From assembly GCA_013368445.1 (NCBI GenBank), contig JAACJO010000030.1, forward strand, positions 393,501-457,500: a stretch of DNA of 64,000 bases. Direction: 5' to 3'. The translations under genes and the position numbers were made by a program. Positions 1 to 64,000 of the stretch are shown piece after piece (position 1 is the stretch's first letter; each line of letters opens with the position of its first letter). Source of the DNA: Leucocoprinus leucothites. Taxonomy: Eukaryota; Basidiomycota; Agaricomycetes; Agaricales; Agaricaceae. The notes under the pieces were generated by a model that made no database searches, was not told the DNA's origin, and worked only from the letters and a program-made list of their open reading frames with translations.

Positions 1-2
1 GG

Positions 3-260
3 ATGGACCACCCCGCTGGAACAATCGGTGTGTTCGTTGATGCTCAAACGGGTGTACCCACGAATGGGTTTTACCTCGTCCCTGGACTTGATCGTACTCG
101 TACGTCTCTTTTGTGGTTCTGTGGTTTTGAGGTTTTTATTGACGTGAGGTTATTGTTCTATTTAGTGCGCTTTGAGATGAACGAGGCCTTGTCTCGCGTG
201 AAGAACCCCAGTCCAGATGATTTCGTAGTTCGTTCACTATGGGATAACACTCACATTTGA
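3..260 (+). CDS. possible 3' end of a gene entering from the left edge
   Basis: An open frame of 85 codons begins at the window edge and stops at 260. It has no recognisable domain; the middle is hydrophobic and rich in Val/Leu/Phe. It might be the last exon of a gene lying to the left, or chance. Without upstream sequence the frame cannot be tested, so this is a weak call. Confidence 0.2.
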   Translation: MDHPAGTIGVFVDAQTGVPTNGFYLVPGLDRTRTSLLWFCGFEVFIDVRLLFYLVRFEMNEALSRVKNPSPDDFVVRSLWDNTHI

Positions 261-569
261 TACGCGCTATTTCGCGGACCGGACTTGTATTTTCGTAGGA
301 CTATGAATTTGATAGAAGCAGTTGTGTATGAAAATGCAGACACCATGCTCGTACACATGAAATCGTAACAAGAGTTCATCACTAAATACAGAACGAAAAG
401 AAGAAAAAAAAACTATCCCAGAAAACAAGTACATCAAATCAAAATACTTAAAATCTTAACCACGGTCCAAACACCCGCCCACCCACCAAATCTAAACTCT
501 CCAAGTATGTAAGTACAACAACCTCTACTCGACAAGTCCGAAAAACCCAAACGAAAAAGAAAAACATCA
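261..569. other. intergenic, no gene seen
   Basis: AT-rich stretch between the edge frame and the 3' end of the Mg2+ transporter gene, with short A-runs near 396-411. It probably holds the transporter's 3' untranslated region. No RNA gene or repeat was recognised. Confidence 0.5.
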
Positions 570-3500
570 TCATGAAACACCACCCTTCCCACTCGGAACC
601 AACCTAATCCCTCCCTCTGGCAAGCTCAACGGCAACTCATGCCCCAACTCATCCGTCCCCTCCGCACTAGGACTCGTCACATCCTCATCACTCATCGTAC
701 CCGCACCCCTCCTAAACAACGACACGCTCTCTTCTCTATCATCATCCCCATCCGGTCCTTTCGGGTACTTCCTCGCATGATTACTACTCTTCTTTGCGCC
801 TGCACCTTTCGATTGAGCACGTCCACGATCAGCCTCTCTAGCTCGTTCCCTCTGCCTCTCCACTTCCTCTTCATCCCACACTTCCTCGCTCCTCCCCTCT
901 GAATCCGTCACAGAAGGGAACGAAAGTAGCGTCGTCATCCCCGACGCTCTCAACCCCAGCTCTTCAGGTTTAGGCGAGGGCACAGTCGTAGTCGTGAGCG
1001 TATTCGTGTTATTAAACACATCCCTCGAATCTTTCCTCTTTGTCGGACTTGGTACCCCAGGTAAAGGTGGCGATCGGAATCGAGCGTACACAGTCGGTGG
1101 TGCACTCTGTATTTGCGATTCGGATTGAAGATGTGAAGGGATGAGCACGTCCTTCCCACTATTTTGTCCTGGAGTTGCTGGGAATAAGAGCGCAGACGTC
1201 GATCCTGTTGATTCAAAGCCGGAGACTCTAAAACTAGAATCATTATCACCCAACACTGCAAGATTCGTCGCAGGGGTATCTTCTTCAGGACTCTCAATCT
1301 CTAACAGCTTCCCTTCTCTCGGCGATGCAGATGCCGATTGTACCTGTCGTAATTTCTGCAGCTGTTGTAATTGCTGTTGTTGCCGTTGCTGCTGTTGCTG
1401 TTGCAATAGTATTGACTGGCTGTTCTGCAAGTTTGTCCCTCCCGTGGGACCAAGAGGAGATTTGGGTGGTGGAATGGGTGGATAGACGGTGGGTGTTGAT
1501 GTAGGCGTTTGTGATAGCGTAGGCGTAGGACCAGGACCAGGGCTTCCCACAGCCGCTCGATGTTCATGTATCGCTTTCGAATCACCCGTCCCAGGTCGAT
1601 TATACGAATGCACGACATCTTGACTATCAAATTTAATCGTCGGTCTCTTGTTCACCAGCTGTTGCTGCTGTTGAGAATGAATAGAAGCAGCGCGGATGGA
1701 GCCGCCATCTGCGTCATCCCGATGTGGCATTGGCGCATCATAAAGTTGATGTCTCTTCAGCCCTCCCACTCCAAACGAACCCTCATCATGCGGAATCCCA
1801 GATCCAGCAGTAAAAGGTGCCATAGCACCAGGCGGCAACCCCGATCCAAACCGACCACTACTCCTCTGACTCATCCTCCTAACACTCTTCGCTCTAATAA
1901 TACTCCCAAACGTACCGAAACTACCTCTTAGAGCATCCATACCAGGATCTTCAATCCCACTAAGATGTTTCTCATCGATACTCTCAGTTTGTGAACGGGC
2001 AGCTTGGAGGAGAATAGTGGAACGGCGATCGAGTTTGATGTTGGAGGAGAGTTGGACGGGGTCGATTTTGGACATTTGGAGGATGGTGATGCCGACGCAG
2101 ATGGTGAGGAAGGCGAGGACGAGGGTGAGGATTTGGGTTACAGAGGCGTGTAGGCCTTGGAAGAGGACCTAGCGAGTGGGTGTGAGCGTGAGGTGTGGGG
2201 GTTGGATGGGGAGGCTTACGACTGTGGTGACCATAGAGCAAAAGGTGACTGGAATGCAATAAGGAATTGTGGTATGATTGAAGGAGAGGATAGAGCTTAC
2301 AGATGACGTAGTATGTGGGCGTTACTAGGGTTCAGTTAATATCAGCCTGTTACGAGATTATTGTGATGTATCTTACCCATGGCTAGAATCACGAGTTAGA
2401 ACTGCTGATAGCAACGATGGGTGGCTATACATACCGGTATTAAACAATGCCAAAGCAACATTAAGATAGTAAACTTCGGTAACTGTACCACGAGGTGTGA
2501 GTTGCACAGTCCCAAGTGTGTGGATGGAGGATACGCACTCAGAGTAGCGATAACGAACGCTGCTAAGAAGTAGATGAACCAATACCTGAACTGAGCGCCA
2601 AGTCAGCAACGAGATCTTGTGTGGATAGCACAATCATATTTGGAAGTACCTGGTTATCACCCCTCGCGGTAGTAACTATCGCCGCGCCAAGACCAGTTGT
2701 CACACTAACGGATATACCGCCAATCATGCTACAGACGGCAATATACCATAACATGTTCTTCTTCCCATATCTAGTCGTATGCGTTAGCACCTCGCTGTCG
2801 ATGGAGACGGATGGATGGCACCTACTTGGGAGCAAAGTAGAATATTATAACCAGAGAGATGGCGAATAGAGTACCGGCATATGCCAAGAATCCAGGGGCA
2901 AGAAAAAGTTTCTGAAATTCCCGTATCTGGCCGATAGACTCTTCTTTCGGACCTACAGAAGGGGATGGATGGTGAGGTCGATGAAGAACGGATGGATGAG
3001 CCGGGACGACGGACCGTTGAGTGCAATTATAGTTGATCCAAGCTAAGGGGGCAGGGTAAGCAATGTGGTAGAGTAAGATAGGCAGGCAGTGCAACACATA
3101 CGATACAGAGTACGCAGCCCATCCAGCCGAAGACTGAGAGTTTCTCGTTGAGAAAGAGTGAAGAGAGGATAGCGCAAATGACGACGGATAGAGCTCCTAG
3201 TGGTGTCTGTGGCAGGGTTGTTAGTTAAGTTGTGAGGGATAGGATGGTAGACTTACTACAACGATGGCTTCTACAAATGCATAGGCTGATGTACAGGCGG
3301 TTAGATTAATGGATGTCGTGAAGACCAGGACATGAGAACCGACCAGCAAAGTTACATAGTTCTCCAATAATCATCACTGGGTATTAATTATCAGCCATCG
3401 AGGAGGGTCGCTCAGAATTGCCAGCAACTCACTGATCATTCCAAGCCACCATAGTGGCTGATGAACAAGTATCAGCAGACAATTTCAAATCGACACAACT

Positions 3501-3797
3501 GCCTCGCAGACTCACCGATTTGAGGTATGCAACACCTTCGCCTAGCTCCCCGCCGGCCTGCGAGCGGAGGAGACCTTTCTTTTTGAATACAAAGCTGGAG
3601 CCTATCAAAAGCCCGCTGACTATGGCGAGGATGATACCGACGACCTTTGAAACGCAAGGTAAAGTAAGTGAGTGGAGTGTCAGGTGAAGAGGCATAGGAC
3701 AGACCTTGAGGTTACTGCTGGCCTGGAGGGAGGAGGATACCGCAGAGGAAGAGGCAGCCGCCGCCGGAGACGTTGCAGACGGCGCTGCTGAGGACAT
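570..3797 (-). CDS. NIPA-type magnesium transporter, multi-exon
   Basis: Multi-spanning membrane protein of the NIPA (DUF803) family, which in eukaryotes carries Mg2+ across plasma or endosomal membranes. The start (ATG at 3795-3797) opens a 31-codon Ala/Ser-rich exon. The next exon gives the family N-terminus ([20 protein letters not shown], then KKKGLLR). Small exons follow with [56 protein letters not shown], then [12 protein letters not shown] and FNTAMVTPTYYV. All these joins use GT-AG introns of about 50-65 nt and keep frame. The last exon (from about 2170) finishes the membrane part and adds a cytosolic tail of about 480 residues that is disordered, with Gln runs and Ser/Pro-rich segments. 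This tail is far longer than in animal NIPAs but common in fungal members. Transport of Mg2+ specifically is inferred from the family. Confidence 0.9.
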
Positions 3798-5007
3798 TTG
3801 GAAGTGATAGTTGCGTGCAGAGCTCTCCTCTCCAGCCCACACCGGCACTCAGTCTCTGCGACAACCGGAACTTGCCTTTTTAGGCATGTTTTCGGCGGTC
3901 AGCGATTGCGGCCGCGGCGTGGCCATGCGGCTTCTAATTATTTTTCTCTTGTGTGTACTGGCTACACTTGATACTGCACGCGCGGCAACGAGGCTCTGCA
4001 TTGCGGAGTTAGGAGGCCTCTGTGGCCTTATTATGCCGTATAATAAGATTCAAGGCGATGCGGAAGAAGGTTGCATTTCTGTGGGCGAAAGCCGGCCTCC
4101 TGGCTTTTGTGTGCGTGGGAACTGATGTGATCTCTAAATTAGCAGCCCTGTTATGGACTAATTTAGCACAGGTGCTCTTTCTCTTCGACCATCGACTGTC
4201 CTCTGTCGCTCTTTCCAGCCATGTTTGCTCTATTCTGTCGACAAAATACTGGGATGCTATGCAATAGTACTCCCAGAGGACCCGCCTTCCATGTTTACAT
4301 CGGCTGACATCGCTTGACTATTAGGCGAGGATAGGAGTCCTGCCTCTAGCCGCGTTGCAACCTTGATCCTCTTCCACTCCCATCTTCGCCAGGACGCCTG
4401 CCAGTTCTTTCCTCTCAGAGACTCTGGGTCTCTCTCAGTCAATCGTACACTCAAAGCTTGGCTGGCAGCCCACCTTGGCTTGCTCAGGAGCTGATGATGG
4501 ATCACGATCAACGCTCGTCACAGCACCCCCCCATCCTAGAGTCTGCCCACAAATCCTTGAAATAATGCAATACTAGACGCATATGGTCTTGTCGAACATC
4601 CAACTGCGTCATGAGGGTTCTACTGATTCCCAGGCCGATACGACTCCAACCCCTCCAATGGGGCTTTTCTAGGCTTCTCCGGTCCTCAAATTCAAATCAT
4701 CTCCTTTGCCATCATCTCCTGCGTCATTGGAGTGAATTATTATTCCTATCCTTGTATCTTTGCTCACCTTACATCCTTACATCCAGGCCGCAGCAGAGGG
4801 TTCATCGACGCTGACGCCCAGTGCTACGATCACCATCTGACGCGCTCACTGTCACAGTCCACTGTCTACTGTCCAGAGATAGAAAAAACGTGACTTGTCC
4901 ATCACTCACGGGACCTGGACGCCTACTTCAAACTCCGTCCAGAAACGCGTTGAGGTGGGAGAATAAACAAGTCCACGTGATAGCCCAGCCTTATCACTCT
5001 AACCGCC
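3798..5007. other. divergent intergenic region, promoters of both flanking genes
   Basis: About 1.2 kb between two genes that start back to back (Mg2+ transporter leftwards, the disordered nuclear protein rightwards), so it must hold both promoters. Short frames exist but none is convincing. A CACGTG palindrome lies at about 4974-4979, roughly 30 bp upstream of the right-hand start; this E-box could be a bHLH site. No clear TATA box was found. Confidence 0.5.
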
Positions 5008-8000
5008 ATGTCGTCCTCCCTCCATCCTCTTGCTGAGCTCCCCCATCTCACAAGAGTCCAAAACGACATGGCCGATCTTACTCTTCCACCTTTGTCTACA
5101 TGGTCTCGCACATACCACCCCAGGAATCCTTACGTTGGTTCTTCCTCACCTCCCTCGTCTTCTCCCCCGCGCACTCCTGGCTATGGTACCAAGCAGGTCT
5201 CGTTGGCATATGACTATGCCCAGATTCGGTCTAGCCCTCAAATAGACCCCGGTGTTGTGAATTATACTTCAAGGGTACACGCCTATGAAGATTCACATCC
5301 CATGCTCTGGCATAACCGACTTGCCGCTGCTCACACGCATGTCAAATCCCCTCACCCGACGGCTTCCTCCTCGTACACGACCCCATCGATGTACATGTAC
5401 AGGTCGCGATACAGTACCGCCCCTTCTTCCGACTATTCCTCTGCTATTGGCGATACCGACGTCCGGTCGGATCTCCCCTCAGACAAAGAAGAACCAGAGG
5501 AAGAAGTGGATCCTAGTTCGGGCTTCTCGTTCAGTGAATTGGGAATCCACACACATACCATGTCTTTCCGAACTTCTGCCGAACGAGGACGATGGAGGAT
5601 CGACCCTATACCACCACCTAAACCGCAACACCAGCTACTTTCTTCAAGTCGGAAATCTGCCCCTGCCGCTAATACAGATGTGAATGCCAAGAATGCGAAT
5701 ATTTTGATAGCCTCTTCCACCCTCCGACCTATCTCGGAACCGGCGCCTCCAGTAGCAGGACCATCACCATCATCGCTATCTTCATCTACATCCATCATTC
5801 CCACCTGTCCCTCTAATACTGAGGCCGCAACCAATGTTGACATCAAACAGCACACATCCGTGCCCGAGGTAACATCCGCTCCATCGCCCTCCATGGCAGT
5901 CGCATCATTGCCATCATCGCCGCTCCCTTCCCTCCCAACCTCTCCAACGCTCGAACCAATAGAAGTCCCGCCCCTTACAAGCGACAGAGATAGTAGCATG
6001 GACGTCGATGAGCATTCGGAATCGGAACTATTAACGCCCTCGTCACCACTCCCACCTTCGTCGCCTCCGCCTCCGTTGCTGTTTAGTTCTTCGCCCGCGG
6101 TTTCACCTTTGCTGATGCCCGCCAGGGAGAATAATGTGTGTGACACGGGCGCTAGTGGAAGTGAAGCGGAGACGGAGAGTTCGCTCCGTGTTCAATCTCA
6201 ATCACTCCCATCAGCTTCCCCACCCCCGATTTCGTCTCCACTTGCTCTTCCACTTGCTCTTCCGGCAGAGGTTGATGCGCCATCTTCCCCACTGTCGCCT
6301 ATTTCTTCTGATTTTGGCGATTCATTCGATGATATTGACATGGAGGTGGACAGGGAAAGTGAGGAGGGTGGGGAAGTTGAGGAGGTTCCCACGCGTCAGA
6401 ATGGGTCCTGTGATGGTGATACGGCTCGTTCGGAAGATATCATCATTGGTCCCGCTGTCATCGTGGCACAAGACCAGGGCCCTGGCGAAGGATCACAACA
6501 TAAACAAGGTGCCCCCTCGGTCACAGTCTCGGTGAGTGAAACCCCACTTCCATTCCATCCTATTCTTGTAATCGTATCTGACGGCTGCTGGTTGTCAGGA
6601 TCTGGAATTGGACTCTACTCCCACACCGCGGACGCGTGATCGGGATCAACCTTTGCCCGCATGTGGTTCAGGCGCAGGGGCAAGTGGGAGGAGTAGTATT
6701 TTGAAACTGTTGATTCAAGAGACAGATGGGGATGTTCAGATGGTGGCCTCTTCAGCGTCTATATCCGGTATGTCCGGTGTGGATAGTGAGAGGCTATCGA
6801 CTTGTCCCCCGTCGATCAACTTGACCAAAGAAGACTATCTCCAGGTGGGATCGAGTTGTTCGAGAGATTCACCCACTTTGGACCTTGAATCCACTTCGTC
6901 CGCGCCCACACTTGTCTCAAATCGACAGGCCTCACCTCCATCTTCCTCCACCGCCTTACTCTATCCGGATACAATCACCATTGCTGTCGCCGCCACCGTC
7001 AGCTCCGAAGCTTCTACCAGTTCCACAAATTTGAAACGACCTATTTCGCCGCCACCAAACCCGACCTCGAATTTAGCTTCGAGTTCGATAAAGACGGGTT
7101 CTGATGCTAATGTTGGCACTGTTGATGATGCGGAAGGACCGGCGCGTAAACGATTAAGGATATCCGAGGAGGAGGATATTTCTGGATCTGTTGGTGATAA
7201 AGTTGATTCCACATCAACGACGGCAGAGGAAAAGCAGAACCAAGAACAGGAGGAGAAGGAAAATGTACCTGTGAGCGCTCCGAAGCGCAAAACCAAGGCT
7301 GGTGGTGTGAGGCGACGGAAAGTCCCGGCGATCACGAGTTCGGAGGTATCAAATTCTGCTCCAGATACTTCCGCGACTTCGGAAGTGAAGAAACCTGTGC
7401 AACAGAGGAAGAAACGAAAACCAAAATACGTTGTCATTGAAGAATCCTCCTCCTCATCTGACTCCGACTCCGACTCCGACGACTCCACATCTGATGCCTC
7501 TTCATCTTCACAACCACGCCGCAGAACAAAGAAAAATACAAAGTCCAAAGCTCAACAACGCCCACCAAAACCCCGCCTCGTCTTCCCCGATGACGGTATC
7601 CCCGAGACCAAAACGGTATCGCTCTGGTTGACGGTGAGATCTGTGGTATGATCATCGAAGGCATGGCCACTTCTCGCGCGTCCTCGTTGCCTATATCGCA
7701 GATCTGTAGAATCGTGTTGCAGAGTCGGCCGGCGATGCGGGAGGAGAAGAGTGAGAAAGAGTGGGGAGGGGTGTTTGAGAGGGTGTTGAAGAATGGATGT
7801 GACTCCTTTGGGAGTGGCGTGTTTGGAAAGGTGGATAGTAGCTATAAGGTGTGTATCGGCAGTTTGCGTTTTTTGGGGTGATGCTGACTTTTTTGTGCAG
7901 GATGATTCTAGTTCGTCGATCGAAGCAAGGTGGTTCTATGTACCAGAGAACGACTGTGATCAAGAGCGAGCGGCATTGATTAGGAGTATGATGCCGCGGC

Positions 8001-8092
8001 CTGGCAAACGGAGTGTGACGAAGAAGTACAAGCAGTACTACTACCAGCCGCTGGATAAAATTTCGCGGTGGGATCCGGAGGATGATTTATGA
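5008..8092 (+). CDS. large disordered nuclear protein with conserved winged-helix-like C-terminus
   Basis: The ATG at 5008 starts a protein that is mostly low complexity: Ser/Pro-rich for the first 500 residues, then acidic patches, Lys/Arg clusters (RKKRKPKY near 7405) and a Ser-Asp run near 7445-7490, all typical of nuclear/chromatin proteins. Introns: 6532-6598 (GTGAGT...CAG) and 7849-7900 (52 nt). The only ordered part is the C-terminal ~140 residues. It begins IALVDGEICGMIIEGMATSR with an SSLPISQICRIVLQSRPAMR stretch, and ends with RWFYVPENDCDQERAALI, MMPRPGKRSVTKKYKQYYY and KISRWDPEDDL. Its helical pattern suggests a winged helix of the GDS1 kind; this is an impression, not a proven match. 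The frame breaks just before this domain, at about 7597-7616 (see findings), so the joined protein is inferred. It could be a transcription regulator. Confidence 0.7.
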
Positions 8093-9042
8093 TTTTTATG
8101 ATTATGCCGACTCTTTGCGTTGTGTTTTCTATGAGTTATGGTGCGCCGATCGGTGGGGACGATTTTTTCCATTTTTCTGTGCTGTGTCCATGATTGCACG
8201 TTTGTTTTTCACTCTGGATTTTTATCATTATTCATCCCCTCTCCTCCCGTTTGTCTTTCTCCACTTGAATTGTATCGCATGCGTGCGTTTGAAAGAAGTT
8301 AAATATATACCAGTTGCATGAAATATCAACTTTGGAGCATCATATGTCAATTGACGAGTTGCTTGTATGAGCAACAGTAGTCGGTACTGGCCGCATTGAT
8401 GCATCGCCATGTTGAAGCGTCGTTCCAGATGCTCCACTGCTTGGCGGTATTCCTTGGGCTGTATCAGAGTTTCTGAAATTTGAAATTAAAACGCGTGTGT
8501 TTCGCACTGGGAGAAGGTTGGTCTTCTGTGAGAGGAAAGCGCAAGCCCGAGGACATGTGTTCTCTTCCCTCCCTGCACATATGATACGACCATGGACATT
8601 GGAGAGGAATGGAGTGGAATTAATTCCAGTTGACTACGCTACTAGTACACAGTCGACTCAGATGCTATCCACTTCGCCGACTCGGTACACAGCATATATC
8701 AATAAGGAAAAAGGGAAGGCTAAAGAGGTAAGTACGAACCCAACGGCCTGTTTATTTTTAGCAGTACCTCACATGATGATGTTGATTGTATACGCCTATG
8801 CTATTTTGTGAAATTTACACTTCTCACTCTCTTAGTCGACAATCAGACGATCGACAGAACCCTATCAATTCAATCGCCTCGGATTCTCGCTGATAATTGA
8901 CTCGCTAGCTCGGAATGCAATGATGATTATAATATATTCTGATCTCATTAGTACAAGGATAGATTGGACCTCTAGGACTTCGTGTATCGTACTGGGGGCC
9001 ATGTGGTAGAAGAAAAAGAAAAAGAGAAAAAGAAAAACTAGT
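8093..9042. other. intergenic, possible unassigned exon
   Basis: Holds the 3' region of the preceding gene. A 104-codon frame (8497-8811) contains a protein-like stretch around 8590-8730 followed by a good donor (GAGGTAAGTA), which might be an exon. No neighbouring exon could be joined to it, so no gene is called. Confidence 0.3.
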
Positions 9043-10020
9043 CTATGACCGTGCTTGCTCGCTGAGATTGCGCAAACTGGCAGCGATAATATGCATGGGC
9101 ATTCGCTCACGAGGTTCTGCCCAACATGACAGGAGGAGATTCCTCAGGTGTCCGTTGAGTCCTTGAGGTAGCATAGGTAAAGTGGTTTGCATCAGCACAA
9201 TGACTTGCGTGTCGGTCTGGATTTCTGCGTAGGGTACCCGTTGAGTCATGACCTGGACAAATGGTGTAAATTCAGGCAGCCCAATAGTTCGGGGTGAGAG
9301 ACGAGGGCCGACAAACCTGTAATATCAGCATCGCCATACTCCAGCAATCACACTCCGTGGTATGCTGTCCACCGTTCATGACCTTCTCTCGAGCCCTCCA
9401 GCGGACACTGGAATCCGCACTCCTGGTGGGAATAGCACGTCGTGAATGCCGATATCAGTGAGCAAAGCCCTTCCTGTACTATCCACAAGGACGTTGGACT
9501 GGTTCCGCAATGTTAGTGTTCGGGATAGGTAACGATAAGCGGAGAGACACTTACGCCCGTGATGTTAGTGTGCAAGATGGGAGGAGTTTGGCTGTGCATA
9601 TATGCGAGTGCATCAGCAACTTGGTACAGCTAGTCGGGGTCGGCCCATCATCACTCGATCAAACTGGGTCATTCCTCTATCAAGCAACGAAACTTACCAT
9701 CGCAAACTTTGAAACGTTATTAGTAGGCGAGCTGGCCAGGTATCCCATGATATCCCTCTCGACATACGCTGTAACCACGGAAGGGATTGGGGTCTCCCCA
9801 GATAAGCCTATGAACTTGTTGACATTTGGATGGTTCGCCCTCTTCCACTGCAACGCGGCATTTTCCAGCTATTCGACGTCAGATCAGACTTGGCATCATG
9901 GGAGAACGACTGGACTCGCCTGCCTCCTGATGTTAATATGGTCGGACTCGGAGTTTACACGTAGCCTGAAGCTTTTAACAACGCAGCGCCTCCCTGGCTG
10001 CAGGTAACCCAACAGTACGT
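9043..10020 (-). pseudogene. TKL-like protein kinase domain, probably catalytically dead, frame disrupted
   Basis: Exons on the minus strand read as a kinase domain. The N-lobe piece is WKRANHPNVNKFIGLSG (about 9835), then YVERDIMGYLASSP. An intron follows, then LYQVADALAYMHSQTPPILH and, in the catalytic loop, HTNITG-intron-SNVLVDSTGRALLTDIG. The C-lobe is DCWSMAMLILQ-intron-VMTQRVPYAEIQTDTQVIVL, GLNGHLRNLLLSCWAEPRER, stop at 9043. The family's HRDLKxxN or HGDIKxxN appears as HTNITGSN, so the catalytic Asp is Asn and the Lys is Thr; DFG is DIG. These replacements argue for a pseudokinase. Between the DIG segment and SVRWRAREK (about 9395-9440) the frame changes by one base without a usable intron. 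The glycine loop and start were not found; the gene may extend towards 11.8 kb. It could be a decaying gene or a functional pseudokinase with a sequence error. Confidence 0.6.
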
Positions 10021-11289
10021 TGGAGTGCGGGAGCTGAGCTATGGGCTGAAGTGGCTGATGGAGCCTCTGGGTAACTGAGGGAGGAAGATACTGTAATCTG
10101 GGCGGTCAAAAGACGGGGCAATATGTGAGTTGGAACAGTCCTACGATGCTGGATTGGGCCATTGGAATGAACGACGAGTGCCTTCTGAGATGGGTGACCA
10201 GAGAGACGAGAGGGGTAAATATACTCCAAAAAACAAACTCCGCTCGTGCACTGGAGATATGGCACGACATTTTGGATGTTGAAATCAGCGCACACTATGA
10301 GCATCTTAAGTAGCACAAGAACTGCCTTGTGCTCGCGGCCGGCCACCGTACCAGAGGTCTCTATATTCTGCTACGAATATGGAGATATAAAACATGAATA
10401 GTTCATCAGTGGTGAATACGAATTGCGCAGCCAGTCACCATGCAACAACAAGGCTAATGAAAAGGCAAAGGGCGATATGAAGGGGTAAGAGGCCATCAGC
10501 ATTTCATCTCGTTTCCGGAATTCAAAATTCACCTACCTCATAGCGTCTAACTGGGTGGAGAGAATAGTCCATGCCAAAGACGTGCCGGAAGACGATAGCG
10601 ACCGCTTTATAGAATCCTTGAAGTTGTATTTTAGGTCACACAACCTAAGTAACACCAAGATGCTCATAACTTGCCATTGCTTCTGGTTTGACCAGCTTTC
10701 GAGGGATGGCAGATTGATTGCACCATGGCAGTGTGCTTGCTGTTCTAATCTGTCACGAAAATGGCCGCATGTTGCAGATATATGGGCTCCAAATGCTCGT
10801 GCTTCCTTTAAAGAACGTGAAAGTATCCAGGAAAAAGAGCCACCGGACAGGCTACGCTTCATAGGTGAACGACAGATCCCCAGCGAGGTTTTCAAAAACA
10901 GTCACAAGTCATCCTAGCATCGCCCCGACATAGATAAATTTGATGTAAGGTGTTGCCACGAACTTTAAAATCGAACCGTACGTAGATGCTTCCTTTAACG
11001 CCAGAAACAACTACATCTCAGATAGCCGATCATGAGCGCATCGACATCGTTGGCCTCTTATATAATCCCGAACCAGGTCTTGTCACGTGCCTCGTAAGTG
11101 GCCTCGCAGGAACTTCTAGTCACAGCGTGTACAATTAACTCCTCATGCAGGTAGCAGGAAAGAGGCTAGGAAACAGCGCAAAATCATAGAAATTTAGTTG
11201 AATCGGATCCATATCGAGCAAAAGGGTGGACATCGACGTACTTGCCTCGAGGAGTCTTGACAACACTCTACACATCGCTCTTACAGGCT
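10021..11289. other. region without a convincing gene
   Basis: Overlapping frames on both strands at 10533-10917 (about 120 codons each) look equally plausible and neither matches a known family. The region could hold N-terminal exons of the kinase-like gene to its left, but no consistent exon chain was found. Confidence 0.3.
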
Positions 11290-11827
11290 TCCTGGCGCTC
11301 TTCGAATGCAAAAAGTTGCCCTGGGGTTATCCGTCGTGTTTCGTGATCCGGCTTCCCAGTGCTGCACATTCCATTCCGATATCGGAGGTAAGCTCTCCCG
11401 CAGTCGTCAGCTAGGATATTTAACTTCAACCACATCAGTTTCAGACATTCACGATCGAACTCGACGAGCTTACACGCTTCACGTAGTCGTCAATGGTGGG
11501 CGGAACTTGTCCATCATAAAGTCGAGCGCTAGGTCAATCTGATGACCAAAGATTAGGATCTACACTTACGTATTGAGCCGTGTTTATGCACGTTTTCTTG
11601 AAGGATAAGGGGTGAATACATCCCTGTCGTTGAGCCCACAAACCTTTGAGATCTATGATGTGAAGACGAGGCGCGACCCGTTTTGGCGTATTCCAACTGA
11701 TAAGTAAGGTTCTTACTTGAGGCGGCAGGGCAGCTTACCCTTGTATTATACGTCCGAACGTTTCGGCGAGGCCCGGGCATTTTAACAACGGTATAGCTGC
11801 CGTCCTCGACTTCCTCTTATTCAACAT
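11290..11827 (-). CDS. unrecognised gene fragment, 5' exons
   Basis: An ATG at 11825-11827 opens MLNKRKSRTAAIPLLKCPGL, then AETFGRIIQG. A GTAAG...TATCAG intron (about 11753 to 11712) joins in frame to WNTPKRVAPRLHIIDLKGLW and IHPLSFKKTCINTAQY. A second intron (GTAAGTG...CATCAG) joins to IDLALDFMMDKFRPPLTT. A later exon (LRYRNGMCSTGKPDHETRRI, then PGQLFAFEERQEA) may follow and ends at a GTAAGA donor. The in-frame joins favour a real gene. No family was recognised. It lies upstream of, and in the same direction as, the kinase-like exons, so the two could be one gene. Confidence 0.35.
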
Positions 11828-13146
11828 CTAGTGCCCAAGGAATTGGAAGGTTTGGCGGGCAGATTTGTGAATTCTTGGGAAAGGTATAAAAGCTGTGCGA
11901 ACCCGGCGCCGGACGCAGGAATAGTTTATATATATGTGTATATGTGATGAGGAGGCCAAAATTCTTGATGGACTATGTCAAGCGGAGGATCCAGATCGAC
12001 CCGGGTTACCTTTTGAGCAGCACCTCGTCGAACCCGATGTCGCGGTTCACGGCTTAGGGTACGGGCCTCCAAGGCCCATTGACGTACCACGGTGTTATCT
12101 TGGAGCGCGTTGGCCACACGTCCTGTACATTTGTGTGTTGGGGTACCGTGCAAAATCTGAGTAGGAGCCGGAGACAACCCTGGGCTCCGTGCCCTACATA
12201 GGTTCTTAATTTGACTAGCGCTATGCTCAGCCCTGCTCATTTGCGTGTTGGGCTTCGTTAATAGAAATCTGACAGCGGGAAGGATAATTTACGTACTCCG
12301 AGTAGCACCTAATTGCTTTGTGCATTGTACTTTGAAAGGAAGAGAAGTAGAGTCTGAGAAGCACCAGTTGTGATGTAGCGCTTAGTTCTCAGTCATCAAG
12401 ACATCCTCTGGGTGGTGACAAGCATCCGGTCAGGAAGACCGATCTCTAGGCTCTCTACCCTGAACTTTGGTGGCATAGTTGGATAAATTGCACGATAAAA
12501 CGGTGCATGCGTCCTTCGGTTGGGTTTAGAGAGCGCCAGAGCATCGCCCATCTGATCTCGGGACCACCCAGGACCACCACTTTGTTAGGTAAATGCTGTT
12601 AAATGACGACGAAATCACCGGAAGTTCATCATGCCAGTTCCGCAAGGCTTCATTGCAGCTTCTCTGGGTGAATATTGACCGTAAAAAGCCTGAATTGCAA
12701 TCCAACGCACTGGTGCATCATATAACACAAGGACCGAATCGGATGGGGAGAACTACCGAAGATAATGAACGGTTCGGATCTTGCCAATGCGTTGTTCGTT
12801 TCAAGAAAAGTGCATGTTCTTCAATCATATAGAAGTCAAGTATAAGTTTTTCTAAAATTCGGAATAGGGTCGGCAATTAAATGATGCAGGTTGGTCCTTT
12901 GGAAGCTGTATCATTGATGAATGAGGCAGTGGCTGTGCACAGGTAGCATTGCTGTGAACGTCCAAAGCAGGATTGCCTCCTTGAATAAAATATCCGTTAC
13001 GTGTTCTGCGTTCAGAGAGGATATTCAGTGTTGATGCAGAGTGAGCATTTTCCGTCGCGAGAACAAGTTGGGAATAATATCTACTAAAACTAACAGCGAG
13101 CAATTATCATCCCTAAAGATGTGTACTACTTTATTTCACTTACGTT
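11828..13146. other. intergenic, nothing recognised
   Basis: Contains only short frames on both strands (for example 12593-12832 and 12852-13103) without domain features or a coherent exon chain. The right end probably includes the 3' untranslated region of the lysyl-tRNA synthetase gene. Confidence 0.4.
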
Positions 13147-15316
<2,170 letters not shown>

Positions 15317-15742
15317 CGTTCTGAATTGTTGTGGTGGCCGAAGACGATGCGGATGGGAAAAACGGAACAGATGGCGGGAGGATGAAAAGATAAGCCTTTG
15401 CATCCAACTTTTTCCACTTGGTAATTTAGGAAGTCGAGTCACGTCTTCAAATTCGCGTAATGAAAGAAGCAAATCTTTCCCACGCAGTCTATCATAAGCG
15501 CCAACACAAATAGCCCCTTTCTTGTCAACCTGGAAAGTTTAATGTCAGGATATACAGTACGAGTGGCTGCTTGAAATCTAAGATAGCAGATTGTAAGAGG
15601 CTAGAATACATTGGTCATGTATGATTTATCCATACCGAGATCTCAGGCGCTCAAGCGCCGAGGTGTGTCTTACATGGCTCCGCCACATATTGGAAAAGAA
15701 AGTGGACCGCACACCACCCTCTATCTCTTCTATATCACCATC
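15317..15742. other. divergent promoter region between KRS1 and the F-box-like gene
   Basis: The two flanking genes start back to back. An in-frame upstream ATG at 15611 precedes the preferred start of the right-hand gene at 15743. No TATA box or other motif stands out. Confidence 0.4.
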
Positions 15743-16603
15743 ATGACCCTCGTCAAAGCTACGGAAGATTGTTCTTTACCAAGCCCATATTTGCCGTACG
15801 AACTGCAACAAGAAATCTTCGAACTTGCTGCTCAAGCCCATCCTGACTGTGCACCGAGGCTTGCTACTGTATCCAGCCAAGTTCAATTCTGGTATGAACC
15901 TTATCTTCCGAGAGATATCTTCCTAATTGCCTCCAATCGTAGGGTAGAACCTCTTATATATAGTATTATTGTTCTCGACTTCCCCTTTTCTTCGATCCAG
16001 CTCTTCATTCGTACATTCCGATCCCGCCCAAAATCATTCTTCGCTAAATACGTCAGACACCTCTATATTACAAGCATTGTCGGCATCAGCGATGCTCGTG
16101 ATATTGTGTCCGCTTGTACTGGTGTATTGACAGTCAAGTGCTGGATCGATGCTCGTCCAAACATACAGGGAATGCACTTCGTACTCCCTACACATACTCT
16201 TCGACGTCTTTCGATCAAAATAGAAACCCTTTTTGGATATACCATCGACGAAACGGCATACAAATTTCGCTCAGAAGATTATCCGCAACTCACCCATCTC
16301 GAAATTGTCAATCCGCCTGGACATAACAGCAGTATTTGTCTGGACTGGGAAGGGATATCCGAGTTACCCTCGCTCAAGTATCTCGTGCTCGGAGATATGT
16401 GGGGATATGATCATTACTATCTCTTCAATGCAATGGAAGAAATACTTCGACGTTGCCCAAGATTACGAGCGTTGGTTGTCATGAGTCGGGATTATGATTT
16501 CAGCCACGCTCTTCAAATTGAACCAATTGTTCGTAATCCGCGACTAGTTCTTCTACCGAGCTTTCACTGGCCAGATACGCAAGTTGGATACGAAATAGGA
16601 TAA
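15743..16603 (+). CDS. F-box-like protein, agaricomycete type
   Basis: A short F-box-like helix near the N-terminus (LPYELQQEIFELAAQAHPDC, residues about 20-40) is followed by a substrate-binding-type region with LRR-like repeats (LRRLSIKIETL, LTHLEIVNPP, LKYLVLGDMWG, CPRLRALVVMS). Such proteins are thought to be SCF ubiquitin-ligase adaptors and are greatly expanded in mushrooms. Although the whole stretch is open, a 51-nt intron at 15892-15942 (GTATGA...CGTAG) is likely: splicing changes WYEPYLPRDIF... into VQFWVEPLIYSIIVL, the family's usual form. The start at 15743 (MTLVKATED) is preferred over 15611 because the extra 44 residues look untranslated. The substrate is unknown. Confidence 0.75.
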   Translation: MTLVKATEDCSLPSPYLPYELQQEIFELAAQAHPDCAPRLATVSSQVQFWYEPYLPRDIFLIASNRRVEPLIYSIIVLDFPFSSIQLFIRTFRSRPKSFFAKYVRHLYITSIVGISDARDIVSACTGVLTVKCWIDARPNIQGMHFVLPTHTLRRLSIKIETLFGYTIDETAYKFRSEDYPQLTHLEIVNPPGHNSSICLDWEGISELPSLKYLVLGDMWGYDHYYLFNAMEEILRRCPRLRALVVMSRDYDFSHALQIEPIVRNPRLVLLPSFHWPDTQVGYEIG

Positions 16604-16871
16604 GGGACGGGGGTCCAGATGTATGGGATCAAGCAGAAAAGTTCCGCTTCGAGCAGGAGAGATATGAATCGGTACGCTCCAGTCCTCAACATGCGAGTTG
16701 TGGAATTGAATGATTGGTGTAGCTTTCACTTGCAGTACGAATGGCTAGCTTTCGAAAAGTAATGCCATAATGACACGTTAGAATATAGAAGACATCTGCT
16801 ATTATTTACACTATTGCGTAGACTGAAGAATCAATTGTCACAACTAAAGATAGAGAAACACTTTTGCGGAA

Positions 16872-19800
16872 TTAGAATTCATCGGCACATCGACAGTCAC
16901 AGTCTGCCACCGGGCAAACACCTCTCGATCTACCATCCTCTCCGAAGAACCATTCCATCAAGTGTGAGGCATGCCCCCATGGCGACATGTCTGGCAAATC
17001 ACTACTGCTTCATCAATCGTATCTAGTCCTCGAGATGAACAGCATGTGGAATCTTCGAGAAACGGGAAACGTACCTTTTTGAGGTGAAAACACGAGATCA
17101 ATCTCTCTCGTAGCGTCTGGGATGATACTCAGAGTCAACAAGCAAACAGAGCATCTTGGCAAGGCTCTTTGGCAGTTTGAGCATGTAGTCGGCTAAGGTT
17201 CAAGCTTCGGTCAGATCCTCATAACAGACAAATCGAAAAAAGAGAAACAGCCTACCTTCCACTTTGCTTGTTCAGCTAGGCCAAGTTCCTCTTCTGGTAC
17301 AACAGGCTTATTACAATAATTGCATCTGATCATAACCTGCTTGGGAACAAGATCCATGGGAGGTATATCACCATTCTGCATCGCCTCCGTCAATATCTGA
17401 CCCCTCTCAATATCAAATAGCACTCTCGGATGGTGTAACTTGAACCCATCCAACATATCACGATATGTCTCCAACCATCTGATAACCCGCGAATCTCGGA
17501 TTCTATGCGGGCTGACATACGATCCCAAGATTGCAGCAGTTTGCACATCACCCGTATGGTTGATATAACTTTGCAGGATGTCCATACAGCGGTTCGTCAG
17601 ACCGGTAACGATGAGCCCGTCGATATTGCCTTTTACTACTGCAAGCTCGACGATATGGCGTAAGTAGATGGTGAGGGCTTTGTCGTCAAGAAATTGCAGA
17701 GCGATGGCGAGACGTTCACGAAGAGGGATGCTTTCTTCTTTGAGAACATCAGCCCAGTCGCCTACGGCAAGGTAAGTTATTATGGCACAGAAGTAAGGAT
17801 CCTTCATATCCTTGATGAGACGTTCGCAATGTTCTCGTAGTTCATGGTTTCGAAGGGTCCACTGCTTGTTGCGTGGGGTATCAATGCCGCAATAGTACCC
17901 GACATCATTTTGTGGGACATATCTGCTTTGAAATAAACCCAAGCCGCTCAAACTTAAGAGCCAACATACGTACCATTGCTTTTCAGAAGTGTCTCTAAAG
18001 CTTTTGAGAGTTGCCTTGTGAACACTAGCCATGCCGCAGCTCTTGTATGCTGTCCTTCCTTCTCCCACCTTCGAAGAAAAACGCTAATTAGTCACAGCTG
18101 AAACCATGAAAACAAATACAACCAACCTCACGATTGCTGCGCTCAACTCGTCCTCCTTCAGACTCCATCCACAGAGCTTCATCGCAACCTGCCTTTGTGC
18201 TAGCTTTACAGTGTTCACCATCGGTTTCCAAGTCGATCGTTCGCCAGTCTTCCGACTCTCGACAATCGTCAACGCTGCTTGGAAAGCCACTTGGCTATCA
18301 TCTGTCTGTGTCTGTGAATAGCTCCTCCTCAAACGCCTCGATTGTGCCGAGAAGCTGCTCGTACTTCCAAAATCCAGCAGAGGGCGCTCAACGGCAGTTG
18401 GTGTCACGTCTAACTGAAGTTGCATCGGAGTAAGGCCCTCCCAGACTCCCAATATTCCTTGATGAGCAAAATCGTAGCCATTAACGCGAGCTGTAGGTGT
18501 ACAGAGGAGCTGCTGAGAATCTGTCAATTAAAGTCAGAGAGGCGTATGTCATGGGATTGATAGTGTTCACACACGGGATATCCACGCCCACAAATCCGAG
18601 AGACCTTGAGAGTTGACGTCAAAGGGATCGTATTCCTCGCGCGTGATCAACATATTATATTGTGCCTAGAGGACAATGATCAGCCTGAAGGCCAGGAGTA
18701 GAATCAACAATATTCACCTGGCTCAATCCATATCCAAGAATTGCTCTTCTCCGTATAAGCATTGAGATATCATCCTCGACTGTACCGACAAGCTCCCTAT
18801 TTCTCCCATCCCTTGACCTGAACCGCTTCTTCACCTTTTCTGACTCTACCTTCTCTCCAATTAACCCATGCTCTCCACTCATTGGTAGCGGTTCCCGTGA
18901 ATGCGACATGTGGCGCACAGAGCTCTGCGCAGTTTGGTGCTGCTCAGACGACTCTTGACTACGGTTCTGATATTTCCTCAAGGCCGATGGACTGTAGGTC
19001 CTCCCTTTCTGCGGCCGAGTCGCCGCCAACCCTGTGGGCGCAGCAGAAGGCATGCTAGGAAGTGCAGGAAAACCATCTTCATCTCCACGTCCGAAGAGGG
19101 CAGGCGTTGGGATCGGAGGAGCAACGGGTGGAAGCGACTGTGATTTGAGAGGACGACCACGGATCAGAGATTCATCTCGAGGCTGCGCTGAACGTGAACG
19201 AGAACCCCGACCATATTCACTGGAGCCCGGTCCGAGCTTGTAGCCAGCGGCGGAGAGTGAGATATCAGGATCGAGATCATTCTCTGGCATGCCGGCTATT
19301 GTCTTAAGATTGACGCCAGAACCGAAGGCCAAGTCTCCACGAGCACTCCACACAGATTGCTTGGGTGCATCGTGTATGGCGTACATCTCGAGGTCACCAT
19401 CTTTATTGACCACCATTACATTGCTCGTTAGTGGATGAGGTGAACCCGGGTCGGGTGCCAGAGCGAAAGATGTGAGAGGCTTAGCGAAGGTTTTTGCTGA
19501 AGAGCTATAAGAATCTGCTTGAGTTCTGAGAGACGCATGACTCACTTCTCCGAGTATTGGCAAGAACTAAAGGTGAGGTAGTGATGTCAGTTGACGAAGT
19601 CCTCTGCTTCAAAGCACCTGGAGCTTGTGTACCCCCGGTTTGCCATGGGAGCGTGGCTGACCATGATCGTTTCGCAGGGGTTTTCCCTAGCTCCTTGAGA
19701 GGACTACCAACAATCTCACTGGAGGGATCAGAGGTATTCACCAGATCCCAGAAGCGGACATAAGCGGAATCTTTCTCCAAAGTTGCTAGGCACCCTCGCC

Positions 19801-20794
19801 TCGTGCTCGAAAACTCGATCGTACTGAACACGGAACCAGCACGCAACTTCGCATTATCGGCTGTCGCATCTCTTTCCGAGAACATCAGAGGTGATGTCAA
19901 CTTGCGGGTATCCCAGATTGACACGTTGTTGTCACCAATAGACGCGACACGATGCTGATCGAATGGATCCGTTGCGATAGATTGAATCTTTCCCGGAACA
20001 TTCAGAACATTCGGAGCTTGGCTTCTCAGATCGAATAATCGGAGCCAGCGGTAAGATATTCCTGCTAGGACAAGATGAGATGTTTTAGGAAGGAAAGTGA
20101 GGCAAGACACAATCTCCTGAGAGGCGTATTGTTGGATGATGCGGGGATCGTGACGAGGGTTATGTTCGACTGTCCTAGGGATGGATGTTTGGGTTCGAGT
20201 GGCATTAACGACGGATACGGTATCTTGGGATGGATTTATGGGATCCAAGGCAAGGAGGGGAATGGCGGTGGTGATATCCCATATGAGAAGGCTGCAATCA
20301 CCCCGAACTTTGTCCAATCCAGCGGCGAGAAGGTTGGTATCTTGACCACAAAACGCTACTGAATTGCAAGTACGTGAGTTCCGAACAGCCAAAGATACGG
20401 TAGGACCGCTTGTTAGTCTTTCGCCGCGTGTCTGCCTGGCTGCCTCGAGCCTGATAAGGTCCACCCTGCCGGAATTGACTCCAACAGCGAGGAGATCATC
20501 GAGAGTTGTATCCGGTGACCACGCAAAGCACTAGATGAGGGGGATAATATTAACATACTACATTAAAAGAAGTAGGAAAATATAATCGATGAATGGGGTG
20601 CGTTTGAGAATAATGAATCCGAATTTGAATGAAGCGCGCACCTTCATGTACTGTAGGTCCTGCTGCGATGTCACATGCCTAATCCTCGGGTAATCGGAGG
20701 CCCACTCGTAGAGAGTGATTTGGGAGCCTCCTCCAACCAAAAACTTGTTCTCCTGTCGGGGGTGCCATAGCAAACGTTTCTCGGGTAAAACCAT
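16872..20794 (-). CDS. SEA4: GATOR2/SEACAT complex subunit Mio (Sea4), WD40 plus RING-like zinc domain
   Basis: Subunit of the vacuole/lysosome-associated complex that relays amino-acid sufficiency to TORC1. The start at 20794 gives MVLPEKRLLWHPRQENKFLV. The N-terminal half is a WD40 propeller (CFAWSPDTTLDDLLAVGVNS, SLLIWDITTAIPLL, RWLRLFDLRSQAPNVLNVPG, NVSIWDTRKL, VRFWDLVN). A disordered insert follows, then the alpha-solenoid (MLIRRRAILGYGLSQ, DYPFC-like segments, RERLAIALQFLDDKALTIYL). The C-terminus is the Mio zinc domain: IRCNYCNKPV, then CSNCQRALPRCSVCLLTL, CQTCRHGG and CPVADCDCRC, end at 16872. Introns are small and GT-AG. In the last exon the frame needs one more base at the C5 run 16974-16978: read as given, CRHGG is followed by a stop, while the next frame continues with the conserved HASHLMEW segment. 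Identification is firm; the frameshift is probably an error. Confidence 0.9.
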
Positions 20795-23700
20795 GCTCGA
20801 ATACGGGCAACAACTGGTGGGATCGGAGTGATCAGTGATTATACGGAGGAGAACATGAGGAACGCGTCTGGATATCTATGAACTTTATTTTCCTACTGAT
20901 CTTTAATAATGCACTTTTCGAGAAACGGGTAGACTCACGCGTTGTACCGGACGGTCCGACGACAGGCTTAGCAGTCGAGTTAGGTATCACTATTTGTTAT
21001 TGTCTGTGTGTCCACGACTCTAAAAGGAAACAAGGCCAAGGTTCATCAAACCTACCTTGTGAGCCTTCTTGTTTCCTTAGACATCGGTCGCGCGTTCTCG
21101 CAGGCTCAACTGCTTGCTTTGCCCAGCTGCTTAAACCCGGTCATAACTACAAACGGGCCCCTCCTGAATTTATTATTTCAGCTTTCCCATAATGCGCTTG
21201 GTTTTGATGAAGGGATCTCAAGAATCGATCACCCACAAGTCTCAATGATAGGACGTCCCAGTATCCAAAGTCACCAATGCTCGGAAATATGTCAATATAC
21301 GCCGTCAACTTTTTTGTCCTGCTTTCCAAGGACATATCACACACCAACAGCCACAAACTCTCCGTGGTTTCTCACCTTGTCAATTCGAAAATAACTGAAC
21401 GCCCTTCCATCCTTCCATTGGAACGGTACCGACTGGTTACAGCCACCAGAAGACTTCTCATACAGGATAACCCTCTTTACCCATGACTACTCGTTCAGCC
21501 AATCCACCTGAGTGAATTTAGACCAGCACAACATATATAGAAAGCTCTCATGTAAGCAGGTACCTCATGTGCCAGACTGGCTGCCACATACGCACAGGCA
21601 CTCTTCCTCAGCAATTTGACTCGATCACAGGTTCTCTTCTCCCTTGTGCCTCAGTTCTCAACGCCTCTTCCATATTCGAATATCTCTAGAAGATTGTCGT
21701 AGGTAACCTGGTTCATCTGTACTATCAACGCCCCAAATTTGCGAAATTTGGTTTATGGACCTAAACCCGCAGCAACCACAGACACGGCATGACAGACCGA
21801 TCTATCGCGCGACTACAAGCTTCCCGTTGCTCTGCCAGTAGAAGCTGTCGAGTGTTCCACCCTGCCACACGGATACGGTCCAACCGGCAGCGCGACAATG
21901 TAATTTCGATATGGAGGCCACCAAGAATAAATCTATAGGAATTACTGACTGTTGTACTATGGTTCAACCCACATCTTCTGTTCTCTACCCACATCGTACA
22001 CCGGACATATCGCTTACGGGCTGTCAATTCTAAGTGATGAAGCTCCCCGAATAGTCAGGCACAAGCAACCCCTGGTGCCGCAGTTGACTCATTGGTGTTC
22101 AACCTTATATCTATCGCACATACAGTGCAACATGTACAGTAGTGTCAGTTTGATCCCCATTTGTACCATCCTATCACCAACTCTCTCTCACTCCACTGCA
22201 CTCATAGATCACGCCAGAAACCGTCTCAAAAACCATCAAGCCACATTCTACCGCTGAAGAGTCCGTAAAGGCCGACACAGTCACTTGGCATTTATCTTGG
22301 CCCATTCGTTTATCGAAGTTTTCAGCGCAATGCCGCCGGTTCTGAAACACAAAGAAGTAGTCTTCGGTCAAAGTTCCGTAATGTGTATTTGTACACAACT
22401 CGGTAACTTGTAAGGGCGTTCCGTAACATACTTACTGATAGAATCACAACGAAATCGTTGCCAAGATATGTATTATGTTCAGGGCGACAGATTCTTTCGA
22501 GGCTGAGCGCTGTACGCGGCTGAGCATCGCTGACTTGTACTCCGAGTCGCAAACAGATCAATTTGTTCATTAATTTTAATCTCCCAGCTTCATAATCATA
22601 CTTTTTACTCCCAACAAGCACTAAAACGAACGAAGAACCACAACAACAACCAGAAGCCCTACAACAAAAACATGATGCAACCAACAGACCGAACCAGTTC
22701 GCACACACAGGGGGAACAGCTCGCGCTCACGCGCTATTCCGTCAAAGCTCCAGATGGCATCAACGCTCACATGTTCCGTATTCTCGGAACTTCCAGCGAT
22801 TGGCCTACCCACTTGGCGTCTCATCCAAACTTGGGCTTCTCACCTTGAACGCGCATTCGGATCGTAGCCATGTGCGAGTTCATGTGCACTTGTAATTTTT
22901 TTGGGTGATAGCTCCAAGCGTTGACACTAATGAGGATAAAGGAGGTGCGAAAATAAATTTCTGTTGCTCCTAGTCTTTATATAAACCAGTCAAGTGTTTC
23001 CTACTAGAAGCCTACGCGTACACGGTTCCTTTTCTGGGTGGGGCTCTGCCTGTCTCTGAGGCTTACCAACATCATTTCGGTGATTCCAACTACTCGAGGT
23101 TGGATCATACGTCGAACGAACTACCCCTATAAGGACCGCCTCGTTGATCATTCCGGTCAATGATGCCAGCTCAACGCCATCTCACGACTCGGATTACGCA
23201 CACACAAGCGTCATTCCCATAGCTCTTCTTGTCCTTCCACGTCACCATCGGGCCGTAAACCAAATATACACGAGCGAACACTTGATCAACGTTTAGCGTC
23301 TCAACAACACTCCGAAGACTCTTGAGCTTCAAAGTCCTTCAAGTTCGCATTGTCAATTATCCGAAAACCAGCCTCGGAAGAACAGAACTTAGGGGAAGAA
23401 CTTGTAGAGAAAGGAGGATAGGTGTCCGTGCAATCAATTTCACAAAAACAGCTAATTAATCCTGAACCGACCCAAAGCCCAAGCACTGTGACAGAGAAGA
23501 CCAAAAAAGTCCACAAATCTTACATACAAAAAGTCCAAGAAGCAACGACGTATAGGAGAGTCAATTTTCGATTCTTAGTCCATCATGCTCCAAACATTAG
23601 GAGCATTAATTCCAGCACTTATTTAATGCAGTACGATAAGGAGAAGAGAAACAAGCCAGATGAGAAATACGAGTAATTCCGAGAGGACTCGGACAATAGT

Positions 23701-24409
23701 GCCAAAAATCCAAACGAACATCCCGCTTGTCTCGATCCATAAGCCCACCAAAACAAGCCTGCAGGGACATACAATGTGAGGGCCACGCAGAGAGCCAAAG
23801 GACTAAGCCACAAGATCGAGAATGCAGATAGTAGAGATGATTTGGTGTACGTATAAGATAATCCATGAGCCTACGTGATTGTGTATGATATGAAAAAGGA
23901 TCCAGTCAAGGGTAAGAAAATGAAGGCAGGTAGAAGAAAGAAAGCGTGAATGTGTGAGGGGTCTTCACTTTAGGGTATATGTATGCCGAGACGAAGAGAG
24001 ATGAAAGAAAGGAATGAGATAAGAAGATAGTCATGCACGGAAGGCTTGAAATGAGAGAACCTCGAGAGAAAATTATATCGTAACACCAAGAGTCCAAAAA
24101 GTGAGGCAAGACACTCGACCAAATGGGATGAAGTTGGGCAAGCCACCGTACAAGAAACACGGCGCTGCGTGAGGTTACCCAAAGAGAAGATGGAAAAAAA
24201 TGTCAAGACGAGTAGGATGGGAAACAAAGAAAGTTATGAGACAACCCCACTCATCCTGGCCAAGCGTCCTCACCCTTCCGTGAGTCTGTCATTTTCATCT
24301 AAAACCGTCCGTATCAGCCTTTTTGACGTGGCTCCCGAGCGAGTCTCGAAATAAACGCTAGACTGAGCACACGTCTATTGACCCATTCCCACTACATACT
24401 CCTCTCTTC
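20795..24409. other. long intergenic region, no gene supported
   Basis: About 3.6 kb. Many frames of 60-130 codons on both strands (for instance 21008-21394, 22322-22708, 23422-23676), none with a recognisable domain, signal peptide or exon chain. The left end contains the Mio promoter; the right end (about 23.9-24.4 kb) probably contains the 3' untranslated region of the glycosyltransferase gene. No tRNA or repeat was recognised. Confidence 0.4.
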
Positions 24410-26154
24410 TCACTGGGCGTAACCAACCTGCATTTCCATTCCTTCTTCCTCGCCTCTCCGATTCCCGCTAGTCCTCACCGCATATATCGGTGTTTGGGAC
24501 GGATTATCCTGGTATGGCGACGGTGGCGTTTGATCTCGGAATGGCGAGAAAGGAATTTGCGAATTGCTGTTGTAGGGATCGGTCCGTTGTTGGTAAACAG
24601 GATTACCAACGACTTTCTCGTTGTTATCCATGGCAGCAGTCGCAGCTGATGCATCACCGATACCGGCACGAGTTCCCCAACCAGTCTGAAAACATAGTCA
24701 GTGCTGCGGTTTCGGTAATGTGGCTAAGGTGACGTACTTCATGTAATGTGCAGAGCGCGTAAAGCTTCATAACAGCGAAATAGTAACCGAATAGGATAAA
24801 TGCCGGCACATAAATGATGTCTTGTGGTCGGTGCCAAAGATGTGGCAGGAGCTTGGCCGTGCGGGTAGCAGAGAGCCAAACCATATATGACAAAATGATA
24901 TTCCTAAGGGAAACGTGAGTGGTGCATGGTAGACATGTATAGGAATACGCTTGCTTACCACCAAGGCAAATGATAACCCCCTTGATCAATGGGAATCGTA
25001 CTCTTGTAAATAAGATACGAAACTAGACAAGGACCGACGAGGAGCGTGAAAGGATTGAAAAGCTTGTCAACCTGAAAGAAATATGAGTATAGGAATACAG
25101 AATCACCGACGGGTACTTACCATGGTATAAGCGACGTATGGGTGTGCAGTCCAGATGTATCTTTCCATGAACAAACTCCTCATGTCCGACCGCCATGTGT
25201 TTCGTGTCCACCGAAGGACTTGCTTCAAAAAGCGCCAATTGGGCTTCATGGTACTCAGGAGCTCTGCCTCCTTGCAACACTGCACATAGGTACTCCATCC
25301 GTGGCTAACCATCCATCGCGTCAAAAACTTGTCGTCGCCCGAATTCAGCTGATATTTTCCGAGCCAGTAATCATGAGTAAAGCCGTGCAAAAATTCAGGG
25401 TCCTTGAGGATAACAGTGCGGTAGGCGGCCGTCCGCCCTGAAAGACAGGGAATGCCACCATCAATGTGTGTTGAACAAGAAATTTCAATGTTTCGGATTG
25501 TAAGTCGGAACGCTGCCAAAACTTCCCAGACTGTCATCCGGTCCCCACAAGGCTGGACACGCTGACTCGTTCCAACACCACCGACTTTCTGGTCTTCGAA
25601 ACAGGCCAGAACAGAGGGAAGGAGGGTAGGTGGCCAGATGGCATCATCATCAGCAAAAACAATAATGTCGGTTGTGCAGTTCTTGATGCCGTGACTCATC
25701 TGGAGGCGCTTGTTGGCAAAGGGGACGGTGAGGACGCGAATACGCTCCGGGTCGACTTGGTTGGCAAGGTCCTGGAGGGGTCCCAACATTTTTTCCTCGG
25801 TGATGATGAGGATTTCCTTGGGTTTGCCGACAAGCCAGCTGTTGGCGGCCTCCTTGAATTCCTCGCCTGCATCAATAGTGGGCACAATGATCGTAACATC
25901 CTCAGAGGCAATGTAGGTAGGATTTTCTGGGAGGGGAATGGGGCGGTAGGTCCAGGCCGCCGCCATACGTATTAGAAACCATAGGTAGCGGTAGAAGCTT
26001 GGGGGCTGTCAGCAACATGACCTGCCACTACACAAAACAAACACGTACCCAATGACACCAAAAGGCACAACTAAGAGGCACTAGTCAGGAGAAGCGACGG
26101 TGGGAAGGAAAAAGACTCACATATTGGAAAACTATCAGAGGTGAGGTAGAGCAT
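24410..26154 (-). CDS. fungal type 2 glycosyltransferase (GT2, hyaluronan/cellulose-synthase-like)
   Basis: Processive GT2 enzyme of the plasma membrane, of the family known in plant-pathogenic fungi as GT2 and needed there for hyphal growth. Its polysaccharide product is unknown. The core starts with EDVTIIVPTIDAGEEF. Catalytic motifs are IIVFADDDAIWPP (first Asp cluster), SGDDKFLTRW (GDD) and LKQVLRWTRN (QxxRW). Downstream membrane segments include VDKLFNPFTLLVGPCLVSYL, SYMVWLSATR and YVPAFILFGYYFAVMKLYAL; the C-terminus is TGWGTRAGIGD plus a Ser/Pro/Asn-rich tail ending GYAQ. The N-terminal part was rebuilt from small exons: ATG at 26154, MLYLTSDSFPI, a 40-nt intron, then LPLSCAFGVIGFYRYLWFLI, a membrane segment. 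The first intron is short, so the exact start is less sure than the rest. Confidence 0.88.
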
Positions 26155-28285
26155 CTGGGCGGGATAGAGGGAGAGTAAAAGAGTGAGTTATCGCCAGGCG
26201 ACGGGGATCTATAAGACCAGCCAGGCCGTCTTAGGAGGACGGCTAGCGGGCGGGGGGATAGCAGTGGTGGAGGAGAGTGAAGAGGATAACAAGCCCTGGC
26301 TTTTTCCCAGTCTGGTTCGCAACCTGGCCGACCTGGCCTGGCGGAGTTCAAATATCGCTTAGTCAGCAGTCCGCTGTCAGCCCCGACACGAGAACCCCCA
26401 TTTTCATTTGCCCTGCACTGCTTCGAACCTCCCCTGACACTGTCAGCGTGCGCACGGGCCACTCCTGCAGCGCACTGGCATAAAATACGCGCTCAAATAT
26501 CCTCGAGGAGGCCTCAAGGTTTGAGAATACGTGTTGTAACCGCGTGCTCACGAGCTGGCTTGGCCTGTTCGCCTCCCAGTCGTCTTGGCAACTCCAAAAT
26601 TTCTGATCTCCCTACCCAAATGTTATTCTGTCCTTATCCAGCAGTCATTGGGCATTGAGCAAAAAGCTTCACCGATGCTCCCTTCGTCAGCACGATGGAC
26701 GGTTCCGATCGGTGTTTCTGCCGCCGACCATTCGCATCATGCATCAAAGCCAGCGGCAGCCAATTCACGTTCAGACCCCCAATTTATAAATAACCTCCTT
26801 TGCATCAGATGAAATTCTAGCCATGATGTGATTTTTTCAATTTTTCTCCGAAAGTCTACAAGCAACGGTGTCATATCCCCACGAGTATATAAGCCCCATT
26901 AAGTGCTAAGACAGCTCTTTGTTTTTGGCCCCGTTGCGTGTCAAGTTGTGTACGGCCTTGAAGCAATTCAATAAGCTGCGGAAGCGAAGAAGCGCGTCTC
27001 TAGCCCCTCCCTTAGTTCCCCCGCAAACCAACTCTTCCAGAAGCTGATCAACGGCATTCTAACATCTTACAGCGCTTGCAACTTCCTTTCCTTTGACCGC
27101 TTTATCATCCTCTGCTGCGCATTCTGTAACTGTCAGTCAATCTCTGTCTCTTCCTCTAGGTTTAGTCCTCGGCTCGCCGACATAAATATCACGAACGTGG
27201 AATTGGAAGCATTCTAGCCATGCTTCCATCCGAGTTACTTAAAACATCGCCGTAAATCATCAAATATGAGGGCTCTCTCCTTTGAATACCCCTGATAGAC
27301 AGACTACCACAAACCCCTCCACGGTCAAGCTAGATACTCCTCCATCAATTATTCTACTGCGTTCATTTGTGAAGAAAGGGTCCAACATTGAGTATTCAGG
27401 AGGCTGTCCGTTAAACGCCGTCTTCGGTCAACAACGCCCTTCGACCGACTCTAATGGACACCTTATTTCAATCGCTTCACTTAACAACTCAGATGCACGG
27501 CGCCACGAAGCCTTCTCTTATAGCCGGACCTTACATGCTCTCTATTCCCTCCAAACTCGCTTCAAAGCTCAAGCGTTCATAACATGAGCGCTGAGCCTCA
27601 GGCTTGCTGCGCCCGTTCAACTCAAGTGCTTAATGCACATCTCCACCCCCTGTTTCGCCTCATAGCCATGTACCTTTTTTATTTTGACCGCCATTTATTT
27701 TCGCCTTCATTCTAGTTCTATTTCTATCGGGTCTATTTTCGTGCGCCACAAGACATCGCCTCAATCGAATTACTTGGAGATGAGAGTAGCCACCAATGCT
27801 TGGCTTACGGTGGTGGCGTAGTACAGACATTCGGAATCTCAATGGATATTGTCATGTTGATCAGCCACATATTAGTATTTGAAAAATATTGAACTGTGGC
27901 TCGCTTCTGCTGACTCCTGTCAATCCTCGTACTCGTCCATGTCAGCCATTTTTCTTCTCCCATTATCTCCATTGTTATCCACATTCATAGTCTCTCTGCA
28001 CCCTTGAATGTTGCGGGCGAGGGAATCGGGTATGAGCGGGGAAGAGACTGGGAGCCAGACACTGCGAGCAGATGGAGAAAAAGTGAAGGCGGTATTCAAT
28101 GTCATGGCAATTGCAAACGTTGTACGTAAAGCAAGCTCTTTTCATGATATGATGGAGATAAAGAAAGAGGTCCCACCTCTTCAGTGAATTAAGAATAACA
28201 AAGAGAAAAGCGATGTGACAGGGCGGGAGAACAACTACCATTCCGAAGGAGTCAAATCTTCCCCTTTCATTGACTTTTAATAACA
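26155..28285. other. intergenic, promoter of GT2 and downstream flank of the NACHT gene
   Basis: About 2.1 kb with no convincing gene. A 101-codon frame at 27282-27587 (+) has no recognised domain. TATATAA-like sequence occurs near 26886 without a gene behind it. Confidence 0.4.
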
Positions 28286-30164
28286 TCAAAGCAAGGTGTC
28301 GCGGTGACCGTTCCCATCTCTGGTTGGTACCTCCGCCATAAATATCTCGCCATCCTTGCTCCAGCAAACAAGCCCATTCTTTCCACTGCCAAAAATATAC
28401 GGGGGTTCAGGCCCTGCAAACTTCGGTTTTCGTATATAATGAACCGGGTTCATTGATCGTCGATGAATGTTGTCACGGAGCTCCTTGGGAAGCTAGTGAC
28501 GTGAATATCACCATCCGCACCGTAAAATGAGAAACGATTCTTGTCAACTCACATTGTTTCTTAGATCTGTAGGCTTGATATATAGAGTTTGTGGGGTATT
28601 TCTCAGAAAGCGTGGAATCGCCTGAAATGTGATGTTTTTCATGAACACCGCACTCTGTAGATCAATCGGTTGGTTAGGTAATTGCCATAGTTGCACCAAA
28701 GCAAGAACCAGGCGATGGTAGATAAAGACCCTGTCATCGTCAACTTGGTGTTGAAGCGGAAAGGTGACATCGATGCAAGGGATGTCAGTGTCGGTCGCTA
28801 GATAAATCGTCGAAATACGTCAAAGCGAAACCAAGGAAATACTTCGAAAGACTAGTACCTATGTTATAGGAGTTCACTTTATGCAACCGCTCAGCGAGTT
28901 CTCGACGAAGCTCGGTAAGGCAGTCACCATATAGGCAGAATCCCTTCGACCGCTCAGGGTTCTTCATGAAGTCCATGAAAGATGAGTGGTAAAACAAGAG
29001 CTTCATGCTCTTGGTAGCCCCCGCAATGGTAAGGACAGACTGAAGAGTACCGCACGCGATCCGAATCTGTTCCTCCGATAGGCCGAGTACATTAGCGATG
29101 GCCGGGAGCCACATCACCTCTGCGCTTGAAAGGACACTTCCTAGCAGTAAAACCTTCCGCACTGTTGAGCTGATATGAGATGGCACTCGCTGCATGATGA
29201 CTGTATAGAATAGATCCATCTCCGTCAGCGGATGCTGCGTTCCAGTTTTCACCCAAGCTCCATCCGCTAATGCGAGCACAGAACGAAGCTGATCATTGGG
29301 CCCCAAAGAGTTCGGATCCCCGATGAAACGTACAATTATCGCAGCGTGAATAAACAGTCCTGCTGCAAGCTCCACGAGACGGACGAGGTCGACATCTGAT
29401 GGCCATGTATCGAGGAAATTATGTTTTCTCCCGATTGCTCTCAGCTCGTCTCGGAAATACGACAGGAGGAAATGATTGATCTTTCGGTAAAGAGGAAGTT
29501 CAATGGAAATCACAAAAGGAGAGATGTCCCGGGTTCTCATTGCTTGGGTAATATGACTTTCCGGACGACTGGTGATGAACCAGCGGAAAGGCGTGGTGCG
29601 CTGTGCAGCCGAGTTGGCTATGATATCAATGATATCGGACTGTTGCTCTGTCGCTTCGCATTCATCAAGCCCGTCGAGAACGATGACACGTCCCTCGAGA
29701 TCAGATCCTCCAGGCCCGATTTGTTTTAAAGGCTGGGCAAGAAATTCGTTGAATTGCCTTGCTAGAGATTTCGTCACAAGAGCAGGGTTATTCCGGATGA
29801 GAGTATCAATAGTATCACTAAACGCGGGACATTGCATTGCAAGCTGATATGCAATGGAGGTGAAAATACGATTGGGATCATCTCTTCCGTTTGAGCGCGA
29901 GAGAAAGACAGAGGCTGCAAGCCTATGTTTGGATTCCAGGAGTTCTGTGCAGGTCTGAGCCAACGCCGATTTCCCTACTCCGAAAGGGCCTTGCACCCAA
30001 AGAATTGGTTCTGTGTAGCCAGGGGCTCCAAGCCCCCACTCGACAACCCGCTTAATGTAGTCTCTGTGGGTGCCATGATGGCACCTTGGAGGAGGGTGAC
30101 GGGAATAGGAGTCGTGGAATGCATCGGGCATAGAGTTCGCCAGAAGCTCTCGTATGCCTATCAT
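28286..30164 (-). CDS. NACHT-domain NTPase (fungal NLR-like), no repeat domain seen
   Basis: STAND-type P-loop NTPase like the NACHT proteins expanded in mushrooms, where relatives act in non-self recognition or programmed cell death. Residue 1 is taken at 30164. Walker A is GPFGVGKSA (about 59-67), Walker B is VIVLDGLDECE (about 160-170) and the sensor-like RWFITSRPE lies near 195-203. The following helical region (LLLGSVLSSAEVMWLPAIAN, LLFYHSSFMDFMKNPERSKG) matches the winged-helix part of these proteins. Two introns join NSYNI to TDTDIPCIDVTFPLQHQVDD, then NN to LPKELRDNIHRRSM. The last exon ends at 28286 after VHYIRKPKFAGPEPPYIFGS. No WD40, ankyrin or TPR repeats follow, so the sensor domain is missing or replaced. 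The N-terminus may have a further exon; no effector domain was seen. Confidence 0.8.
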
Positions 30165-30618
30165 GAACGTTGAGTCTCTAGTAGGCCAAGAGTGTCAGAA
30201 CTGACCAGATCCCGCGGGCGACCCAGTAGAGTCCAAGTTCGCTTTCACGTTTATGTCGACATGCTGGGACTTGTCTACAAATCTGGCGTTATGCAAAACA
30301 AAGTCGTGTGCGTTCGAAATCATAGAAACCAGAGGATCAATAGGCTTAGAACGACGGTTAAAGAATGCTGTTCATCACTGTCAAGCGTCTACAAGCGACC
30401 GCTCGACGTTATCGTGGGAGCTTGACTCAATCAAAACACGAATCAAAATAAAATATACAGTCTAAATATATTACATATAAGAAGTCCCAAAACGCAAAAC
30501 CAAGCCAAGTCCATGTTAGTGCCAAAGATGATGGGGTATACGATAATCAACTTGTGCAGGCTAATACTGTAGTAGAGAACCAAATCTAAAATGTCGAGTA
30601 GGCACCGATAGCAGCTGT
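30165..30618. other. intergenic, nothing recognised
   Basis: Region between the NACHT gene start and the 3' end of the TBL-like gene. AT-rich around 30440-30480. A 5' exon of the NACHT gene could lie here but no clear splice pair was found. Confidence 0.4.
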
Positions 30619-32138
30619 TTAGTTTCTTGGAGATTCTCGGCTGATAAATTGCCAGATGTAATGGGTCCATCCCTCAAGGACGCCTGCACCCGTCATTATG
30701 TGTAGACAGTCTCCGGTAGCGTGCTTGAAAGGATAAACGAGATGTAAGCTGGAGAAAGTCAAATCAAGAAATAGGGAAACTCACAGCATCTGGGCGTAAT
30801 CGCGCCGGACGGTCAATCGGCAAATAGTAGATGTTCGGGAACTTCTTTCTCGAAGAAAGGACTTTCTGTTCGAAGCATTTAACAGTTGAGCCAATTTTCT
30901 AGTGGATGTAGACGTACTTGGAATCGGGCGTTGAAGTCCCAGATGTTTCCCCAGTTATACCAATTCCATATGAACGGTTTCACCTCAGTCCATGCTTGGC
31001 GATGGCTATGACAGTCTTCATGGCCAGGTAAGTAGGCCCTCACGACCACCTTTTTCTTTCCTTTTCGAACCATTTTCGGGCCCAACCTCTTTTCCTCTTT
31101 CCATAGAGCCATTTGCACTTCTGCAGCCCAGCTCTCCATGGCAAACTCGAAGAAGTCCAGCACGCCATCAATACCGTAGCCTGAGTCACTCTTCTTCTCA
31201 TCTCGAAAGTGTGAGAACGTTGTCGTCGTCCAGTGACCAGCAGTACTAACGATCATAGTGCCATAATTCGCTTCTGGTAAGGGCGAGAGGAAGATATCAA
31301 GGTATTCGTGCACAGACATTGTCCAGACTCCTTCTTCACTGAAGAGAGTGTCATTGGAAGAGAAGTCCGGGTGTTGAATATGGTATAGCACGTTAAGCTC
31401 GGGTTTGGAGAACAAGAGGTCAATGCGGCGGAAAGTTACGAGAGGAGTGGATGAGATGTTAAAATTAGGAGGGAAGGTGATATCCTTCACTAGGGAGGAG
31501 TTTGGATTGAGGTAGAGGTTCTGTGGCCAGCCACGATCCCAATTTTGTCCAGGAGCGTAGAAAGGGGTCGCGATCACATGGGGATGCAGAATACATGAGA
31601 GTGAAAAGAAGTGATTTTCCGTGACGGAATCTGCGAGATCCCAGCGTAAATACTAAGTCAAAGCAATGGAAATGAAGAAGCAGCATACCGCCAACCAACA
31701 ACCAACCGCCCACCTCAACAAGTTCCTTCACCAGCGCCGAAGGATCGAGGGGTCGCAGTCCTTGACACGTCTCTCCAGGGACCCATTGCCATGAGCTGAC
31801 GTTAGGGAACCTGTCCCACTGCTCCGGCTTGTCAATGGCCAAGTGCCAGTCGTATTCCCTCGAGCTCGCGCATCCACTGAAGCCAGCAAAGTCCAACGCA
31901 TCTTCCTTCACCATCAAACCCGTCGCGTTTGTCCATGGCCGGAGAGCCCATGAACCGTTTGAATATGACTCTGGTGAACATGTAGTGGGTGGCGAGGTGA
32001 ATTTGGGAAATTTGAGTTGGAAGGCCGGGGTGCAGTGTACGTGTAGACGAGGATGAGGGTTGTAAATGCTGCGCCTAATGCCACCAGTTTTCCAGTGAAG
32101 GAACGGGGGTTTAGGCCTACGATGTTGAGGACGGCCAT
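30619..32138 (-). CDS. TBL/PC-esterase-like (Cas1p-related) type II membrane protein
   Basis: Likely Golgi protein of the PC-esterase/TBL type, whose relatives O-acetylate polysaccharides. The start at 32138 opens a short cytosolic stretch and one signal anchor (KLVALGAAFTTLILVYTY). The lumenal part has an SPESYSNGSWALRP entry, WQWVPGETCQGLRP, and the Gly-Asp-Ser signature LLVGGDSVTENHFFSLSC, whose GD codon is split by an intron. Near the C-terminus HATGDCLHIMTGAGVL supplies the family's Asp...His pair, then GWTHYIWQFI; stop at 30619. All introns are GT-AG. After the signal anchor the frame changes by one base at the G4 run 32027-32030, with no room for an intron, so a lost base is likely. 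Substrate unknown; the acetyltransferase role is inferred from the family. Confidence 0.72.
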
Positions 32139-32885
32139 AGCGGCTGGTCAGACTAGGATTTCAGGAATAAGCGCCTCCCAGCTAGATCCAGGACCTGTGT
32201 GGTAAAAATTCCGCTCGGAGGTCGTGACGGGCGGCGGCGAACATAATGAATGACGAGCTCCCATTAGTGGAGTCTTTCTGATCAAAATAGTGACAAACTC
32301 TCCCAGCGCCTCTCATTCCGCCAGATTGCTCACCAAACCACAAGTTATCTTCTATTCGCGCCTTCCTTTTTCCTGTTCACAGTGAAATACACGCTGGAAA
32401 AATTCAAGAGTACTGCTATACGATGGCCCAGAACTCTGCATTTTTCACATTCAAGATACTCAGAATAATGTGCTAATACATAAGGTTGTCTGAGCTCTCT
32501 TGCCCAGCCTTGATTCAATTCGTCGTAACTTGTGGTTTTCTGACCAACCCCTACACGGAATTAATTAGTGTACGAGCTTCCTGCGACAGGCCTTTGGGGA
32601 TCCCTTTTATTATTTTTGTTATTAAAATGCTCTTCAGGAAAAAGGTATGGACGGGAAGGATGCGGAACTCAAAAGTCGAACTTTCTGTATTCTATCGTCT
32701 CTCAAAATCCTCCATTTCGCCTTCACAAGGTACGGAACCTCCAAAAATAATATAATTGCCTTAGACTACAACAGTATGGTGTACAATCAGAATAACTCCT
32801 CAATATCTTCCGCTTCCCCCTCTGGTTTTATGCCGTATATCCAATGCTCGACATTGGAACGATAGAAACCTGACAAAGTAATCCG
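32139..32885. other. intergenic, nothing recognised
   Basis: Contains the promoter of the TBL-like gene on the left and the 3' flank of the broken F-box gene on the right. Short frames at 32486-32865 have no supporting features. Confidence 0.4.
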
Positions 32886-34897
32886 CTACTTAACTCTTAC
32901 TTTCCTCTGGAATATCGAGTAGGACAACGCATCATCATCCAGAGGCACATAAATCAACTTCTTCAAGCCCCGATGTGTCCAATGACGGTTCTCCGTATCT
33001 TTGAGGAATAATGGCTTCCATCGATCTACGAGCATAAGAGCGCACTCCGGGATATCATTATTAACTGGTATGAATTGGTCCGAGGATAGACTACCGAGCG
33101 CACGAATGATGAAATGAAGTCCCGTGTTCTGATATCTCTGATAAGCTACTGTCTTGGTATGTCCTAGTAACCACTCACAGAAAGTAACCAAACATGGACC
33201 ACTCTTTGTTCCATCGCCTCCAAGCACTCCACGACCTTCCTTGTCTTCAATAACTCTATCCACGTGGTCGTACTGCCAATTATAAACCTCCTGCAACTCT
33301 CCCAGCAGTCTCGGAGTAGCTCTTCCTTTGGGTTAAACTCCTCCGGAAAATTTCCCAATAATCATTCAATAATCCAGGATTGATTACGATTCGACATAAA
33401 CTTCGTGGCACGGATGCACTTCTCTGCCCACGTTCAGACCAGATAATAACTGCTCGAAGCAATTCGGAGAGGTCTGGTATATAGGAATGGGGTAGTCGTG
33501 TGCCGTCGCTGAAGACAATATGCAGAGTGTGAAGGGGAAATGGCTGGAATGTAAAGACTGATCGCTTTGAGAAAGGCAGAAGGTTTGTCGAGGGGTGGAC
33601 AGTAAAGCTGGAGATATCCTAGACGTAGTAATTGAGCGAATGGGAAGGAAGTAAAGTCAGTCCTGGTCTCGGGTCTGCTGGTTTGGAAATACATAAAGTG
33701 TATATGTCCAATGGTTGGTCTCCGTAATGACTTGCAGTGGCGCCGAAGGATATGTAGAAATGACCCAGATGGTTCCGGTTCTGCTAGGATTGAAAAGACG
33801 CGAAAGTCCGCAAGCTGAGGGAAGGATAGGAATTTAAAATGATTCGAGGATAGATCGGAGGACGAACGAAGGCCGAGATCTTTGAGACGAGGTAACTCAA
33901 GCTTATTCGACTCGAATGCTGCTACTTCCGAGCCAACATATTCCAAGTCAAGCTCAACTAAATTACGACAGAGGTCCAAGTGAAGAAGGGTGAAGGACGT
34001 GAGTCCCACAAGTTTGAACCGTTCGAACTGACTCTATTGGGTGAGGTCGTGCATGAGCCCAGAACTAGTGGCATCAATAGACAAGTATAGCTTGAGTTCC
34101 GTAAGCAGTGGCACACTCTGGAAGGCTTCGCCGTACATGACCTGAAAACTACTGACACCGAGCTCCAAGTGAAATAATCGTGGGAGGCGACTTCGTAGCT
34201 GAGCGAGCTGCACCTCAAATTCTGGTGTCAATCTGCCAGAGATTAGAGATACCCTACCCCAGCGTTCTGCGTATTGGATCAAAAGGTCGATAACGACACC
34301 GGAGTGACCGTAAAGTGAGTCCTCAAATAGTTCTTCCTCTTCAAGAGATGCAGGATCCCAGCTTCCCTCCCAGTAAAAGTTTGATAGCCTGATCCCTCGA
34401 TCGAGCAAGATATCCGGGGAAGAAAGGAACCAGAACATCTGCAACCCTTCTTCGGTTGAATATATGTAGGAGAAGGATTCTCGTCCATAATTGTGGCGTA
34501 CGAAGAGCAATATCTCATCAGAGATGACAGACATGGGAGAGATACCAAGGGGTGATTTCTCGGTGGCATCCAGATACCGAATAAAGATATGGATGAGAAT
34601 TTCCGTGGGAATGCGACGGATCCGTGAAGCTAGAGTTGCACGACGGTCACGAGAACGAACCACTGCTTTGTGGGCTTCCTGGAATAAACACAGGTCAGAG
34701 GGGGCCAATCCAAGGGTTTGTATCCCTCCCTGGACACTTATCAGGTCGTCTGTGTTGATCGGGATATAGCATCCATTGAGTTCTTCAACTGGTTCCGAGA
34801 AAATTATCAACGAGTCAGAGGACCGAGAGTCGGGCCAAGTAGAAATTGACTCGAGGTGATGGCATGGTGCGGTGCTGACAAGAAAGGGCGGATGCAT
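32886..34897 (-). pseudogene. F-box/LRR-type protein gene, several frame breaks
   Basis: The 5' part (from ATG 34897) encodes a coiled lead (LASRIRRIPTEILIHIFIRY, the F-box) and LRR-like segments (LPRLFHLELGVSS, VPLLTELKLYLS). An in-frame TAG at 34034-34036 interrupts it; the same frame continues at once with FKLVGLTSFTLLHLDLCRNL and VELDLEYV. Around 33560 the reading changes frame to FQPFPLHTLHIVFSDGTRLP, then YIPDLSELLRAVIIWSERGQ and INPGLLNDYWEIF. Near 33390 and again near 33310 it changes again before LQEVYNWQYDHVDRVIED and a clean 130-residue C-terminus ending at 32886. One stop plus three frame changes within 800 bp, without usable introns, point to a pseudogene. Some breaks may be sequence errors, as in neighbouring genes. 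Confidence 0.6.
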
Positions 34898-35306
34898 TTA
34901 TCCGTCTGCAGATTAAAATTGACGTTGGGGGCCCTTTGCTATTCGTGAAATCCGAGTGGCCTCACAGGCGTCAGCTGGAGCAGATTTTGGGTTTTGTTTA
35001 TCCAGAAATCCGCTACTCAGGAGTTTTCGTCATTTGCGAAAGATGAACAATCTGGAGCCTTCGAGTGGTCCATGAGGCTGTGCAATGCGAACGCAGGCGC
35101 TGGCTGACATGACAGGAATAGGATAGCTGAGTCAGAGCACTGTGTATCATGTCACCACAGCGGAGTTTGAATTGTAGGGGGCGGGCAGAGAGCAGTCTCC
35201 ATCGTCCTTGTTAACAACCACAACCCGATAATAAGCTTCATCTGACGACTCACACTCACTAAACTTCTTCTCCCGCTTTCAACATACGAGTTAACAGAAA
35301 CTCCGA
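34898..35306. other. divergent intergenic region
   Basis: Short region between the start of the broken F-box gene (-) and the membrane-protein gene (+). A GATAATAAG sequence near 35226-35234 might serve as a weak TATA element for the right-hand gene. Nothing else seen. Confidence 0.35.
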
Positions 35307-36232
35307 ATGAGAATCCCTTTGCTCGCGGCTGTCGTTGCGGGTGCCACCTTGAGTGAGTATTCGAAATTTGTTTCATGAGCCATTTCTGACAGCTTCTGTT
35401 TCTGCTCTTTAGCCCAGGTTGGCGCCAGTCCTCTCCGTGTGGTTGTTGTAAGTAGCAACCATCAGGAGCTGCCCGCAGTTCAGAACCTCCGTTTCGGTTA
35501 CCCTCTTGCCGATAGCCATGTTGCAAAGATCTCAAATCACAACCAACCTCCTCCTTTCATCAATCTTACACAAGCCGGCCGTCGTCCTTGTAGCAAGCGC
35601 ATCAAGGACAAGGCTATCCAAATCTCTAACGCTTTCCGTCATGCCCTCGGTCTTCCTCCCATCGAGACCGCCCACGCTCACCCCGGTGACAACGTTCATG
35701 GAGGAATGATCCAAATTCTTCCCTTCATTGGGACCCCGCCGGCCTTCGTCGAGGCTAGGCCATTTACCGCCCCACCACCTCACGCAAAGGGCTTCCAACT
35801 GAAGATCCCTGAGCTCAGGCCTCAGAACAGGCTGGAGCACAAGCACCATCGTCCCTGCCACCGCATCCACCAATTCCATCAGTGGGGTAACACCTTCATG
35901 ATGCGCGTTCACAGTGCACTGATGGCCTTGGGTCCTTGGGAGGGCCGCGCTGTCGCATTCGTTCTCGGTGAGCATTTCCACCTGTTTAAATCATGATCTT
36001 ATCTGAATGAATTATTTTTGCAGGATGCGGCATCGGAGTTCTTCTTAGGATGTTCTGGGTCTTGACCGTCGTTACCTATAGGGCTATACGCGGAGACCGT
36101 GAAGACGATTATACTCAGGTCGCCGTAATTGAAGAATACGTTGATGCCGAGGACGTCGTCGTTCCTCCTCCCACTTACACCGCCAGTGACGAGAAGGGGC
36201 AACTCAAGGAGAAGGACGCGCCCGAGAATTGA
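35307..36232 (+). CDS. secreted-then-anchored single-pass membrane protein with PPxY motif
   Basis: Three exons with introns 35353-35412 and 35968-36023. The N-terminus is a signal peptide (MRIPLLAAVVAGATL). The mature part has SPLRVVVVSSNHQE, LRFGYPLADS and a His/Pro-rich region with HKHHRPCHRIHQFHQWG. One membrane segment follows (AVAFVLGCGIGVLLRMFWVL, then TVVTY), and an acidic cytosolic tail contains VVVPPPTYTASDEK. The PPTY is a PPxY motif, the docking site for WW domains of Nedd4/Rsp5 ubiquitin ligases. The His-rich extracellular part could bind metal; that is a guess. I recall similar unnamed proteins in mushrooms but can give no function. Splice joins are in frame and the start is well supported by the signal peptide. 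Confidence 0.75.
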
Positions 36233-36631
36233 ATTTAACATCTAGTAACTCCTTCGGGTCGTTAGATAGCACACAAGTACAGAATAGGTATATTCCCGAT
36301 TGGACCAGCTCGTTGAACCCACTGTAACCCGATATTGTATCAGAATCAGATTGATTGTTCCTTTCGTCTTCATCCCAGTGATCATTTCCAGCGAGTTTCT
36401 AAGATTGCCTACAGTTGTCAACGTTTCTTCAGCGATCAACATGGAGTGATGATAAAACTTGATGCTGTCAATTCATCCACAAGTTATATCTGAACTTTCT
36501 ACTCACAGAATGTCAATACTTGGTGTGGATGTCCTCGATGGTACTCTATATAAACCTGCGAGGACGTCCTTGAACTACTAACTTGCTTTCTCCCTTACCC
36601 ACAATACCCAGTACTTTCTAACTGAACTCAA
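36233..36631. other. intergenic, promoter of the first aldo-keto reductase
   Basis: Contains a TATA box (listed separately) and no gene. Confidence 0.5.
36547..36554 (+). promoter_or_regulatory. TATA box of aldo-keto reductase copy A
   Basis: TATATAAA lies 78 bp before the ATG at 36632, a normal spacing for a fungal TATA promoter, and is followed by a C/T-rich leader. Confidence 0.6.
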
Positions 36632-38573
36632 ATGTCTATCGCAGCCAAGAAGGTTCCATACGGTGGGGACATTCCTCGTTGAATTTATGAGCACCCATGT
36701 TGACTCTCCATCCTTCTATGAAGTACGGCTCGGAAATTCCGGCTTGAAGGTCTCCAGGATCATCCTAGGGACTATGCAATACGGAGATTTGCGTTGGCAG
36801 CCATGGGTTATAGGTGACCAGCAGGAAGCCAATCGCCACATCAAGGCTGCGTATGTTATGACTCTTCTTCATCATCTCGTTAGTCTAAACCTTTTGGCTG
36901 CAGATACGATGCTGGGATTCAGACATTTGACACTGCAGATGTAAGTCTTCCGTTACAGTGCGAGCTTCCAACTCTGAACATGTTATGGCTCAGGTCTACT
37001 CAAACGGTGCCTCTGAGGTAATCCTTGGAAATGCCATTAAAGATCTCAAGCTTCCACGTGAGGAGATCGTGGTCATGACTAAGGTGTGTTTCGTCCGCTA
37101 TCAAGGGAGATTATGGAACGCAGCCGGCCCGGTATGCGCGGGAAAGTTGAACAGACGGTCCATGCAAGGGCCACATGTGCGGTTCCAGCGCTTTGAGTCT
37201 GGCTCAGCGTCGTATATCCTCTTGAACATCGTAGCCGGACACAAGCTAAAATGACTGTTCCTATTTCACCAGATGTTCTCACCTGTTATGAGGGATTTTA
37301 CCACCAACCTCATGGCGACTGGGCAAAATCCTGACACCGCTGGCTATGTCAATCAGCATGGTTTGAGTAGGAAGGTGAGCCTCCTGTTCTTGGACGAAGA
37401 ATCATTGGTTGAATATGATCGCTATTGTAGCATATCTTTGACGCAGTCAAGGCTAGTCTCGGAAGGCTGCAGCTTGACTACGTTGATGTACTCCAATGTA
37501 GGTCCACGGAGTTGGTCGATTATGGCTCTTCCCTGATTGATGTCTCCAGGCCATCGTTTCGATAAGGACACCCCCATCAGCGAGATAGTGAGGAATATGC
37601 TACTGCACTCACTATAGCATTTTGGCTGAACTGCTTAACCAGATGCAAGCCCTTCATGATGTCGTTCAAGCTGGGTACGTTCGTTATATCGGCATGAGCT
37701 CCTGTTATGCTTGGCAGTGTATGTGTCTCCATTTCTATCAGGGGATTCGATATTCTGACAAATAGCTCCAGTCCACGCGATGCAGAGTTAGCTTCTTACA
37801 CATTCGCCTACTATACCCACTCTGATCCCGAGACAGATTACGCGATCGCTAACAAGCTTACGCCCTTCATCTCAATGCAAAACCACTACAACCTGATCTA
37901 TCGCGAAGAAGAGCGTGAAATGATCCCCACGCTCAAGGTACGCGAGCGCTCGGTCCTCTCCCGAAACTTCACCGCTCAGAAACTAAAATCCGCTAACAGC
38001 ACTTTGGCGTTGGCGTTATCCCATGGTCCCCGTTGGCGCGTGGTCTGCTTACGCGTCCTCTGACTGAGAAAACAACAAGAGGAACCACTGATTGGGTTAT
38101 TAATAAATATTTCAATGGTCCCGGCACCGAAGAGATCTTGAAACGGTGTGTATTGATTGCATCTTTCCAATCTGAGTTTATTGACGGAATGGACTTTTTC
38201 CTTTGTCCTGTACAGTGTAGAGGAAATTTCTAAGAAGAGGGGGATTTCCATGGCACAAGTAAGCGTCGCTTGGACGCTCACTAAGGATCGTGAGTCTTGC
38301 TCTCCCCTGCATGTGGTTGAGTTCGAATGATTGATGGCGATTATCTATCGCTTACTTTGATAGCTTCGGCGGCACCTATTGTCGGCACCACTTCCATCAA
38401 GAATCTTGAAGATATTCTCGGTATGTCACCCACAGTTGCCAAGATGTTTCAAAGATAAAGAACTGATCCCTCGTGGTTTGGCTATAGGGGCGATAAACGT
38501 CACTCTTACTCCCGAAGAGATGAAGTATCTCGAAGAGCCGTACCGCGCTCAGGGCATCATTGGGCATTTCTGA
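36632..38573 (+). CDS. aldo-keto reductase, tandem copy A
   Basis: NADPH-dependent aldo-keto reductase of the fungal versiconal/aryl-alcohol-reductase-like group. Starts MSIAAKKVPY; after the first intron comes VRLGNSGLKVSRIILGTMQY. Catalytic tetrad visible: Asp in FDTAD, Tyr in VYSNG, Lys in VVMTK, His in LQCHRFD. Later segments are ALHDVVQAGYVRYIGMSSCY, NHYNLIYREEEREMIP, GVIPWSPLARGLLTRPL, the cofactor-site APIVGTTSIKNLEDIL, and the end EEPYRAQGIIGHF at 38573. About a dozen tiny introns, all GT-AG and in frame. The intron after VVMTK (37084-37272, 189 nt) is about three times longer than its counterpart in copy B. Substrate unknown; the copies probably reduce aldehydes. Confidence 0.88.
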
Positions 38574-39212
38574 ACAAGCTCCGTCTAGAATAATATCGAT
38601 GATCGATCGTCCTTGTGTGTCTATGTCTGTGTCTAATGACTAGAATATATGTGTCCTCATTTACAACGTCATGCATGAAGTAACCCCGGTCCAGCCAGGC
38701 AAAGGTAGCCGAGTTCGACAGAACCTCTAACCCTAGATATGGATCATGAAATACTACGCAGTGGGGGTTGTTATTGTGCGACTCCAAGTTCTAAGCTCTT
38801 CAGGGGTTCTCCGAGCTACCTGGAAGTGTTACATCAACAGCACTGGTCCTACATTGATGCTTCTCGCCTGGCGCTTGGGGACGGCACTAACTAATTAACA
38901 ACCAACTCGATCGGCTGCGATAATCGCGCTGCTCTATTGTGTGGCGCAGCACCCAAAGCGGCTACCTCAAACCGAAAACAGCTACGGGCCTCTCCAAAAA
39001 TAAATCTTCGAGGATGTTCCCTGATAATTACCCCTCCCCACTACTATATCCGACGACTGAGAAGACGTCAAGCTGGGTCCCTAAATAGCTCATATGATTA
39101 CCAAGCTACAAAGCTCTTCCGCTCAATAAAAGGCTCGACGTCGCGCTTGAAAGCCATTCCACTACTTGACCTTGTACCAGCTCAAGCACGAACAACTCTC
39201 AATTGAATCCAA
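38574..39212. other. intergenic spacer between reductase copies A and B
   Basis: No gene recognised. An AATAAAAG sequence near 39125 lies about 85 bp before the next start and may act as its TATA element. Confidence 0.4.
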
Positions 39213-41157
39213 ATGGCCAACTCCCCGAAAAAGATTCCTTATGGTGAGTGTCGAGGATCACTAGTTGTAGACCCATTTGGTCGGCGGGCTTGTTACCGTA
39301 TATGATCGATAATCGCCCGTACATCGGCGTGAACATCGATAGTCATCTAAAGCCGATCTCACTGGTCTGCATAATGGCTAGCTTTATTCTGTGATCCGTA
39401 GTTCTCAAGACGGGGCGCTGACTATTGATGTGTTAAGTTCGCCTCGGCAACTCCGGCTTGAAGGTTTCCAGGTTTATCCTTGGGACGATGCAATACGGAG
39501 ACAAGCGCTGGCAGCCATGGGTCCTTGATGACCAGGCAGAAGTCACTCGCCATGTCAAGGCTGCGTATGTGACGTTCTTCCCCAAAATCACATTCCTCTC
39601 ATCAACCTGTCCATTCATAGATATGATGCTGGCATTCAGACCTTTGACACTGCTGACGTATGTCTTCACTTGCTCGTTGTTATATCGTGAACTTAATAAT
39701 ATTCACTACGATTGCTTATTAGGTTTACTCAAACGGTGTTTCCGAAATCCTGCTTGGAAATGCTATTAAGGAGCTCAAGCTTCCTCGTGAAGAGATCGTC
39801 GTCATGACCAAGGTGAGCATTTTACTTCCTTGCTAAATCTCAACCAATGTTGACATGGTCAACCTGCTACTAGTTGTACGAAACTATTGTCACCGACTTC
39901 AGCACCAACTTCATGATCACTGGGGAGAACCCCGATGAGCACGGTTATGTCAACCAACACGGATTGAGCAGGAAGGTACGGCTTACCCGAATTGCTAATA
40001 TCATTGATAGTGGCCTGAATACGAGTTCGTATGTTATAGCACATCTTCGACGGAGTCCAGTTGGCCCTCAAGAGGCTTCAGCTCGACTACATCGATCTCT
40101 TGCAGTGTAAGTTACGCCATCTGAACAAAGTTCACTTTTTCCCTGACACACTCCTGTAGGCCATCGCTTCGACCAAGACACACCCATCGAGGAGACGGTA
40201 AGTGTTAACCACCAACGGAAGCATAACAATCTTAGCTGAGCGCACTTATTTAGATGCAAGCCCTCCATGATGTCGTTAAGGCTGGATATGTTCGCTATAT
40301 CGGCATGAGCTCCTGCTACGCCTGGCAATGTATGTATTGAATGTCTCTCTCTCGAAAACTGGTGCTGATAATGAGAACCTAGTCTCTATCATGCAAAGTA
40401 AGCTCCTTGCACTGATCTTGCACAACACCGTTCATGATTAAACATCAACAGACTATGCCCTCACCCACCACCTCACGCCGTTCATCTCAATGCAGAACCA
40501 CTACAACCTTGTATACCGTGAGGAAGAGCGCGAGATGATCCCCACACTCAAGGTATGTATGATCGTCATACTTTGGCTAAATTTAGCATTGATCTAAATA
40601 TTTTTTACAAATAGCACTTCGGTGTCGGAATGCTGCCATGGTCCCCTATCGCTAAGGGACTTCTCACACGTCCTTTGACTGAGAAGACTACCAGAGGATC
40701 AACTGATTGGGCTATCACCAAGTACCTGGAAGGTCTCGGTACCGAACAGATCATCAAACGGTATGTATAAACTGCTGTTTCCTCCCAGGAGGTATGAAAA
40801 TAAGCTGACCTGTTCTCTGATAGCGTTGAGGAAGTCTCCAAGAAGCGTGGAATCACTATGGCTCAAGTTGCCGTTGCTTGGGTTCTCACCAAAGATCGTG
40901 GGTCTCCTTCGAGTTCTTTGATGAGACACTCCCCGCTAACAATTGCAATAGCTACTGCCTGCCCTGTCGTTGGTACTACCTCGCTCAAGAACCTTGATGA
41001 TCTCCTCGGTAAGTTTATATCGGTTGAGACAAAGGAATAAAAATACTTACCATTGGCGTCAATCTTCTCAGGCGCGGTGAACGTTGTTCTTACTCCCGAA
41101 GAGATGAAGTACCTGGAGGAGCCGTACCGCCCACAAGGCATCGTCGGTCACGCTTAA
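39213..41157 (+). CDS. aldo-keto reductase, tandem copy B
   Basis: Second copy of the tandem set, with the same intron positions as copy A. Starts MANSPKKIPY; the first intron (39244-39437, 194 nt) is unusually long for this locus. Then VRLGNSGLKVSRFILGTMQY, FDTAD (Asp), VYSNGVSEILLGNAIKELKL (Tyr), VVMTK (Lys), LLQCHRFDQDTPIEET (His), HDVVKAGYVRYIGMSSCYAW, NHYNLVYREEEREMIPTLK, GMLPWSPIAKGLLTRPLTEK, CPVVGTTSLKNLDDLLG and the end EEPYRPQGIVGHA. Catalytic residues are complete and no frame break was seen. Very similar to copy A, so a fairly recent duplication. Confidence 0.88.
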
Positions 41158-41566
41158 ACAGTTTACATTCGCATTTCTGTATCGTCACTACATACCAGCC
41201 TGTAAAATCATGAGAAATCAAATTTAGTCGAGCTGTTCAACAATACTGGGTCGCTGATTTTCAACGCTCTAAGTGTACCTTGAGAGCGTCTTTATTTTGA
41301 ATCACGGTCGTCACACCTCTGTATCAAACCTGGGCAACTTCGGAGGTTCAAACTTCACTCTCGATTGGGCTTCTCAGCGCGGCCACATAACATCGAACCG
41401 TGATTGTCATAGCTCATTCCAGGAGGATCGCTCTCAAGCGCAACTATCACGCACTGGTGCTATTTTTAGACATTGTCACGGTAGAAGGAGAAAGCCTGGA
41501 ATAATCGCCTGGACCTCTTCCAAAGCACTTCCTTTCCTTATCTACCATCACCTTCGTAGTACTCAG
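41158..41566. other. intergenic spacer between reductase copies B and C
   Basis: No gene recognised; must contain the copy C promoter. A 111-codon frame overlaps the copy C start but its translation is not protein-like. Confidence 0.4.
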
Positions 41567-43422
41567 ATGCCCGAAACGAAGAAACAGATGCCTTACGGTT
41601 CGTCTTGACTGTTATTTTGATTCGTCATTGGTATAGAATTTGATTGCAAGCATGAACAGTCCGGCTAGGCAACTCGGGTTTGAAAGTCTCGAGGGTTATC
41701 CTCGGTACTATGCAATGGGGTGATTCTCGTTGGTTCCCGTGGATCATTGAAGATGAACAAGAGGCGATTAGAACTATAAAGGCTGCGTAAGTGGGTTGGG
41801 ACCGCAGTCGTTGTCGTGCTTGGGGTTAATGAAGTTCCCACTCTTAGGTATGATGCTGGGATCCAGACTTTCGATACTGCAAATGTAGGCTTCGAGTATG
41901 ACTGTCGTTCTCCGATCCTTTTCTCACTGCTTCAATACGTGAATAGATTTATTCCAATGGGGCGTCTGAGGTCATCCTAGGCAAGGCGATCAAAGAGCTC
42001 CAGCTTCCTCGAGAAGAGATTGTGGTTATAACAAAGGTGATGCGTCAACTTGGTCTATATCAAGGTTCAAGTTATCGGATTAATGTTTGAATCATTTAGG
42101 TAAACGGCACAGTTGTCAGTAACTTCGAGACGAATTTCATCACGAATGGACTCAACCCGGACGAGCATGGCTATGTGAATCAACATGGACTAAGCAGGAA
42201 AGTGAGTATGGGAATTCTGTTAATTATAGAACTAAAGGACACCTCCAACGTCCCTGGTTCAATAGCATATATTTGACTCGATCAAACAAAGTCTTGAGAG
42301 GCTTCAACTTGATTATGTTGATCTTTTACTGTGTGAGTGTGGCACCGTTGCTATGCAATCGACGCAGACCAAGAGCGTACTTGATATAGGCCATAGATTC
42401 GATCGAAGTACCCCAATTGAAGAAACTGTAATGACTTAGTCGTTTATCCTCAATGAAAATGTAGCTGACCCAAATCCAGATGCAAGCTCTCCACGACGTT
42501 GTCAAGGCAGGATACGTTCGTTATATAGGGATGAGTTCGTGCTGGGCATGGCAATGTAAGTCCCTTGAGCCAATTGCACCCCACAGTTGTCCAAAATAAT
42601 ATCCCGATCTCACCGCCACTTGTAGTCTTAGCTATGCAGAGTAAGTTTCATTACAAAACTCTCTTTCTCGAAGAGATGGAATGACGGGGATGGCATACCA
42701 ATAGACTACGCCATTTCAAACAACCTTACGCCGTTTATTACGATGCAGAACCACTACAATCTTGTTTACCGCGAAGAAGAGCGCGAAATGATGCCTACTC
42801 TCAAGGTGCCTCCTGGTTCTACCACTCTCAGTTGGACTCATCGGCTCATGTCTACCATTTCCAAAACAGCATTTCGGCGTTGGTGCAATTCCCTGGGCTC
42901 CCTTAGCTCGTGGAATCCTAGCTCGCCCGCCTTCCAGCGACAAAACTAAGCGAGGAACTGTCGACCCTGCCGTTCACAGATACGACAATGCAGGTGGGAC
43001 TCAGGAAATCATAAACCGGTTTGTCAAATCTCTTAGATAAAAGATGGCTGGAATGGGTCCTGATGTGATTTTAGCGTTGAGGAGATAGCAAAGAAACGTG
43101 GAATTTCGATGGGTCAGGTCAGCCTTGCTTGGCTTTTATCCAAAGATGGTTGGTCTTCTCTCTCTCCTGGTATATCTGATAAGCATTGTCAGTGGCTAAC
43201 GATGAGCCTGGTGACACAGAGGTTGCTGCTCCGATCGTTGGTACGACGTCACTTAAGAATCTTGAAGATATTATTGGTATGTAGAGTCCTTGATCGCCTC
43301 TAGTCTGAATTCCGGTGACAGTGATACTGTCATTAGGAGCCACGTCGGTCACGCTTACAACAGAAGAAATCAAGTATCTTGAAGAACCTTATGTACCCCA
43401 AGCCATAATCGGACATACCTAA
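41567..43422 (+). CDS. aldo-keto reductase, tandem copy C (more diverged)
   Basis: Third member of the array. Starts MPETKKQMPY, then VRLGNSGLKVSRVILGTMQW and GDSRWFPWIIEDEQEAIRTI. The tetrad is kept: Asp in FDTAN, Tyr in IYSNG, Lys in VVITK, His in LLCHRFD. Then HDVVKAGYVRYIGMSSCWAW, HYNLVYREEEREMMPTLK, GAIPWAPLARGILARPPSSD, APIVGTTSLKNLEDIIG, and the end EEPYVPQAIIGHT. Intron positions match copies A and B. Differences cluster in the substrate-side loops (for example the segment after VVITK and the ARPPSSD region), so it probably has a different substrate. Start chosen because it gives the same short first exon as the other copies. Confidence 0.86.
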
Positions 43423-43842
43423 ATCGTATTGAGGGTGAGGTAGTGAATGACATGCAGGCTTATCCGCCCTTGATCAAAATATGGGGTTTACCTTGATAAA
43501 TATTAGCGAGAGTATAGGCGACCGGATAATACAAGTGACGTCCCAAGTCAATATTAGCCACCGTCCGCTACAAATGACGTGGAATGGTATCTTGATTTAC
43601 TCGGGTTCGATGAAACTCTGGACTTAATTAAAGGTGTCATGAGAGAATTGTAGCGATGTCATTCTACATTTTGAACTGCAACACATGAGTACTGCGCAAG
43701 GCATAGCACGGTCTAGTGGCAAAAGGCCGCTGACAATGAGCCTACCAAGCACGCTGTCAGTCATCGGTGTTCGATAGTCAGTCACCAGGTCAGCATCTGG
43801 TCACTGCTCAATTGTCAGCTGTCGATGCCGCCACTCTCTCCG
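43423..43842. other. intergenic, nothing recognised
   Basis: Convergent 3' flanks of reductase copy C and the small membrane-protein gene. No repeat or RNA gene seen. Confidence 0.4.
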
Positions 43843-44409
43843 CTAAACTCCTGGCCACTTCGCGAAATATAAACACCGCCATGTGAGGTAATAGTCTATG
43901 CGTATCGCTAGGTGAATAACGGTTCTTGGCAGGCTGTAATCAAGAAGAGTTGGGCTTACCGGAGCTCTTGGCTTTAGACGGTGACTGCCGCATTGTAGAG
44001 TATTAGAATCCCGGACGATTTTTCCAGGCGAACTCGACAAGTATACTTCAATGGAACAGCTAAACAAGAGGAGCAGTATCAACAACATCAAGAGGGGCGA
44101 AAGAAGAGAGAGAAAACGCACGCTAAGGTATACTCTTGGATAATAGGGTGTTTCCCCTCTTGCCCAAAACGAGATCGCAAGCCCAATAAATATGACATGC
44201 ACGAGCACCATCGCGATCATAAAAATCTCCAGCGACCTCCTTGAAGGACTTCTTCTTGGCCCTCCCCCGCTGCTCGACTCTAGATCACTCCCGAGTCGTT
44301 GTGGACGATCAGAGTTTGGTCGCGCGAGGTTTAGGTCATGGTGTTCGTCATTGGCGTCGTTTTCCATTGGGAGAGATATGGGTGTGGGCGAGACGAAGAA
44401 AATTGACAT
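43843..44409 (-). CDS. small hypothetical membrane protein
   Basis: Starts at 44409 (or an internal Met at about 44367) with an acidic/Ser-rich hydrophilic region (about 50 residues including SSGGGPRRSPSRRS). A membrane segment follows, EIFMIAMVLVHVIFIGLAIS. A second hydrophobic stretch (SLLSPLLMLLILLLLF) could be real or could be an intron, since a GTATACC donor precedes it and pyrimidine-rich acceptor sequence follows. No family recognised. It points towards reductase copy C. Confidence 0.4.
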   Translation of the reverse strand: MSIFFVSPTPISLPMENDANDEHHDLNLARPNSDRPQRLGSDLESSSGGGPRRSPSRRSLEIFMIAMVLVHVIFIGLAISFWARGETPYYPRVYLSVRFLSLLSPLLMLLILLLLFSCSIEVYLSSSPGKIVRDSNTLQCGSHRLKPRAPVSPTLLDYSLPRTVIHLAIRIDYYLTWRCLYFAKWPGV

Positions 44410-45365
44410 TGTGGGTGAGAATTTGTGAGTGGGTAGTTAGGAAAGGCCAGAGAATGGAAAAAAAAAGGAAGACGTGGAAATCGTGCGAAGCCGGGTTTAT
44501 ATCCGTGTAAGTACGTTGCTAGCGAAGAGACGATAGAATCATCTCCACCAACACTCCCGACATGGAAGAGCAGGAGGGTGTGAAGCAGAAACGATGGTCA
44601 GTGAGAGCAGAACGCTAGTAAGCAGCGCACGCATGATCCGAACCGATGGAAGGAAGAGCTCAGCGCTCGGACCAACAAACATCAACTGAGAACAGACAGG
44701 AACAGACTCCGACCTGTGGTCCCGTGCCAATTGAATCTGCAAATTTGAATATTTAACTGTTCCTACTGAGAGACAAACTGCGTCAAGTACTTGTATACCT
44801 TTCATCGCGATCATGCCTATGTTCATCTGCAGTCACTGGTACTGCCCTGCTCTTTTTTCTGTCGCTTTTCTGACACAATCGAAACAGTTTCGGGTCCTTA
44901 CACAACGGTAGTGAGCCAGAGTGAACCTTGTGATAAGTATTCTCATTAAGTCGATCATGCTTCATCTCCAGTAATAGTTACTGCACCGGGAATATATTTA
45001 GACGCTAGAGTATTGATCTGCTCCTCATCCTGAACAACCTGTAACTTACATTCCAAAACGGCTCAGCTGAGAGTAAAGTCGATCGCAGATGTCCAGCTAG
45101 CCTGCATGCGCGTGAATAAAAATTCCATTGATGTGCAGTTCCTGAACCTGAGAGGCTGATATCTCAACATGAGGCTCAAACAGTAGTCCACTTGCTCTTG
45201 CAGAATCCCGCGAAGCATATCCACCCTTTCTCGTCGGGGCAGCACGCGCATTTGAGAGCACCCTCATGCTCAACCTCCTAAACGTTCAATCATATGAGAT
45301 AAACCATCCAACGACCTGGGCAAGTCAAATACTCACCCGGGGCGCACCACACGCACCCAATAAAA
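44410..45365. other. intergenic, with one tiny secreted-peptide-like frame
   Basis: About 1 kb without a standard gene. At 44539-44634 (-) a 31-codon frame reads as a signal peptide plus a short Cys/Trp tail; see findings. A frame at 45063-45251 (-) has no features. Confidence 0.35.
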
Positions 45366-46314
45366 TCACGCACAATATACCCCCTCCATATCCACCACCT
45401 CTCCACCCCTAAATACCACATGCCCCTCACTTCTCCTCGCAAACAGTGGTAATTCACGAACGACGATTTTCTTCCTCGTCTTCCTCTCCTTCCTCTTCCT
45501 CTCCTGCGCCTTCTTCTCGTTCTTCGATGGTACCTCGTGCCCTGCGAGCCTCATGCTCGCACCTTCTACTTCTTTATCAGTACGGCCGGATGGTGGTGAT
45601 AGTACATGAATTTCTTCTCCACTCGGATTTTCATCCTCTATGCCAGGTGGTGGTGTTGGTGGTATGGAAGGTTCGGTGATTGAGGGTTTCCTATTCCGAG
45701 GTGCGGGTATTCTTCGAGTAGTAGAGCACTCTAAACAAGTATACGCCATACAATGCCCGAATGGTCCGCTTGCTGTCATTAATGAGAATGAGATCAACAC
45801 ACCACTCGGGGGTAATAATGAGATAGACGTACGTCGGACACGAACGCGCGCAGATAGACCTGGTACGAGGACACTTGAACATCCTTTACATAGTGTACGT
45901 TTCACACCTGGATCCCTAGATCGTCACCTTGAATAAGTACGAAGAAAGAGAAAGAAGCGAAAAACACCACATACATCTTGGTCGTAGTCTTCTGTCCAAC
46001 AGATTTCATCGTCTCAATATACACTCTCGCCAAATCGCTTCCATCCACCCTCTGCCTTCTCCTTCTTCTCCTCCCTCTCCTCCTCCCCTCGCGTGCTTCC
46101 CCTTCCCCCTCCTCCCGCCTCTGCTTTCCCTTCTTCAATATCCCTCCCTCGTGCTTCCCTCTCTCGAATCTTCACTTCCCCCCTCCTGACTCCCTCGCAA
46201 ACTCTCCAAATAAACACTCGCCTGCCACAAAAAATTCATGCGTTGCATAATATCTCTGTTCTGTACAGCATTCACACTCGGAATATTATTATCCTTGTTT
46301 TGTTTCTTCCCCAT
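45366..46314 (-). CDS. ribonuclease P/MRP protein subunit, Rpr2/Rpp21/Snm1 family
   Basis: Protein part of the nuclear RNase P (tRNA 5' processing) or RNase MRP (rRNA processing). The start at 46314 gives MGKKQNKDNNIPSVNAVQNR, then the family helix RDIMQRMNFLWQASVYLES. After an intron the second helix continues as DGSDLARVYIETMKSVGQKT. An intron then joins TTTKM to DPGVKRTLCKGCSSVLVPGL, the first Cys pair. The second pair is CMAYTCLECSTTRRIPAP, completing the four-Cys zinc site. The C-terminal part is Pro-rich, then basic (KAQERKRKERKTRKK) and ends RSEGHVVFRGGEVV. The acceptor chosen is GATCTAG at about 45917 because it alone gives the KMDPGVKRTLCKGC family sequence. Confidence 0.85.
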
Positions 46315-46967
46315 CGTGTCACTTATTTCGGAAGAGTGTGAAGAACGACGAGAGACGAGAATATATGACAATGATAAAAGAGCTCGACTCGATGTCTGTC
46401 ATTCAATCAGTGTGACAGAATCACGATTCGACGTGACACCACGCATCAAGCGCCCGGAATCCCGAAGAGATCTACGCTTCACCCCAACGCGGACTGACAA
46501 CTCCTTAACGCCAAACGCCAACACGCGCCTCAATTATAGTGCCATCACCGACCTGTCATACACCAACCCTGCAGCCCTCCAATGCCCCCAAGACGACCAT
46601 ATTGAAGTCTTCTCCTTTCCTTCCCTTCAAGTCAAGCGTGACCATCACTCAAAATTAAAACCTTGCGCTCGTTCATTCGCATGACGCTTCCACCAGTCTG
46701 GCTCTCCCTATTAATATAAACTCCCGAACGTGTGGCACCACCGAAAATCAATCAAGATCTTGATTCTCGAGGTTCCATCCTACCTCGTGGTAGTACCTTT
46801 CCATCTCAAGAACCTAACCCACACACAAACGATCCAAAAAACTCAATTACAGACAGTAATGTACCTTATATCATTAATAATAATACCAAGAAGAAAACGG
46901 CGAAAGGCCAAGTACGTATGTATCGCAAAACAACCAAGAAGCAAAAAAAAAAAACACTTTAATCACA
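46315..46967. other. intergenic, promoter of the Rpr2-like gene and 3' flank of the next
   Basis: A frame at 46238-46684 (+) begins with a hydrophobic, signal-like stretch but continues without protein-like composition and overlaps the Rpr2 start antisense. Not called as a gene. Confidence 0.4.
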
Positions 46968-49900
46968 TCACATATACCGCCCCATCGCCTCGTCCGAATT
47001 CAACCTCCTCAACAACCTCTGCGCTAAAAACACCTCCTCCAAATCCAACCCCTCCATCATAATACCCTCCCCTCGCTCCTCCTCCTGCACCTCATAATCC
47101 CTCGTCATTCGCCGGAACGGAATAGGCACAGGTGATCCGTTTCTCCTTCGCCTAGTATCGCCTGCAGACAACTTTCCGCTCTTCCTACTCATACTCGCAA
47201 CGTTCGTATTTGTTTCCTTCCTCCGCAAAGCACCACCCAAAACGTCATCATCTACTTGCATCGACTCTTCAAGCCCTCGAATCCCCAATCCCATCCCCAT
47301 CGATCGGGAGATCGACACTCCCAAAGACAAAGTCTCTAAAGGCGGACTAGGTGATCCAGGTCGTTCCGGTACATCCATACGCATCTGCATGCTAGACACC
47401 TCCCCGATGCTCTCATCCAAACCCTCAGTGTGATCATCAACCACGATTCTAGGCAACCTTCGACTGCTCATCATCCTCATAGGCATAGGGGAATCCGGCC
47501 TTTTCCTTCTCTTTCTCGTTGTCCTCTCTCTTCCTCTTGTCTTCTCGCTTTTCCTCACATCAGGACCATTCCCCGCAAAACTTGTAAGAATGGGAAGAGG
47601 AGGAACAGGCGGCAACTTGCCCCACTGTGCACTCGACTTCGTCATCCTTGTCCCATGCACCTCCTCATTCTCTTCACCACTCTCAGCCTCCCCCCACACC
47701 ACCTCCTTCATTTTTCCCTTTACACCGCCGGTGGTCCCATCGCACCCCGACCAATTCGTGCTCCCAGAATGTCCAAGATCAGAAACACTCGTCGTCCCAG
47801 CCGCCCCGCTACTCCCATTATGCCCGGCCACCCACTTTGGTAGTGTGAACCCTGGTGTAGGACTCGCGAATGGATCAGTGAGATCTACGAAATCAGCTAT
47901 ATCTCCAGTTTGTTGCTGTCCCGAATCTGCCGATGGTAATTGTTTCCTCTTGAATGTATCGTTATTAATATGAGTCGATGATGAAGACTTTGATTTGTTG
48001 GATGTAAACGGGTACCACTCCCAATCCGTCAATCCACTCGTGCTTGCGCTGCTCGCGGTGAATGTGGCTGGCGTCAACGTCGGCGTAGTCGGAATTATCG
48101 GTGACTTTGAAATCGAAATCGAACCCCAAGTTCCCGTCCTCTTATGTCCTTTCTTCCCTCTCTCACTTGCTTTCTCCTTCCCCCCTTCCCCAATCACGAT
48201 CGAATCCACATCCTCCCTTACTCCCTCCTCTACTACTTGTGATGTCGACTGCGAAAAAGATAACGTCCTGCCAGGATAATTAAATCTCCCCCTCATCAAC
48301 CTCTCTTTAAACTTCTCCGCCCTCCGCCACCCCCCGCTGCCTCCCAATCTCGGTGAAGGTAATTCTGGTGATCTCTGTGCCGAAGCTGATCTAGACCCAG
48401 AACCGAGAGGTAAAGATAAACTCATCGTCGATCTTGACTTTACCGGTCTTCTACCGATCCACGAAGCCGGACTCGAAAACGTCGGAGACCTCTGTGTCAC
48501 AGGCGTGGGCCAAATATGTGTGGGTGTGGGCGTGGGACTGCGACTTTCAGATGTAAAGAACACTCTTGGGTTCGTGATTCGGTCCTCTTCCAGTTCATCG
48601 ATCACATATCCTCGTCTACCATACGCCGACGAAGAAGGAAAAAATCCTCCGTGCCCTGGTTCAGAAACGGCAGTATCAACAACCTCGCCACTCATCGCAC
48701 ACGCGTATTCGTCTTGGTGGTATCGGTCATCGTCGACATCGATACCAGCAAAAAAATCGCGTACGGTAAGGTTTGGCTTTTCAGCGGGTGAGACCATGCC
48801 TATTCGGACTTGTTCTTCCTCTTCGTGAGTGTAGCTATAATCGACGGTGGATATAGGATTGATGATGGGGTCGTGATGAGCAGCAGGGTCGCTGGGAGTG
48901 GAAAGCCAATACGGTGGTGGAGGCAGAGGAGGAGGAGGAGCGCTACGAGTGCGAATACGAGCTCGTGGTGTATCAGGTGGACTTGGTAATTGCCCAAGGC
49001 CAAGCACAACCATCGAACTTGCCGAACCCGAATTAGCATTCGAGCTGTACGTGTGTAGAGGGAGCACAGGCAGCTCTATACCCTCATCATTAACGAACTG
49101 TAACTTATCCTCATCCTCTTGTGGTATAACATCGAGGCCAGGGTCTGGGGAAGGAGTGCGACAGCGCGAGTCACGACGACTAGCTCGAGGAGGAGACGAG
49201 AATGACGAAGACGAAGAAGCAAAGCGTCCATGTTGTTGCTGTTGACCTTGCTGAAGAGTCGAGCGAAGGAAAGGCAAATCTTGTAGTGGAGTCGGAGGTT
49301 CTTCCTCTCTCGACCCGACAGGAAACAGTCGCCTCAATTTGCTAAAGCCAAGATGCAGCACACCACGGCTAGGGATCGAAGACCCAAGACGAAGAAGGCG
49401 AGGGCCGCGCCGATGCCCAGAGCTACCAAGGACAAAGTCATCCGGACAATCACCGTTCTTAAGACCGACGCAAGGATCATGATGAGCACTAAGGCTATCA
49501 AGGATCATATCGTTATCACCAGAACGACTTCTTCCACCTGGAAGCTCGGCTCTAGCTTCGCCTTTGGCATAGTGAGGTTCTATGAGATCAGGATTCGGGT
49601 TCGGTAAGATGGTGTTATTTGATTGATCCTGTCGCTGTTGCTGCGAGATGGACACGGAAACGGAAATTGGAGTGCCTGGAGATACGGGACGAGTGCCATG
49701 AACTGATGGCAAGGTTAATGTGATAGAGAATGGGTAAGTGGGAACGTACGAGAAAATGCGAGTATAATTCCGCAGATGGAGAGAATTGTGAATACCGCTT
49801 GTATGCTCTTGAGGACCAGTGAGTCGGGGTCTGTGAAAGCGAGAACGAGGAGGAGAGAGAAGGAAAGAAGAGAGAAGAGCTGGGATGTGAGGAGAGTGAG

Positions 49901-50780
49901 AGCAATGTTTCTCGATCTCGCTTGAATGGATTGTGCGCGTTGTCTGATTGCAGAGCTTGCTGGTGCAGAGGATTCGACGTCGGCGGGATTAAACACCGTA
50001 CACGCAGATTCGGTAGAAGCAAGACGAGGATGTTTATACGCGGAGCAGCCGATAGAGCTATCGACTCGCTCGGGTTCATGTTTGTGCGTCTGTGAAGAGG
50101 AGGAAGGGAACGAAAGGACAGAAGAGGACGCAGGAGAAGGAAGGGGTGGTGGGATGAGAACCTGAGTTGGGACTGGGGCGGTGCGCAAGCGTAGTGGCTT
50201 TCGCTTCTTGAGTTTACTAGTGGTCGCCGTTGGATGTGGAGGAGAGAGGTGGACTCGGAGGATGTGCGTGAGGATTGGCAGAATAGAGAGTGTGAACAGC
50301 AGGAATAGGAGTGGTGGAATTATTGTTGGTATTGCGTTGACGAAAGGAGTTAGGATGCCGAACACGGTCGCTGGAAGATTATTGTTGTGAATATATGCGT
50401 GAATTTGAACGGTAATACGCACTGCAAAAGAGAACGGCGGAGAGAACAAAGACGTAACCTTTGGGTGCTTTGCGAAGCCATGGTGCAGGCGAGCTGTATG
50501 CATGGGCGAGATAAATGGTGGATACGCCAACTAGTGCATATAATTAGTCGTGTGGCGTTTGAATTGGTAAACACCTACCATGAGCGCAGAGGCACGCCTG
50601 AACAACCAGCTCAGCTTTCCGGGTCTTTGTTAGCTCAAGTATCCCAGAAGCAGTAACCAGCGTAGACAGGGAGACGATAGCCAAGGAGGACCAAAGGCAC
50701 AAATTCCGGTACCTGGCGAGGAGAGCCAAGGCGCAGAACGAGACCAGGAAGGCGAGGGCGGGCGGGAGAGCAGAAAGCAT
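46968..50780 (-). CDS. large membrane protein with long disordered cytosolic tail, function unknown
   Basis: The start at 50780 gives MLSALPPALAFLVSFCALAL; four small introns (for example GTAGGTG...CACTAG and GTGCGTA...TTCCAG) join in frame. The N-terminal ~350 residues hold several membrane segments (LWSSLAIVSLSTLVTASGIL, GVSTIYLAHAYSS, KGYVFVLSAVLFC, TIIPPLLFLLFTLSILPILT, ALTLLTSQLFSLLSFSLLLV, AVFTILSICGIILAFS), with a polar loop of about 110 residues between two of them. The last exon (from about 49712) encodes roughly 900 residues that are almost entirely low complexity: Ser/Pro/Arg-rich, with PPPPLPPPP, Gln and acidic runs. No catalytic or transport motif was recognised. It could be a plasma-membrane scaffold or receptor-like protein. 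The coding region itself looks sound and unbroken. Confidence 0.7.
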
Positions 50781-51023
50781 GGCAGGGGTGTATCTGGCAG
50801 AGACATGGCCTAGTATTTACTAGTCAAAACTCCCCGCGCCGCCCTCGGTGCTCGACCACGAAAAGGTTGTCCTACTCCCTTTTTCGACCTCGACCACTGT
50901 AGATCTCAAGCCCAGATCGGCATTCCCAAATCTGGACACCTCGCTCGGAGATTCCCCGGGACACTCCCATGACTCGGGGACAAATGGCAGTGCGCTTGTG
51001 TTTATGTGTGTAGTGGCAAGGTG

Positions 51024-51030
51024 TATATAA
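51024..51030 (+). promoter_or_regulatory. TATA box of the HAC1-like gene
   Basis: TATATAA lies 117 bp before the ATG at 51147. Because it directly touches the in-frame upstream ATG at 51030, that ATG is unlikely to be transcribed as the start, which favours 51147. Confidence 0.5.
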
Positions 51031-51032
51031 TG

Positions 51033-51040
51033 CCACGTCA
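51033..51040 (-). promoter_or_regulatory. UPRE-like core TGACGTGG
   Basis: On the minus strand the eight bases read TGACGTGG, the core of the unfolded-protein-response element bound by XBP1/HAC1-type bZIP factors. It lies just downstream of the TATA box of a gene that itself encodes such a factor, so autoregulation is possible. An eight-base match can arise by chance. Confidence 0.4.
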
Positions 51041-51146
51041 GACTAGGCCTGGCTCTTTACGACTTCCACGTATTCGTCCTGCGCCCCGCAGTATCCTCAG
51101 CCATACAAGACACGTCTCCTCTCCACAGAACTACCATCCGTCTGTA

Positions 51147-52327
51147 ATGGCTCCTACCGTCAATCCCTCGACTCTCTCCTCCGCCCCCTCCCCTTCCCCC
51201 TCTTGTTCTTCTGAATCTGGTCCTCCCCGTAAACGTCCTCGCTCCGAAATCTCTTCTGATGAGCGCAAAGAAGCCCGCGCTCACCGTAATCGCATTGCGG
51301 CCCAGAACTCTCGTGATCGCCGAAAGGCTCAGTTTTCCTATCTAGAGCGCCGGGTTAATGAGCTCGAAGAAGAGAACCGCCAGCTTCGTATCTCTATTGG
51401 TCTTCTCTCTCAGGGCCAACAGCCACCTGTTCTTCCCCCTCCTACTGTTGTGACTCCGGTGAATGTACCCGTCGTGGAGGATCTTGCCCGCGACAGGGAA
51501 AACGCCGAGCTCAAGGAGCGTATTCGCACTCTTGAGCGTGGTTGGGACGCTGTAGTCAAGGCACTCGCAGCGCAAGGTCTCCCTACCGGTCTTACTCCCA
51601 CGGTATCTACACCCGCCGTACCTCCCACAGCCGCCTTTCCATCTCCCGCACCCTCTCACTCCTCTCTCGAATTCGAATCCACCACTGCCTCCCCCTCCAC
51701 ACCCTCCACAGTAACTCACCAACAACAACCCACATTCGTCCCAACATCATCTACATCGGCCTCCCCATCCACTTCCTCCCGCACAATGTCCCTCCCAGCC
51801 GTCACCACGAGCAACGAACAACAACACGAGCAAGATTCCACTCGCCACCTAGCACGGGTGGCGTCCACCTTTCCGGTGGCCCTGCAGCGGGTGGTCTTGC
51901 CTCTACGTCGTTCACGCTCAATGACTCCTTGGGAAATGGGTCTTCGCAGGTCGTCGATGAGGACGAGCAAGCGATGGAGGAATTGTTCCGTGAGATCCTC
52001 GTCCCGGTCCCTTCTGGCTCCGAGACGATGGTGAGTACGGAGGAGGTATCGAAAGAGGACGCTTCTGGCGCGACTGAGGAAAGGGCCAAGGAGGTTGTCG
52101 AAGGCAAAGAAAACTCGACTGAGATGAAGATGGACATTTCTGCTGACGATTCAGTGGATTGGGCGAATGAGATTGAGATGCAGAGATTGTTGGAATCATT
52201 GCAGCAGCATTCATCGGCTGCTGCCCTTGCGGCTGGGTCTCAAGATTTCTCGGGTCTTGGGCTGTTTTCATGGAATGAGGTCGAAGGAGTTGAGGGTATG
52301 ATCTCGAACGGTGTTGACGTGTTCTAG
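51147..52327 (+). CDS. HAC1: HAC1/XBP1-type bZIP transcription factor of the unfolded protein response
   Basis: Residues 28-56 carry a basic region KRPRSEISSDERKEARAH then NRIAAQNSRDRRKAQFSYLE, followed by a leucine zipper (LERRVNELEEENRQLRISIG, L at heptad spacing). NRIAAQNSRDRRKA is the form seen in HAC1/Cib1/Hxl1 proteins rather than in AP-1 or CREB types. There is no spliceosomal intron. Read straight through, the frame ends at 52034 (295 residues) with a basic, featureless tail. A second frame, continuing from about 51885 to 52327, encodes an acidic C-terminus (DEDEQAMEELFREILVPVPS, VDWANEIEMQRLLESLQQ) that looks like an activation domain. Joining the two needs removal of 2 mod 3 bases; deleting the 32-nt segment 51853-51884 gives 382 residues. 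This matches the Ire1-dependent switch of HAC1 mRNA. A lost base in the assembly is the alternative. Confidence 0.8.
51843..51896 (+). promoter_or_regulatory. candidate Ire1 cleavage hairpins and 32-nt non-canonical intron
   Basis: A perfect hairpin: CGCCACC (51843-51849), a 7-nt loop TAGCACG, and GGTGGCG (51857-51863). Cleavage after the third loop base (G51852) would match the HAC1/XBP1 rule of a 7-nt loop cut G|C. The 3' site holds CTG|CAGC at 51882-51888, the same loop sequence as the XBP1 3' site, but its flanking stem is weak (two G-C pairs, an internal loop, then two more). Cuts after 51852 and 51884 release 32 nt and restore the frame. The 5' loop departs from the CNGCNGN consensus at positions 1 and 6. 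Confidence 0.55.
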
Positions 52328-53718
52328 ACGAGCACTCTGCCCCTTTCCTCTTGACTTTTACTGTCGTTCATCGCCCCTCGACCTCCCCGGCTAGGTCGAC
52401 CCGAACCTGCCACCGCAACCCTCCACCCCATCAAAAATCAACCTCGCATCGGACACTCATTGCATTTTATCTATTCCGTCTCATCTCAGCTCTCGTGTAC
52501 AACTATGTTTTCTCTCTGTTCTTCGGTTATCTTTTCGGTCTATCTCATCTCATCTATCTATGTCGGTCGCGTTTTTCAGCTATTTTACAGTCATCCTCTT
52601 TCTATTATCTCGTTTCTTTCTCATCTATTTTTTTTGGCAGGATAGGTTGTCGGGTTTTGATCCCTAGTTTAGCTTTCTCACTCTTCACCACCCCACTATG
52701 ACCTCGTCCTTCCTTACCGCCACCCTCCCACCTTTGATATCGTCACCCGACTACGACCACTGAAGAGACTCGACCCGCGCCACCACGACCTTTGTACTAT
52801 GAGAGAGAGAAGAAGAGAAGGAAACTTGAACCTCGAACCGCACCTTGCTCCCCTTTTAGGGTTTTGAGCAGCGGGCCTCGGGTGTTTTTCTTGTTTCTTT
52901 TTTACTTTTCAAACTTGCGTGCGTGCGTTTGTGTTCGTGTGTGAGGACAGGTCTTGTCTTGTTGTTTGTTTTGTTGGGTTGGGACTATCTATTGTTGGTG
53001 TGTTTGGTTTGACGCGGTTATTGGTGATATTACATGTCTAGATTGTAGAAAGCCTGAATATTTAGTGGATTGGAAATCTGATGTTACTTTGTCCTGCTCC
53101 AAATCTCCGTGTGCGTGTGATCTTGGTTGGAATGACTTCGCGCAGAGTGGGTCTGACTTGAAGAGCCTGCTGGATGATTTCGCATTCATGCCTCATGCTC
53201 ATGCAGCCGGTCTCTCACATTCAAGTTTCCACAGTGGGAGTTTATCTTGCATGCGAGAAGTTTGCATGAGGTACGATCACCGTCGTGTGAAAATGCTTAG
53301 CACTAAATTGCCGCGAAAACAGTGGGTGAGAAATATGGCTCGAAATGTTACTCAAGGTATTACAAAAATTTGGCAGACTGCCATGTATTGACATTCTCTT
53401 GCATGGTTCTGGGAATGCAATGGGTACCAGTGGTGTGACCAGTTTGAGTGTGAGGGTGGGTTTGATTCTCGGCAAGTTGATAATTAGAAGTAATGGAAGT
53501 CCGAAGAAAGGATGGTAGGTAATTTGAAAGGGATCTTTCTAATGAATCATACAGTGGTGGGGTGTGATATATGTGATTGGAGTAGTGTGGATAAGGTTGA
53601 GCTAGGAGTTCAGGTCCAGTGGTTGTTGACTGTTGTTTTTGTGGGAAGGGTCTTGGTGGGATAAATTGCCTAGTCTATGTGATGGGATTTTGAGTTTACT
53701 ACATGGTGTAGAGGTATA
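52328..53718. other. 3' flank of the HAC1-like gene and intergenic DNA
   Basis: Pyrimidine-rich 3' untranslated region to about 52.7 kb. A 145-codon frame at 52954-53391 (+) is rich in Cys/Trp/Val, without domain or exon partners, and is not called. Confidence 0.4.
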
Positions 53719-53938
53719 GTGGCTCAAAAAACTGTCCCAATGTTTTCGCATTTTGGGCATATTTGCTAATGCCGGGGCAGATATATGGCCTAGCATCCTG
53801 AAAATATTCACACAGGTACCTTGACATATTGGGAGCATATATTCCCATGATCACATGACCTTGTACATCAATGAATTATTAATGGAATTATCAAAAATAT
53901 CTACTCATTGGGACAGTTTTTTGACCCCCTGTTATCTA
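53719..53938 (+). repeat. left inverted arm of the Tc1/mariner element
   Basis: Starts near GGCTCAAAAAACTGTCCCAA and ends with ATTGGGACAGTTTTTTGA. It is the reverse complement of 57424-57621 with high similarity, and has its own short inverted ends (CAAAAAACTGTCCCAAT versus ATTGGGACAGTTTTTTG), so each arm resembles a small MITE. Confidence 0.75.
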
Positions 53939-53943
53939 CCTAC

Positions 53944-54975
53944 TCAATACTTTGTATGACCTCCTCTTGCCCTGATAACTGCCTCAATCCTTCTGCACAT
54001 GTTTTCTATCAGCCTTTGGCACCTTTCTGCTGGAATCTTATTCCACTCCTCTACTAGCCTTTCCCACAATTCAAATACTCCCTTGGGTGGTCTTTCATAT
54101 GTCTTCAGCTGGTTCTTCAGGTAGGTCCAGAGGTGTTCAATGGGATTTAGGTCAGGGGATTGTGCAGGCTATGATAGAACTTGAATGTTGCTGTCTACAA
54201 GCCATTGTTGTCCCAGTTTTGAGGTGTGTTTTGGGTCATTATCCTGCTGGAATATCCTCTCCCCTCCTCTATCTCCAACTTTTCAAAGCTTTCCACCACC
54301 CCATTGTCCAAAATCTCGCAGTATTGCACTGCATCCATATTCCCTTGAACCTCTATCAGCTTTCCTGCCCTATTCCACCCCATACACCCCCACACCATCA
54401 TGTTACCACCTCCTCCATGTTTGTCAGTAGGGAGAGTCATCCTATCTGACAGTGGTTCCCCTCTCTCCTTCCAGGTATACACCTTTCCATCTGACCCAAT
54501 CCTGTTGATCTTTGTTTCATCTGTCTACAACACCCTCTTTCAGTCCTCCACTATCTGATTCCTATGTTCATGTGCAAAGTCAAGGCATTCTTCATGATGT
54601 CACTTTTTGAGTAGAGGTTGTTTGATCTTGTTTACAAAGCAAAATCCATTATCCTGAAGGGTATTTCTGACAGTTTGGGGTGTGACAGGGTCAGACAGAG
54701 TAGAGTTAATGAAAGTTGTAGCCTGGACAGCATTGTCTAGCTTTCCAGAGGTTATTTGGTGAATTATTACTTTTTTATCATGAGGAGAAAGCTTGGAAGG
54801 ATGTCCTCCCTTGTTGTTTTCCTTGTTCCCATCAACTTCTTTCTTGATCCTCCCAACAGTAGACTTGCCTAGACCAGTTTTATATTCAATCTGGTGCAAG
54901 GAATAGCCATCTTTGAGAAGAGAAGTGACTTGGGAGTATTGGGTAGAGGAGATAGCTTGTTATAGTAACACCAGC
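53944..54975 (-). pseudogene. Tc1-type DD34E transposase, inactivated
   Basis: The N-terminal helix-turn-helix part reads SLHQIEYKTGLGKSTVGRIK (about 54900), with QTVRNTLQDNGF. The catalytic domain shows TDETKINRIGSDGKVYTWKE, MMVWGCMGW, FQQDNDPKHTSKLGQQWL, and SPDLNPIEHLWTYLKNQLKT, ending GGHTKY at 53944. DDE residues are Asp in TDET, Asp in QQDND and Glu in NPIEHLW. It is dead: stops occur after PLLKK (54600), at two places in the segment before TDETK, and before PAQSPDLNP; a frame break lies near 54255. The stops replace Arg or Trp codons and fit C-to-T or G-to-A changes. Confidence 0.8.
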
Positions 54976-55100
54976 CCAGTCATAAGCTGGTGTGATAAGT
55001 ATCAAGTTGATCTTATCAAAGGGGACTCCTTCTTGGTAAGCGACAAAGTCATTTACTAAGTCAGAGTTATAATATGGTGATTATAAGAGTAAAGACTTTA

Positions 55101-56759
55101 GGCCCTGTTCAGCAACACCACCTAGTGACCTAGGCATTTGCCTGGCTCAATTTATCCAGTCACCAAGTGTCCATCTGTAGGTGTGATAGCTGTGGTCACA
55201 GCATATCACATAGATCAGATAACATAGACATTTCTTCCTTGCACAAAAGAATAACATTTAATATGGCTTGTCTAAATTCAGAACTCCAGTGAGCAGCTTG
55301 AAAGAGCTCTATAGGCATTCATAAATGCAATGCTCTGGTACTCTGCACTGCTCTTGTTATTACCTCAGCTCTATCCTCTTCAAAATACCATCGACCTTGA
55401 CCCAAACATACCTCTATCCTCACAGGCCAGAAATGGCTGAATGAATTACTTACAGGGCATCAAGAGAGGTTCTAGGAGCAGCTGACTTGCAACATAGAGG
55501 GGTGTCAGGCCTGCTACTCATTGCAGCCACCATTTGGTGAAGGGCACCAATAAGTTCAGAATGTGAGGTCTCATTTTGGAGACAATGCAATCTCTCCTTT
55601 GAAGTGACAGGGCGAGGTGGAGTGTCTGGAGAGGAAGCATGGGTATGCTTTTTTGATACAGGAGTCTGTTATACATTCAGTAGCATATATAAAAACATTC
55701 ATAGCACATACCTTGTATGAGATATCATTGGAATTCACCTTGTCATTAGAACCAAGTAAAGGAACCACAATAGAGTCGGTTGATAAGTCACTCAACACAG
55801 CCGAGGGCTCACTCTGATTAGGCAGTTCACTGGTGAGAGTTACAGGTGAACTGGGGACAACCACAGGTGATGAAACAGGTGTCTCGCTGGGGTGAAATGC
55901 ACCAGCACTAGTGGCAACAACACCTTTGATAAGATAGTGCATCTCATCATAACAAGGGAAGGAGTGTCGGTGCCAGTAGCTTGCATGAGAGAATGTCTAT
56001 CGGAAATATCAGTGGACACATAAAAACATACAAAAGACAGGAAAAAAATGCGTGAAAAAACGCGAAAAAATGCTTACAACTGCTGGAAAATGCAAATAAA
56101 AGAGGATTGGTACTGACCTTGATCAAAGGCTCCCAAACTTCATCTGTAGCCATGCAAATCTTGAGAGCATCATCCCACCCCATGCCTGATGCATCACAGA
56201 CATGGACAACTTCAAGAAAATTCTTCTTGAACTGGTTGAAGGTCAGGTGGAACTGAGATAAACTTGGAATGACAGATGTAGATGTACATTAGCCCAATGA
56301 TCAGCACACTTCGAGGCATCTTTCACGGGACCCTTAGGTGTCACTTCCTTTGCCAGGGCCTCTGCAACTGTAGTCCAGACTGTGCACTTCCACCCAGCAC
56401 CAGACTGGTTGCCCCGATCCTTCTTCTCAGTGAGAACTCGACACATTACCATGTTTTCTTCATCACTCCAATGGGCACAAGGTTCAGATGCTTTGTTCTG
56501 CTTGCTACAAGCCATGAGGGAAAATGAAAGGCAGAGGGAAACACAATTAAAAGACAGTAAGATAGCAGTCAACAAATGAGAGGTGATCAATCAAGCCATA
56601 GTGATGTTACTCACAAGTTACACTGATACCCAGCCGAATGCTCAGCTTGTACCTAACCTGGTGTGTAAGCTGACTCTGGCTTTGAAGCTGCTGATGGCTT
56701 CAAATTTGGCTGGCAGTCTGTAGGCAAACACCACTTAGGCAGGTTTGCTGAACAGGGCC
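55101..56759 (-). mobile_element. nonautonomous PIF/Harbinger-type element, 1659 bp, nested
   Basis: The ends are exact 15-bp inverted repeats GGCCCTGTTCAGCAA and the flanks carry a 3-bp direct duplication TTA (55098-55100 and 56760-56762), the hallmark of PIF/Harbinger insertion. It encodes a Myb/SANT-like protein but no DDE nuclease. It sits inside the Tc1/mariner element, so it inserted later. Confidence 0.78.
55450..56515 (-). CDS. Myb/SANT-like DNA-binding protein of the Harbinger-type element
   Basis: The start at 56515 gives MACSKQNKASEPCAHWSDEE, the first helix of a Myb/SANT-like (trihelix) domain, then LTEKKDRGNQSGAGWKCTVW and KCADHWAN. A 35-nt intron joins to FHLTFNQFKKNFLEVVHVCD, then SGMGWDDALKICMATDEVWE. 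A longer intron leads to FSHASYWHRHSFPCYDEMHY and LIKGVVATSAGAFHPSETP, a Ser/Pro/Val linker, and a final exon ending LDAL at 55450. In Harbinger elements such a protein helps the transposase bind DNA and enter the nucleus. The reading appears intact. The first intron is short and the end may extend past 55450. Confidence 0.7.
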
Positions 56760-57423
56760 TTAGTAATTGAGATCTTAGAGCTTAAGTTCAATTCGACTTT
56801 ATGTAGATAAAGGCTCATATTGAGTCTTCACCTAACCAAGTAGAAATGATATTTCTCCTTGGTAGATGTCAACAACTTACATACAATACAAGTCTGTATC
56901 TATTATTAACTAGGGTCAAGGGCTTCTAATCAAAGAGAAGCATACAGTTTCCTTAATGCTAATTAAACTATATAAGATGCAATCTGTCAAAGAAGCTTTA
57001 GAAGTTCTTCTAAAGAAGTTCTTCTTTAATCATCTGACTAGATCACAAGATGGTCCAAATATAGCTGTGCCATATTTAACAATCACTTGTCATCAAAGGG
57101 TAAACAAAACCAAACAAGATATAATGAGTCACAATAAGACAAAGTAAATGAGTCAAAATAAAATAGGAAAATACAAGAACAAATAAGATGAAAACATAAT
57201 TGCAATATTACTTAAGTAAAGCTAATATCGACTTTATATTGTAAAGAAACAAATGCTAGATATAATCAATATATATAACATAGCTTTCATGATGTAGTGG
57301 CAGGAAGAAAGACAGTTGTAACTATCTCAACATGTTAACCAAGGTGACATGATCTTGTTTATTACTTCCATGCCTTCCCTGATGCTCCCCTGGCATGTTA
57401 CAAGGTAGATACTGGGAGACTGA

Positions 57424-57621
57424 TGGAGTCAAAAAACTGTTCCAATGAGTAGATATTTTCAATAATTCATTAATAATTCATTGATGTACAAGGTCATGTG
57501 ATCATGGGAATATATGCTCCCAATATGTCAAGGTACCTGTGTAAATACTATGTCATATATCTACTCTGGTATTAGCAAATATGTCTAAAATGCAAAAATA
57601 TTGGGACAGCTTTTTGAGTGT
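57424..57621 (-). repeat. right inverted arm of the Tc1/mariner element
   Basis: Reverse complement of the left arm. Where the two differ in the first 60 bases, nearly all differences are G/A or C/T with the A or T in this arm (compare TTTTCGCATTTTGGGCAT in the left arm with TTTTTGCATTTTAGACAT here). Confidence 0.75.
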
Positions 57622-58412
57622 TAAGTACACAAACGCTACAGGTGGGGAGCCGACGTCTAGGACCAGATGGACAGAGGTGGGACAGAGGTAAGGCAGGAGC
57701 CAGTTGTCAGACGCAGGAGCAGGTCGTGGCCTCAACTTATGTGTTGTGCCAACTACTGACACTTAACCTGGATTTCAGACAAGATAAGAGAGCAGAGGAT
57801 GAACAGAGAGCAGAGGATGAACAGAGAGCAGAGGAAAGTAGCATATCGCTAAGTTGATTATCAGACTGAGGAATCCAAGTACAAAGTCATGCTACTTATA
57901 TACAATGCAGAATATAGGATTGGATAAGGAAAACAAGCAAAGTAGTAAACAGAGAAATAATCAAAGTGGAGTCCGCAAATTTTACAAGGCTAGAAGATAT
58001 AAAATTTACTATTAAATGGTTGTCAGAAAATTTCGATAAGGTGGTATGAATTAATAAGATGGAAGATGTCAGAATAAGTCCAAAGGTGAAAGACCAATAA
58101 AAACCGATGTAACCGAAATGTGAAAGCAGATAGGAGTTCATGAAAATATTATCAAGTCTGAACCGTGAGCCAGTATTGAGGATTGGCTTGTGACATTGAG
58201 CCACTATATCAATTCAAAGCAAGGTAAGAAAAGATAACTGAGGGAAACAGTATGGGGAAAACAATATAAAGATTAAACTTGCATTTAACCATCATTTACA
58301 AAGCCTTTAAATATGAACTATGATGATGCAAATGAATGTCAAAGCAGCAACAGGGAGCATAGCGGTGAAGGTAGACAATGTAGTCGATGACTTACTTTGC
58401 TAGGCAGTAAAC
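57622..58412. other. spacer between the two transposons, with a short tandem repeat
   Basis: No gene recognised. Contains the tandem repeat listed separately. A frame at 57896-58204 (-) is hydrophobic and Ile/Leu-rich but has no family features. Confidence 0.4.
57788..57834 (+). repeat. 18-bp tandem repeat, about 2.6 copies
   Basis: The unit AGAGCAGAGGATGAACAG occurs twice in full, followed by 11 bases of a third copy. Purine-rich minisatellite. Confidence 0.8.
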
Positions 58413-58710
58413 TGTTATGGGAGTTGTAAGAGTTGTAGAGTTGTGACTGAGAGAGTAAATTGACTGTCTAATAATGAGAAATATACAAGTTATTTATACT
58501 AAAATGTCCATATGATATCTACCATAAAAAGGACATTACACTATTGTTTCAAGGTGGTAAAGGGTACAAGTAAAATATATAGTAAAACATGTATTATCCG
58601 CATGAAGTATTGGTGTGTGAACATAGTGGTATCTAATAATAGAATGCATATGTCATAATTGAGAGTGAACACTTAATATAGCAGTGTATAGACGTGCATG
58701 TGATTCAACA
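58413..58710 (-). repeat. predicted 3' LTR of the copia element, about 298 bp
   Basis: On the minus strand a purine tract (AAGTGAGGAGGAG) at about 58711-58723 is followed directly by TGTTGAATCAC, the expected LTR start. An end reading CATAACA at 58413-58419 gives TG...CA termini. The left boundary is a prediction, since the other LTR is not in the window. Confidence 0.45.
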
Positions 58711-58788
58711 CTCCTCCTCACTTGAAATGGTGGGAGATGCATAATTGAGCAAATATAAAAGTGCTTCATCTAAGCAGCTAAAAAAGCA

Positions 58789-64000
<5,212 letters not shown>

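What the first reader, a model, noticed from the sequence alone, without database searches (positions are those of the whole stretch)
51843..51896. HAC1-like bZIP gene with a candidate 32-nt Ire1-spliced intron
Seen: bZIP of the NRIAAQNSRDRRKA type; the coding frame must change by 2 mod 3 near 51850-51885; a perfect 7-bp stem with 7-nt loop TAGCACG at 51843-51863; and the XBP1-like loop CTG|CAGC at 51882-51888. Cutting after 51852 and 51884 removes 32 nt, restores the frame and adds an acidic activation-like C-terminus. Known: HAC1, XBP1, Cib1 and Hxl1 mRNAs are switched on by cytoplasmic Ire1 splicing at such G|C loops. Inferred: this gene is the UPR switch of this fungus with its own intron size. 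Weak points: the 3' stem is poor, the 5' loop departs from consensus, and single-base losses occur in other genes here.
Basis: partly seen in the sequence, partly recalled or inferred. Interest (0 to 1): 0.85.

Follow-up and report, generated by a model that had tools for sequence, protein, structure and literature searches.

The report
Mushroom stress-switch gene with Ire1 intron
This fungal gene very probably encodes the master switch of the response to misfolded proteins, and its messenger RNA carries a tiny 32-letter insert that the stress sensor Ire1 most likely cuts out; the same insert is conserved in many mushroom-forming fungi, where the gene is often annotated wrongly.

Summary
A bZIP frame starts at 51147 and stops at 52034; a second frame, ending at 52327, carries a conserved acidic tail. 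Removing 51853-51884 (32 nt) joins them (382 aa). I read 219 homologues out of capped lists. In 177 of 219 the peptide encoded by the 5' hairpin is kept; 14 of 219 read exactly across the proposed junction. One pair, P0009 and P0059, shows the same sequence with and without the intron: 187 identical residues before it, and compatible readings of 59 codons after it. Two Lentinula raphanica records decode to 27 nt and 15 nt identical to this window at the two sites, with a different intron middle. A compensatory change keeps the 5' stem, and the 3' cut keeps CNG-compatible codons. The genome holds IRE1 and a Trl1-type ligase. Unexpected: the conserved 5' loop breaks the CNG|CNGN rule, and the exons can pair across the intron, as described for XBP1. 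No RNA of this species was seen; stress and Ire1 dependence are inferred. The main earlier survey of such introns could not be read, so priority is open.

The parts
51147..51852 (+). 5' exon of the coding sequence (235 codons plus 1 nt), with the bZIP at about 51255-51410
   Evidence: the start matches that of P0001
51853..51884 (+). 32-nt intron, most likely removed by Ire1; exact register ambiguous by up to 3 nt because GCA is repeated at both ends, the G|C register being chosen from known Ire1 cuts
51885..52327 (+). 3' exon: tail of 147 residues (31 D+E, 7 K+R) with MEELFREIL at about 51974-52000, end NGVDVF as in P0001
51843..51863 (+). 5' splice-site hairpin, 7 bp, loop UAG|CACG; can also close as 8 bp with a 5-nt loop
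51882..51888 (+). 3' splice-site loop motif CUG|CAGC; weak stem in this species
51865..51879 (+). hairpin inside the intron (5 bp, pair probability 0.92-0.95); not conserved in decoded Lentinula sequence
51830..51845 (+). exon-1 arm of the exon-exon helix (core 51838-51845)
51887..51900 (+). exon-2 arm of the exon-exon helix (core 51887-51894)
52032..52034 (+). stop codon of the unspliced reading (295 aa, bZIP without the tail)

Best explanation
The gene is the HAC1/XBP1-type activator of the unfolded protein response in an agaric fungus. Its unspliced mRNA encodes a 295-aa form with the bZIP but without the acidic tail. Under ER stress, IRE1 cuts after 51852 and after 51884 (both G|C), the exon ends stay paired across the gap, and the Trl1-type ligase joins them. 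Loss of 32 nt shifts the frame and gives the 382-aa form with the tail. Shown here: the anatomy, conservation of both sites, junction-spanning proteins in relatives, and IRE1 and Trl1-type genes in the genome. Inferred: Ire1 as the cutter, ER stress as the trigger, activation by the tail, and the role of the exon-exon helix.
For: 14 of 219 homologues read exactly across the junction: 11 RHLAAGG, counted from the list as RHLAAGG in 10, RHLAAGV in 1, RHPAAGG in 2 and RQLAAGG in 1. Four of them (P0009, P0052, P0088, P0171) are open frames on contigs of 1.3-2.4 kb; the other ten are named genome annotations, two of them both from Pholiota molesta. P0009 and P0059 share 187 identical residues before the intron and compatible two-frame readings of 59 codons after it. 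The unspliced 5' peptide is kept in 177 of 219. Decoded Lentinula RNA equals the window over 51837-51863 and 51880-51894. Stem pair 51848-51858: His to Gln goes with Val to Leu in 3 of 3. Codons at the 3' cut are CNG-compatible in 120 of 123 readable cases. Among 163 spliceosomal-type introns tried in the window that restore the frame, none gives HLAAGG. IRE1 with kinase and RNase and a ligase with PF09511 and PF08302 are present.
Against: No RNA of this species was seen and no stress data exist here. The 5' loop lacks C at 1 and G at 6 of CNG|CNGN, and the 3' stem is weak. The local fold is no better than 25 of 200 shuffles. Rfam gave no HAC1 or XBP1 match, only two unrelated weak ones. 205 of 219 database proteins do not show the junction. 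The homologue counts come from capped, related lists, and the hairpin peptide was found by a pattern that fixes those residues.
Confidence: 0.92

Rival explanations
1. The frame break is a single-base error of this assembly, or a decayed gene, and the hairpins are chance.
Against: The same frame change at the same sites is seen in many named genomes and unnamed contigs, P0009/P0059 show both forms, and the tail of the second frame is conserved.
Confidence: 0.02
2. An ordinary spliceosomal intron restores the frame.
For: 163 introns of the GT-AG, GC-AG or AT-AC type with starts at 51700-51959 and lengths of 15-199 nt restore the frame, and many database gene models use some such intron (classes H and F).
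Against: None of the 163 gives HLAAGG and none begins with any of the nine good donor hexamers I listed. The models that use such introns differ from species to species. Introns of 29-56 nt with these ends would be unusual for the spliceosome (recalled).
Confidence: 0.03
3. Programmed ribosomal frameshifting at the structured overlap makes the long protein without splicing.
For: A stable structure and a long overlap of two open frames; this too could conserve RNA.
Against: Frameshifting would not remove the 10 or so residues between the sites; 14 of 219 proteins lack exactly that stretch, four of them as single open frames on short contigs.
Confidence: 0.02
4. The intron is excised as proposed but by another nuclease, or constitutively and not by ER stress.
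For: The 5' loop breaks the CNG|CNGN rule measured for yeast Ire1 (PMC8104961, PMC6037481, passages).
Against: The 3' site fits the rule, the gene belongs with Hxl1-type bZIP proteins, and the genome's IRE1 has the interface residues of Ire1 forms that tolerate other loops.
Confidence: 0.05

Closest known systems
HXL1 of Cryptococcus neoformans (PMC3154848, passages read)
   Same: Basidiomycete bZIP mRNA with an Ire1-dependent short intron after the bZIP that changes the C-terminus; the paper names Coprinopsis CC1G_02249 and Laccaria LACBIDRAFT_293210 as uncharacterised homologues
   Different: 56-nt intron, CAG at both borders; no intron data for the mushrooms in the passages seen
Cib1 of Ustilago maydis (PMC10688622, passages read; 65-nt intron recalled)
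   Same: Ire1-spliced bZIP switch of the UPR in a basidiomycete
   Different: Different intron size; no sequence compared here
XBP1 of animals (PMC6037481 passages; abstract listings)
   Same: Small intron (26 nt, listing), 3' loop CUG|CAGC, exons held by a zipper-like structure
   Different: Both XBP1 loops are conserved 7-mers; here the 5' loop departs and the 3' stem is weak
HAC1 of Saccharomyces cerevisiae (PMC3154848 and PMC8104961 passages)
   Same: Ire1 cutting followed by Trl1 joining of a bZIP mRNA
   Different: 252-nt intron that blocks translation by pairing with the 5' UTR; here 32 nt, and no such pairing was looked for

Membership tests
HAC1/XBP1-type Ire1-spliced bZIP mRNA | bZIP domain encoded upstream of the intron | tested here: met
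HAC1/XBP1-type Ire1-spliced bZIP mRNA | removal of the intron changes the frame and the C-terminus | tested here: met
   junction-spanning proteins in 14 of 219 relatives
HAC1/XBP1-type Ire1-spliced bZIP mRNA | both cuts at G|C | tested here: met
   sequence at 51852/51853 and 51884/51885; register ambiguous by up to 3 nt
HAC1/XBP1-type Ire1-spliced bZIP mRNA | 3' site CNG|CNGN in a 7-nt hairpin loop | tested here: inconclusive
   motif met and CNG-compatible in 120 of 123 readable relatives; stable stem not met in this species
HAC1/XBP1-type Ire1-spliced bZIP mRNA | 5' site CNG|CNGN in a 7-nt hairpin loop | tested here: not met
   hairpin met, loop is UAG|CACG; filed as a variant for this reason
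HAC1/XBP1-type Ire1-spliced bZIP mRNA | genome encodes Ire1 with kinase and RNase, and a Trl1-type ligase | tested here: met
HAC1/XBP1-type Ire1-spliced bZIP mRNA | splicing depends on Ire1 and rises with ER stress | not testable with these tools
   needs RNA and an ire1 mutant
spliceosomal intron | GT-AG, GC-AG or AT-AC ends giving the observed junction | tested here: not met
   0 of 163 frame-restoring candidates give HLAAGG

The most novel reading that the evidence does not exclude
Mushroom-forming fungi follow their own recognition rule for the UPR intron: the 5' cut sits in a conserved YNG|CNCG loop (or a 5-nt loop closed by U-G or C-G), the 3' cut keeps CNG|CNGN, and both are read by an Ire1 with the S. 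pombe-like, loop-tolerant dimer interface; the exons are held by a zipper helix that competes with the splice-site hairpins and drives intron release.
Probability: 0.45. Interest if true: 0.72.

Novelty: new variant of a known kind. Interest (0 to 1): 0.6.

Why it matters
A 2014 genome paper on the white-rot fungus Pycnoporus cinnabarinus found Ire1 and Trl1 but no clear Hac1/XBP1 (PMC4101180, passages); P0013, listed under Trametes cinnabarina (the same species, recalled), is a homologue that keeps the 5' peptide and then follows another junction. The result gives an RT-PCR marker of ER stress for edible, medicinal and enzyme-producing mushrooms, a way to correct gene models in bulk, and a natural test of how far Ire1 loop rules can drift.

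Tried and rejected
Assembly error, spliceosomal intron and ribosomal frameshifting: see rivals. A 35-nt intron (second cut after 51887, loop CAG|CGGG) also restores the frame, but would give HLAGG, while 14 of 14 junction proteins read A-A-G. CNGCNGN at 51796 as a 5' site has no contiguous stem. Rfam gave two unrelated weak matches. For DNA of relatives one viral-contig scan found none; I did not scan genome contigs, and no fungal DNA collection was offered, so the nucleotide comparison rests on decoding two reading frames. The exon-exon helix beyond its 8-bp core is built differently in decoded Lentinula, so only the core is claimed as shared; the helix was tested against random positions, not by covariation. 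Class limits: I could not see beyond the best 120 of each protein search, so nothing is said of fungi outside the listed names. Structure prediction was not used. Literature: ten paper searches ran (listings only, most of them capped) and no listed title or abstract describes an Agaricomycete Ire1 intron. The survey by Hooks and Griffiths-Jones 2011 is not held and may contain some. A first two-frame check of P0009/P0059 was set one codon off and looked incompatible; redone in register it agrees over 59 codons.

Full report
WHAT IS THERE. A bZIP reading frame starts at ATG 51147 and runs to a stop at 52034 (295 aa); a second frame ends at 52327. The bZIP covers about residues 37-88. Both frames are open from 51536 to 52034, so stop codons do not say where the frame changes. 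The added tail of 147 residues has 31 D+E and 7 K+R.

WHAT RELATIVES SHOW. Three protein searches reported 452, 523 and 549 matches and listed the best 120 each. I read all 219 distinct proteins listed (120, 42 new, 57 new). By pattern: 130 hold the unspliced peptide in line, as in STRHLARVA..spacer..LQRV; 14 read exactly across the junction; 47 keep the 5' peptide but then take another junction or have a variant 3' codon; 23 show the other frame of the same sites; 5 show neither. An earlier count over 162 gave 80, 13, 41, 23 and 5, with one false placement (P0047). Where readable the intron is 29-56 nt, most often 47 (46 of 130). Lengths of 2 mod 3 follow from the in-line reading and are no separate evidence. 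Names include Agaricus, Lentinula, Mycena, Trametes, Bondarzewia, Gloeophyllum, Jaapia, Fomitiporia and Piloderma; that all the names seen are Agaricomycetes is recalled. The best full-length match is a Leucoagaricus at 60% identity, so the host is probably in or near Agaricaceae (inference).

SPLICED PRODUCTS. P0009 and P0059 share 187 identical residues up to the junction; P0009 goes on as AGGLELF, P0059 as RVATTERPSSVSLQRV. Read in two frames, their sequences after the intron are compatible over 59 codons, so they are one sequence with and without a 41-nt intron. P0009, P0052, P0088 and P0171 are open frames on contigs of 1284-2369 nt; the contigs themselves must lack the intron and are most likely assembled RNA (inference; the sources do not say). 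The other ten junction proteins are named genome annotations. In the window 163 spliceosomal-type introns restore the frame and none gives HLAAGG.

RNA-LEVEL CONSTRAINT. Two Lentinula raphanica records (P0017 and P0012) read the locus in different frames; solving both gives its RNA over 60 codons. UCCACUCGCCACCUAGCACGGGUGGCG and CCCUGCAGCGGGUGG are identical to 51837-51863 and 51880-51894, synonymous positions included; the middle differs (16 nt here, 22 nt there). At stem pair 51848-51858, His to Gln goes with Val to Leu in 3 of 3 proteins, as expected for C-G to G-C, while Val stands in 160 of 174 proteins with His. Five His/Leu proteins run counter; in my reading they are gene models that leave the frame after Arg. 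Five His/Met proteins would need a U at 51848, which proteins cannot show. At the 3' cut the two codons are LQ 96, QQ 19, RQ 3 and LP 2 of 123 readable; L, P, Q and R are the amino acids with CNG codons. Of the other three, P0002 and P0147 are misplaced readings and P0114 is a doubtful model; 54 of 177 could not be read. In the 130 in-line proteins the residue before this pair is S, P, A or T in all, and the one at the exon-1 arm is S, P, T or A in 127; these have C as middle base if serine is UCN. Such residues make up 59% of the linker anyway. Entropy is 0-0.33 bits over the hairpin codons against about 2.4-3.3 in most of the linker, but the hairpin columns are limited by the search pattern; the Thr just before it (79 of 80) is not.

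STRUCTURE. The 7-bp stem with a 7-nt loop is -11.7 kcal/mol; with U51850-G51856 paired it is 8 bp with a 5-nt loop, -13.4. In the regional fold, exon 1 (51838-45) pairs with exon 2 (51887-94) at probabilities of 0.61-0.95, the inner four pairs of the 5' hairpin reach 0.94-0.95, and its outer three fall to 0.09-0.37 because the two helices compete. The joined exons form a 14-bp helix of -22.3 kcal/mol; 8 of 18200 window positions of the same geometry do as well, and 12 of 9256 at matched GC. Decoded Lentinula gives -24.0. PMC6037481 (passage) describes a zipper-like structure holding XBP1 exons; the original paper is not held. The 3' hairpin is weak here, and the region's fold energy is unremarkable.

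MACHINERY. IRE1 lies on contig C14 (L012): RNase PF06479 in two exons; kinase, a membrane-spanning stretch and a lumenal part were read by eye from open frames, and the joined kinase-RNase matches yeast IRE1 chains 2rio and 3fbv at E 1.3e-115 and 3e-115. At yeast positions 988/992/1059, which I counted from the alignment, it has N/D/K. PMC8104961 (passages) calls D/E at 992 with K/R at 1059 the S. pombe-like pattern; yeast Ire1 given D and R there accepted other loop sizes and, in one substrate, needed only the G and C at the cut. That fits a departing 5' loop; cleavage was not tested. A ligase with PF09511 (stretch read through two TAG codons, presumably introns) and PF08302 lies on C6. DNA search found one copy of the bZIP gene.

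WHAT IS KNOWN. PMC3154848 (passages) names mushroom homologues of Hxl1; the passages give no intron for them. PMC4101180 (passages) reports no clear Hac1/XBP1 in P. cinnabarinus. Ten paper searches listed no description of the Agaricomycete intron, but the 2011 survey of HAC1 introns could not be read. I file it as a variant of a known kind: of the defining features tested, one (the 5' loop rule) is not met, one (the 3' hairpin) is undecided, and stress and Ire1 dependence could not be tested.

Noticed in passing
53944-54524, minus strand: Remains of a Tc1/mariner-like transposase (DDE_3, E 8.9e-06, below the curated cut-off, on one of two fragments scanned) downstream of the gene; a stretch near 53722 reads like the reverse complement of one near 53906, by eye.
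   Followed up: partly
public protein records among P0001-P0220: The locus is often annotated with a false intron or as a truncated protein (classes H and F: 70 of 219), and one record is named 'cell division protein FtsB' (P0086).
   Followed up: yes
25103-25966 and 34034-34897, minus strand: Two open frames of the same length (287 aa) on the same strand, possibly a duplicated gene.
   Followed up: no
6587-6628, plus strand: The only other place in the window where the hairpin plus CNGCNGN pattern occurs (41 nt apart); taken as chance.
   Followed up: no
homologues P0166, P0167, P0209, P0210, P0212: Arg at the base of the 5' stem is Cys, in three of them with Ala to Val opposite, which would trade G-C for G-U pairs in the outer stem.
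   Followed up: partly
genome contig C6:1047304-1047438, minus strand: A second, partial match to the RNA ligase family PF09511 (E 2.1e-6) downstream of the Trl1-type gene.
   Followed up: no
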